64,000 nucleotides of DNA. Source: Monosiga brevicollis MX1 (Eukaryota > Opisthokonta > Choanoflagellata > Craspedida > Salpingoecidae). Below are positions 1 to 64,000 of this stretch, in pieces. Under the pieces are notes generated by a model. The model was not told the origin of the DNA, made no database searches, and saw only the letters and a list, made by a program, of their open reading frames with translations. How positions within the stretch are numbered: the stretch's first letter is position 1; each line of letters begins with the position of its first letter. Where the stretch lies: assembly GCF_000002865.3 (NCBI RefSeq), contig NW_001865079.1, positions 137,015 to 201,014 of the forward strand, in the 5' to 3' direction. The position numbers were made by a program, and so were the translations under genes.

Positions 1-624
1 ATAACGTTCCTTCCGGCCAATCTGCGCGTGGAGGAGCAAGGCCTGGGCCGTGCCGGTCGGCAAGGCCAACCAGGAACCGGGTGTCTTTTCATCCACACGG
101 GTGGTACAGATCAGCTCGTTCATACCCTAACTCAAGGCACGCGCTGCGCATCAACGCTGGGGGTCAAGCAGCTTTTCACCCTACGCGAGGCGTACATTGA
201 AGCACAGTCTGAGGCACGCATGCGACGCGCTGCGTTGGAGCGCCGGCTTTATGGCCTGCTATACCGATTCTCGCAATGCCTGTCCCAGTTTCGCTGCATA
301 ACAGTCGGGGCGATGGAGCAAGCTGCTGGTATGCCGAAGAGCAGTGCACCCGCGCTGACTAAAGCCCTGTGCCAGCTTCGCGGGAAGGCTGCACCAGAAG
401 AAGAGCCTTTGCTGTATCAGGCGGAGGGGCTTCGAGCCCGGGCCGGCGTGGTGCTCGAAGAGGCTTGGGCGGTGTTCTTCTCGCAACAGTGCCAAGTGAC
501 CGCCAGCAAGGATGATGCCTACGTGGAGGACCAATTCAAAGTCTGGGCTCAACAGTGGCTCCCGGATGATGCCGTCATGTGGTTACGTGGAATTCTACTG
601 ATGCCGGGGCATGAGGAAGCTTGA
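1..624 (+). CDS. Eukaryotic SecA-like motor protein, C-terminal fragment (5' end outside window)
   Basis: The reading frame is open from base 1 and ends at TGA 622-624, giving 207 residues of the C-terminus of a larger protein. It opens with TFLPANLRVEEQGLGRAGRQ followed by GQPGTG. This matches helicase motif VI of SecA-type ATPases, where bacterial SecA has a GRAGRQGDPG core, and the variant with a TFLP...LRVEEQ lead-in known from SecA-like proteins of protists and some invertebrates. After the motif comes an Arg/Glu-rich helical stretch and then a low-conservation tail; there is no zinc-binding SecA C-terminus. In bacteria SecA drives proteins through SecYEG. The eukaryotic relatives are uncharacterised, so transport is not implied here. 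A bacterial contaminant is unlikely because all neighbours are spliced eukaryotic genes. The family call rests on one motif plus context. Confidence 0.6.
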   Translation: MTFLPANLRVEEQGLGRAGRQGQPGTGCLFIHTGGTDQLVHTLTQGTRCASTLGVKQLFTLREAYIEAQSEARMRRAALERRLYGLLYRFSQCLSQFRCITVGAMEQAAGMPKSSAPALTKALCQLRGKAAPEEEPLLYQAEGLRARAGVVLEEAWAVFFSQQCQVTASKDDAYVEDQFKVWAQQWLPDDAVMWLRGILLMPGHEEA

Positions 625-1792
625 TTGATCGTTGGCTGAATACTCGGTTGGCATGCAAAGCACTGTGCATGGCCGTTATAAGGCAGAGAGGACGGTGTTG
701 GCATCAAACTCGTCCTTGAGGGCCGTGCTTCGTGTATTTTGCAACGTGGTACAGACCGTCTTGTGTGATAAAGTTGTGTGACTACCGCTGTCTCTTCTTG
801 TTGTGCCACCTGCTGCGGGGCACGATTTCCCTATCCCGGGACAGTTATTCTAATGGTGCACCTGGTCTGGTCACTACTTGCCGACCACACTGGTCCAATC
901 GACTTGAAGACACCAACAAATCTCTTGTTTCGTTGAGACATCTCTAATACTCCTGTAAAATGCTTCCTCAACACTTATGCGCCTCCTCGCTACCCAAAAC
1001 ATGCCGTGGAGACGGAGATTGAAATTGGTAAGGAGAAACCTTGAGAACAGAAACGCACGGTAGAGGTAGGCATCATCGAGGAAATTGAGGCGAAGGCGGT
1101 GCTGGAGGTGGCCAATGTATGTGAGGAGCATGTAGCGGGATAGATAAACGCGTATGCAACGCGGTGTGACGCCATCAGGTCGCGTAAAGCGGCAAAGGGT
1201 CGCCGCTGCGATGGCGGCATGGCAATTCGAAACAATGAACACCAGAAGGTGGTATCTAAAACTTACCTCTGTGAGTTTAAATTTTTCCATCTGACATGTT
1301 AATTTATATTATGCACCTTCAAAATGTAGTGTTTTAACAGCGCACGACGGCAGTGAGAGTGGCAGAGTGGAGCGGCTTGCTGCATGGGCGCTTGCCGCCG
1401 ATGGCGCCTTGTTCTGGTGATCTTGCCCTCGCCAGACTGCATCATGACTGAACAAACATTCCCCGCACTTCCCCACTGCCGCGCGTCATTCCTGATGTGA
1501 CATGATAAACTCACACGTGGCTTTAAATTGATCGAAAAAGAGGGGTGCGGGGCGTCTTGCCCCTTGCCCCTTGCCCCTCTTCACTGGCCGTGTCCCTTGT
1601 TCGCCCTCCCATGTTTTCAAATTGGCTCGATAAGGACAGTGGCGCGCGCAATCGTCTCATGGAACGTGGGCAAGCGCTGGCTTCCCGGTCAACCCGTCGA
1701 GTCAAAAAGGGTCGTGCCTCTCAACAAAAACGCGCACGCTCAAGCGCGGTGGCCCCCTAGTCAGTCACGTGAGTGGGTCAAGTGCAGCCGGT

Positions 1793-1868
1793 CCCAATGG
1801 GGGGTTTGTCCCCTTCGAAGACAGAAATCCTGTCTTCGAAGCCAATAGGACAAACGCCACCCATTGGG
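1793..1868. repeat. Imperfect inverted repeat (hairpin), about 76 bp
   Basis: The outer arms CCCAATGG / CCATTGGG, the middle arms GTTTGTCC (1804-1811) / GGACAAAC (1848-1855) and the inner arms CTTCGAAGACAG (1813-1824) / CTGTCTTCGAAG (1830-1841) are mutually complementary around a five-base loop. The arms are near perfect, with short unpaired bulges. It lies in an intergenic region. It could be a small foldback element, a structured RNA or a binding-site palindrome; no flanking target-site duplication is evident. Confidence 0.7.
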
Positions 1869-2837
1869 TGCGGAGGTTTGGTCTCTGGTCAAAAGCCCAA
1901 GTCTTGCCACTGGCCGTCCGAGTTGGATTCGCAACACGCCCGTGCCGCCGCTCGACTCTTGTGTCATGTTGGAACGAGAGAACAAGAGCCAACCTTTTTT
2001 TTTCATAGTCTTGACTCGCGCCAAACCAAGCGCACACCATCAAGCAAGCGCCCCACACCAAAAAAACACAGGCTTTCATCATGATAATGTTGTTATCACA
2101 CTCCCTCCCTCCCCCTTTACGACTGAATCACTGAGACCAGACCAGAGCACGGCACCGCACGAGAGCACGCCCGTCGTCGAGTCGAGTGCATCATGTCACC
2201 CCTGTGGTCATCTCAGAACAGAAAAAAGTCCTGGGGGTTCCTTTGATTTTTTCCTTGGAATCATCATCTGCAGAAACCTGCATGGCAGACTGCACAAACC
2301 TTGAGGCACGCTACAGTTAATTCCTATGGGGACCAGGACTCTACCGACACAACCCTGCAGATCACGTGCAGGAAGGCAACGATGGGGGTGTGGAAGGTGT
2401 TGCACAGGCTACGACTCGCAGTGTAACACCCTTTGCTTTCCACCGGCACACAATGTGAGAGCTGGGTCAAGGTCAAGAGAGGTTGGCGGCACACACATTG
2501 TGTTCTCACACACACACTCAGAGAGAGCGCAAAGCAAAGGCAAAGCAAAGCAAGGCAAAGGTTGTGTTGTGTTGTGTGTTCATTATGATAAGGATCACAA
2601 TGCCATTGGACCCCCTCCTAACTTGCACAAGCCGCCCCCGCCCCAATGGCAGCCTGATCTGATGGGTGAGGACTCGACACACGAGGGCACTGTCTCCGAC
2701 GGGCACAGAGACGTGACCCAAGCCCAAGCGGCCCACATCAGGGGGCCCCAAGAAGGGCAGCGTGCAAGGTTAGGGAACAAGAAGGGGGGTGAACCCCATA
2801 AAGACCCTTTGACTTGCACACCGCCACCAGAAAACCA

Positions 2838-2880
2838 CGAGAGAGCGACAGAGAGAGAGAGCGACAGAGAGAGAGAGAGG
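2838..2880. repeat. GA-rich simple repeat
   Basis: GAGAGA runs broken by GCGACA. It is complementary in kind to the CT tract that begins about 330 bases downstream. Confidence 0.85.
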
Positions 2881-3211
2881 AGTGATACAAGATGCAACAC
2901 ACCTTTGTTACCTTTGCGTATGTACGTAACAAACAGCACAGAACCGCATCTTGCGCGCTGTCCACCTTCCACTTGGCAAGGAAGTTACTCGCTACGACGC
3001 GCGGCTTGCTTCCGTACCCGACTCGTTCCAGGCGACGGTCGTGCTCTGGCTCTGGCTGGACGACTTGGAAACAGGGGGTCGACAGCCAGACAGACAGCCA
3101 GCCAAAGCATCAGAACACGAGTCATAGGCGTGCGTGTACATGGAATGGCAACCAACCAACCCGCTGTGCCCCAACACACACACACACGCATGGTGCGATC
3201 CGATCCGATAC

Positions 3212-3228
3212 GCTCTCTCTCTCTAAAA

Positions 3229-3274
<46 letters not shown>

Positions 3275-3345
3275 TTCTTTTGTTCATTCCTTTGTTCATT
3301 CTTTTGTTCTCTCTCTCTCTCTCTCTCTTAATGTCTCTCTCTCTG

Positions 3346-3408
<63 letters not shown>

Positions 3409-3422
3409 AACTCCCTTTCTCT
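3212..3422. repeat. Long CT microsatellite upstream of the CBM21 gene
   Basis: About 210 bases of (CT)n with short interruptions (TAAAAGA, a duplicated TTTGTTCATTC-type spacer, TTAATG). It ends about 270 bases before the CBM21 start codon, so it lies in its probable promoter or 5' leader. Confidence 0.9.
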
Positions 3423-3688
3423 GTGTGTGTCGGTAACTCGGGTGGCGTCATTTTTCCAACCGATTGCCTCTGCTGCATTTGCTCGCGCTTGCCTCCCCTC
3501 TCTCTCTCTCTCTTGCTCTTGCTCTCTCTCTGTTGCAGCTGGCTGCCATATGCCACTGACAGACTGACTGTGTGCGCTCGAAGCTTGAAGCTCATTTTCA
3601 GTCGTTGTGGTGGGTCGCCTTTTTGGCATTTGGCCATCGTTCCATCAGCTGCTCTGGCCATTAACGGCCTGGGCTTTGTCGGACACGG

Positions 3689-4774
3689 ATGATGGCGGCT
3701 TGTGTGCTTCCCTCGGTTCCCCTGGCTCAGTTTCGGCGACCTCCTGCGCCTGTGAAATCAGCCGTTCCCGCTTCCTCGTCTTCCAACATGGCCGCCGCGG
3801 CTGCCCCGGCCGCCCCCCTCCCCACGGCTCCTACCACCTCGCGTCGCTGCTCCCCCGTCAAGCAAGAATCGATGGACGCCATCACTGATCTCTTGCAAGC
3901 CACGCTCTGCAAAATCGAGACGGCCTCACCCGCTCCCGCTCCCTCGTCCTCGTCCACCCTCGCGCCTCGCCGCGGTGTCAATGTACTATCCCTTCAAAAT
4001 CTGGCCGAGACCAACACGGCGGCCCTCACGCCCGCCCTGACCCCGGTCCCGCCACCCGCCGCCAACACCACCAGCTCGAGTGTCCCCTGCACCCCCACCA
4101 ACGCCTGCAAGACCGCCAACGTCACACCCCGCAAGGCCCGCCTCACGCGTCGCCTGACCTGGAGCGACGAACGCGGTGGTCAACTCGAACACAAGTGCCA
4201 CTTTAGCAAATACGACGAACCCTATCGCTGTGGTCGCCGACCCCACGCGCGCCCCACCGTCCAAGCCGACCTCGACATTGGCGCCACCCTCACCGACTCG
4301 AGCACCGTCCTGGCCTTTGACTCGGCCCAGCTCTGCGCTCCACACCTCATGGCCGAACGTGCCTGCCAGCAAGGCGTCGTCCTTGAACAAATCAACGTCC
4401 GCCTCCCCTACATCTTTTGCACCGTTCGGGTCGCCAACCTGGCTTACGCCAAATCGGTCAAGATCAAATACACTTGCGACAACTGGGCCACCTCGGACGT
4501 GGTCGAGGGCGCCTGGATTTCCTCGGGCCTGGAACGCGACACGGAGCGCTTCGTCGCCACCATCAGCCTCTACAACTTTCGTCTCATCAAAAATCTTCAG
4601 CTCTGTGTCCAGTACAACGCTGCCGATCAAGAACGCTGGGACAGCGCCGATGGGCGCAACTACCAGCTTCGCCAAGTCTCCCGTGCCGATGCCCGCACCC
4701 TTTCCCCTCCCCCCTACCGCAAATGGCAACAACAGGGGGCCTGGCATGACTCGTGCCTCGGCGCCTTTTTGTGA
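3689..4774 (+). CDS. CBM21-domain protein, PP1 glycogen-targeting subunit-like (PPP1R3-like)
   Basis: Single-exon gene of 361 residues; ATG ATG at 3689 is the first start in frame after the CT tract. Residues 1-150 are low-complexity Ala/Pro/Ser/Thr. Residues 154-158 are RRLTW, followed by SDERGGQLEHKCHF. In animal PPP1R3 proteins the RVxF docking motif for PP1 is followed by a similar acidic/Gly stretch and a Phe, so this reads as an RVxF site with Leu in place of Val. Residues about 229-327 are a CBM21 starch/glycogen-binding fold: VVLEQINVR, VRVANLAYAKSVKIKYT, DNWATSD and a final ERWDSADGRNYQL close to the family WDNNxGxNY. In animals such proteins bring PP1 to glycogen and promote glycogen synthesis; that role is inferred here. 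The CBM21 assignment is strong, the PP1 docking moderate. Confidence 0.85.
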   Translation: MMAACVLPSVPLAQFRRPPAPVKSAVPASSSSNMAAAAAPAAPLPTAPTTSRRCSPVKQESMDAITDLLQATLCKIETASPAPAPSSSSTLAPRRGVNVLSLQNLAETNTAALTPALTPVPPPAANTTSSSVPCTPTNACKTANVTPRKARLTRRLTWSDERGGQLEHKCHFSKYDEPYRCGRRPHARPTVQADLDIGATLTDSSTVLAFDSAQLCAPHLMAERACQQGVVLEQINVRLPYIFCTVRVANLAYAKSVKIKYTCDNWATSDVVEGAWISSGLERDTERFVATISLYNFRLIKNLQLCVQYNAADQERWDSADGRNYQLRQVSRADARTLSPPPYRKWQQQGAWHDSCLGAFL

Positions 4775-5771
4775 TCAAACACGCCCCGCCAGCCGCCTGT
4801 CCATAACCCTCTGCTGCAGCTGCCGTTCTGGCTCCCTCTCTCTCTCCCTCTCTCACCTCCCGGGATGTCATGCGTGGCGTGCGCTATGCGCGCACCTTTG
4901 GTGGCTTGCGTGTTCAAGTTGGGTGAGCGGCAACACACACGAGTTGTTGCCGTTCCCCATGGCTTGAACACGTCACCAAGGAAGGTTGCGCCTTGTCTGC
5001 CCGCGCACCCCGCTCGACTTTGTTCTTTCTATACTATCACAATCATGTGTGTTGTGTGTGCTCTGCTCCATAATCTGCGATGAGCCTTTATTCACCCCTT
5101 GTGTTTCCTCTTTTTGTTCCCCGCACATGGCTGAGCCATGATGGCATGCATTTGATATTCAAGCATCGCCCTGTTCCTGTTTTCTTAAAAGGAGGCTGCC
5201 TCCGCTCATAATTTCCCCATATTAGTACCCTGGCGAGTTTCGTTCGTTGTTCAAGACAAGAATCGCACCGCGCACCGCTGCTGGCGCCCTCGATTGTGGC
5301 CCCAGCCGGAAAATCGACCCCCTCTCTCATAATAATGACAGTCCATCACACGCATCGCCAGATCAAAAAGCTCAAAGCTCTCATCCGCTCGTCCCATCAC
5401 TCCTTCAGACCCGGTCCTTTTCAAGTTTGCATCAGGTGACACCCAAGAGATGGTGCGTCTCTGTGTGTGTGTGTGTGCCATGATGCACGATCACACGATC
5501 TTATGTCACACACACGCTCTCTCGAATCTCTCTCTCATTTCCTAACGTGATGTGCGTACACGCAAGAGTGTCTTTGGTGGGGACATCCATGTGGTTGGTC
5601 CTCTGACCACCCAGAGCCACGTGAGTGACGATTATCTGACAATTTAGTTATGCTCACTTTATTCGCTCATATGGCAGACAATGTCCTTTTTCTTTAATGT
5701 CAGATGAAATGTTTTGTCCGGAGGAGTGACTTGGTTGAAAGGACAACGCGCCGACGGCGACACGATCGGAA

Positions 5772-5809
5772 TGCGCGCACACACACACACACTCGCGCGC
5801 GCGCGCGCG
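5772..5809. repeat. Alternating purine-pyrimidine run (Z-DNA-prone)
   Basis: GCGCGC, then (AC)n, then (CG)n form an almost unbroken alternating purine-pyrimidine run of about 38 bases. Confidence 0.75.
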
Positions 5810-6183
5810 ATTCAGATCTCAACGGCCGTCCCAAGCAGACTGGCTAGTTGGTTGGCCTCGCAGATCCAAGGCTCATCGGCGCGAATCCACCCAGCTCTTT
5901 GGTCCAGCAGCCAAACATGAGCATGCAACATTGGTGTGTGGATCCCGAGCTTGCATTCCGTCCTGTCCCATTGCACGGACAACCGTTGCGCGTCGTGGGC
6001 GATGGACAGCGCCTACCCGCAACCCGCCATAGCCCTGGCCGAGCAATGCGACTCCAGTGGACATCCATGTCCCCCCATCCGCTCTCAAGCACCCCACTGC
6101 CTCTGCAAGAACCCGTCCCCTGCCTCCGCCCAACCGAGCCGCCCACACGCCCCTCCCCACCAATACGACGACTCACCGTCTGA

Positions 6184-6231
6184 CACCAACGAGACTCACA
6201 CCAACGAGACTCACGCCAACGAGACTCACAT
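6184..6231. repeat. Short tandem repeat, 15-base unit, about three copies
   Basis: Unit ACCAACGAGACTCAC is repeated with single-base changes, shortly upstream of the Cys-rich membrane protein start. Confidence 0.75.
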
Positions 6232-6474
6232 TAAGCCCTCCTCTTCCCTGGCGTTTCCTCTTATACCTCTTTTACTGACATCTCTGGACATGCTACGTCA
6301 TTTTTCAATCGCCCCTGCGCCCGAGCACGCAGTCGCGCTCGACACCAGGCCAGAGCCCTGGATGTTCTTCCTCTTGCGATCCCAATATCCCTTCCCTCAA
6401 CTCAAATTTACATCTCCCGAACACAGTTGCGCACCTTTCTTTACCTCCCATAGCCTCTGCTTGCACGCTCAGCC

Positions 6475-9400
6475 ATGATGCCGTGCCTCCCTAGCGCACT
6501 GTCGGCGCTCTCTATCCTCGCTTTGCTTGGTACAGCCCCGAGAATGTTACTTCATCCCGTCCTGTCCTGCCCCTCGCCAAGGCCCCTTTCCCTCACGCGC
6601 ACCCAATGACCTGCCTTGACCATAGGCGCCGTGGCTGGAGCCGGTATGACTACACTGCCTCCAAGCCCGACAACCCGCGCCGCGACCACATCGCCCGCCG
6701 CGACACCACCGCTCTGTAACTTTGATGGCATGTGCTTCTGCCCCATCGGTCTGACCGCCCGCATCGAGCTCGACGCCTTCCGCTGCCCCACCTGCCTTTG
6801 CCTGATTGACGAGGAAGAAGACAGCTTTGAGGTGCCCGCCACTGAGGAGCCCACCGAGGACCCCTGCAGCTTTGACGGCACCTGCGACTGTCCTGACCAC
6901 CAGCAGGCCTCCATTCGTGTACGTGCAAAAGCGTCCCCCCTCCCCGCATGTTATCGGAGACAAAGCTGCTGCTGCCATCCGCTTGCTCCGTACCTCTGGT
7001 CAGTACAAGAGGGGTCAAGACCCATTCACTGACAGGGATCGCGCTCTTATGCTAGGTTTACGATGGTTGCCCGACCTGCATCTGCTCAGACCCCGTGACG
7101 ACGCGAGCACCAACCACCTCTCGCATCCAGACAACCACCCAGGCACCCATCTCCACGACCAACATTCAGGCCACCTGCGCCCCCTATCGCCCATGCAACT
7201 GTCGCCCTGGCGCAATCAGCGTGGACACGGTAAGCACCATAAATTTGAGAGCACGCATCAAAGTCGAAGCGCGTGCCTCCCTTGACCTTGCTCGGGCTAA
7301 CGCCCCCGTCCCAACGCTCAGTTTGACCGATACGGTTGCCGGAGCTGCTCCTGTAAGCCCGTTCCAACCACAACCCCGGCACCTACCACTACCAACTCTC
7401 AAGCCCAGACTACTGTCGGACCCCAAGTAACCACAAACCAGAACAGCTGCAGCGCCTACGTACCCTGCAACTGCCGACCTGGAGCCGTTCCTCGAGATTA
7501 CGTGAGTCCCGGCCCGTGCCTGCCGTCCGTCTCACCTGTCATCTCATCCAGGTCACTCACCAACACGTTCCATTTCACACCTCAAAGTTTGACCAAGATG
7601 GATGCCGCCGCTGCTCCTGTCGCGCGGCCACCACGCCTGCAGCTAGTTCTGCCCCTTCCTCCACCCAGACCTCGTCTAGTTCCACATCAAGACCCTCAAC
7701 AACCACCAGTTCCTCAATCTCCAGCTCGTCACGGTCCTCTTCCTCTTCCTCTTCCTCATCAACGTCATCCTCTTCCTCTTCCTCTTCAACGTCATCCTCT
7801 TCCTCGCACTCATCAACGTCATCCTCTTCCTCGCACTCCTCGTCCTCGACCACCTCTACCACCTCACCGCCTCTCAATCGTAAGCCCTTCTCAACATGCG
7901 ACACCGCTTGGCGCCGTTTCCGCGCACGTTTTGTGGATGCACCGCATGCACCCCTATTCATGCCCAACCGTGCTCTTCTCCGCAGCTGGCTGCCCTGTTC
8001 CCGACTGCCACTCTTGCCAAGCGCACCAAAACGTCATCAGCTTTGAATACAACGGTTGGTACAAGCAAATGAATACAACATCCGCATTCTTGTTCGCCAC
8101 TCAGGCGGCACCTGACGGAATGCTTCAATTCTGCTCCTGTATTCTCCAGGATGCTACTATTGTCGCTGCGAGGACAGGAATGCACCCCAAACTTCGCCTT
8201 ATCCCCCGCAATGTGCCAACCCTGATTGCCACGAGTGTCAAGCGCATCAGACCGTTGAGTTCTATCAAGAGGCCGGTGAGCATACACGTGCCGCCCATGG
8301 ACACACCCTGTTCTGTGTTTCTTCCAACGCCAAACCCACCTAACATGCCCATTCACATGGACTGCATTCCTGGCACCATGCCTAGGCTGCCCCAAATGCC
8401 GCTGTGTCACTCCCGGTGAACCTAGCACCTCTCGTGTGCCGCTGACCACAACCCAACCAACCACGACCCCTCGTCATGTTCCCACCACGACCCCTCGCCA
8501 TGTTCCCACCACGACACATCGACCCATGCCAACTACTGCAGGATCAACCACCGCCCCCGGCCCCACCAACGTTCCCGCTGACCAGTGCCCAGTGCCCACG
8601 CAGTGCAATGGCGCCTGTCGCTGTGAGTGCTTGCACTGCCCATGTGCACATCTCCAAATGAGCAAGCGCCTCGAGAGGCCGCTGGCCCTCGAGACTGGTA
8701 TGGACTCTGACCACTCACTTACCCTGCCTTGCAACAGCTTCAGAGGTGCCCTTTTGGACAACGGTAGCTGGTTGCTACGGGTGCCTGTGCATTCCCAGTG
8801 CTGAGAATCGTGAGTTCTTGGATGCAGGCCTTGCCGCCAACCAAAGACCATCAGGCTTACCTCTTGCCTGCTAAAATTGGGGCTTTGCGCAATTAGGCGA
8901 CTATGATGTCAACTGCAGTGCCCCTGCAGAAGACCTGACAGAGTGGATCTATTCCTCTTGGAACCCGTGGTCTGCTTCGTGTGGCATGGCTTACCGGTAC
9001 GCGATCAGACCTCGGTTTGGCCTCGAAATTGTCATCTGTTTGCAGTCTCATGCCTTGGTCGCAGGTTTCGAATGGCGCTGTTCTGCCCTGCAGCTTTGTG
9101 CGGGGCAACTTGTGGTCACCCGCTCGAGGTTGAGTCCCGTGACATGGGACCCTGCCCAACAACTACCATTGCCCCGGCCAACAACGCCCAGTCGAGTGAT
9201 AACGGGAAGCAAGCATTTGTGCTGCGCGATGCGCTGGTAAGACTTGGACCGTGTGCATTTTTGTGTGCACCATCCCATCTTGATAGTGTGCTTGCTTGAC
9301 GACTGTGCACTGGCTCATCTTGTGTTGCTTTGTTTTTTTGTTTTTTTGTTTTTTACCTTGACCCTCTCGGCGCAGACGGGTCCGGCCATGGGCCTGATTG

Positions 9401-9710
9401 TGGCCGGCATCGTGCTGCTGTTGCTCGTGGTGGCAGCCATCGTCGTAGCCTTGCGTCGCCGCCAGTCCCGCCATGTCATGAATGAACTTGAGGGCTTGGA
9501 GTACGATGATGGTTCGCTCAGCCTGAGGTACGGTGTGCCTTGGCTTGCCCAATAACATCCTTAAACGTTGCCTCGGCATTTGGTCTGGGCCGTCCCGCCA
9601 AGCCTCACTGGTGGCACATGCCTGTGTTTAGGCCAGCGCCTGTACCGCTGCATCGCGACAGCGAGGCCCAGCCCATCGTCGCCAACCCGGCGTTTGAAGA
9701 TGAGGCATGA
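6475..9710 (+). CDS. Type I membrane protein with seven Cys-rich (antistasin-like) modules and one divergent TSP1
   Basis: Thirteen exons join in phase: 6475-6529, 6626-6918, 7056-7229, 7322-7501, 7588-7879, 7986-8054, 8150-8275, 8386-8622, 8738-8809, 8897-8996, 9065-9236, 9376-9527, 9632-9710, for 666 residues. Exon 1 carries most of a signal peptide (MMPCLPSALSALSILALLG), which the exon 2 start completes. Seven modules follow with the pattern C-x(3-6)-C-x-C ... (G)C-x2-C-x-C, for example CNCRPGA...DRYGCRSCSC and CHECQAH...EAGCPKCRC. They resemble antistasin or VWC-type knottins but match neither exactly. Linkers are Thr/Pro-rich, with a Ser run of about 70 residues after module 4, mucin-like. 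Exons 10-11 hold a WNPWSASCG TSP1-like repeat. Exon 12 encodes one TM helix (GLIVAGIVLLLLVVAAIVVA) and an RRR stop-transfer. The short tail contains NPAF, a possible endocytic motif. Likely a cell-surface adhesion or receptor protein; ligand unknown. Confidence 0.82.
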
Positions 9711-10614
9711 TACGCTCCAGCCCGTCTTTATAAGTGTGATGGCTTGATGAGCCTGCTCCCCGTCCCAAAGCTTGAGTTGCTTGGTCCTCGTGTCCATAAA
9801 CATACATGCGCACCGTTTTCATGTTGACTGCCCGTCCCTACGCGCGGTCTGGCAGTGGTTGTCAATCCGCACATACCAATTTCAGCCAATCATTTTAAAA
9901 CCGAGTCGCAGTGTCATCCTGCAAGGAGTCTCGACTGGAGTAGCACTTGAGATGCAGCACAGAAGCGTCAAAGAAAATATGGTGTTCGAATTCGACAGTT
10001 GTCGGAAGAATGGAAGGCTGTGCAGCAAATGAAAGCCGGCAAAAATAATTCACTAAAGGGTGACCAAGCAGGTGATACTAAAAAAAAAAACCCGAAGAAG
10101 GGAGCTGGAGAAGGTAGCCGGACACGTGCAGAGGGTATGGGCTCTCATTTTGTTCGCAAAGAGCAGGGGCGAGAACAAAAGTGTTGCAATACAGCGGCTG
10201 GCGAGCACGTTGGCACGGTTCACACATCCTTCAGCCACCCCTGGCCCTGAGGAAAAAAAAAACTATTCTATGCATGTTTATTTGGTTCTTGCTGGTTTTA
10301 CCTTGGCGAATAGCTCGCTAGCCAACTCATATTTCCTCACACTTTTTGTGCCAAGCGTGTTGGTCGTGCAAGCGATTGCAGCTGGAAGGAGTCGGGCTTT
10401 GGCAGTCAGTGGGTCAGTGAAGGGATCGCACAGCGATCGATCATAGCAAGTCAAGCAGGGAATTGGTCATCACTCGCAATGACCGTGACAGCAATAAAAG
10501 GCGGGTAATCGAGAAAGAAGACCAAGAAGCAGCCAGCTTGATCCAGAAGAAAGCGCCTCGAGCGAGCGCGTGACCGACATGCGCAGCTCACGCGCCTCCA
10601 AAGGGATAGACGCT
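9711..10614. other. Intergenic, tail-to-tail 3' flanks
   Basis: Spacer between two convergent genes. It holds poly-A runs near 10080 and 10252; nothing else recognisable. Confidence 0.6.
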
Positions 10615-11977
10615 TCAAGGACTGGGGACGTGCTTGTGGATGGCTTGCTTGATCAGTTCGTAGGTGACGAAAGTGGTGATACAGCTGGGCAGGACGCGCA
10701 GGATGTTAATGTGCAACCCGCGATAAAAGCCGCGCCAGCCGTCGGCCTGCAAGATGTTTTTAGCGATGGAAGCCAGACCAGCTGGATTGCGACTGTCTTG
10801 CATGCGAGCCCGAACCACCTCATGAGGGTAGGTGATGGTACCGGCAACGAGTTTGGAGCCGGCCGAAGCTAGGATGAGGCCCAAGATGGATTCCTGGATG
10901 GGAGGCCAATGGCAGCAGTGTGGTGGTGGCGGTGGCGGATGACCGAGAAGCGCGGGGCGAGAGTGAGAAGCTTGTTGGCAGCGGTGAAGAGCAAAGTGAT
11001 TAGCAGAGCAGGCAGGGACGAGGGCTTACGCGGCCATCGGGGCTGGCGTCACGAGCCCGGTGTTTGAGCTCCTCATAAAGGGGAAACTGGATGGCCACGT
11101 GTAGAAGACCGAGGAAGGAGGCACCGAGGCCCTTGTAGAGTGCGGTGATGCCTTCGTGTTTGGCAATGTGGAGCATATGCCCCGGGACGGAGAGCCGTTG
11201 GAGGACGGCTTGCTCAGTACGGTGATAAACGGCCGAGATGATGCGCGTCCGGACAACCCAGAGTGGGTTGGTGAGCACGTCTACCACGCCTGCGGCACCC
11301 ATGGCGGCCAGGCAGCTCTTCCATACGGCGCCACGAGTATTTGGCTCGACGCCCAGGCGTCTCCTAAAGGCATCGTACAACTATGGCGGGACAAATCCAG
11401 GCCATTGAGGCAAGGAAGAGCGTCATGTGCGAGTGGCTGTGCCGGTGGATGGATAGGTGTTGTCAAGGATGAAAAATCATGTGGCACGGGAGTAGGGGCA
11501 GACGCACGGGAAAGTAGGTGGCCCAGAAGAAGGGGAGGGTAATGAGACTAGGTTGGAGGCCTCGAAACCAGCCGCGGTAGCCTTCCTGGTTGCGAATGTC
11601 CTGTAGGGCGGCGACGAGGAGCCATTGTATCAGCTGTTCGGAGGGGCCTGCGCATGCGCTTGAACCAGGGGGCGGGGGGGGGCAGGGGTGTGATGCACGT
11701 GCACAAGTCGTACCCTAAGAATGGTCCAGAGCCCCGCTTGGTGGGACGTGCCTGGATGAATGACACCCTCGACCTGCTGGCGAACCTTGGCTACGTCCAA
11801 GGGAGAGCACACGAGGGCGTTGACTAATCCACCACCGGCACCGGCCAGAATGGACTGGTTGTAATGAATCCAATGGGCGGCACTCGTCAAGTAAGAGTGG
11901 CTCGCTGCGGGTGCCACCGGCGTCGCCGACGTCGGCGCCCCCGACGACGACGAGGAGGAGCTCGCCGTCACAGGCAT
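10615..11977 (-). CDS. Mitochondrial carrier family protein (SLC25; nucleotide/folate/NAD carrier type)
   Basis: Four exons on the minus strand join in phase: 11977-11714, 11600-11508, 11380-11030, 10893-10615, giving 328 residues. The three carrier signatures are visible: PLDVAKVR (about residue 59), NPLWVVRTR (about 158) and YPHEVVRAR (about 259), each followed by a Gly-rich second-helix motif such as GYRGWFRGL and GWRGFYRGL. Trp in the second signature and YPHEVVR in the third are typical of the SLC25A32/33/36 and yeast NAD carrier branch, which moves pyrimidine nucleotides, folate/FAD or NAD across the inner mitochondrial membrane. The substrate cannot be fixed by eye. The N-terminus has a Ser/Ala-rich extension of about 30 residues; ATG at 11977 is the first start downstream of plausible leader. 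The gene is head-to-head with TPP2. Confidence 0.88.
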
Positions 11978-12130
11978 GTCCTTTGGTACTACCACAACCC
12001 CTGCCTCCCCCACCCACACGAGGCTAAAACCAACCAACCCCTCAACCCTTCAACGCCCTGCCCCCCCCCTCCTCCCCCCGCTAACACAAGCCTTCAGCAG
12101 CCCGTCCAACGCGACACCGACTGCGCGCAC

Positions 12131-12398
12131 GACAGAGAGAGAGAGAGAGAAAGACAGAGAGACAGAGAGAGAGCGTTTTGCGAAAAAAAAGTGAAAACTC
12201 GATGAAACTCTTGACACACTCTCTCTCTCTCTCTAAATCTCTCTAAATCTCTCTCTTTCTCTTTCTCTAAATCTCTCTCTAAATCTCTCTCTCTAAATCT
12301 CTCTCTCATCTCTCTCTAAATCTCTCTCTCTCCTGTCTCTCTCTCTCTCTCTTCTTTCTTTCTCTCTCTAAATCCCTCTCTTCTAAATCTCTCTCTCT
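12131..12398. repeat. GA tract followed by CT tract with TAAAT interruptions
   Basis: GA-rich 12131-12173 and CT-rich 12219-12398 are separated by about 45 bases and could pair with each other. The CT part contains repeated CTCTAAAT units. Confidence 0.85.
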
Positions 12399-12436
12399 AT
12401 GGGGGAGTGAGGCCAGTGGATCTGAGAGGGAGGAGA

Positions 12437-12468
12437 GGGGCTGGGCTGGGCTGGGCTGGGCTGGGCTG
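12437..12468. repeat. GGGCT pentamer array
   Basis: Six tandem GGGCT units, giving several GGG runs two bases apart, a G-quadruplex-capable layout. A similar array recurs at 26855-26879. Confidence 0.85.
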
Positions 12469-13476
12469 CCGTTTGAGAGATTCAATGGGGTTTCGTATGC
12501 ACACCCTCCAACAAACTCGCATCGAGCCGGATACCGCGGAACGAAGAAACACACAGCTACACCCTCCCATTGCCCTCAGTCTGCCCCTGGCTCCCGGCTC
12601 TCCCTGCCTGTCTACTCACTCACTCACTCTCACTCCGCTCTCTCACTCACTCTCTCTCTCTCTCACTCACCGCTCACTTCCGCCGTCTCCGTCTCTCTCG
12701 CTCCGTCTCTCTCGCTCTCTCTCGCTCTCTCGCTCTCTCTCGCTGTCGCAGATCCACGTGCTGTGGTTGCTCAGGTCGTGTGCAAAACATCAACAAGAGC
12801 TCCAGGCTGAGCCGTTCCTCGCTATGAGCAGCACCCTCTGTTCACTACGCCCTTTGCCTTTGGCTCATGGGGCACGGGAAAAGTAGACGCTGATACCCTC
12901 TCCGGCCATGACCGGTGCCAGTATCTCTATCGACAACCTGCCCTCGCCCACTGAAGAAGCCAGTGGCGCTGCCGTTTGAAGCTTTTTTTCTCTTTTTTTT
13001 TCTGCGATCATTCGCACATTCTGCGAAACCCAATGGCTCAAACTGTGATAAACATTACACTACACTACAATCACCTTGGTATATCTTCACTGCATTCGCC
13101 TGCTCAAAAAGTATTTTACATCCTGGTGTAGGTGATGAAAATCAATAGTACCTCTCTTAAATTGAAGTATCGCCAACCTCTTGTTGTGGTTGTGGTTGTT
13201 GGAGGTGAACCACTGGCAAACGGCAGCGCCCCCGCCCGCCGCCCGCCGCCTTGGAGCTCCTCCTTCCGACGCTGCGGTTGGCGCACATCGGTTGAGACAC
13301 TACCCTTTCTTGCGCTCACCTCTCCTGCTTATTTTTCTTCTTCGCAGCCTCCCGGAAAGCCTTTGTGCATTCACACACAACATCACACAAGCCCCACGTC
13401 ACACAAGCGAGCGACCGCCAACATTTTCTTGGTGCATATTCGCTTCTGCAGGTACGCCGCCGGCCGGGGGGCGGTC

Positions 13477-13579
13477 CTTGTTCTGTGCTCGTTCCATGCT
13501 TGTACTGAGCTTGTTCTGTGCTCGTTCCATGCTTGTACTGAGCTTGCACTGGACTTGTACTGTGCTTGCACTGGACTTG
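13477..13579. repeat. 33-base tandem duplication plus related short units
   Basis: CTTGTTCTGTGCTCGTTCCA... (13477-13509) is repeated at 13510-13542. It is followed by two shorter degenerate units of the CTTGCACTGGACTTGTACTG type. Confidence 0.85.
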
Positions 13580-13849
13580 GGTCTTGGTTTCGGCCGCACT
13601 GACATTGGTTTTGTAACGTGTCAAACGCAGACGACTCGTCGTGGTCTCGTCAGCACTGAACCAGGCCATAGCCGCCTCGTTGCTTTCGCTCGTCACTGCC
13701 TTTGCCCTTTCCAAGCAGTCGCCGCTCGTCGAACGGCCGCACACACTGGTACCTACGCTTTTGGCAGTTTCTTCTCCCCTGCTCCTTTTCTGCCCCTGCT
13801 TCCCCTCCCGTGCTACCCCCTCACATCTTGGACCCCCCCAGCTCGCGCC

Positions 13850-16800
13850 ATGGCCAACAAGAGCAACCTCTCGGCAGCCGAGCTGGCTCGCTTCCCCGCA
13901 GACAAGCTCATTCCCAAGGATGAGACAGGCGTAACCGACTTTCTTGTAGGTACTTGCCTTTTGCCCAGAGACACGCTCTTGATAGCACCAACTCACACTG
14001 GTTTGCCCCCCCCCCCCCCGTTGCTGCCTCCCTTGTTTTTCTATTCAGCGTGCCCGCCCCGACTACGATGGCCGTGGCATTCGCGTTGCCATCCTGGATA
14101 CGGGCGTCGATCCCGGTGCCGTCAACCTGCAAGTCACCTCGACTGGAGCTCGCAAAATTGTCGACCTTATCGATGCCACTGGTCGGAATGCGCTGTTTCA
14201 TCCTTGTGCACCAGCTACTGCGCCTATCCCTAAGAGCACCCACCCCATTCACCTCTCTCACATGATCTTCGCTGCATCATACAGGCTCTGGCGCCGTCGA
14301 CACGGCTACCGTGGTCCAGCTGAATGAAGATGGCACCCTCAAAGGCGCCTCCGGCACCGTGTACACGAACGTGTGTGATATGCGCCTGCTTCCCCTTGAC
14401 CCCCACCCACCCCCATACCTTCAACTGACACAACTCTTCGTGGTCAGGTCCCCGACGCCATGCGTAGCCGCGACGGATCTTATCGAGCTGGCTCATTTTA
14501 CCTCCATAACCTCTACACCGGAGGTCTCCGCAAGCGCATGGAGGTCAGTATTCCTGCCGCATCCACTCACTGGCCCTAACCATCTTCTCCCAGCCCTGAC
14601 GCGCATCATGTGGCAAGTAGGCGTGGCGTCGCAAGGACTGGGACAAAAACCATGGCCAGCTCCTGGCCAATGCCCGCAACGCTCTTCGCAAAGCACTCGC
14701 TGTCGATGCAAAAGATCAAGTTGGTCTGCGCTGCCCATCACCGCTACTAGCTGGCCCGTTGCGACGCGATCATTCTTGTGACCGCAGGTTTGAGCTGACA
14801 CGACTTCTCCCGTCACCCGCTTGCGCCAAAAACATACAGGACCGAGCGCACCTTGAAGAGTTGCAGGGACGCGTCAAGGCCCTTGAGACACTGCAAACCT
14901 CTTATGAAGACAAGGGTCCTCTCTACGATTGCTTTGTCTTCAAGAGCAACGAGGATGAGGTGAGGTTTTTTGGGTTTTTTGGGTTTTTTTTTTNGGGGGG
15001 GGGGGGGGGGGAANNNNNNNNNNNNNNNNNNNNNNNNNNNNNNNNNNNNNNNNNNNNNNNNNNNNNNNNNNNNNNNNNNNNNNNNNNNNNNNNNNNNNNN
15101 NNNNNNNNNNNNNNNNNNNNNNNNNNNNNNNNNNNNNNNNNNNNNNNNNNNNNNNNNNNNNNNNNCCCCCCCCCCCCCCCCCCCCTTTTGCCCTTGCTCT
15201 TGTCGTTGGCTGTGTCCTTTCTCGTTTCGCCTTGACAATGCATCTACCCCTTCCTCCCCTAATTTGTGGCACCTAAAACCTGCCTGCGGATAGCAATGGC
15301 GGGCCGCTGTGACCTGCACTGAGGAACCAAGTTTGATCGCCGCGAAGGTTATGCGCAACTACAATGTGGCCTACGAGTATGCGGCTTTTGGCGAGCAAGA
15401 CTGTTTCAACTACTGCTTCAACATTGCCGAAGACGGCAACGTGCTCACCATCGTCACCGACTCGGGTGAGCTTGCTTTCTAGTGAATCCAAGAGCCCCAA
15501 CGCCCCTTGCACGCACACCGCCGCACTTGGCCTCGCTTGTTGTTTATTTGTTATCCATGCTGCTAATTCACCCTGTTCGTTCGTGTCCCACCACCCGACA
15601 TTCCCCCCACCTTCTGACACTGCAATGCATCGATATGGCAGGATCCCACGGAACGCACGTGGCTGGCATTGTAGCCGCCTTTGATCCAGAGAACCCAGAA
15701 CGTCATGGCGTCGCCCCCGGTGCTGAAATCGTTGGCATCAAGATTGGTGATGGGCGTCTCGATGCTATGGAAACAGGCACCGGCCTCATTCGCGGCGTAC
15801 GTCACAAGCTGTGGCTGGCCTTTTCTCCATCACAAAAGTGTGCCTGCGTACCCCAGGCGCCACTTGACCTTGAACCACACATTGCAACCCCTTCAGGTTC
15901 TGGCTGCCGTACGAACTGGCTGCCAAGTGATTAATCTCAGCTTTGGCGAGGCTACAAGCGTCATCAACGCTGGGTACGCACTCCGCACATCTTCCATGGA
16001 CTCTGAATAGCTTCCCATCATTTATAGCATTTTATAAGCTTGCCTTTGCATCACTCACCGTGATGTGATTATCCGCCAGCCGCATTGTCAAGGTGATGCA
16101 AGAGGCAGTGCGGAAGCACAACGTAACGTTCATCTCGTCAGCCAGCAATAGTGGTCCTGCGCTCTGTACCCTTGGTTGCCCTGGCGGTGTCTCGGACCAT
16201 CTCATTGGCGTCGGTGCCTATGTGAGCAAAGCCATGATCACACCGCTGTACTCGGCTCACGACGATGTCAATGAGAACCCTTACACCTGGTCCTCCCGTG
16301 GTCCGGCGCCCAACGGTACACTGGGCATCTCAATCTGCGCCCCCGGTGGTGCCATCACCAACGTGCCCCTGTGGAACCTCTACAGTAACCAGCTCATGAA
16401 CGGTACCAGCATGAGCAGCCCCAACACTGCTGGTTGTGTGGCCGTGCTTCTCTCGGGCCTCCTGGCTGAAGGTCGCCGCTGGACCCCATCAGCCGTGCGC
16501 CGTGCCCTCGAGAACACAGTGTGTACCGCGCGCGAGTCCCGCCCCTTCACACCATTGACCGTCGCTTCTTCATTCGCCGTCCGTCTTTGAAAACTCAATC
16601 GTGCTCTTCTTTCTCTCACCCCTGACTTAGGCCCGTCCCGTGCCAGGCTGCACCATGTACGACGTCGGACATGGACTGATCCAGATTCCTGGCGCCTTTG
16701 AACACTTGCAGCAATACGCTGATCTACCAGTCAATGCCACCAACATTATCACCTCGGCTGGCTCCTTGCTCAACCAACGTCAGCACTTTCGAGGAGGACT

Positions 16801-19800
16801 TTACCAAACAAACCTTGCCATTGCTCCTGATATGCATGATGAGATCGACCCTCAACTCAAGATCAACTACAGTACGTGCTTTGCCGTGGTTGAAACAGTC
16901 TGGAACTTCATTCTGTACTGTCGAGCAGAGGCCCGGTGGGGACTAGAGTGGTTTGCTGACGCTTCGTCTGGTGGGCTACCTGCATAGACATTATGGCACG
17001 CCTCCAAACAACTGCGTCATGGCTCAACGTGCCGTCATCCGTCTTCTTGACGGCTGCTGGCAAGCTCGTGCCCATTCGTGTATGTTCAGTGCCATCACGA
17101 TCTGCCTGTCACCCAATCGCCTTCCTCCAGTCCATTCGTTGGTGATGCCACCTATCGGCTGAAACCCCAGTTTGACCCGTGCTGTTCGACATCATCTCAT
17201 AGTTGGATACGGAGGCACTTGAGCCTGGGCTGCATGGCACGGAGATTCGCGTGTTTGACTCTGAAAACACTGCTTTCGGTCCCATTGCTCGCCATGCTGT
17301 GACTGTCTTCAAGCCCCATCGCCCAACCGCCCCCACCGCGCCTCTCCAATTTCCAAAGCTTCAGCTAACGGGTGGTGATCTGCACGTACGAACTTGAAGC
17401 CCCATGCCTCGACAAATTGCAACTCGCGTGCAGTCGCCTCGCAGAAAATCACATTCCGCTTCTTTGCTGCTTTGTCTCGCATGGTGCATTTCAATGCTCA
17501 ATCTGCGATGGTACTGGCACAATACGATCGGCACAGCGCCTCTTTGTCCTGCCTCCCGAAGGCGCGGGAGCGTGTACCGTGCGTCTGACCCTGGGGCAAT
17601 GCGAAGGCGAGAAGCGCATTGTTTTGCACATGCTGCAAACTGTTCCGGACACGCCCTACTCTGCACACGAAATGGAGCAATACTGTATGATGCAGGCCAA
17701 TGAGTCGCGCGTCTTTACTCAGCGCATCGTGGCTGACACAGTCATCGAGGTGTGCGTTGGCCAGTGGTGGAGCCACAGCCTTCCATCCGAGGTACACCAT
17801 TGCCTTGCCTCGCTCAGCCCCCTTTCCCGGACCTCAACGCTCATCCGGCCGACTCATCACCCCGTTGATAGGTGGACGTATCCATCGACTTTCATCCCCT
17901 TGATGTCAGCCAGCAGACCGTGGCTCTCTCTTCAGGTGGCTCGGCTGCGCGCGTGGTATGTGAGCCTCCCATGCTCCCATGCCTGAATAAGCGTCCATGC
18001 TTGGATAATCGCCATGAAGCTTCTCTACCTTGCGGTGGTATGAGGTCGAGACGCAACCCTGTGCCTGTCTGATGCGTGCCCGACCTTCTTAGATGTTCGA
18101 CAATACATTTGCTCCCTTCACCATGAAACCTTCGGGCAAGCTCGAGACGTTGCGCAAGTCCCTTCGCCCCACACAACATGCCATCATTTGCAAAAGTGGT
18201 CCGGAAAACACCATGTTCAACGGCAAGCAAACACATGCCTTGGAGCTGACCTACGAGCTGAATCTGGCCGAGAAGGTTGGTGTGTTTGGTTTGTTTTTGT
18301 TTTTATTTTATTTTTTTTTTTTATTTTTTTATTTTTTTTGGTTTTTGATTTTTGATGTTTTCAGAGACATGAATCCGGTGGCACCCCCTCCCATCTTGCT
18401 TTCAACAGTGGTTTTCTTGTCTTTTCGTTTCTTTTTGCCTTTGCCACATTTCATGCCAACCCCTCCCGTTTTCGGCGTTGTGCCCTCAGGCCAAGGTCGT
18501 CCCGCGTTTAGCACAGCTTTCTGAGGTGCTTTATGAAAGTGCCGCTGAGAGCCAACTCATGGTCATTCTGAACGAGAAAAAATTTCCGGTTCTCTTTGCC
18601 GATGCCTTTGGCCGTTACTCGACAGAGCTCGACAAGGGCAAGTACACCCTTCGTGCTGAGGTACGTTTAAGCTTCGTATCGCAGCTTTTAATTTGCCCCT
18701 GACACGCAGGTTCGACATTTCTCACCCCATCACCCGGGATTTTTTCTTGTTGGTGTAGATTCGCCATGATGACACGGCCTGGCTGGAAAAGTATAAGGAC
18801 TTGGCTCTCAACTTGGACATCAAAATCAAGGTGGCAACCCCAGCTGGAACCCAAACACTGATTTGAATGCTCAGCGGAGAACGCCACTTATACAGTCTTG
18901 CAACCCTTGCCATAGGCTGTCGATGTGGCCGTGGACAAAACCCCCGCCATTGTCCAGGGTGGATCGGTACACATGCGCCTGCCCACTCAGCAGTAAGCCC
19001 TGCTTTGCTGGGCACCTGTGACCCCTTCTCTCGCACCAGACTGATGATCCCGTGGTATCGTCTGATGACACCAGGCGCACCTCTTTCTTTGTCGAGCCTC
19101 CGACCGATGCCAGCCTGCCCAAGCTTGCCGAAGCGGGCGATGTGCTTCTGGGCAAACTCTCGCTTCTGCCCTCATCACATGAAGTGAGCATTGGCCTTGC
19201 TTGCCCGGCCGTATGGCTCCTTCGGTATCAGCAGATGTGGCATTTGACATTCACCCATGCGCTGTGGCCGTTGAGTACAGGCCTCCAAATCAGTGTATGC
19301 CAACCTGGTCTGCACGGTGGCACCGCGCTCCAAGAAGACGACTGATGACAGCGCGTCGCTGCCAAAGCCCAAGCCTACGGAGGAGGACTCAGTTGTTGCC
19401 GACAAGCGCAAGGCACTTTTGTTGTATGTATGCCCAAGCTTTTTCTGTCAACCCCAGCCTCTGAGGTGCTGACCGCTGCTCTCGCGCATGCTGCGGCTTG
19501 AACAGGCTGCCCGTCGAGCATCTTGAAGTGGTTAAGGATTTGGAAACCGAGTTTGAAAAGGACCAAGCTTATCTGACCCAACGCCTTGAGAAGCTTGGTG
19601 CAGTGACGGACAAGGTAGGCCCAAGTTCACGACAAATTGCCCCAAACACAGCACTGGTGGCAAGGCCACGTACCACGCCATTTTCGCCGTGGTGGGCTCG
19701 TCTTTGCTGTTTGAGTTCACATCATCGTCTTTCTCGTGTCATCAGAACCGCGACTACGCCGAGTCGGTGGCCGACCGCCTCCTGGCATTGCTGGACGAGG

Positions 19801-20603
19801 ATGCCATTGCTGCCGGTGCCGGTCGACTGAGCATTGACCCGACCACTCCCGAAGAAGCCAGCGCCGCCAAGAAACAGGCTGATGCAAAGGCGAGCCTCAT
19901 TGCCGCCCTTCGCAAAAAGGTTGGCGCGTGGCTTTGACACCACCTGTACTGGCTTTATTCCACGTGGCGGCTTGCCATTGCTGCTGGACGATTTGTTCTT
20001 TTGTTCTTATTCAAGCGGCCGCTTGTTTTTGAAAAAAAAAAATACTGATGTGCGAAATATTCATTGTTGCCCGATTTAGCTCGAGGCCGTGCTGTTCGAT
20101 GCAACCACCAACGGCAAAACTGATCGTATTGCCGAGGCCGAGGCTGTGCGCACACGCCTTCAAGGCTGGGTCAAGCTGTCCGACAAGGTTTGTGTGGGCA
20201 GTTCAGACGCAGACGGACCTATGTCTTTCAAGTTTCTAGGAGGACATGCTCATGCATCTTACGTACTCTGACTTAGGAGCAAATGGCTGCAGAGGTGGCC
20301 TTCTTTCAAGCCAAGGAGCAACATGGTCGCCTCTTGGAACGCCTCTTGCAGGAAGGCAAAACGAAATGGTCCAAGGAGCAGGCGGACAGTGCCCAGAAGG
20401 CGGCTGCAGCTTTGGGTGCGTGCCCTCATGACTCAAGTGACACACTTACACCAACTCTCGTGGGGTGCAATGCCATGGTGCGCGCTGTTGCGCTCACAGA
20501 TTCTCACGACGGCTCACCATTTGAAACTTTTGTCTCAGGGTGGGACACGCTTCAGGCCTCTTTGCAAGTGCCCGTGCCCATTGAACGCTTGATCATGAGC
20601 TAG
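13850..20603 (+). CDS. TPP2: Tripeptidyl-peptidase II (subtilisin-like serine exopeptidase)
   Basis: Multi-exon gene starting [20 protein letters not shown] at ATG 13850 (exon 1 13850-13945, exon 2 from 14049). The catalytic triad is readable: Asp in [12 protein letters not shown] (about 14085), His in [13 protein letters not shown] (about 15650), Ser in [13 protein letters not shown] (about 16400), with the oxyanion Asn in ISSASNSGP. The long insert between Asp and His typical of TPP2 is present, as are [10 protein letters not shown] and [15 protein letters not shown]-terminal exons encode helical repeats and end [20 protein letters not shown], with TAG at 20601-20603. TPP2 is a giant cytosolic complex that removes tripeptides from peptides released by the proteasome. 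The assembly gap lies inside the intron between 14959 and 15294, so coding sequence is not lost there. Some middle exons (16870-17380 and 18850-19500) were not resolved exactly. Confidence 0.9.
15014..15165. other. Assembly gap (152 N)
   Basis: N-run flanked by poly-G (14995-15011) and poly-C (15166-15185), with one extra N at 14994. The flanking homopolymers look like poor read ends, so local sequence is unreliable. Confidence 0.97.
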
Positions 20604-20806
20604 ACAAAAGTTGCTGTTAACAGACGGTTGCTTAATGATGTTTGTGATCCAAATGACAATGACTGAATTCACAAATTGATGTGCCACAGCTGTTTGTGTG
20701 TGTGTTGCTTCGGGTAGGGGGGCCATGTGAAACTGCAACAGGAGCCCTCGCGTGTTTTTTGCAAGGGTTAGCCTGGGGCAGTGGCGCGGAAGAGAGGCCC
20801 TAGCCT

Positions 20807-23800
20807 CTACTGTCGGCGTACAAAGATGGCGTGCGAGTTCCAGTTCCAGACATTATCGTTACTGGATCCCCAGTTGTGAGCATTGATGGCGTAGACATCG
20901 TCCCCCGAGGCAACCCCAGCGTAGCTAGAGAAGAGAGGCAAAGGCACAACAGTCAGGTCAGCGCATGGTTTTTAACCAGCTCACCACGCTACGTGAAAAG
21001 AGCAGGGCGTTGAACATACCCAGCGCCGACGCCGCCGCTTGTGACACAGTTCGTGGTTGAATGGGGCTGTAAGACACCCCAGCCCACGACGGCACCAGCG
21101 TAGCCTGAATAGAGGTTCCCGCAACCTGCAATGGCTGTGTAAGAGGTGGTCTGATCGGGTACAAACATGCCAAATTTAGTGTTGGCACACTCCACGTAGT
21201 AGCCGTTGTTAATCGAGGTGCTATCCAGGTTTGCAATGCCACCAAAGAGCTTGGCACCATTGGTGACGGCCTCACACTTGTAAATCACGCTGTGCAGCGA
21301 ATCATACTGCGTTGGATGACGCCAGCCAAGATTCTTGCTCGGGTCGTTGACCGACCGAATCATCACATCCGAAAAAGGCACACCGACATAAGCTGGGCCC
21401 AGCGCATTGATGTCAGCCATGGTTTCCGTGCTCCCCACCAGGCTGGCATGACGCCAGGCATCCCAATTTTTGCTGTTGAGCGTGGCGTCGTTGCCCTTGA
21501 CAATGGCCACCAGCGTCCAACCGCCGGACTCAGTCGTCTGCGCCACATTGTAACGTTATCTTAATGCCAAGGCTCAACAAGTGCCATCGCAGGTTGAAGC
21601 GGAACGTACCATGTCGCAGTAAACCTTGCTAGAGAACAGTGAGTCTTGGGCCCGGTTGAACAGCCAGTAGCTGCCGGAGGTGGTCTGTCCAAACAGCTGC
21701 TGGGCACTCCGGCAATCGGAAGCCGCAGCCAGCTCACTGGAACCATCTCCACCCATGTCCGTCACGCTGCCTTGAGTAAACTCGCACCAAACCTAGGTCG
21801 GACCCGAGGTCATCGTGAAGGACATCGTGTCAGTTATTCTAACCATGAGTTCTTCGATAATGACAATCAGCGCCGCAGCAGTTGATGTTCTCTCACCTGC
21901 ACCGGCGTGGCTGCCAGTGTCCGACGTAGCCAATATTTACCGGACGTGGTTGCTTGAAACTCAAAAGCCAGCTGCTCGCACGAAAGACCAGCCATCGCTG
22001 CGGTGCTTCCGTTGCCGGCGTTCCAAAAAGCTGATATGGATACACGATCTGGCAAGTGGCGAACCCAAGCACCGTGGGCCTTGAAATTGGCCACTTTGGC
22101 GTTACCAGCGCCCCACCAGTGTGCGTTGATGGCGTACAAATGAGTACCGGAAGAGACGTCTACATACCCGCCTAGCAAAGAGCCGAAGGAGTTGTTGAGA
22201 TAAATGCTTGTTACAAAGTGATTGAGCAATGGCTGTGTAAAACCGAGAGAGCGTCGCACGCAAAACAGCACGAGCTAGGCGGTTCTGCAACGAGCAAGAT
22301 ATGACCCAACGCGCAATACGACAAAGAGGGGAACACAACATCAAATGCCAGCCTGTATCACTGACCAAACATGCCAAAGTTTGTCAGACAATGAACGCGG
22401 ATTCCATCATCCGAACCATAGTTCCGAGTACCGTTAACAACTATGCCATATCCAAATACACCAAGGGCATGGTTGCGATTGGCACCGCTGCATCCAAAAC
22501 GGGTATACGAACTTGTTCCCGTCGTGTCTGGTACCAAGAAGCCGTAGCGCCGTTCAGCTACCGCGCTACACATGCGCATGCGAGTGATGAAATCACCGTC
22601 GCCGCTTCCCCAGTACTCCAAATCAGTGGGTGAGCCTGCAAGCAGGATCCCGTTGTCGCGGTAACGGCACTCGTTCACAATGACCTGGGTAGATGGTTCA
22701 GTGCTGGGCATGTGATAGGCGAACAATCGTGTTGGCATGGCAAGAGAGCGAATCATCACGTCTTCCACTTCCGCCGAGTAGTAGCCGGTTCCCAAGCCGT
22801 TTGCGTCTGCGGTATCGAAAATTTGATTCAAGTACACGCCATACTTGAGGTTGCGCCAGTTGCGTGAGTTGAGGGTACTGCTGAGTGCGCCTGATTTGGC
22901 CGTCAACTCCCAACCACCACCAAGCGACTTTTGATCGCAAAACACTTCGCGAGCTTCGTTGTACTTTGTATCCCACACCCAAGCACTGGTACTCTTGAGG
23001 GCGGCATGGGGAAAGAACATCTTGATGTGGCTGCAGCTGCGTGACCAGCGCTTGGCAGTGGTACCGTCCGAGCCCAAGCTGACTCCGGCGGCAGACATGT
23101 CACACCACACTGGCATTGCTTGCCCGGGTCCAGGTGTCTCATCTGCTCAGGCGTCGTCCGGGAATGAGAAGATCCAAGATTCACAAACAAACAACCGAAC
23201 AAACCAGCAATCTACCCCTGAGCAAATTTAGGTCCAAACAATGGAAAAAGAACAGGCACTCACCAGCAAAGATCCATCGCAGGCCCGAGTCGGAAACACC
23301 AAAGCGCTCCTTGATAGTCTGGCACGACAAGCCAGCCCGAATCTTGCTTGAGCCGTCCCCGCCCCAACTCACGGGCGCGTGGTCACGCAAAAAAACACCG
23401 TGAGAATTCCACACATTTGTTTGAGTGTTGCCGGCACCCCACCTAAACCGCACAAACACCGCCAAACAGCATGGAAGTGAGCGCTTTCGCTACGGCTCCA
23501 GCAGATCAAGGGTTGATTTTGCCTCGGGTTCACCACGCAAAACAAGCATATTCAAACATACCAGTGAGCATTGAGGGCATAGGTATCATCCCCGCCCGAG
23601 TTGGGCCTCAGGATGTAGCCCGAACCGACGCCAAAATTAGTGACACACTGTTGGTACCAGGAACAGAGATCAGATAACATGGCGCAATAGCTGGACAGCA
23701 ATCGCAATACAAAAAGCGAGGCGTGATTGTGAGCAAACCTCAAAAATGATATCACGTTGAGTATCCGTATTTTGCACGGTGGGTCCAAGAGAGGCCGGGA

Positions 23801-26800
23801 TAGCAGCTCCAACTACACCAAGTGAATGCCCGGTGACAATTGGGGAGCAACCCAGGTAGCCCGAATACTACAGGCAGAATGGCATGATACGATTTCAACA
23901 TGCACGCGGCATAAACGTATTTGCAGCTGGCAGCGGTACGGGATGCAGACGACGCAGCTCAACTCCAGACTTACAGTATAACCGGTGCTATCGCCGAGCA
24001 GCATGCCATATTTGAGTCGAGTGCAGCCCCGGTAGTAGTTGTTGCCGTAAGGGGCACCTGATCAAAACAGCAACAAAACAGCAGCATGGCATACCAGGAC
24101 AGTGAGCACCCAACTCAAGTCGAGTGTCGCCCTTATTGCAGCCGCTGCGTATCCAAGGACCGGCACGGTGGTGACTTATTGCGACACTGACCTGGGTAGT
24201 CGAGATTATGCACAGCACCAAACAGTAGCTGGCCGTCATCGACGGGATTACAGGCTCGAACAACGCTCCTCAAATTAGCATGTTGGGTGGGGTGGCGCCA
24301 GCCCATGTTGCGATCCGGAGCGGTCAGCGAGCGCACCATGACTAAAAAAGACCACAGGGCATGAATAGAATGGTTTCGGAAGGCCATTCTATCGAAACGT
24401 ATAGAAAGGACGAGACGCTGAGGTGCGCATTGTCCTGGTTGGTGCCTTGCAAGTATCAGACTCACCGTCAGTGAACGGCGTGGTGCTATAAGCAGGGCCA
24501 AGCGCATTTTCGTCGCTCAAGCTAGTAGTGGATCCAATCTCGTCGCCATCGCGCCATCTGAGAAAGTTGAAACGAAGAAGAAAAAAAAAAAAAAATACCA
24601 GATTTGGCTAGGTGAATGCCCAAGCTCAAAACAGACAATCGCAACGCTCCTTCCACGCGGAAACCGTGACTTGATTTACGTACTGGGCAGTGTTGAGGCC
24701 GTTCATGACTGCGTCCTGGCCCTTGACCTTGGCCACCAGCGTCCAGCCGCCGCCTGATTTTGATGAGCAAGCGAGACCTCACGTGAACATGTCACGCTTC
24801 ATTCCAAATGCAAAAACAAGCCGGCGTGACGTACCTTCCGTCTCCATGTCGCAATAGACTTGGGCGGGCAGGGCATTTTCAGCTTCGATCCAGTAGACAC
24901 CACTGATATGAGGCGCGCGCTCTGGAAAATACTGCAGGATCGAACTGCAGGACACGGCCGGCGAAGAGGAGCTCGAGCCCGAGCCAGTGAATTGGCCATC
25001 AAAGACGCAATACTCCTGGACTTTGGTGTTCGTGGCATCAGCTGCCAACCATATCCAGTGTGAGACATTTGAACGTGTACCACAACAGAATTGACTGCCG
25101 TCAACAAAAGAGGGGAGAGCCAGTGGGCAGTACGCACTCGGGTCAAGATTGAGGCCTGCGTTGATCCAATAAAGCCCACGCTCGGTGTGGGTGCGTTCAA
25201 AGAAGCGCTGCAGCATGCCACAGCTCACGGCGGGCGCGTGAACGCTGCCGTCACCACCGGCAGAAAAGCGCGAAGCAGATTGGATGCAGTATTCCTGGTG
25301 AAGCACTTCGCCCTCACGCTGAATCCAATAGAGGCCATCTGTGGTGGCGGCCACGTGCTCGCACCCGGCCGCGGGCAAGCTCGGAGTTGTACCGCCTACG
25401 CAATTGATTTTGAAGTGAGAGGTGAGTGCAACGACGACAAGGAAGACTCGCCGCCAAAAGCGGGTGAAAACGAGCCGAGGCATAAGTTGCGACAACAAAA
25501 ATGCTTGTGCCATCGCAATAAACAGAGCAAGCAACCCCTTCACAGAATGGCCAATATTCGACGCCCATTCGAACGTACGTTGGATGCTTTCAGCAAAAGT
25601 CAAAGGCTGAAATTGCGTGCCGTCGCAATAAAGCAAAACTTGATCTGTTGAGTCAATCTTCAACAAACCGACGTTGGTGCCATCGCAGGTACCACTGTCG
25701 ACTGCCACCTCGGCCCCGCCAACGCAGTCCTCAATGTCCGGATTATAGACCTGACCGTGCACCGCACGCATCCACGAATGAGCATGGGAAAGGGCTACGC
25801 AATAAGGAGACGTCTACAAGCGAGCGGGAGCGCGTGTTGCGCACACCTTGCCAAGCCGATTGCAGATGCGCATCGCGGCCATTTGGTCCTCAACAGTCGT
25901 CAAGCGTAGATTTTGCACGGCTGAGCTGTTGACCACGGCCCCCAAATCCTCATCGACCCGGGCCAATTCTGAAAGGCATGACGAGCAAGCAGGCGCGCCG
26001 CCCTAGAGATGAGAATACCACTTTAGAGGCCTACAATTTGCGCTTGCAAACCTACCTGAGAGAAGAAAGACAAGTGACTCGTTGTGGGCAACGTCCTGGT
26101 CTGCCGCATCCGACATGTTGGTGGCCAGGAGCGCCAACAATGATCCAATCTCCTCATCGAGGCGGCCGTCCACACCTTCCGCCAGTGCTGCAACTGAGGC
26201 AACCTGTTCGCGGAGGCTGCTGTTAACTGCCTCAACCTCGATGGCCCATTTGGTATCAAGCCCCTGCAGCTTGGTTTCGAGCGACTCGCCCTATGTAGTT
26301 GAGCGTCGGCAATACGCGCGGTAATTTGTAAGGAGCAGTCGGTATCTTCTGTTGCGAGCAAGAAAAAAAAAAAGGCGGGGGGGGGGAGAGGCAGAGGCAG
26401 CAGCAGCGGCAGAGGCAGAGGCAAAAGCAAAAGAGCCTGATCAAGCATGATTGGGCCGCTTGCACACGACCAACCATGGTCACGCGAGCGGTGTTGGATG
26501 CCAAAATGTCGTCATAGAGACCGTCTTGCGCTTCCTCTGTGGTCTGCAAGCGTGTGTTGACCTGCATGGAAAGAGGAATGGGTGAAAAGGAGCAAGGTAG
26601 AGCGGCATTGTACTTTTGCCGTCGTCTCATGCCTTGTCACAAACTCACGCTGGCTTCAATGTTCAGGACGGCATCTTGCGTGGCGGCACCCAGACCCGAG
26701 CGAAGCTCCACCTTGGAACTTCCTTGCTGCAAATAAAACTTGTGGGCCTGGTCGACTGTGATATTCCCAAACAGCCGGCAGCATCCACCGTGTCAGCGAC

Positions 26801-27896
26801 TGAGCAACTGGGCGATGAGAAGAGCAATCAATACAAAGACAAGTTGGTGGGTGCGGCTGGGCTGGGCTGGGCTGGGCTGTCGCCCCTGCTGGCGTGCGTA
26901 CCGTTGAAAACCATATCTCCGTCATCCACCTCAATCATGGGGCCTGGGCACTCGGCAAGGTTGCACTCGCGAGTTTGCATCAAGCCGGGGCAATTGGGTC
27001 CATTCTAAGCCCCCATTGATCAAAGGAGGACAGCGGTCGGGTGAGTGAAACAAGTGGTTGATGGCACATGGCTCTTTGACTTGAAATGCGGTGCGCAAGT
27101 GCCGGGTAGGGGGTGTGAATACGGTCGCGGGCAAGGCGTGGCGCGGACCTTGATCACCACGCGGGAGCGTGTTTGCGTGCCGTTACCGCAAGTGCGGGTG
27201 CAATCGGACCACTCTGTCCAAGCGCTTACAGTGCAGTCTGGGACACGAGCCGAAAATGAGTCAAAAGCACGACGAGAGGAGAGAGCACGCAGGCCGAATA
27301 TGAGATGCGTGTGCGGACGCAGTCGTGGGCATGTGGAGGACGGAGAACCGTACCACACAGCGACACATCACTGCACAACTCGGACTCGGAAGGCGGGAGG
27401 TTGCAGGTGGGGGGCGTCTCCGGGGGCAAATAACGGGAACGAACGCAAGCACCCGTCTATAGCCACAGGGCATGTGCGTGAGCTTTGAGTGAGTGCCTGC
27501 TTGATGAATGGTTGTGTGTGTGTGTGTGACGACGCATGTCAAGATGTGGTCTGTGAACGTGTGGGCCGAAACATGGTTGTGGACCCCGCAAGGCTTTGCG
27601 CGACCCGCGGCTCCCCAGGCGAAGCGGGGCAGAAGAAGGGGGCGTTTTGCTCGATGATGAGGCAAGGGAAGATCAAAGCCAAGATTTACCGCATTCATGG
27701 CACAGGCTTGCCAGTCTTCATAGGCACAGTCTAGAAGAAAGAAAGACAGAAAGGAGAGAACAGAAGCGCCAAGCGTGAGCCGGTGGCAGTCCTTGGCACC
27801 GGGTGCAAGGCGTTGAGGTGGGCGGATCCTACCGGCCGCCGCGCCACTCGCGAGCAACAGCAGCGCCAGAGCCCAAACACAGCCGCGAAACGCCAT
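20807..27896 (-). CDS. Secreted TSP1 / coiled-coil / triple fibrinogen-like domain protein
   Basis: Large minus-strand gene beginning at ATG 27896 with a signal peptide (MAFRGCVWALALLLLASGAA) cut by a phase-1 intron at 27833. TSP1 parts follow at about 27730-26890: DCAYEDWQAC, then DCTVSAWTEWSDCTRTCGNG, RSRVV and CPGLMQTRECNLAECPGPM. About 26790-25850 encodes acidic helical, coiled-coil-like sequence (VDQAHKFYLQQ; GESLETKLQGLDTKWAIEVE). From 25770 come repeated half-modules of the form C...SGxYWI...VYC, such as ISGVYWIEAENALPAQVYCD and TTSGSYWLFN. Three of these lead into fibrinogen-C-like globes marked GGGWTLVAKVKG (about 24760), GGGWELTAKSG (about 22915) and SGGWTLVAIVKG (about 21525). The globes end in YALNAHW, YAINAHWWGAGN and YAINAHNWGSSNDN, then an NSH.xFxR-type strand. 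TAG is at 20809-20807. Function is unknown; adhesion or glycan binding is plausible from the fold families. Exon borders are partly provisional. Confidence 0.78.
26855..26879. repeat. GGGCT pentamer array inside an intron
   Basis: About five GGGCT units, intronic to the fibrinogen-like gene. Same unit as at 12437-12468. Confidence 0.8.
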
Positions 27897-28165
27897 GGCG
27901 TCGGGTAAGCGCCTACAACCAACCCCCCGCCACCGCCGCAACATGCACGAGCCATCAGATTCAACCCCACCGCCACACGCACACACACACACCCGATCCG
28001 ATCACATGACGAGCGCGCCCTGTGCATATTCCCAAACAACCCTGGCCATCATTTCAGACACATCAACACCGCGCATCGCTCCACACACACACACACACAC
28101 ACACAGAGGCGTGCGCGCACGATAAATGCTATCCCTCACATCCCACACACACACGCGGGCACACA

Positions 28166-28430
28166 CAGAGAGAGAGTGAGAGTGAGTGAGGGAGAGGGAG
28201 AGAGCTCGCATCCCACCTCACGGCTGCCATTTGCAGGTGCATCTCAAACTCTCTCTCTCAAACTCTCAAACACACACACTCTCTCTCTCTCTCTCTCTCT
28301 TCATCTCTCTCTCTCTTCATCTCTCTCTCACTTGATCTCTCTCTCTCTTCATCTCTCNNNNNNNNNNNNNNNNNNNNNNNNNNNNNNNNNNNNNNNNNNN
28401 NNNNNNNCTCTCTCTCTCTCTCTCTTTTCA

Positions 28431-28464
<34 letters not shown>
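28166..28464. repeat. GA tract followed by CT tract
   Basis: GA-rich 28166-28204 followed by CT-rich about 28250-28464; the CT part is broken by an N-run. The same order is seen at 2838-3422 and 12131-12398. Confidence 0.8.
28358..28407. other. Assembly gap (50 N)
   Basis: Exactly 50 N inside the CT microsatellite; repeat length is therefore unknown. Confidence 0.97.
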
Positions 28465-28467
<3 letters not shown>

Positions 28468-29089
28468 CACAGGGTTTTGGTCTCGGAGTCACCTCTCACC
28501 AGCAAAGGAGGAAAATAATTGACACACTCATCTCCCATCACCCACAAGGATGGATGTACGAACTGTCCTTGTAAGGGTTTGGATATTATTCATAAGGGTG
28601 CGTATCGGCATGGGCTGGTTTTTGTCCACCTGCTTATTCGAATATCGAAATCCCACAAGTTTTTGTCCAACTTCTTAACAGGCCGTGGGTGCTAGAGACC
28701 AACCCGCTCAAAGTCGTCACACCCACATGGATGTCAGACATTTGTTCTGTTACCAACTGTCAGTTTTATCTACGGTTGGTAATGGCGGCCCTCGTCGGGT
28801 GCCAGCCCGCGTGTCTGGGTCAAAGCCATCGGCGGCGGCGGCGGCGGCGGCGGTGCCCTCGTGCTCGAGTCAATGGCTCCTGCATGTCCCTCTCGCTTGT
28901 CCGCTGCCTTGTCTGCTCTTGATGCTGTCCCTCTGTCTCTCTGTCTGTCTTTTTGTGCTCCAATTGGAAGGGGGGGGTCAAAATGTTTGAATGTTTGCTT
29001 CATCACCCTCACTATGTGATGCCGCTGCTTCATCGACCACCAGGCCAAACCCCCCCTACCCCGATTTTCCCCCAGCACAGCCCGACGCC

Positions 29090-29994
29090 ATGGCTTCCAC
29101 CGTCTTGTTCGAGGACGTCTTTACCGTCCGCGATAAGGTACGCGTGCCCCCCGTGCCTTTTTGCTTCCTCCGACAAAACTCTCACCGCAAATGCACCTGT
29201 CTCCGACCTTTTGCGATGCAGGATCCCCATGGCAAGCGCTTCGACCGGTAAGCTTTTGACCGAGCTGGCATCATGTCTGCGGGTGCTCCCGCCCCGACAT
29301 ACGCCCAAACCGGTACTCTGCACAATCCCCGTAATCTTACCAACTTTTTGCCCATCATCACCAGCGTCTCCCGCGTCATCTGCGAGGGTATGAGCTTCAA
29401 CATTGAGCTGATCCTGGACCTCAACACTCAGCTATACCCCGTCGACCTGAACGACCGCTTTACTCTCTGCCTCGCCTCTACCCTGAGCATGGACGATGAG
29501 CCCGACGATGGCTACTACAACCAGGTCCGAGCAACACACATTCAAAGCCCGATCTGTTGAATTCCTCGTCCCCCCTCCCCCTTTCGACCCCATTGTGTTC
29601 TGTTGTGTTGACTTGGCCCTCACGTCTGCAATCTTGGTTCTTTTGTGTGCTCAACGCCAGAACCGCAACGCCAGCCGAGCTGACAACTTTGACTATGTCA
29701 TGCACGGCACCATTTATCGCATTGAGGACACGGACAACGGCCAGCAGCTGTACGTGGAGTCTTCCGCCTCAGTATCGATCTGCATGCTCCCTCCCTGCCT
29801 CGCCCCTTGTTTCCTCGCCTTGCAGGCACAATGCCGCTGAATTGCCTTCTCACGCTCTTCAACTCGCAATCAGGGCCATCTACATTTCCTTTGGTGGGCT
29901 TTTGATGCGACTCAAGGGTGATACCTCAACGCTGAACAAACCTGGATTGGATCTTGACACGCAGCACTACCTCTTGATCCGCCGCGCGCAATAA
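29090..29994 (+). CDS. POLR2H: RNA polymerases I, II and III subunit RPABC3 (RPB8)
   Basis: Five exons (29090-29137, 29222-29247, 29365-29524, 29661-29749, 29874-29994) join in phase to 147 residues, close to the usual 145-150 for RPB8. Diagnostic stretches are VLFEDVFTVRDKDPHGKRFD, VSRVICEGMSFNIELILDLN, QLYPVDLNDRFTLCLASTL, ASRADNFDYVMHGTIYRIED and ISFGGLLMRLKGD near the C-terminus. RPB8 is an OB-fold subunit shared by the three nuclear RNA polymerases. The last donor is placed at 29750 because GTACGT there restores LAIYISFGGLLMRL, matching the family; reading through would break it. Highly conserved and confidently identified. Confidence 0.96.
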
Positions 29995-30857
29995 ACCGCC
30001 CTGTGCCATTTGACATGCCTGGCCAGAGTTCCTCTGACTCTGATAGCGTGCCATCTACCACTAGTAGCCGGATCGAGTCTCGTGCCCAAGTGCCAGACCT
30101 GTTTCATGCACGACAGGAGCACACTGCATGGACGGCCACACATGCCGTTTTCCACCCATTTGCTGCCATCCACTACCTCTTCCGGTCCCAAAGACCAACG
30201 CTCTGCCATTCTTTTTCTCGTTTGCAGGGCACATGCCGTTTCCGACTCGCCTGGGGCGAACGTCGGTGCAACACGGAGCCTCAACGATGACAGAGGCCTT
30301 GCATCGACGTGAGGACCAACTGCGGCCGTGATCCCATTGCAATTGATGAAATGACCACTCTTTGTTCACGTCTCAAATTGAGCAAAAGGAAACCAAAGAA
30401 GAAGAAAAGAAGAACAAGGGAACAAACAGCGGCTCTGAGAATGTCTTCCGTCCCGCCCGATGCCCTTTGCCCCACCTCCCTGTCCCCCAGCACACCCCTC
30501 TCTCTCATTTGCCCGATTCCAATATATTTCCGAGAGGAGTCCGATATCCTGTAAAATATAAAAACATGTGGTAACCGCTTCCGCCCACTTTTTTTGCTGC
30601 TGGTCGACCATTGCCCGAACAAACGGCAGCGCCTCGGGCCCGAGTCCGGAGGGAGAAGGGTTGACTGAGCAACACCGGTTGCTCTTGATCCAAGCGTTTA
30701 TGCATGTGGGATCTTCTTGGGAATGTTATTGAGTGGGATTCTCTGCTGGCAACTCCGTCCAAACACCAAACTTTTGCCGTCCGTCTGCCCACGGGGCAGC
30801 ACAGAGCCTCGAGAAGCGCCTGCGCACGCGCTGGCCATCCACGGCTGATCATCGGGC
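29995..30857. other. Intergenic, no gene recognised
   Basis: Spacer between two tandem plus-strand genes. An AT-rich patch with a TATA-like AATATAAAAAC lies near 30554, about 300 bases before the next start. It may belong to that gene's promoter, but distance makes this weak. Confidence 0.5.
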
Positions 30858-32855
30858 ATGGCGTCAACAACTTCGCCCCTGACCATCTTTGATGGATCCA
30901 CAGCAGTGGACGCCGGCGATTTGACCGTCGCCATTGCGTTCACCCTGGTCATCTCCTTTCTCTGCTTCTTTGTGCTCTTCATCCTGTGCATCAAAGTTGT
31001 CCGCCGCCAGGTCACCGTCACCACCCGGGAGGAGCAGGGCTACGTCTTTTGGCTCCTCATTCCCATCGAGCTTTTCCTCATCGCCTTTGCCGTTGTCAGT
31101 ATTCGGGACCTTCGCACCGGCCTTAATCTTGCTGATCAGGAATACTATGCCCTTCAGGATCTGTACGACAACGGCTCGGTGAGCTTCTGCCCGGCCAACG
31201 CCACCTTTTGCTGTGACCACATCACCAGCATGGTCCGCAACACCAGCTACGCTGGCTGTAGCATCATCAATGACCCCGTGTGGCGCCGCAGCGACGAATG
31301 TGCCGACCATCGCCAGGGTTCCTATGAGCGCAATTGCTGTCATTTTGCTCCTGGCATGGATGACTTGGACGGCACCTACATGTCCTGGATGTGGTTCGGC
31401 CTCGTTGCCGTCGTAGCCACCACCATGCTCGAAGTCCTGTACTTTCTCTGCGAGTTGTGTGAGCTACCTTTTACCCGCTACACCTGGATCATTCTCGTTC
31501 TCGACTCGGCTGCCATCCTTTCTGACATGTTTTGTAACCTGGTTGTCATCACCATCGGCGATAAGCTGGATGAGCAGCCGTATCACTGCTTTGAGGACAA
31601 CACCCTCCAAGCCCAATACCAATCGGCCCTCGCTGCCTTTGTCAACTTGCTCTCCGACTTTAGCAGCCTCACATGGATTTTTGTGGTTATCGCCATGATT
31701 TTCACGACCTACGTGCTGTGTGTCCGATTGGGTTGGCCCGCCTTTCTTGTGCCACACCTCAAGGAGCGCCCTGCCGCTGTGGCCCGTCGTAGCAAGAAGG
31801 AACAGAAGGGAAAGAGCCAACCCACTTCTGCAGCCGAGGTTGGCGCCACCAGTCCTGAATCTGATCTTGAGCTCGGTCAAACCAACGGAATCAACCAGCC
31901 CCTCGATAACAGCGCAATGGGCGCCCCCACGGAGCTGGACTTGCTCTCCAGTGTCAACTCCGAACCAGCCAACCTCCAGGTTATGGAGCTTGACGACATC
32001 GGCGAACCAGAACCTGCCCTTGACACCGCCCCTGCTGACAACGAGTCCTTGCAAGAAACTGCACTCGACGTCCCTGGCCCCATGGACCCCACTGCCATGG
32101 ATGTGCCGCTGCCTCCTCCAGAGAACGCTGCCTATGCCGCGCCGCAGGATGCGGTATCCGCGCAAGCAACGGACTTTTATGCCCCGCCGGTCGAGGCCAA
32201 TAGCGATGATCTCTACGCCGATGCCCAGGAACTGCCCGATGCACCCTCAGAGGCAGCGCCAGAGCTGCAGGAACAACCGGCAGAAATTCAACCGCTGCAC
32301 GACGACGTGCGCGATGATGAGCATCAGCAGACAGAGCCGGCTTCGGATGTGCAGCAAGAAGAGAGTGCCCAAGAGCAAGAGGTGACATTGGCCGCAGTGC
32401 CGGCGTCAGCTTCAGACGCGACGACAACGCCAGAAGAGCCAGGAGAGCCAGGAGAGGAGGAGCAGCAACAGGCTTCGGCCTCGGCCTCGATCGTGGCAGA
32501 GCCTCACGACCCGTCTGCTCAGGATCTGAGTCAGTCTCAGCAGGATGATGGATCTGGTAAAACATCAGACTTGGCAGCCGAAGCCGAACTTGTCAGCACC
32601 AATCAAGAAGCTGAGCAGGATGATGGATCTGGTGAAACATCAGACTTGGCAGCCGAAGCCGAACTTGTCAGCACCAATCAAGAAGCTGAGGACACAGCCA
32701 ATGAGACTCCGGATAGCCCAGAGGATGGGGCACTGTCTCCCGCACCACCTGCACCTCCTGCACCACCTGCACCTCCTGCACCACCTGCGCCTCCCGCACC
32801 TCCCGCACCAACTGCAGAAGATGTGTCGCCGGACGACACCGCAGCTGCTCCTTAG
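30858..32855 (+). CDS. Orphan five-TM membrane protein with long acidic tail
   Basis: Single-exon frame of 665 residues from ATG 30858 to TAG. I do not recognise the family. Hydrophobic segments lie at about residues 22-48, 61-82, 176-200, 208-233 and 270-291. Between segments 2 and 3 is a loop of about 90 residues with seven Cys (including the pairs FCCD and NCCH) and NAT and NTS N-glycosylation sequons, so it is probably extracellular and disulphide-bonded. After segment 5 a basic patch (ARRSKKEQKGK) leads into about 350 residues that are disordered and rich in Glu, Asp, Ala, Pro and Gln. That tail holds a 25-residue unit repeated twice, starting QDDGSG(K/E)TSDLAAEAELV, and then an APPAPPAP run. 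The paired-helix, Cys-rich-loop layout recalls tetraspan proteins, but no tetraspanin CCG motif is present. Odd TM number would put the tail opposite the N-terminus. Confidence 0.7.
   Translation: MASTTSPLTIFDGSTAVDAGDLTVAIAFTLVISFLCFFVLFILCIKVVRRQVTVTTREEQGYVFWLLIPIELFLIAFAVVSIRDLRTGLNLADQEYYALQDLYDNGSVSFCPANATFCCDHITSMVRNTSYAGCSIINDPVWRRSDECADHRQGSYERNCCHFAPGMDDLDGTYMSWMWFGLVAVVATTMLEVLYFLCELCELPFTRYTWIILVLDSAAILSDMFCNLVVITIGDKLDEQPYHCFEDNTLQAQYQSALAAFVNLLSDFSSLTWIFVVIAMIFTTYVLCVRLGWPAFLVPHLKERPAAVARRSKKEQKGKSQPTSAAEVGATSPESDLELGQTNGINQPLDNSAMGAPTELDLLSSVNSEPANLQVMELDDIGEPEPALDTAPADNESLQETALDVPGPMDPTAMDVPLPPPENAAYAAPQDAVSAQATDFYAPPVEANSDDLYADAQELPDAPSEAAPELQEQPAEIQPLHDDVRDDEHQQTEPASDVQQEESAQEQEVTLAAVPASASDATTTPEEPGEPGEEEQQQASASASIVAEPHDPSAQDLSQSQQDDGSGKTSDLAAEAELVSTNQEAEQDDGSGETSDLAAEAELVSTNQEAEDTANETPDSPEDGALSPAPPAPPAPPAPPAPPAPPAPPAPTAEDVSPDDTAAAP
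32541..32690 (+). repeat. Near-perfect 75-bp tandem duplication within the coding region
   Basis: 32541-32615 and 32616-32690 differ at essentially one base (an AAA to GAA codon change). The unit is a multiple of three, so the frame is kept. Confidence 0.95.
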
Positions 32856-33369
32856 TGTAGTGTAATCTTGATGATCCCAGCTCAAAAGACCGTATGTGCG
32901 GTGCACAGCGCTCTTCATCAAGTGTGCGGTCTTTGAGTGGGATGTCTTACCAAACCCATGCTCACCCAGCCCTATTAGGCTGGCTTTTGGGAAGTCCCGT
33001 CTTTTAGGCTTGTTGACTTACTATTTTGTTCATGCTCCCTCTCTCGCCTTTTCCTTTCCCTCTCTTTTTCTCTCTCTCTTTCTCCCTCGCTCACTGCTCT
33101 CTCATTGTTTTTGTGGTTGTTCATCTTATTCTCTCTTGTACTTACTTTACGGAACTACAATTCACAAACACTCTGACCGGTCTGCGATGCAATCATGCTC
33201 GAGATAGCTTTGACCGCTTGTTTCTATTTCAAGCAAACTGTTAGCTTCCCAAAGCTCAGTTTGTGTAGTCGTCGCATAAACGTGCAAAGCAGACAAAGTC
33301 AGTCTGTCCATTTCAAGAGAGGCGGGAAGGAATGATCGATTGAAGCTGCGCACAGCGCTGTCCTGCCGA
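32856..33369. other. Intergenic, shared 3' flank of convergent genes
   Basis: A pyrimidine-rich stretch (33030-33110) with many TCTC runs; nothing else recognised. Confidence 0.6.
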
Positions 33370-36300
33370 TCACTTCTTGAGCTGTCGAAGTTCCTCTTGC
33401 AGCTCGGCCCGCTGTTGCTTAGCATTGACCAGCTCCATGCTCTGCCCCCAGAAACGCACCAGCATGATAACATTGATGAGAACGTTGCTTCATCGACTGC
33501 TTTCCTCATTCGATGGTGTACCAAGCAAAAGTTGCAGGACTCACCATCTCTTGCATCGCTTGCTGCATTGTTGCCCGCATGCTCACAGTGTCCTCAAGCG
33601 CCGCTTTTAAGAATTTGATTTGCTGTGGAACAAAGGTTCAAACCAGAAAATTGGCCGTGAGCGCGCGCCGCATTCACGCGTACACAAGGATGGCTGTTAC
33701 CATGCAGGCGTCTTGCAAACACACCTCTTTCAACTGCTCGTTCTCATCAGCCACGTGCTGCTGCTCGGCCTTGTGACGGCTTTGCTCTTGATCAGCCGCC
33801 GCCTCGAGGCGGTGCAACCGAGCCTCGTAGGCCGGTGGCTCTGCTGACACTGGCACCATAATCACGTCGAGCGAGCTATCGGGCCGGGTTACCAAATCCA
33901 TGGCTAGGGCCTCAACTCGAGCCAAGGTCGTGCCCGCAGCTAAGAAGATCACGCACAATGAGAAGAAAGTCATCTTGCTGAGCCAGGCATTTATGCCACC
34001 TCACACTCACCAATGGCAGCTGCCCACATGTCCGTGTCGAAAAAGGAGACGTCTTGCAAGGCATTATGATCAAAGTAGGCCATCGTGGAGCGACGAACCT
34101 GCATTGGCCGGTACGAGAGAAAGAGTCAAAATAAACCCCAAACGGCCGCAGCAGAAAAGGATGGATCGATGAGTCTTGCGAGATGGCAGGCTGACGCCAG
34201 CAAGAGGAATGAAAGCGTACCTCAATCCGTAATGGAGCCATGGGCATCGGTTCGATGTAATCATCACCAAAACGTCCGAGTCGTGAGAGGTGATATGTGC
34301 TGATCCATGCGTCCAAGCCCTGCACGACCAGAACCGACTTGGGCAACTCGATGGGCGGTAAGGGCGGGAAGGCACCGCCTGGAAACTGCTGGCGAGCAAA
34401 TTCGCTGCGCAAATGCTCTTGCGTTGCAGGTGCCAAGCGTCGAGTCAAGTCAACCTGTGTCCCACGATGGGTGCTTGCACTCAGGTCGCTCACGCTATCG
34501 CCTTCCTCCTCCGTATCAGGAAGGCCGGTGCTGACACTCATGCTTGCACTCGTGCTTGTGCCGATGCTCGCATTCAAACTGGTGTTCACAACTGCCTGGT
34601 CAAGATCCACAGACCCTTCCTCCTGTGCACCAGAGCTCGTGGCATCAGACAACGTGGTGGCCGTGGGACCATTGAACCGAATGCCCGCCTTGTCTGCAGG
34701 AGCCAAGGGCTCGGGGTTGGTAGGCGTGGTAGGCGTGGATAAAGGCCGTGCTTGCTCGGCCTGGGCCTCAAGCTGAACTTGAACCTCGTGTCCGTCTGAG
34801 GAGATGGATGAGGTGGGAACGTTGGCGCCCACGAGAGCTTTTGGCGCTGCATCGCCATGGCGTGTCGCTGAGGCCGGGTGGTCGGCTGCTGGAAGCTGAA
34901 AAACAGACGCGCTGGGCGGGTTGCCGGTCTGGCCGCGTGTGTCTGCCTCACGGGCATGCCAATCATGAACAGTGGCCTTGACCTCGGCTTCGCTCAACAT
35001 CTGCACAACTTGCTCATGCGTTGGCTCTTGAGAGCCTGGTGGGGGGGGTCGTGGGGGGGCAATTCGCAAGGCCGTCAGGTTGGGTTGAGATCGGCTGTTG
35101 TGGACTCGACTATCGTTGGCGCCCTTGCGAGATAATTCCGGGGACGCCTCTGCTGAGCGCCGTGACCCAAAGCCAAACTTGGATCGCCGACGAAGCAATG
35201 GTGAACCCTTGACAGGTGACATACTCTTGGCCTTGCTGTTGGGGCTGCTAGAGTTTTTGGAATGGTCTTTTGAGCGTCGGAACAAGCCTCGTCGCCGAGT
35301 GTTGGGGCTGGCAGCTCCAGAGGATGAAGCTGATTCGGACGGACTGGGCGCATCAATCGTGTCGGCATCAGGCTCCGCGCCAGGCATGGACTTGGCACCG
35401 GCTGCGGGTGCAAGACGTGGGGTGGTTAGAGGCGTCATAAAGGCATCCTCGTCAGCCCCCTCGCCGTTGGCATTAGGCGGAGCCGAGTCGGCAGCAAACG
35501 CATTGCGGCCGTCACTCGGTTCGGGCGGTCCAGGCTCGCCCAAAAGGGCAGCCTCACCCAGGCGCTGAAACGAGCGCGCGGTGAGAGTATGAAAGTGTTG
35601 ATGATCCATGTCAATGCGCCATTGCTGTACTTCCTTGCGCCGTTGCCGACGCTGATCAATGGCTTCAAAGAAAGCACGACTCTGGTGTGGCGAGGGACGC
35701 TCATCGCGGCAGTGGTACATGATGACGGGTCGCCCGGCAACGGCCTCGTGACGAGCAGACTCCAAGAATGTACGTGCGTCACTCATGTCCAAGTCTTTGG
35801 GCATCTCCGGTAATCTGGCAAAGTGCGTAGAAATGGAATCGGCTGCGGCAACAGTGATGCTAGTCCGATCCCAGGAGACCATCGCCAGCTCCACACGATC
35901 AATGTCCACATCGCCAATCAACGTACAGGCCCGCTCGTGCTCTGTATCCTCCGTTGCATCAGGTTCTGTGCCTTGTTGCTCTTCATTGAGCATACGTACT
36001 TGAAGCTTGGGCACGTGAACCAAAAGCACGTCGGTCCCCACCGCAGGCGCGCCCGTATCCAGAAGCTGCGCGCGGCACCACAAACCCAGGCACGGCAGAG
36101 TGAAAGCGAGGGGAGAAGGGTGCCGTAAATAAAATAAAGAGAGCTGACGACGACTCGTAGACACAGTCGCAACAACCACAACCACAACCACAACCACAAC
36201 CATATTTGCTCCGGCTTACCAAAAGGGTTCGCTGGAGCGACTCTGAAAAACGCGTCAAAAGCAATATCTATAACAATGAGCGCGAAAACATCGTCAGAAG

Positions 36301-39300
36301 TTGGAGGACAAATTGACGCTCACATAACCTTTGACAACTGACTGCTCATCCACGGGATTACATACGTCCATGTCGCGCAGCTGGAAGTGCCACGGCTCAG
36401 TGGCCATGACCATCGTGTAACTGTTTGGCAAAATAATGTTGCTTTCTTTTTTGGAGGGAGCGGAGCGCTGGTCGTGTGGTGCCCCAGTGCCACTGCTCTC
36501 AGTTGAGGCAGTGTCCCCCGTTTCATCCGCTGGTGGCGGCGTGTAGATAAGTACACAGAGTGGTGCCGGCTCCAGCAGTGGCGCGCGACCCAGAGGAGTG
36601 GTGGAATCGACCCACACCTACGGTACAGTGCCAGCAACACGGTTGGGGTTGAGTCGTGTAAATAGGCGCCGAAAATTCGAAAGACGATGTCGAAGCACCA
36701 CAAAATGGTGGTGGCTTACTTGATCAACGGAGATGGATATGAGGCCCTCAACATCTGGATGCTTGTTGGATGGATCGCGAACACTGATTTCATTCACAGG
36801 CGGTACCAATTGAACATCAGGGTCTTCAGCTTCAAAGGGTGGGGCCCGACACTTTGACTGGAATAATGGACTGTCATAGAATGGCTTCAGCGTGGGCAAA
36901 GTTGGGCCACCCTACAAAACGCAGGCAACCGGGAGATGAGCGGCGGTGGCGCGGGCGTGCGAGACAGTGAAGACCCACGACCCATTGAAGTCTGTGGACG
37001 CTTCTGACAGGGCGACCGAGGCCTTCACTGACGGAAATGCATCGAGGTGTGTTTGTAATGGTGGCCTTGGACAGCATAGCCACGATGCTGCGGCGCCGCA
37101 TGTAAAAGGGCGACGGCTGAGGCGCTTCTGGGATGATCACACGTGGAAGGAGAACCTCAATGCAGAAACGGGTAAAGTGTTCCTGTTTACCAGAGAGGAA
37201 CACAAAATGAAGGCTGCCTGAGATACACAATATGGCAACGAACCCGACTCTTGACGCAAGTTGCAAACCTTTGGAGGGGGCGGGGCGTCTTCTTCGCTCT
37301 CCTCAAACATTTCCTCAAAACCAGCGATCCAGAGCAGTGCTGAGCCCTCTTCCTCATCTATGATGGCGGCCAAAGGCCAGGTAGGCCATTGTTGAGCTGT
37401 GTCAAATGGCTGTGGGTAGCATGCTGGTTCCTATGCTCGATAAGAACGAACGCACCTTCCAAGGAATCTAGCCGCTCGCGATATAGGTTGAGCAGCGTTG
37501 TGCGCTCCGCCACTTGCAAGACATCAACTTGCTCCTGCCAATCGCGACCGAGCAGGTGGTTTGCATTCAACGCGCGTGTGGGCAATGGAAAAGGGCTGAG
37601 TAAGACCTAACGAGGAGCCTTGCGCGGAGGGCCAGCAAGATGCTCGAACAAACCTGCATCGCTTTGCCAATGTTGGTCAGCTCTGCTGAACTTGTTGATT
37701 GGAAAATGCGGTCAGCAAAGCGCTATGGCAACACATTTATGAATCATGGGTGAGGAGCAGCGTATGAGTGCAAAAGGGCAGAGCTGGCATTCTGCGTTGA
37801 CACTCGCACCTTGGCTTGAGCTGAGCGAAGGCGTCCTGGTTGGGCAAGTCGCGAGTGCTCCAAAAACCGCGACACTTGAAGCACAGCCGCCACATGTAAC
37901 GAGACCTGACAGACACGGGGCATTAACAAGGCAAGGCCATGAGAGATTCAATATTCATCGGCTGATTGATTTAGCCGCGCACGTGGCTACGTCGACCCCA
38001 CCAACCTTGAAAGGGTGTACTCGACCAAAGAGGGTGGGGGGCGGCAGAGCAAGCTGAATATCGTGGAGCTCCGCAGCCAACCGGTGGGCTTGCTGCCGTG
38101 TCAGCTGTGAGAAGCCTGGTACAGTTGGGAGCTCGATATCGGACTCGATACGAGTGGTAGCGCGGTGTAGCTCGTAACGGGCTCGCGGGCTGAGGTAGAG
38201 TTGGGTATGCTCGAACATGAGCATCCGCATGTTGTCATCCGCGTCGTATTGCTCTCGATCAATCTGCAAAATGACGGCCATTTGACGTGCTGCATTGGGA
38301 CCTGCATCCGCGCTCACTGGGGCTGCATTGGCCATCAAAGTCATGCTAGCGACGGAGAACGTCATGACATCATGCATAACGCGACCTGGTAGGCAGTCTT
38401 CGAGTGAGAGAGCGCTGGCGACTTGAAGCAACCATGACTCCTTGTCCTGTTCAAATTGCTGGTAAAATTGGTTGCGCATCGCGGAGCGATCGGGATTGGG
38501 AACCCATGGCTTTTGTGTCTCCTGACAGCCAAGAAGCAAACAATTTGCCCCGCGTACATCAGCCACAAGGATATTAGAATCGTTGGTGAATAAACTAAAA
38601 CTTAAAAAAGGTTGAAAGAGTTGCTGCGCATTGGCGAGCGCATTGACATACCTGTTTGAACACAAGTCGACGAAAGCTCCAGGTGGCCAGCTGAGGGCGG
38701 CGCGTGCCAATGTGGCCATCTTCCAAGAGTGACAAGAACAAATGGTCGCAGCGCACGTAGATCATGGGGATGAGGCGACGATTGGCATTGCGATCCGGTG
38801 TTAACGGAGCCTTGGGTGACTCGGGAGGTCGATTTGCCATCGCCTCGACTTTGGCCGCTGGCCCCTTTTGCGGGGTGGCCTTTGTGGCAGGAGCAGGTCC
38901 GTTGTGCAAGACTGGCCCTTGCTCCCCACCCTCGTCTTCCGAATCAGTGCCAAGGCTTGTGTTGAGTGAAGAGGCGAAGGAAAATTGAGACAAGTCGCTG
39001 TCGCTGCGCTCCCGCAGACCATCATCGGGAATGGATAACGGCTATTGCATCAAAAGCACGAAGGAATGAGAGACCAACAGCCAGGCCAAGAAACACTAGC
39101 TTCAGAACCCTTTCAGGCCCTTTTTTGGGACCAGCAATAAACGTACAGGGCTCCCTTGAGCACGACGATGGGCTCGGATGAGATTTGCCAGGGAAGATTG
39201 AACAACTTGGATAATCTACGTCGGGATGTGTTGAGAGAATACGGCCATCGTTGACGCTCAGCACAGCGCCGCCGGGGTGACAGGAGGACCACCATCATCG

Positions 39301-40915
39301 CCACGCTTCTTTTTGAACCCCATACCTGTAGGTGCTCAGCCGAGACCTCGAGTTGTAGGACATCTATAATGAATTGTAGTTGGCTCCCCAGGTTGACGCT
39401 GCACGAGGTTGGCGTGGCCGCAAAAAAAACATGAGAAAAACACTGCCAGCTGAGCCTAGTCGGGCCATCAGACTCGGCGATGCAGAGAAGGGCAAGGCAA
39501 AGGGCAGAAATGCATACGTGTTGTCGGCCAGGTCTCGACGTCGATGAATTTGCAAAACGGGCTCTGACATTTTGAGGTGAAGCACGTCGTCTCGCGCTTT
39601 CTATACTCAACCGAGCGCACAGGGCAGTTTTGGCCAGAACAAGGAGATGGCACATTCCGTGGGCCGCAAAGTTAGAGAAGCACAGACACCAGGGCTGGTG
39701 CCCACTGAGGTACGGGTTGTTTTCGAGGCGTGCTCATGCCTTGGAAAGTCGATCAGAGGTACCGCGCAGGCTGAGTTCCAGAGAGGACAACTGCATAAGA
39801 CAAAGGCCTGGGTGAACTCAACAACTCTGGGCAGACAGGCGCCCCCGCGATGAAAGCTTGGTTTGTGAACTGCGTCCGGCTTTCTGGACCGACGAACCGA
39901 TAGCATTTTGAAGAGGGAGGCAAAGCCATGCCGCTGATGAATTTGAATGGCTGATTTGAGGTCATCCACCTAGGCGAATAGGCCCATGCACCATTCGTGA
40001 AACATTCAAAAGAAGCTGCCATCAGAGCGTGCTGGTTGATGAGCCCAAGAACCACCTACCACCTCCCACTGATGATTGGTATTTTGAAGCCACAGGTGGC
40101 TGACGTCGAGCGTGGTGTCGAATTCTGGGGCGACGAGCCGGATGGCCAGCGTGCCAATGTGCAAGACGATGCCATCGCCAATGATGTCGCCAGTGCCATA
40201 GCGCTCGCGTTTGGTGCTGGCCGGGGTGGCGGATGTGGCGCCTTGACCGGCTTGGTTTCCCTTACCGTCCTGGGTCTAACCAAACGCAGGCCAGAAAAAA
40301 CAAGCGGCAATGCATTCAAGTGTGCGCGTGGGGTGTGGGCAAGAGAGAAGGGGTTCTGATACCAGGCGGGAGCATGTCAAGAGTTGAAAAAGGAACCAAT
40401 TTTACCTTGGAGGCTGCGAGCTGTTCCTTAGCTTGAACCTCGTCGGGTGTCAAGAGACGGATGACGACCTGCAAGACATGCGCCAATGAAAGGTGGCTCG
40501 AGCAGTCTGATCGATATTCTTTTTTTGCGAACGTACCTCAATCTGGTCCACGTCGAGTCGTACGGGTACAGATTTGAGTCGAGTGATGGAAAGCTTGCAT
40601 GTCACAGTGGAACAAGTACCTCGTTCCAGATGGAGCCAAGGTGGCGCACCAAGCCCCTCCTAAGCGTGATGCCCCGATCAGAGAAGCAGAAATGGCTCTG
40701 GAGTGCCGCTGTAGAGCTCGGCCCGTGCTGGCGCGGCCTTGGGCGAGCAGGCACCGAAAAGGGCGTTGACCAACCTGAAGAAAGTTATCACGAAGCTCGA
40801 GCCCGCTCAGCTCAGCCTCGCCTTTGAAGAAGGAGAGAGAGAAGCGGTCGGGTGTCATGTCCTTGAAATACAGGGCTAGCCTCTTGGCCAAGGCCGTTTT
40901 GATGTAGGAGGCCAT
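33370..40915 (-). CDS. Bridge-like lipid transfer protein, BLTP3 (UHRF1BP1/SHIP164)-like, chorein domain
   Basis: Long multi-exon minus-strand gene. Exon 1 (40915-40775) begins MASYIKTALAKRLALYFKDM then TPDRFSLSFFKGEAELSGLEL, a chorein N-terminus closest to the BLTP3/UHRF1BP1 branch of the VPS13 superfamily. Exon 2 (from 40659) continues GLGAPPWLHLERGTC...CKLSITRLKSVPVRLDVDQI, matching the next strands, where BLTP3 and VPS13 have LPxWL. Internal exons include one at about 38719-37955 (IYVRCDHLFLSLLEDGHIG just upstream, then LFQPFLSFSLF) and a large one at about 36070-34210. The latter holds more than 300 disordered Ser/Pro/Ala residues, including RRRGLFRRSKDHSKNSSSP. The C-terminus is a coiled coil (SMELVNAKQQRAELQEELRQ), TGA at 33372-33370, as in BLTP3. 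Such proteins form hydrophobic channels that move phospholipids between membranes on endosomes. Many exon borders are provisional and the reading is supported best at both ends. Confidence 0.72.
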
Positions 40916-41603
40916 GATGGCGAGGAGCGATGCGCAGTGGCCAGGCCCAGGGCAGTCAGGCTTAAAGTCCTCTGCTTACGCCTGCTCGCTCGCTCGTGGC
41001 CGCTTGGAGCCAGTCAGACCAGGCAAACGTGTGGTTCTGGTCTTGGTAGGATCAAGTTGCTCGTGGGCAACGCTCGACCGCTCAACAGCGCATGACGCTT
41101 GGGACTGCCGACACAAGCAGAGGGCGCGGTCAACGTGCTGCCAAGAAGCAAGACTAGATCTACGAGAATCATTCCAGGCACCAGAAACAGTGAGCACAGC
41201 AGTGCATAAAGGTCTCGCCGGCTACCAAAAGTGGCCCCCCGTCGTCTTGGAGCCCCTGGTGACCTCCAGACTCGAGCCCCTTTGGCGCAGCGACACCATT
41301 ATCCCTCAAGCCGCAGCCCAATCCTCACGACCTCATCGCCACACACACCCCACACACCCCTGTACCACACGCATCTGCCCTCTTCTTTCCCCGCTCCCCC
41401 GCGTCGCCGCTGGCTCACACTGCCACTGCCGTTTCTACGCACGCCAGCGAGACATTGTTGGCCAGCATTCAGTCGCTCACACACACGACTGCCCATTATG
41501 CTATACGTACGCGATGCCTATAGTGGAGGAAAACACGACTTTTTACCACACACACACGGTATAAATCATATACACACACTCAAAGTGCTTCATGTTGCAA
41601 ACG

Positions 41604-41606
<3 letters not shown>

Positions 41607-41648
<42 letters not shown>
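41607..41648. repeat. (AC)n microsatellite
   Basis: About 20 uninterrupted AC dinucleotides. Confidence 0.95.
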
Positions 41649-41651
<3 letters not shown>

Positions 41652-41700
41652 AAATACATCCGGATGTAAGAAAAAAAAACTTGAATGCTGTCTCGCTGAC

Positions 41701-41990
41701 TGAGTCACGATGGCTATGGGAATGTTTGAAACGGCACTGGAAGCACTGGAGTTGCTGTGCTATGATGGCTGAGTCACGATGCTATGGGTATATTTTAAAC
41801 GGCACTGGAAGCACTGGAGTCGCTGTACTATGATGGCAAAGTCGTGATGGCTAAGGTGGGTATACTTTAAACGGCACTGGAAGCACTGGAGTCGCTGTAC
41901 TATGATGGCTGCGTCCCGATGCTATGGGTATTTTAAACGGCGCTGGAGCGGAGAGCGCTGTGGAGTCAAGAAAGTCGCTGTACTATGGCT
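41701..41990. repeat. Minisatellite, four copies of a 66-72 bp unit
   Basis: Each unit contains AAACGGCACTGGAAGCACTG, GAGTCGCTGTACTATGATGG and CACGATGCTATGGGTAT. The shared ACGGC(A/G)CTGG core begins at about 41730, 41799, 41871 and 41937. The last copy is diverged (GGCGCTGGAGCGG). Confidence 0.9.
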
Positions 41991-42855
41991 GATGTGCCGC
42001 CGAATGAACCCCCTATCTTGCAACGGCGGTTGTCGACATTCAGCAGACCGTCAATGAAGTTCCACCAAAGATTCCTGCCATGGACTGCCGCCCAGGCCCG
42101 AAGCGTACCTGACTAAGCATCGCAAGCGCCTGACGCGTTGAACAACCGCTTGAAGCAATTGAACTCAACAACCGACACCCTGGGCCCAAAGAGCTGCATA
42201 CTCTCACAAAGCAGTTTGAGTTGCCGCCAGTTCTTCTCACACCCCAACCCATGCTGGCAGCGTGCCCTGCCTCACCCACCGCGCTGAAAATCGCTCCCGA
42301 GACGCCGCCCGCCGACCTTGGTGCAGCTGCCCGTGTCCTTCCATTCCCTCCGTCCGGGGCCCTGACATGCACCCAACAACGAGCGGTACGTTGAACAGGC
42401 TCGGCGATTTTTTCCGTGCTAGAGAGTGTCTGTGGTCGACTTTAGACCCGACTGATGCGATGCGCCTTTCATGTCTATTCGGTGATTGCGACGCCGCTTG
42501 GGCAATTTCACGAGGTCGTTTTGTTTGAAAATGCTCAAATCTATCCTGAGCTAATAATGCACGACACGGCCGAATTAGGATGTGTTGAGCTGTTTAATGT
42601 CAGTGGTTGACCTCTTCCCAGTTTGCTGGTTGCGTATCGCTTGAGATGCGGCAAGCGCGTGCATGTTGAATTGACGTGCGTACGAATTTGGTGGCTTGTG
42701 GTATTTCTGAGTGTGCGATATTAATCAAGAGCAGAGATTGCAGGGCCGGGTGAATTAAGAGAAGAGGCAGCAGTGGCTCTTACTGGCCGTGGGTATCATT
42801 GGTCGTGGCTGTCCCGCGCAGCGGGCTTTCGACACGGGTATATGGAAAGTCGCAA

Positions 42856-43944
42856 TCAGGCAGAGGTAGGGTCTGCGCCGAGCTTTTGCCCAATGAGACC
42901 ACAGCTCACGAGCACGCGCAGATGATCGGGTTGGTATCGCCGCAGATATTCAAGCACTTTACCGGGCACCCCTTCGTCTGCCGGCGGCGGGTACAAGTAG
43001 GGACACGACCAGAGTGCGAGAGCAGTGAGTGGAAGACGAGGAGCACGAGCGTGGACCATGGCCATGACGGGGATGCGGGTCTTGGTGGTTTGCGGGCTCT
43101 GGCGATGGTTGCAAACGCGTACCAGGATCGCCTTCGAGTTGCTCGGCCACAAAAGCTCGAAGCAGCTGCTTTGCCTCGGCAGACGCCAGCAAAGCTTGTT
43201 CGGACACGACACCGCCATCTCCTGGCAGCATAATCTCCACCTCGCCCACGGCGTAGTCGGGCGCGGCGCTCTGGGTGAGTTCAAGCAGATCCGAATCCGA
43301 CCAAGCAACTTGCTGGTCCTGGAGACGGCGTCACATAGGCGTAAAGCAATGCGTAAAATCAAGACAAACACTGGTGGCATGGGAAAGTGGCTCGGCTGTT
43401 GGGGGTGATAGGTCAGGGTCGGGAATGGCAAGTTGGGGCAACGTCTGACCTGGCAGAACCACACGCGATCTATGTCAACGCCAAACTCGGTGACGGGAAG
43501 GGCGGAGTTGCCGTCCGTGGCCTCGCGCTGGGGCGGCGGTAGGGTGAAGCGGGTGCGCTCGGTCAGAAGGAGACCATAGGGCCACACTGAGGCTGGAGCA
43601 GCGGTGGGTGCCTCGGGGGCGGGTACCCCGAGCAAGCGAGCGGCTTTCTGAAGAGCCGCGAGGCCGGTGCGCTCCTCATAGCAGTCGACAGCGCTGGCTG
43701 TACCCTCGGTTGGCGTAGGCAGACGACTGGGTGGTGACTTGAGCTCCCAGGATGCAGACTCGCCCAGTGACCAGCGCTGGCGGAGCCAATGGTCGCTGCG
43801 TGATAACGTGTACTCGTCCGGCACATCAAAATACCGGTCCACGAACAACCGCGGCTGCGACGCGTGTAACGCCAACGCCTTGACGCGTGCCAGCACCTGA
43901 GCCGCTGCGCGAAACTTGAGCTCCACCTCCAGTACAGCTGCCAT
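42856..43944 (-). CDS. THTPA: CYTH-domain protein, thiamine triphosphatase-like
   Basis: Three exons: exon 1 43944-43450, exon 2 beginning DQQVAWSDSDLLELTQSAAP, exon 3 ending at TGA 42858-42856. The N-terminus MAAVLEVELKF carries the CYTH signature ExExK (E6, E8, K10). RYFDVPDEYTLSRSDHWLRQ then RWSLGESASWELK matches animal 25-kDa thiamine triphosphatase, which has YYDTPELSL...DHWLRRR...GWELK. Further support comes from the Asp-rich strand VTEFGVDIDRVWFC, YAVGEVEIMLP and the C-terminal GKVLEYLRRYQPDHLRVLV. The CYTH tunnel fold hydrolyses triphosphates with Mg2+. Animal THTPA is specific for thiamine triphosphate, while many CYTH relatives hydrolyse inorganic tripolyphosphate, so substrate is inferred. 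The gene is head-to-head with the ORP gene about 1.2 kb away. Confidence 0.85.
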   Translation of the reverse strand: MAAVLEVELKFRAAAQVLARVKALALHASQPRLFVDRYFDVPDEYTLSRSDHWLRQRWSLGESASWELKSPPSRLPTPTEGTASAVDCYEERTGLAALQKAARLLGVPAPEAPTAAPASVWPYGLLLTERTRFTLPPPQREATDGNSALPVTEFGVDIDRVWFCQVRRCPNLPFPTLTYHPQQPSHFPMPPVFVLILRIALRLCDAVSRTSKLLGRIRICLNSPRAPRPTTPWARWRLCCQEMAVSCPNKLCWRLPRQSSCFELLWPSNSKAILVRVCNHRQSPQTTKTRIPVMAMVHARAPRLPLTALALWSCPYLYPPPADEGVPGKVLEYLRRYQPDHLRVLVSCGLIGQKLGADPTSA

Positions 43945-45112
43945 CCTGCCGCTTCCCGGCGGCCGTGTTGTGTTTGGATACAACAAAAATGCGCGAAAGA
44001 CCCGAAAGACTCCAAACACACACACGCTCTCTCTCTCTCTCGATGTGTGTGGACTGCAATCATGATACATCAACCTAAATGTCTGTCAGAGTTGTATAAC
44101 ACGACGGGATGCTGTACGGGGTTGGAGGCGGGCCACTGCGGGCTCGATCGGTCTTGTGGGAATCGTGGCCGTACAACACAAGTCCACGAGGGTTCAGTGT
44201 CTAAAGTACCATCGCGCTGCCCTAAAATTAATTATCCGGAAATCAACTCGAAATTACCCCAAAATACACCTAAAAATTGGAGAGTAAAGCCCAGCCTCCG
44301 ATCGAAAGCAGAGAACAGAGCACAAGCGAGCGTTTGAAGACGCCAATTTTAAGGGAAAGATACAACGATTTCAGAGATCAAGTGCAAAACCCAGAGCGAA
44401 GAGAGAGAGAGAGAAGAGGGAAGAGAGAGAGAAACGAGACAGACCACTACCAAATGCAAGGAAATTGTCAGCAAAAAGAAGCAAATAGAACAGAACAACA
44501 GCTACAGCATACACGTCGTCAGTAGTGCAGCACTCCACAGTAAGCTCCTGCGAAGAGAGAGAGAGAGGGTTGAATGCTATTTCGATGTGTGTGTGTGTGT
44601 CGCGGCATTTGAAACTCTCTTTTTTTTTTTTTTTTTGCGGCGTTGGCGTTGATACGGCAGCGCCACTGGGGTGAGTGTGGTGGACGCTGCAGAGTCTTGG
44701 GTGGGGTGAGATCAGTTGCTCTGTTGGGTTGAGTGAGCCATAGTGTGCTTGGTTGGTGTGAAACGGTTCGGATTGTTGCTGCTTCAAGGTATGAAGATCG
44801 CGTTTTAGTGGGGCAACTGGCAGGGCGCGGGCGGGCACGCACAGACACTGGCTGCGTGCGTGCGCGTGCGTCCGCGTGCGCCGCGCTGCTTTGACACAAG
44901 CCAGATGAAAGCGACACCATTTGATTATCCTCCTCCTCCTCCTCCCCTTCCTTCTCTTCATCCTGCTGTTGCTTTGCGTGATGGTCGAACCCAACCCGGG
45001 TATCTGCAGCCTCACCGTTGCGTCTTTGCTCTCCTCCGCCTCCACCTCCTCCTTGCTACTGTTGGGCTTGACGGCGACTCGCCGATCGGGTCAGTACAGG
45101 CGCACCGTGGCC
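43945..45112. other. Divergent promoter region, no gene recognised
   Basis: Short CT tract (44024-44041) next to the THTPA-like start, GA tract (about 44399-44440), (GT)n near 44588, poly-T near 44620. An in-frame upstream ATG at 44981 would extend the ORP N-terminus by 44 mostly hydrophobic and Ser-rich residues; see the ORP entry. Confidence 0.6.
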
Positions 45113-48100
45113 ATGTCCGACAAGGCTGAAGGACTCGCCGCCCCGAGTGGTGGCGCAAGCGCCGACACGACACCTGTGCCTGCTCCCGCGGCGGCCACAC
45201 CCAAGGCACCCGAAGGCAATCATTCACCCGGGAGCGACCGTGGCATTGCCGTTCCCAAGTCGCGTCTGGCTCCCCCGGCTTTTGGTGGATCAGCCCCAAC
45301 CTCCCTCTCGCACACCCTTTCATCCTACGATGATGAAGATGGGATTTCTTTCATCTCAGCCCTTGAACATGAGATGTACGCCTCAGACCCATCACCCTTT
45401 GCTCACCGACTTGGCTTCCAGGCTTTGCCACATCCTCCTTCCTGCCAACCCTCGCCTCACTTCTGCGCCGTTCTTTTTCCGAGCAGGCCCAACAGCCCTA
45501 CCAATGACTCAAACCATCTAAAGTACTCAAGCAGCCGCGACAGCCGCAAACAGTACAAGGTGCGTCACTCAATCATTCTGAGCTGCCTTGCAGCCCTCGA
45601 TTTTGGTGCGACCTGAACCTCGCGTCGCGTCGACACGAATCTCATTTTGGGGACCCTTTAGCTCAACCGTTCGCGTTACGAAGAGGAGAAGCAGCGCATG
45701 ACGGACATGTCTGGTTATGATATGGACGAGCGGCCCTACAAGACCGGCATCATGAAGGTACCACACATCGCAGCAGTGTCAGGCTTTGCTGCCCCAAAAT
45801 CGTCCACGGATTGATCGACACAAGTACTCATCCCGAGTCACGTGATCTCTGGTCTTTGCCATATTGATACATCTTTGACCAGATCCGCAACACGTTGCGC
45901 TCTTGGACCAAGTTTTATTGCGAACTGCGCCACGGCATGCTGCTCCTCTACAAAGAGGATCGTCATGACGTCTGGATGGGCACCGTCCTGCTTGCCGGTG
46001 GCATGGTTCGTCAGCTGCCCCCACCTATTTGTTTTGCCTCTGCTTCAGGTGCCATCGTCTCATATCCGTTCCCCTATCCTTTGCACCCTCGACAAACAGG
46101 TGATGGAGCGCCCCTCGCGCAAAGAAGGACACACCTTCAAGTTTTCGCATCCGCTGCGCGCGGCCATTCATGCCCCACGCGTACGTGCAAGCCGTTCGTT
46201 TCCAGGCACAGAGCTCAACTCGCTCCTGCTCACGGTAACTTGCTGGTCTGCGCATTGACAGGGCCCCAAGGGCGAGATCTGGTTCAATCTCGTCCGCATT
46301 CCCTCGGATCATTGCATGTTTCGCGTCTCCACTGCACAAGAGTGCGAGGTTAGCGCGAATGGCCTGCTCCTTGACACGCCGGGCTCTGCCACCGACAATC
46401 GCCTGCTCAACATTGCGATGACGGGGTGACGTCAGGAGTGGATCACGGCCTTTCGACGCTCCATCTTTGGACCCCATCCCAAATATGAATCGCGCATGGC
46501 GGAGCCTGTCATCTGTAAGCGATAGCAACGCCCAATCGACGGACGAACACTTGCTAAAGCATGCTTTGGATCTCTCACCGGGGTCTCCTTCATTTGTAGC
46601 CAACTTTGATACCCTGCGCGCCGACGTGCAATCAGATGATGGTCTCTGTGCCAGCCAGCACGACTTGCATCATGCCCACGAGGCCTCGCCCCGATCCAAC
46701 CGTCGTCCGATGCAAGCTGGGTAGGTCCCTCCATTTCGCATTCCTGCTGACCCTCCCTGTTGAGAAGTTTCAGTCATTGGCTTCCTCATTATCTGTGCGT
46801 ATGTCCCTACTTCTCGATCATATCTTTGGCCCACTAGGGAGAATGGCTTGTCTTCAGCCACGCGTCAACAGCTGGAGGCGCAGGGTCAAGCTGCTGCATT
46901 GGTCAGTTTATCTGTCTCAGACCGCCCTGCTCCCTTGTCTGTAGATCCAACGCCCAGTGCTGCGCGCGCTGACCTAGCTGACCGCCGTGCATATTCAATA
47001 TGATGGGTCTTGGGGGACCGGATGTAATCACAGGCCGCTGAGTCAGACCTTGATCATGGCGAGGATTTGATTCCAAACTGGCGGGCTGATGCGCGAGGTT
47101 AGTTCCACCAGGCCCCGTCACCCTGTGGTGTCCCACACTCTCAGACTTGCTGACGGTCCTGAACTTTTTCTTTTTCCTTGCCTCCAATCAGATTTCACAG
47201 AGCCCGCACCTCCCATTGAGGTGGAAGAGAATGCCTGGGAGTTGCACCTCTCATCGCTGCAACACGTGAGTATGAAACCTGTCGTTCTGTTCTTCCCCCC
47301 CCCCCCCCCCCCCCCCAACATTTTTGATCTGGTGTCTTGCTCATAACACACATCTTCTGCTTGAATTTGGCTCTCGCAGTCACCGGGCCAGCGGATCCAG
47401 GAGCAGCAATTCACCGAAGAAGAAGTGGCCACAGTCTTTGAGCGAATGGGCAAGGTACACGACTCGTTTCTTGTATTTTTCCTTTTATTTTTAAAAAGTC
47501 GACTCAAAACATGGGGTCCACCTCGTCTCCATCCTGCCCACCCAGGCTCATGGCCCCTGCCTTCCGTGCTGATTGTTCCTACTTCTAGGTGCCAGTGACC
47601 GAGGCCGTGACGCTGCCTGCGTTCATGTTGGAGCCACGCTCAGAGCTGGAACGCCTCGGCGATGCTTTCCATCATGCTGACATTCTGACCGATGCTGCCA
47701 AACATGCAGTGAGTGCCAACGCGTTTGTACAACTGGCGGCTCTCTCATGGCATCTGGCCAGCTTGATGGGACAAGTCGCAATTCTCACCGCACATGTGGG
47801 ATATCAGATGCCCCGTGGCCGTTTTGTGTCTGTGCTGCGCTGGTACCTCTCGAGGTGAGCTCGGTCATCGGTTTGGGGGATATTGTATCTTGGTGCGTTC
47901 AAGGTCATGTCTACCCACCGCGCCTTAACATGTATCCCGACGTGTTGTGTTTAGCTTTTATGCCAAGGCCAGCGGAGCCTTGCGTCCGATCCCGCCTTGC
48001 AAGGGAGAGGTGTGCCGACTGATGTTTGAGCATCCCATCCACGGCTCGACACCATCGTCGCGCGTTTTTTTCGTGGCCGAAGCGGTGCGTACGCGAGAGG

Positions 48101-50099
48101 TTCCGTTCGTTTGGGATAGCAAAACGCAGAAAACACACCCGCGTCTGAAATTTCAGATGAGTATGTACTTGTGACCGTTCTCATTCACTGCTTGCGATTG
48201 GGGACATGGGGCTGGACCACAGGTCGAGCATGGGTGTGCTGCGCTGCATGGTAGCAGCCGTGTTGCCGGTTGGGCGGTCGATGGCGTCATCAACTGTAGC
48301 CATCACTTCACGGGTACGGCGGGCTCCAGTCGACTCCCAAAGTCGTTGCTCGCGGCTGTGCTCGCTTCAACGCTGGCACTTTGCTCAACGCATCTACTGC
48401 GGTCGACTGCTAGGCGACAAACTGGTCAGCATTGAGCGTGGTCAGATGGAGGTGCATTTGGCTCGTGTGGCTGAAACCTTTGTGATGACGCGTCCTGCTC
48501 AAGTGACCAGCGGTCTCAGCACCGGCCACACCCTGACCACGTACAACGGCAGCATTGAACTCCGCTGCGACATGTCGGGCTACCGGTGCGTCTTTACAGG
48601 ACTTTTCAGCATTGGTCACCGCTGCGTGGCTCCGGCTCACCCGAGTGATGGGTTGCTTGGTGTGGTGTTTTAGATTCAAGGGGAGCTTTGACCCGAACAA
48701 TCAGCTGTCCAACGTGATTGAGGGCACGCTGTTCCACAACGAGGAGAAGATTGCCACGCTGCATGGCGAGTGGGATGGTCAGGTGCACATTAAGACGCTG
48801 GACAATGACATGCACCTGTTGTTGGATACGGCGGACGAAGAGATTGAGGCTCGTCGGCTGACGCGTCGTGCCATCGTTGCTGAGGAACTGTGGGGTCTTC
48901 CTGCCGTCGAAGATCAGGTGTGTTGTGTCTGGAAGAGCCAACGATCCCTCCTCACGTCTTGCTGGCTGACGTTTGTTTTGGGTTCACATCAATGGCTATT
49001 GGGCCATGTCCAATCATCGCTGATCATCGTACTGGTCACTTTGTTAGCCTTTTACGGACAGCCAAGCGTTGTGGAGCTCCTGCGCCGAGTTGTCGGGCGA
49101 AGACTTTGAAAACTACATTGCTTCGCTGCGAACACGCATGCTGGCCGCACATGCGCCCACCCTCTTTCACATTAGTGAGTCGACAGTGGCTGACTTTGGA
49201 ATGTGATCATGGGGACCGGGTTTCTCAGCTTTCAATTTTTTTTTCTTTTTCTTTTTGCAACTTCTTAGCCAACGGCCAATATCGCTACACGGAGGACGTG
49301 GGTCGCCCTTGGGACTACTTGCGCGATCTTTATGACTACCAGTCGGAGGGCCACCTGAAGGTGCGGTACAGGATTGGGCATATTTCTATGCTGACGTGTT
49401 TGTGTGAGCGGACCGTTTGATATTCTGTGCTGCCGGTGGTTGGGCCCCTATGCTGGTGATAGTGCTTGACGATTCAAGACACCGTCACAGGCACGCCGCG
49501 TAGCTCGACGCTGACACCCGTGCAAACGCTGCGCAATCGCAAGCGGCCCAACTCTTTGTCCGGTCTGGCCAGTGGTACGTATCGAGTTGTGCTGGCCCCG
49601 CACGCACAGCCGTGCGTGCGGGGCCAGGACTAGGGTTGGGGTTTTGAGTGTGGGAGCAGTTGTTCTGTTTGCACCCAATGCTCCTGCACGTATGAAGAGG
49701 ATCAAAAGGGTATCGACTCTTACTTTTCTTTTTGTGGACGTCTTAGTGAGTACCATGGACTCGGACGTGTTTGTGGCAAGCCCCCGTGTGGGCAAGTCTG
49801 GCGGGGGCCGAACCAACTTGGCGTCGGTCGTCGAGGAAGCGGGCTCGGGCACGCCTCAAGGCGAGACAAATGCTTCTGAAGCTCCAGCAGCTACTCGTCG
49901 CACGCCTTCGGTGACAGTCAAGTCCTCACCAAGTGCAAACGCAGCCACTCCAGCTGGGGCAGCTGGCAAAACGCCAAGCGCCGAGGGCTTGGCACAGGTT
50001 ACCAAGCGTGTGGCGCGCCTTGAGTCGGCTTTTATGATGGAGCGTGCTTTGCTTGTGGTGGTCCTGGCCATCCTGCTGGGCATTTCTGTTTATTTCTAG
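45113..50099 (+). CDS. Oxysterol-binding protein-related protein, ORP5/8-like (PH + ORD + tail anchor)
   Basis: Multi-exon gene; the preferred start is MSDKAEGLAAPSGG at 45113, with an alternative in-frame ATG at 44981. A disordered N-terminus is followed by a PH domain: KTGIMK, TLRSWTKFYCELRHGMLLLY, WMGTVLLAGG, VMERPSRKEGHTFKFSHPL, GPKGEIWF, EWITAFRRSIFG. The order and spacing follow human ORP5/ORP8. The sterol/PI4P-binding domain shows TLPAFMLEPRSELERLGDAF, HHADIL, FYAKASGALRPIPPCKGEVC, FVMTRP, LSNVIEGTLFHNEEKIATLH and RYTEDVGRPWDYLRDLYDYQ. A Ser/Thr/Ala-rich linker and coiled segment lead to a C-terminal helix, ALLVVVLAILLGISVYF, stop 50097-50099, the ER tail anchor typical of ORP5/8. Such proteins exchange PI4P for phosphatidylserine or sterol at ER-plasma membrane contacts. 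The usual NPxLGE and EQVSHHPP signatures are not readable here. Confidence 0.83.
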
Positions 50100-50461
50100 A
50101 AGACTGTTGTGGCTTGGTTGGTTGGTTTGGTGGGAGGTGGGGGCAAGATGCATTCACCCTTTCTTTGTTTACCTGTATTCCGCCTGAAGGGTCGGAGCGT
50201 TGAAACTCGAGCCAGTTTATGATTGGTGAGTTGGTTGGTTGACCGCTGTCTCTTGGTTGATGAGGAGAGGGGCTGTGGTTTCAATCGAACCCAACGGATT
50301 TGAGCTGAATGTGATGTGAAAAGTTGCACCTTTGGTGAAGATGGCATGGAATTAAAAGGCAATAATAATCGGGTGGGATACATGAGGAGTCTTGGTGGAT
50401 AAAAGTGGGCAGCTCAGCTGCTGCTGATGAGGCGACCAAAAGCAAGGGTGCCGAAGCAAAA
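50100..50461. other. Intergenic, tail-to-tail 3' flanks
   Basis: GT-rich spacer (GGTTGGTTGG runs); nothing else recognised. Confidence 0.6.
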
Positions 50462-52058
50462 CTAGGTCAAAGTGATGACCTTGCCATGTTTGCAACGGCG
50501 ACAGGTGGTGCGCTGCGAAGAGTTGGGCGCTTCGCACGACGGGCAGGACCAAGGTCGCTGGGCCGCAGAAGGCGGTGGCGGCGGGACGGGTATTGCTAGT
50601 TCAGAGGCTGATGCTTGAGCTTCGGGACCCAAACCAGGGTCTGAGTCGCGGCAGGGGCGCGGTTCTTGGCACACCTCACATATGGGGGCCAGTGACTTGG
50701 TGTTGATGAATGTGCAGGTTGCGCACTGCCAGCTTGAAGCAGGCGGAGAGGTGGGGCGGGCAGGGGTTGTGCGCAAAGGGACGCGGGTGGAAGGGTGGTC
50801 CTGGTCACGCGAGGAGGATGCTGTGCGTGGCTCTTGCTGACGCGCCGACTTTGAGTTGGGGGCATCAAGGGTCGGCGAGGCGGCGTGCGAAGTTCTGGCG
50901 GCACGTCCTGCAGCAGCAGCTTGTTGCGTGTGCACGCACCACTGGTTGTCCTGTGCCCGTCGATATGCAGCGGCGGCTGCCATGGCAGCGGGTTTGGCAT
51001 GCGCCCAATCGATGTCCAGTTGGGCCTGGAGTCCTCGGCCGAGGCGTCGACCAGTTGTGGCGGGGTTGCGTCCATGGTGACGCAATGCTGCATTTCGTGA
51101 TGCAGCCAGGTCATCTGAGGTTCCTGACCGCGGGCCATGTCCCAAAACACGGCCCTTGCCAGTAAAAGACTACGAAATTTGAACAAAAGGGTGAGCATGG
51201 ATGACATCCAAGGGCTATCGTGCCCACATGTGAATTCTAGTCCACAAGGCCGAGAAAAGAAAGGGCCTGCCCGCGTGCCCCACCTGAAAGCTGGGCGTGG
51301 TCGAGGCAGAAGCAGTACGAGTGGAGGGCTTGTAGCCAAATTTCTGGTGCACCAATTCCGAGGTAGCCTCATCTATGCGTCAAAGGTGTGAATGCGCGTG
51401 CAGTCAAGCGTGCGAGTTGGTGTTTGTGCATCTTGGAAGATGCCAATCGATGGGCGAGCAAAAGGGCGGCTCACAGCGAGCCGAGGGCAGAGGCGGACCT
51501 TGAAGCTTTTCCAGGAGCTTGTAAAAGGCAGCATTGTGCGGGCCATGCACGACGTGGGCAAGCTCATGAAGGAGGGTGCCAACGATAAAGTCAAAGTCGT
51601 AAAACGAGTTGCGATTCTCAGCAGGGCGGAGTCGGACACGAATGACTTGGCGGCGGTTGATATTCAAGCCAAGCAGGTTGGGGTTGTTGGGAAAGAACTC
51701 GGTCAATTGATTGACCTAGGAGCGAGCACGTGAGGTCCGAGGACGTAGGCGTCGTTGGGAGGTGTAACAAACAAGAGGGCGCGAGGCTGGGGTGGGCCTG
51801 GCACAACGAACCGAACCTTCCATTTGCGGCTTCGCATGATCGGGGCAACGAGTTGGGCCGCCTTGGTCAGCAGCTCCAAGGCTTGTGCTTTCTAAAGCAC
51901 GGGTTCCCAACACAGCAGCGACTGTCAGGCGGTGGCGTTGGCAGTCTGTGCGAAAAAGATCCCCTCAACAGAGAGCGTCCAAGCCTGACCTGTTGTTCAC
52001 GTTGGAGGACGGTGATCTGGGCAAACTCGGTGCCTGCCGCTTGATCCCCCCCCATCAT
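50462..52058 (-). CDS. WLM-domain metalloprotease, Wss1/SPRTN-like, with two RanBP2 zinc fingers
   Basis: Five exons join in phase: 52058-51990, 51891-51817, 51715-51499, 51372-51284, 51169-50462, for 385 residues. The WLM fold is clear: ITVLQREQQ, KAQALELLTKAAQLVAPIMR, KWKVNQLTEFFPNNPNLLGL, VIRVRLRP, and the zinc site HELAHVVHGPH (H98, E99, H102, H108; HExxHx5H). This is followed by NAAFYKLLEKL. Two RanBP2-type fingers come near the C-terminus, WQCATCTFINTKSLAPICEV(C) and WSCPSCEAPNSSQRTTCRRC. Wss1 and related WLM proteases cut DNA-protein crosslinks and SUMO-modified chromatin proteins. The fingers could bind ubiquitin or RNA. No N-terminal ubiquitin-like domain is present. The gene is head-to-head with the kinase gene. 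Confidence 0.9.
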
Positions 52059-52974
52059 GCACTTGACCCCCACACTCGCCACACCTCACCACCTCTCCCA
52101 CCCAGAAAAGCAAATGCATTCAGGAGGGCGATCGCTCCCTTCCCCCTTCACTGCCACACACACACACACACACACATACATCACTGTGCCACAAAAAAAA
52201 AAAAAAGCGCGCAGCAAGGAAAAAAAAAAAAAAAAAAAAACGGTTTGGAACGGCACAACACGACAAGAAAAACCATGACAATCTGACAATCTGACAATAG
52301 TATACAATCTGACAAATCCGTTCTTGAGTGCGTGATGGCAGGGTCGCAGGTGAAAGAAGATGCAGGAACGTTTCAGGGTTTAAGCAGATGAAAATAAAGT
52401 TATTGCAGATACGCTTCATTCCAAAGGAGTCGTATAGTAAAATAGAGTAAAATAATATACGCAAAAGTTGATGTATCTGTAGATCTACCTTGCACATGCA
52501 AACGGGGGGCCAAAAGTGCATGACACATGCAGGGAGGCGTCGACGTCCTGCCGACTCGGCCCGCCGCGCGTTCGACCCCTTCTGTGCTCCCTGTCGTTCA
52601 TCATCGTGGTGGTGGTGGTGGTGGTGGTGATGAGGTGATTGGCAGTGCATCATGGAGGGACCAAGGTGACCCGCGAATCGCAGTCACAGCTTTGCTGTTT
52701 CGGGGACATTTTGGGCCCAGCCAATTCGTGACGAGCGCTTGGCCTGGAGAGGGCTTGCCGACGCAACCGCCTGGTTTTGCGTGTTCTGCATGTCCATGGG
52801 CATTTTTTCTTTCACTCGGCTCCAAGCTGCCTCGACCTGTGAACGTGCCTGGGTGTGTCATCAAGCCTTGCTCCGCTTGCCACTGCATCGCGTGTTCTGC
52901 CTCTCCCCTTGGTGGGTGGCCACGATATCTGTTCTTGTGCTGGTGTGGTGTGGAGTCGATCTTGCACTTTGAAG
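52059..52974. other. Divergent promoter region, no gene recognised
   Basis: Contains (CA)n near 52155, poly-A runs at 52193-52206 and 52220-52240, and (GGT)n at about 52604-52629. Confidence 0.6.
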
Positions 52975-55777
52975 ATGGATCATTGCGATGCCATTGAGAA
53001 GCTTCGCAGCGCCGGTCACGCCCGAGTTAACATCGAAGGCTGCAATGACTCGGTCTTCAACTTTATCTCGCAAGCCTCGCTTGACGAACTGGTGCGCTGC
53101 TGCCACCATACCACCATGCCGCCCCTGTTTTGACCGCTTCGCCTTGATTGTCGCTCACGCTGCCCTTGATGGGACACAGACGCCGCTCTTGCAGCGGCTC
53201 CGCGAGTTTCAGGTGACGGAGCAAACTCAACTCCCATATACCTGTACCGGCTTTCTTCAGCTGGACAGCGACTGCTATCATCGGGCCGAGGTAGGTCGCG
53301 CCTCAAGTGGAGAGTGTCGTCGCCGTCCCGCGCATTTGACTCACCGCCTTTTCATCTGCCCAATCTTGTTTTTTTTTTTTTTTCCTCTTTGGCTCCCATA
53401 GATCTTGTCACAGTTTTCCTCGTCTGCAGCCCCACTACTGGTGGACTTGTACACCATTGGCGATGAGCGCAAGCACCAGTTTGTATACAAGGTGGCGTGC
53501 CTTTGGCCTGTGGTCTCAATGCTGGCTTTTCAACATGGCTGCGCGTAACGCAGTCCAACTCACAACGAGACACACCTGCATCAATGTAGCGCGAGGATCT
53601 GGACGACGATACATTTGTGGCCAGCATGTTTGTGGTCCTCAATCGCTTGCTGGATAAGCTCAAAGTCGACAGCAGCGTACGTCAGCCCACACCAGAGTCT
53701 CTGTCATGTTGTATTATTCCTTGTCTTGTGCACCGAATGTTCCAAGCCATTGCCGTGTTCGCGTCCGGTTCTCGATTTATTTTTCTCCCCAATGTGTGCG
53801 TGTGCGTGTGCGTGCGTGTATGTGTTTGTGCCGGGCTCGATCGATCCATGATCAACCTCCCGATGAGCGCTCGTGTCTACTGCATGGTGTGGACATGGGT
53901 CAAGTTCATGGGACTGTGTGCGGCCGATTGTTGGGTGTTTGCTTTTTTTTGGTTGTTGCCTGCTTTTGGTGTACAGCACCGCTTGGGTAGCACCAATGCC
54001 TACATGACCATGGCGCCCGATGTGATCGATGTGGATCAGGTCTTTGAGGCTCAGGCCAAGGGGTACACGAGTCAAGACATGCTCTCGAAACGTAAGTGCT
54101 CTTCCAGTGCCAAAAGGACACAAAGGCCAAGCGTGACGCCGAGTGCGATGCCTTGCCATGGCTGCTGGATTGGGTGGGGCTGGCTGGCAACTCTCACAGA
54201 AGAGTGGATCGTTTGCCTGCATTATTTGCTTCATGTTAGCCGACCTGTTGGTGCGCCAACCAGCACCTGATAGCGACTCGTCACCGCTGCCATCAGCCAA
54301 CCAAGCCACCCTCAGCGTGGTGAAAAAGTACCGAAACTTTGCGGAATTGCCAGAAATGGATCTCGACAAGATTGGCGAGTCCGAGGCACAGGAGATGGAG
54401 ACAACGGCGCAGGATGTCGACGATCATGATGATGAGATGGATGACGCATCTTCGTCGCCACCACCCAAGAAAGAGGTGCGTGGTTCATTTGCGGTTGAGC
54501 TGGAGCTGTTGGTTGGTTGCTGTCGGTGATGCGAGACAAAGCTCATGCTTGCCCTGGCGCGGCGTGTTAACGCCTTTTTTTTTTTTTTTTGGGTTACCGG
54601 GGCGATGGGTGGTTAGCCGCGCAGCAGTTTTACAATTCAGTTGCCCGATCTGAGCGATGCTGTCACGCGTGCCGACTTTTTGAAGGCCCATCCATACTTG
54701 CGCGTGCCGTGCTACGCCGTCTATTCTTTTCACTACGCGCATGTGAACAGCGTCGACTCCAAGGGGCCAGCACCCGAGCCCTGTGGCTTGATGGAGTGCG
54801 TGCCCGGTGAGCCTCTCAGCAAATTTACCGAGGCGGAGGTCGTGGCGCTTCTGCAGTCCCACAAGGATGTAAGTTCTTGTTTTTTTTTCCTTTCTTTTGG
54901 CTTTAGTGAGGTGTGCGAGGAGACGGGCATGCGCCCTGGCTGGGGTAAAAGAGCTTTCACGTCAGAGGTGGCTGTGGTTTTGCACGTGTGCTTTGGTGGT
55001 GAGGTAGGTGGTGGCGCTGCTAGACACTCTGGCAGCATCTTTGGCCGCAGCATATTTTGTGGGTCTGCGTGACCGGCATTACGACAACTACATGATCACC
55101 ACCAACGGGCTGTTCTGCCACATTGACTTGGGCAACTTTGCCAATGAGCGCGCCTTTATGGATGCCAAGGTGCGTGCGTGCGTGCTTGCGTGTGTGCGTC
55201 TGTGCGGGGCACATGCTGGGTACGGCCACATTGTGGTTTTGCTCACCTGTTGTTGGGCTGGCAGAGCATTAGTGTGACACCGACCATGGTGCGCGCCATC
55301 AAACGCTTTGATCCCGATGCGTGGGAGTACGTGGCGCAAATGGCCAAGGGCGTGATGCAGATTTTCCAAGCCCATCTGGAGGCCTTGTTAATCCAGGCCG
55401 AGCAGCTGGACAGTGCGCGCTTTGAGCGCCTCGAGTCTTACGTGCGCCGCCATGTACGTAACCCTAGTGGATGGCGGTTCAGCCCGTGCCTTGCCTCACT
55501 TTGGATTATTTTTTTTGTTCGTTGGGGTGTGTGTGGTGTGCTTTGATGGGGCGGGTCTAGGTCGCGCCAAAGGGTTCACCAGAAAAGGTTTATCGCATGG
55601 TGCTGCGGGCCGACCGGTTCCGCACCAATGTGAAGAACTTTATGCACGGTACGTGTTTCCTCCGAGGGTGCAAGTCGCTTCATGGCTGTGTCTGGTTACC
55701 CATGGCTCACATGTGCGGCTTGTTGAACAGAGTATGTGGCGGTGCCGGTGAGCAAGCTTATGCACGGCCAGTCATAG
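52975..55777 (+). CDS. Divergent PI3/PI4-kinase-like protein
   Basis: Multi-exon gene from ATG 52975 (MDHCDAIEKLRSAGHARVNI) to TAG 55775-55777. The catalytic part is recognisable: an N-lobe strand HQFVYKREDLDDDTF with a Lys where PI3-kinases bind ATP phosphates (family FK.GDDLRQD), then GLMECVPGEPLSKF (family GLIExVP). The catalytic loop is GLRDRHYDNYMI (family GDRHxxN) and the metal motif HIDLGNF replaces the usual HIDFGH. SVTPTMVRAI fits the activation-loop end. An acidic insert of about 50 residues (DVDDHDDEMDDASSSPPPKK) splits the N-lobe. No C2, Ras-binding, helical or FATC domain is visible and the protein is short (about 500-550 residues), unlike class I-III PI3-kinases or PIKKs. The substrate, lipid or protein, cannot be told. 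The hinge exon near 54620 is provisional. Confidence 0.72.
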
Positions 55778-55804
55778 TCTTGGAGCACGCCTTGAAGCGC
55801 GTGC

Positions 55805-55806
<2 letters not shown>

Positions 55807-55841
<35 letters not shown>
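55807..55841. repeat. (GT)n microsatellite
   Basis: GCGTGCGTGC grading into uninterrupted GT dinucleotides just after the kinase stop codon. Confidence 0.9.
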
Positions 55842-56257
55842 TGAGTGAGGAAGGCTTTCTCCTGCTCGTGTTGTTCTGCCGTAGCATTAGTTTTTCTGTT
55901 GTACTGTACCGTGATGTTGTTAATGGACGGGCATGATAACTCGTGGCCCGAGGGCGCGTGCGTGGCAATGCAATTCGGTGAGTGTTCCGAACAGCGTATC
56001 ATCTTGCTCGCATGTGAAGCAAGCCGCCGCCGCTGCTCTGTTGGGCCTGTTATGATCTGAATGACAAAAACGATTTTTTTTTGAGGATGAAAAAACCCCT
56101 TTTCTCCTTTTCTTTCGGTCCTTGCCTGTCGGCCGTTCGCCTCTGGCCATCCGTCACATTGGGATATCGCCATCTGATGTTCGGAGATGACCATCCCGGT
56201 GGCTTTTGACGGTGATGATGATGCTATTCGGGCTGTTTTGCTGTTTGACAGTGGTGC

Positions 56258-56293
56258 TGGCCGTGATGATGATGATGATGATGATGATGATGT
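56258..56293. repeat. (GAT)n trinucleotide repeat
   Basis: About ten GAT units. Confidence 0.9.
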
Positions 56294-57944
56294 CGATGCG
56301 ATGACGATGCCAACGGCCGGTGGAAGAGTCTGGTCATGAGTTTGCAATCCAGCCGAGTTTTTGGGGCGGGGGGTGCGGAGTTTACAGTCGTCCATTTGGC
56401 AGGTCGTGGCATGTGATCGCCGTGATGATGCTTCGAAGGACGCTTTAAATCAGCAGACGATCCACTGCGCACTGCGCGGGGCAAGAGCTTGGCCGTCGAA
56501 AAACCAAAACCGCACATGACGCGACTCTCAAAACGTTTGGGAGGGGGGGGGGTGGGGGGCTCGAGCTGGAATTCAGCCAGCAGCCGTACATCAAGTGTGA
56601 CCTGCCTCGAGCGCGGATCACCAACTCCGCCCCCACCTCCGACTTGTTCCGCCACGAGCCCTGGCTCACATACCTGTGTGCTTGGGCCACACACCTTGTG
56701 CACGGCATGCCACGTCACGTCGGAGCTTCGGAGTGTGGGCGGCCCGGGCTTGCTCATTGTCGACAAAAATAGGGTTTCCCGCCAAAACTTCTCAAGCCAG
56801 AACACGTTAGACCCCCAACACTCGCGTGCAAGACCTGTGACACGTTGGACGCAGAAGCCATTGGCGGCTGCTTTTGTCAACGTGACATGGACGCAAAACA
56901 ATAAACTGCGGACACTTCCCAATATGCTGACATTCCCCACAGGTTTCCCGGGGAGCCCCCTCTCCAGCCCCCTGCAAAGCCCCCTATAGATTCCCCCTCG
57001 CAAAGGAAGAGCCACCTAACCTGAGATGAGCAATGCGAGCTGGATGCACACGAGAAGGGGCTAGGGCACACTTGCAAAGTGGTGTTCTGCTTGGGGGCGC
57101 CACACTTTGCGGGTTTATTTCTTCAGCCGACGCACACAACCTGCGGGCCCGGTCAGCAAGGCCTCCCATCACACTTGTCAACCTTGATCAACGTACTCGT
57201 AAGCCTCCCTCATCACACTTGAAGTGATGCAAATCGCACACTTTGCGATTTTTCAAAGTGTCTTAAATTCATACTTCGTCCAGTTGACCAGAAAAGCACA
57301 AAGTGTGCTTTTTGCTGTTCTTTGCTTCGGCTCGCGCCACTTGTTGCTGCACATGGGCGCGTTGATGTCAATGTGGTGCTTGACGTCACGTGGGTTCGTG
57401 TATTCGCAAAACAGGTTGGTGCGGCGATGCTTGCTTCTTCTTCAGCCCGTTTGTCGCTGCTTTCGAGAATGCCAATCGACGCTTTGGGGTCCCTTTCCCA
57501 TGGGTTGAACGAAGAGGGCTCCTGCTTGCTTGCTGTGCGAGCGACAACACTGCGCACTGCCAACGTGAAGGGTACAGTGTCGCGCGCGCTCTGCTGGCCG
57601 GGTGCTATGTGGTGTGCGGACATGGATGATGGTCAAGGGGAAGGGGCTGGGGGTCAGAAAAAACATGCCCACGTTGGATCATCTTGCTTCGTTTGCCCTT
57701 CTTCCTGGTTCTCTCCCGGTCACACATGGCCCCGTCTGCGCTCCTCTTGCCAACCGCCAGGCTTTCTGGTGAGGTCGAGCGCCATAACGCACGACAAAGG
57801 GGGACATCACCACGAACCTTCCCTGCAAACATGGCGTCGTCTGGTCATGAATCAATCACACAAAGCGCGCTCTTTATCACACAACCCGAGGCAGAGGAGG
57901 CGAAGGGCAGCACACTGAGCAGAGAACAGAGAACAGAGCTCCTC

Positions 57945-58040
57945 CCACACACACAACACACACACACGCACAACATGACTATCATGCCACACACACACAT
58001 ACACAACACAACACACAACACACAACACAACACACACACA
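57945..58040. repeat. CA-rich low-complexity repeat
   Basis: Repeated CACACA and ACAACACA units. Confidence 0.85.
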
Positions 58041-58671
58041 CACAAAACAAAACAAAAAAACAGCGTGACACACGCGATATGGGATTCTTCAAACTTGACA
58101 AAAAAACAAAAACTTTCCCCCCACTTCCCAAGGGAAAAAAAACCGTTCGTTTTGCGATTTCCCCCGGGATGTGCGGTTTTACAGGGGCATCACCACATAG
58201 ATACGCATAAGGGGGCGATTGGCTCCAAAGCAGGTACAATTCCAATCCCACCCAACAAAAAGTGTGTGTGGTGTCCTTCAAGAACGCGCGATCTTCCAGA
58301 TCCTTCAACCGTCAACGTGCGCCCGCTTGCTCACCACTGGCAAGACCCGCTTGGTCTTCCCCCCGAAGCCACACCTCTCCCGGCTTGTGGTCACATGCGA
58401 CATCCTTCCACCACCCACCCACCGCCCTGCCCTGCCCTGCCTCTGCTGGTCTTGTGAGCGACCTCGGGCCAGTACTTGTGGCGCCGACCCGCTGGGATGG
58501 AGCATTTTTCAACTCTCAACTACCATCCTCATCAGTACCAGCCAACGAGCTGCACCCAGGCCCAACTACCCCTTTGACTTTGCTACAGCCACTGACTTTC
58601 AAGTCTCGACCGCCACCACGTCTGCGATACGCCAGACCAGTTCTTTCCCCGTGATCAATAAAGACGCCAAG

Positions 58672-60187
58672 ATGAAGACTGAGGTTGCCAGCATGATGCA
58701 GCAGGAGGAGGCGACAGCCAACTCCAAGATGCAGCTCATGGCCCAAGAGGCTCGCGACCAAGAAGAAGAGAAGTTCACCAAGTAAGACCCCACTCTGCTC
58801 CGCACCTCATCCGCCTGCTGCCTTGTAGCTGTGTTTCTCCTCCCGCAAATGGCAGCTCACCAACGTGTTCTTGTGGCTCTTTTTGTTTCATTGCACCAGG
58901 TCACTGAACGGCTCTGAGGTGTCCAGCAACAGCAGCAGCAACTCGCTCGAACTTCCCTCGGGCGTCGTCTCCAAGCCTTACGGCATGGAGGGCGTCGAGC
59001 GCTACGACAACGCCTTCCACCGCGTCAAGCTCATGCAGTCTGAGATTATTGTCGAGCGCGGCATCACCCGCCGCCTCGCCGAGGTCGGCAAGCAGATTTT
59101 GCCCGAGACCTGCCACGAGAGCAACAACTACCTTCTTACCGACTCTATGGTCGACAACCTTTACGGCGACCGTGTGCTCGAGGGCCTGCGTGAGGCTGGC
59201 CTCAAGATTTTCAAGATTGTTGTGCCCGCCGATGAGCTTGACGAGACAGGCGAGCCCTCTTGCGAGCGCCACAAGACGCTCGACGTCTTCAGCCGCTGCG
59301 TTGACCAGATCCTTGAGCGTGGCATTGACAAGAAGACCGCCATCATCTCCCTCGGCGGCGGTGTCGTGAACAACATTGCCGGTTTCATCTCAGCCACCCT
59401 CTACCGCGGTATCACGCTGGTCCACTTTTCCACCACCACCATGGGCCAGGTCGATGCCGCCATTGACTTTAAGCAGGCCGTCAACCACCACATGGGCAAG
59501 AACCTCCTGGGTGCCTACCACCCGGCCTCTCGCATCATCCTGGACCCTGAAGTCCTCGTGAGCCAGAGCAAGCGCCACATTCTCAACGGTCTGGCCGAGT
59601 CGATCAAGCACGCCTTTACCCAGTCGGAGGAGCTCATCAACTACATTGTTGACAACCGTGCCATGCTCGATGACAAGGAACAGGCCGTCGACTACCTCGA
59701 GCAGATCATTCGCCTGACCATTGCCCACAAGGTGCCCACCCTCTCGGGTGACACTGAGAACAACTACAACGAGTATTGCCCTCAGTATGGTCATTGCCCC
59801 GGCCATGCCGTTGAGTTTTTGAGCCTGCACACCGAGGGTTCCAAGGCAGCCCTGCTGCACGGCGAGGGTGTCACCATTGGCATGTGCCTTTCAGCTGAGG
59901 TGGCCCGCCTCAAGGGCATCTGCGACGATGTTTGCGTCGAGCGTCACTACGAGGTCTGCCAGGCCATGGGCCTGCCCGTCTATATCCCTGACGACATGAG
60001 CGTCGAGGCCATCCTCAACAAGATGTGCTACGACAAGCACTACGTCAAGCAGCCCACCATGGGTCTCACCACCAAGGTCGGCGAGATGTACGGCATTGAC
60101 GGCGACTATGGTCACTCGATTGACCTGGAGACGCTCAAGAAGGCCATTGCCATTAACATCAACCGTCGTGATGCCCAGTCATCATAA
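58672..60187 (+). CDS. Sugar-phosphate cyclase, 2-deoxy-scyllo-inosose synthase-like (dehydroquinate synthase superfamily)
   Basis: Two exons, 58672-58781 and 58900-60187, join in phase to 465 residues; ATG 58672 opens MKTEVASMMQQEEATANSKM. After a polar extension of about 70 residues, the cyclase fold runs to the end: SLGGGVVNNIAGFISATLYR (NAD-binding Gly loop), FKQAVNHHMGKNLLGAYHPA (K228 and K237), LAESIKHAF (E270), YGHCPGHAVEF (H335, H339), LLHGEGVTIGM (H357). E270, H335 and H357 fit the three zinc ligands of the superfamily. KQAVN and GKNL resemble 2-deoxy-scyllo-inosose synthase (SIKQAVN...GKNL) more than dehydroquinate synthase (GKTGIN) or valiolone/gadusol synthases (SKNR/LKNR). The enzyme would cyclise a sugar phosphate such as glucose 6-phosphate or sedoheptulose 7-phosphate with transient NAD use. 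The exact substrate is inferred only. Almost all catalytic sequence sits in one exon. Confidence 0.85.
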
Positions 60188-63100
60188 GCGGCTTCGTTTG
60201 CGCTAGCCTATTTCTGAGTGTCCTGCCTGTGCCTGTGCTAGCTATGCTTTTGATTAGCACCGCTTGTGTCTTGTCTTTAGATTTCTCGTTCCCTCTATTG
60301 CCTTGACATGCTTGTCGTGTCTGCACATTTGGCGCGCCCCGCTCTTGTTAACCATATGCCTGGGCGCTGCGTTTCTGTGTGTATGTATGCTCGTGTTCGA
60401 TACCTCGTGACTTTGCCATCTGCGATGCTGTTGCTCGATGTGTGTCGCCTACACGATCTCGCTCGCGTGTTGAGTTGCTTCTCAGACGTCCTTTCTTCAT
60501 AATCGACTATCTTTTCTCCTGATCAATCACCTTATCATTCGCGCGCTTTTCGTTCGTAAAGGCTCGTAAAGGCTCGCACAACTCGAGAGCAACTCACATT
60601 CACACGCACATCTAAAAAAAAAAGAGTCAAAAGCAAAATCTGAGCTTGATCATTTGTCAGCACGCTCGGGAATTCTGTGAACGAAGAAAGTGACATTGAT
60701 GTCAGCAATTCGAGTTTAGGGCTAAAGAACATTGTATTGTCAGATAAATCCACTTTAAGGAGGTATTTTTAATCTGCTTCTGTTGCGTGCGTTCGAGTCA
60801 TGCAAGCAGGCATTATCTTGAGGCGACGCTGCCAGAAAGCGCACGATGCTCAGGGAAAGTGGCACGTCGGACTGGCCTGTACGTAGCAGATACGCAATTC
60901 TTGTGTTTGAAGCCGTGTGGCCATAAAAGCACGACTGAATATCGACTCGTGCGTGCCCTTGCATGGCGTGTTGCTCGGGTCCATCGTCCCAATTCAAGGT
61001 TGTTGTGCTTCCCAACCAAAAGATCATGAACGGTTTGCGCTCTTTTGTTTATGTCTATCGCAATTAATGATGCAGCATGGCAGGAACGTTGTTCCACCCA
61101 TCCCGCCGTGGTCTCAGCGATGAACTTGAGGCAATCGGACCTTATTCCCGTCGTTGGGCATCCTGCAAATTGATCCAAAGATATGGGTGGCGGGCGAGGG
61201 TTGCTTACGGCCCTTTGCACTATCGTCCAAGCTGGGAAGATGTGCCACGGATTAGGTTGGGATGAGATGACGCTCACCAATCATGGCATGTGCGTCATTG
61301 TGGTCAGCTGGATGCAAAATTAGGAAAGAGGGGCGCGAAAGGGGGTGGGAGGAGTTGTCCCCCGAGATGACCTTCTGCCGGGTATGTCTGTACTTGGCAG
61401 TTTGCCGGGATAGAATTTGAAAAGCTGAGGCATTAGGTTATGATGGGGAGCTCGAGCGTTCCAAGAAGCACACGACGGCATCCCGAGTTGGCACTGGCTG
61501 TGCACGCCTGTCGATGGTGGCGGGGTTGGCATGGATGTCGAGTTTCAAAGGTCAATGACTGCTTGCCGACTTTGTGGGCTGTTTGCATCTCGGATGAGAT
61601 CCGAGGCGAGTTGCCGTCCTCTCTTGTCTGTGTGTTGGCGCGGCCTGGTGCTCCAATCGACGCAGAAAGGGGTGTGAGGGGGTCAGGCAGTTGTGGCACG
61701 TCACGAGCAGAGCTGATTTTGGTGCGGAGGCACCAGCGCCCAACAAGCAAGCGATCCATTCCATTCCGACCCGAGTCATCATCGGATGCAGAAGCGCCAT
61801 GACTCCAAAGGAACGGGTTGGGGAACAGAGGGGTGTGCCACGCCCGGTTGGTGCGGGCCACGCCAACTTTTGACGTGGCCAAGCTAAGCAAAACCCCTAA
61901 TCGACGTTACGAGTCGGTGCCCGGAGAGCATGATGTTCAAATCGCGCTCGTGTATGTGTGATTGATCCCTTGGTGCACCAAGGCGCCGAGTGAAACCCTT
62001 CTCTGCTCTTCCCAGAGGCAGCTGCAGCAGTTCTCGTGCCTGGCACGTGTGAGTGAAACGGCGGGGGCGCGGGGAGGCCAGAAGGTAAGGCGGCATTATC
62101 ATCAGAGTCCAAGTGAGCGGAAGCAGCTTTAGAGGACATCCCACCCAACCTATCTACATATCTGCAATCTTTTGTTGGCAAAGGAAGAAGAGAAAAAGAT
62201 GCGTTCGCGTATCGTGGGTTCCATGGAAGCCATATCGATTTACGTAACGACATCAAGAAAATTTATGTTTCCTATGGGATTGTGGGTCTACTGATGGGAT
62301 CGAAGCAGCTGGGTAGGTTGCTGCTGATGAAACGAGGGTAGGTATTGGGTGGCGAAATCTCGAGCTGTGCCGGCTCATATCAGCCGCTGGTGGCGCTCAA
62401 GAGGTTTGTGATTTTTTTTCATCCTGTTGCCTCGAATAGAGAGACGAAAAGCATTGCTCCTTGCCGACTTTGCCGAGGGCCAGAACAAGTCAAGGCTTGT
62501 GGGCTTGATCCGCGCACATCTTTGCGCCTCGTCGTCTCACGCCATGGGTACACAGCGCCAATCATGTGACTCTGGGTCGCGGCGGCGGCTATCATCGTCT
62601 GCTGCCACAGCCCGTCTGACCGGACTCGGAATAGCGTTTCTTATTGGTACTGGGAACATAGCATGGCCCAACGGCGGGCCTGTGACTGGACCAGAAGTGT
62701 TTCTGTCAACGGTGTGGGCGCATAATCAAAAGGACCCATGAACGACCTCATCCGACCCAACGGGAGCATCAACGAAACGCAAATGCCGAAATTAACCCGA
62801 TGCGAGCTCATGCCTTGTCGTGAGCGATATAGCCAACGAGGATCGAAAACTTGACCTCAGGGCGGCTTTTCTCCGCACCGACTGACTGGGGTGTTGTAAT
62901 CTAAGTTGGTTCGTGCGTGACCCACGAACAGGCAAGTCTTGCCTTCATTCCAAAGAGCCCTTCGTCCTGCGTCATATACTCGATGACTCTTCTCCCAAAC
63001 TCCAGGAGTTTGAACCGCAGCTTTTGTTGTTTTCGTCAACTTTGCCCGCTGTTCCGAGCTCTCGATTGGCCCCGTGCCTGGTCGAGCTGCACCATCCTGC

Positions 63101-64000
63101 CCATGGTTGTTGTTGATTGTGCTTGTCTTGTTCAGCGCCCATCCAGGCACATGGACAGGCAGTGGTCCGCAGGTCTACTATCATTGTGATGAAACTCTAC
63201 GTTCTGAGCCGGGACAAAGCCAGTCTTTAACGTTGGCTGTTCGGCGCCGTAACACTCAAATTGGTTGCCACTTGCATACACGGTTGATGTATCCGATTCA
63301 CGTTGCAGAGGAAGATGGGAAGAGGACGAGGATGAGGAAGATGGGAAGAGGACGAGGAAGAGGAAGAGAGAAAGAAACAACATCAAGACGTGCTTGAAGT
63401 TTGAACAGGCCCGCACTGCCCAGCAGACATGGTCAGCAAGTCAAGGTCGCGGAACCATTCGCTACCGCGGTGCTTAACACCGCCGTGCATAGCAAAGCCA
63501 CGTCAACCTCCATCCGGAATTGGGTTGTGTCGCGTGAGCATGGTTGGATTGGCTCCTCGGATGTTTTCGCCTTTTTTGTGTTGGTGATGAATCTGTAAGA
63601 GGAATGTGTGTGTGTATGTATGTGTGTGTCGAAGGTTTGACTCACTTTCTGTCGCTGACGGACCCTTTGCCCGTGTGTATGTCCGACCGCTTGACTGTTG
63701 GTGTGGGTGGCATTTTTTTTTGACGTCTCCGTCTCCTGCTCTGGCTACTTCAAACTCGTCCATTGGATGTACGTTTGGGTTGTCCTAAAACCTTGCTCGC
63801 TTGTCTGGCACGGTATGCCGTGGCCTCCTTCCGCTGCCACCCTCGCCCCCACCCGTGCACCTTCTCTTGCCAGCCTGCCATGTCCCTGATTTGTTTTCGC
63901 TCCGTATCGTTTGGAGACCTCGCACTTCATCTGCACTTCCTTGATCAAATCACATCACCCATCGCATCAGCTCGCAAATCCCCTCCCCCTATTATAAAGG
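60188..64000. other. 3.8-kb stretch without a supported gene
   Basis: Short poly-A near 60613, a GA-rich imperfect tandem at 63308-63375 and (GT)n near 63606 are visible. Minus-strand open frames at 61433-61891 and 61897-62256 lack recognisable domains and are not called. A TATA-like TATTATAAAGG at 63990-64000 could serve a gene to the right. Confidence 0.5.
63308..63375. repeat. GA-rich imperfect tandem repeat
   Basis: GAGGAAGATGGGAAGAGGAC is duplicated with a short spacer and followed by GAAGAG units. Confidence 0.8.

Follow-up and report, generated by a model that had tools for sequence, protein, structure and literature searches.

What kind of sugar phosphate cyclase (SPC) does Monosiga brevicollis encode at this locus, and how did it come by the gene? 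Enzymes of the SPC superfamily oxidise a hydroxyl, eliminate phosphate, re-reduce the ketone and form the ring through an intramolecular aldol step, yielding a keto-cyclitol. The original prediction read the gene as an aminoglycoside-type enzyme, nearer to bacterial 2-deoxy-scyllo-inosose synthase (DOIS) than to the cyclases usually found in eukaryotes, which had been gained by horizontal transfer and then domesticated. Passages of PMC4426668 give the members of the superfamily as DHQS, EEVS, EVS, aminoDHQS, DOIS and DDGS and report an EEVS from animals, and passages of PMC5133447 add EboD as a further clade with a product that is not known. Our literature search, which included passages of PMC4046809 and PMC7971027, returned no prior report of this gene and nothing joining an SPC with a choanoflagellate; the one paper that it returned for choanoflagellates together with dehydroquinate synthase is on corals. 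The analysis below makes it fairly probable, in our judgement, that the gene belongs to an uncharacterised class of SPC, catalytically intact, NAD+- and zinc-dependent, anciently acquired and highly expressed.

An intact cyclase gene in two predicted exons

The window (the whole 64,000-nucleotide stretch of DNA that was analysed) contains an intact SPC open reading frame on the plus strand at 58672-60187, with two exons and 465 amino acids. The gene lies at ~195,686-197,201 of contig C16 in the host assembly, which was searched as 39.5 Mb in 57 contigs. The features of the gene model are:

58672..58781, plus strand: predicted exon 1 (from splice prediction and open frame), 37 residues, rich in E, Q and M
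58782..58899, plus strand: predicted intron of spliceosomal GT-AG type, 118 bp, GTAAGA...CACCAG (splice prediction)
58900..60187, plus strand: exon 2, with the entire SPC domain (Pfam and NCBIfam matches)
58985..58987, plus strand: alternative ATG in exon 2, near the point at which the bacterial relatives start in the alignment

The ATG at 58672 is the earliest in-frame ATG downstream of the upstream stop, and in the alignment the bacterial relatives begin only after the extension supplied by exon 1. It is possible, judging from the alignment, that translation starts at the ATG at 58985 instead. When alternative splicing was checked with GTRAG donors, four other acceptors used with the same donor likewise kept the frame open. 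A long CA-rich simple repeat is found just upstream of the gene, at 57940-58060.

The protein gave Pfam matches to DHQ_synthase (1.8e-30) and DHQS_C (7.1e-22), and it has the N- and C-terminal DHQ_synthase domains, zinc-ligand columns, conserved lysines and GGG motif by which the superfamily is recognised. The AlphaFold2 model of 58985-60184 has a mean pLDDT of 90.5. The top NCBIfam match was TIGR01357, with a score of 217.9 bits that is below the aroB equivalog cut-off of 305. In the alignment, E270, H335 and H357 fall in the zinc-ligand columns, and K228, K237, N238, K273, K314, R206 and D222 in conserved active-site columns, the roles of which we take to be those assigned in the DHQS and DOIS structures. 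The three ligands and the active-site lysines are thus in the expected columns, as had been foreseen, and the KQAVN...GKNL motif is present as described.

Two bacterial relatives and a new clade

Relatives were sought in bacteria, archaea, plasmids, phages, viral contigs and the host genome. Across 84,980 bacterial and archaeal species, 52 loci were recovered with two patterns taken from the window protein aligned with two DOIS-like proteins, a search that could miss members with other motifs. Because the patterns were built on DOIS-like motifs, intermediate groups may be missing from the trees. The two closest relatives came from a Sulfurovum MAG (L010; 42% identity over 79-427, 280 bits) and a Chloroflexi MAG (L011; 38% identity over 40-428, 276 bits). 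The remaining loci showed 27-36% identity and at most 158 bits, with the exception of a 73-residue piece of L061 at 41%, and any other sequence scored in two BLAST comparisons reached at most 161 bits. A search for further clade members at E <= 1e-70, a threshold that more diverged members would escape, recovered only the known ones: 1/298 in Campylobacterota and 1/400 in Chloroflexota, and, at lower rank, 1/175 genomes of the Sulfurovum MAG's family and 1/47 of the Chloroflexi MAG's class. Both bacteria carry an additional cyclase with AroB residues or score. A single-sequence scan of genome contigs gave no relative, nor did four scans of viral contigs; a fifth gave one DOIS-branch cyclase gene, L077, on the viral-classed contig IMGVR_UViG_3300050821_010487. 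Among the plasmid and phage tblastn matches listed (40 of 115, 14 of 14, 15 of 115 and 8 of 15), relatives had ~26-36% identity and none had 60% or more.

Two trees were calculated, one of 74 rows and one of 56 rows that included 21 DHQS and 18 DOIS-branch rows; the L061 fragment (132 aa) was excluded. The first point to note is that both trees unite the window protein with L010 and L011 in a clade (100/99). In both trees, too, a 100/99 split sets this clade and the BtrC branch apart from DHQS, aminoDHQS, EEVS, DDGS and EboD, the last represented by a single row. The window protein falls outside the branch that holds BtrC, which comprises 51 rows in the first tree and 18 in the second (each 100/99); BtrC is, to our knowledge, the sole characterised member of the 51-row branch. 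As for relationships within the clade, the sister of the window protein was L010 at 63/9, versus L010 plus L011 at 99/81 in the second tree.

The groupings for the AU tests were named after the first tree had been inspected, and four of the nine were completed on that tree, one needing no test. Placement of the clade beside the BtrC group was rejected (p 0.0002 and 0.0003), as was its grouping with AroB (p 0.013 and 0.0015); a grouping of the window protein with AroB without L010 and L011 was rejected on the second tree. Grouping with EEVS/DDGS gave p 0.0003 on the first tree and a borderline 0.051 on the second, in which EboD was added. The clade together with DOIS alone was not rejected (p 0.196 and 0.264).

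Judged from these trees, the class to which the window gene belongs diverged close to the base of the DOIS lineage. The claim that it is nearer to DOIS than to DHQS was supported by its side of the split, and placement in a new clade was an outcome that had been named beforehand as supportive. The narrower identification as an aminoglycoside-type enzyme was not supported, given the rejected BtrC grouping, the differing fingerprint and a single marginal DegT match in the host (both described below).

Several other cyclases on the DOIS side were encountered. The Patescibacteria-type pair L018:7911-8975 (a Daviesbacteria MAG) and L041:3842-4924 (a Saccharibacteria MAG) is linked to the clade at 98/94 in the first tree and 87/59 in the second; at the Q332 and H339 columns these proteins carry His and Lys, respectively, and no C-terminal D-N-K or D-K motif could be aligned. 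The unclassified cyclase at L114:680-3448 (Chloroflexota G306, contig C1, ~414-417 kb) has a residue set intermediate between DOIS and the window-gene clade, and is flanked by a UbiE-type methyltransferase and a UbiA-type prenyltransferase, surroundings that look like an isoprenoid-cyclitol or quinone-like cluster. At L005:2872-6810, on a plasmid of Streptomyces sp. NBC_00853, a DOIS-branch cyclase annotated as hypothetical adjoins a DegT aminotransferase, a streptomycin biosynthesis protein and an inosamine-phosphate amidinotransferase, and because of these aminocyclitol-type neighbours it probably marks an uncharacterised aminocyclitol cluster.

The active-site fingerprint

Residues of the three clade members were compared with those of 67 reference cyclases (6 DHQS, 2 aminoDHQS, 5 EEVS-type, 2 DDGS, 1 EboD and 51 BtrC-branch); L057 and L087 were excluded from the counts though present in the first tree. 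A wider set added 15 further AroB rows, L018, L041, L114 and later DOIS-branch rows. The positions concerned, all assigned by alignment, are:

59369..59386, plus strand: NNIAGF, N194-F199; N195 as in the DOIS branch, D in the DHQS/EEVS/DDGS rows shown
59465..59485, plus strand: D226-F-K228-Q-A-V-N232; K228 is the catalytic Lys, Q229 is common to the DOIS branch
59597..59611, plus strand: E270 (zinc ligand), K273 and H274
59729..59731, plus strand: K314; Lys in DHQS and DOIS rows, Met in 7/7 EEVS/DDGS-type rows
59771..59773, plus strand: E328; Arg at this column in 6/6 DHQS rows and 15/15 further AroB rows
59783..59794, plus strand: Q332-Y-G-H335; Gln in the clade only, H335 a zinc ligand
59858..59860, plus strand: H357, the third zinc ligand
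60032..60040, plus strand: D415-K416-H417; D-N-K in DOIS rows, D-K-K in DHQS rows, H417 in the clade only

Four residues within the catalytic motifs, D226, H274, Q332 and H417, are present in 3/3 clade members and 0/67 references; K181, N194 and F227, which lie outside or beside these motifs, are likewise fixed in the clade and absent from the references. In the wider set Q332 and H417 were found in no other row, and D226 recurred only in L018 and L041. H274 proved not to be unique to the clade, as it also occurs in L018, L041, L114 and 2/15 of the further AroB rows (L108 and L109). Without exception among the 67 references, the Q332 column holds Asn in DHQS, Asp in EEVS, Ala in DDGS and Glu in DOIS.

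The window protein resembles DOIS (BtrC; PDB 2d2x and 2gru) in its superfamily, its side of the tree, its KQAVN and NxAG motifs, its equivalents of K314 and H339 and its lack of the DHQS arginine. It differs in lying outside the DOIS clade and in four replacements: the Ser, Asn, Glu and D-N-K of the BtrC branch (51/51 rows) are Asp, His, Gln and D-K-H. A later DOIS-branch row, L117, has Phe at the Asn column. Compared with DHQS (AroB/AROM; PDB 1dqs and 3zok), Arg is replaced by Glu, Asn by Gln and GGKT by DFKQ. Fold, cofactor and metal are shared with EEVS and DDGS (ValA, 4p53; Ava_3858, 5tpr), a family that also occurs in some eukaryotes, but the window protein has Lys for Met, Gln for Asp or Ala, and at H339 the His of DHQS and DOIS for the Pro of 7/7 EEVS/DDGS-type rows, and it lies across the 100/99 split. 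Like EboD, known from eustigmatophyte plastids and the bacterial ebo operon, it represents an SPC clade of uncharacterised product that has probably been acquired by a eukaryote; unlike EboD, its gene is nuclear rather than plastid, and the sole EboD row sits on the far side of the split in both trees.

According to structural work, the arginine of DHQS helps to hold the carboxylate of the substrate. Since it is replaced by E328, DAHP is unlikely to be the substrate; from the residues we would guess at a sugar phosphate that lacks a carboxylate, a hexose 6-phosphate being the simplest candidate. Q332, H417, D226 and H274 are candidate positions that may set the choice of substrate.

Gene neighbourhoods in the bacteria and pathway context in the host

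The L010 cyclase is located among genes for an ABC transporter ATPase and group-1 glycosyltransferases (Pfam) and others read by eye as sugar-nucleotide genes, and the locus is, on this gene content, probably a surface-polysaccharide cluster. The L011 cyclase lies near a DUF5672 protein (Pfam). Near both cyclases is a short-chain dehydrogenase (SDR), 63% identical between the two loci, at a distance of ~1.2 kb in L010 and of ~0.9 kb, on the opposite strand, in L011. Because it is kept in unrelated genomes of two phyla, this cyclase-SDR pair is the best clue to function, and the SDR could be the reducer of the keto-cyclitol. No aminocyclitol genes were recognised beside L010 or L011, and no ebo genes among their neighbours, which were read by eye, seven of them being Pfam-scanned.

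In the host, a separate DHQ synthase exon of GGKT type is present on contig C45, and the ~4 kb after it encode, in the same order as AROM, EPSP synthase, shikimate kinase, type I dehydroquinase and the beginning of shikimate dehydrogenase. With AROM present, the window gene is not needed for the shikimate pathway. Host searches for the SDR and DegT partners, which may under-detect intron-split genes, gave no close match to the SDR (the best, at 31%, reads as a generic SDR) and one match for a DegT-type aminotransferase, which scored 23.8 bits (cut-off 19.8) over profile positions 24-145 of 360. An aminoglycoside-type pathway is not supported by this one marginal match and, taken with the SDR result, the host searches show no sign of either the bacterial pair or a 2-deoxystreptamine-like pathway. 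Ten long frames of the window, picked from those listed, were scanned with Pfam and revealed no pathway partner. The host assembly also has at least 150 cadherin-domain matches (150 of 288 candidates scored), with 1/14 prokaryotic controls matching, in keeping with a choanoflagellate.

Codon usage and origin of the gene

The cyclase gene has strong codon bias. Its ENC is 33.4, compared with 28.1-29.6 for three host tubulins and 48.8 for AROM, and its CAI, with the host tubulins as reference, is 0.61, compared with 0.78 for the tubulins themselves and 0.24 for AROM. Seven other window frames gave ENC values of 45.3-54.0 and CAI values of 0.14-0.31, and in 13 more host loci the longest frames gave 41.5-61.0 and 0.12-0.32, these comparison frames not necessarily all being genes. 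The bias is not unique, since a shorter host frame of 230 aa on the minus strand of L066 is comparable (ENC 32.3, CAI 0.57). GC3 is 0.80 in the window gene and 0.19 and 0.34 in its bacterial relatives. According to passages of PMC6875170, optimal codons in M. brevicollis mostly end in G or C, and those of S. rosetta correlate positively with expression. The tubulin-like codon use and the GC3 contrast with the bacteria make contamination very unlikely and high expression of the gene likely.

From its distribution among the sequences sampled, we infer that the gene is likely to be of horizontal origin, from a donor that is not among these sequences, and that its acquisition is most likely ancient. 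Given its host-like codons and probable host intron, it has probably been domesticated. Transfer followed by domestication, as originally proposed, thus draws on the distribution and the host-like codons. The accompanying argument, that nearly the whole enzyme is in one exon, is true of exon 2 and weak as a sign of transfer, because the three host tubulins are also single long frames (458-475 aa). Passages of PMC4046809 put the number of transfer candidates in M. brevicollis at 405 and report introns in more than 80% of these; the window gene may be listed among them.

Alternative explanations

Could the enzyme nevertheless be a functional DOIS, with glucose 6-phosphate as substrate and the same product as BtrC, behind a divergent fingerprint? 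Its DOIS-side placement in both trees and its N195, Q229, K314 and H339, all common to the DOIS branch, are what such an enzyme would have. The four replacements, including Gln for a Glu that is present in 51/51 DOIS-branch rows, the AU rejection of a position beside BtrC and the marginal DegT match of the host lead us to regard this as unlikely. We give still less credence to a C7 cyclase using sedoheptulose 7-phosphate to make a valiolone- or gadusol-like sunscreen. Passages of PMC4426668 assign animal and algal EEVS and cnidarian DDGS to this type, and the EEVS/DDGS/EboD grouping was borderline in the second tree; it was rejected in the first, and K314 in place of Met, H339 in place of Pro and Q332 in place of Asp or Ala are out of keeping with such an enzyme.

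That the gene encodes an additional DHQ synthase for the shikimate pathway is very improbable. DHQS is the top structural hit by Z score and identity, and TIGR01357 is the best NCBIfam match; the score is under the cut-off, Glu and Gln occupy the DHQS Arg and Asn columns, AroB grouping is rejected, and the host already has AROM. Bacterial contamination of the assembly is scarcely credible, even with the nearest relatives found being bacterial and the gene being known from the assembly of one strain, in view of its position within contig C16, its predicted GT-AG intron, its tubulin-like codon use and a GC3 far from that of the bacterial relatives. The reading that we prefer, from the sequence comparisons as a whole, is that this is a real, intact enzyme of a new and sporadic clade on the DOIS side, which by clade or fingerprint is not DOIS.

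Proposed function and significance

The predicted enzyme of this new clade would oxidise a hydroxyl of a bound sugar phosphate, for which a hexose 6-phosphate is the best guess, and then eliminate phosphate; re-reduction of the ketone and intramolecular aldol ring closure would give a keto-cyclitol. In the two bacterial relatives the keto-cyclitol would probably be reduced by the partner SDR, and in the L010 bacterium the cyclitol probably enters a surface glycan. The choanoflagellate gene appears old enough to have come to resemble host genes in its codons and probably to have gained a host intron; its expression is probably high. Somewhat more tentatively, at slightly less than even confidence, we suggest that the window gene and its two bacterial relatives constitute a new catalytic class, which would supply the choanoflagellate with an undescribed cyclitol in bulk, possibly for surface or matrix glycans.

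The secondary SPCs reported from eukaryotes, in the passages of PMC4426668 and PMC5133447 concerned, are C7 types (EEVS and DDGS) or EboD. The present enzyme, from a near relative of animals, lies on the DOIS side and has a distinct fingerprint and near-tubulin codon use; this combination predicts an abundant cyclitol, for which a direct search could be made. As the active site matches no known cyclase among those compared, the product may be one that is not yet recorded, and the three sequences would provide enzymologists with a defined subgroup.
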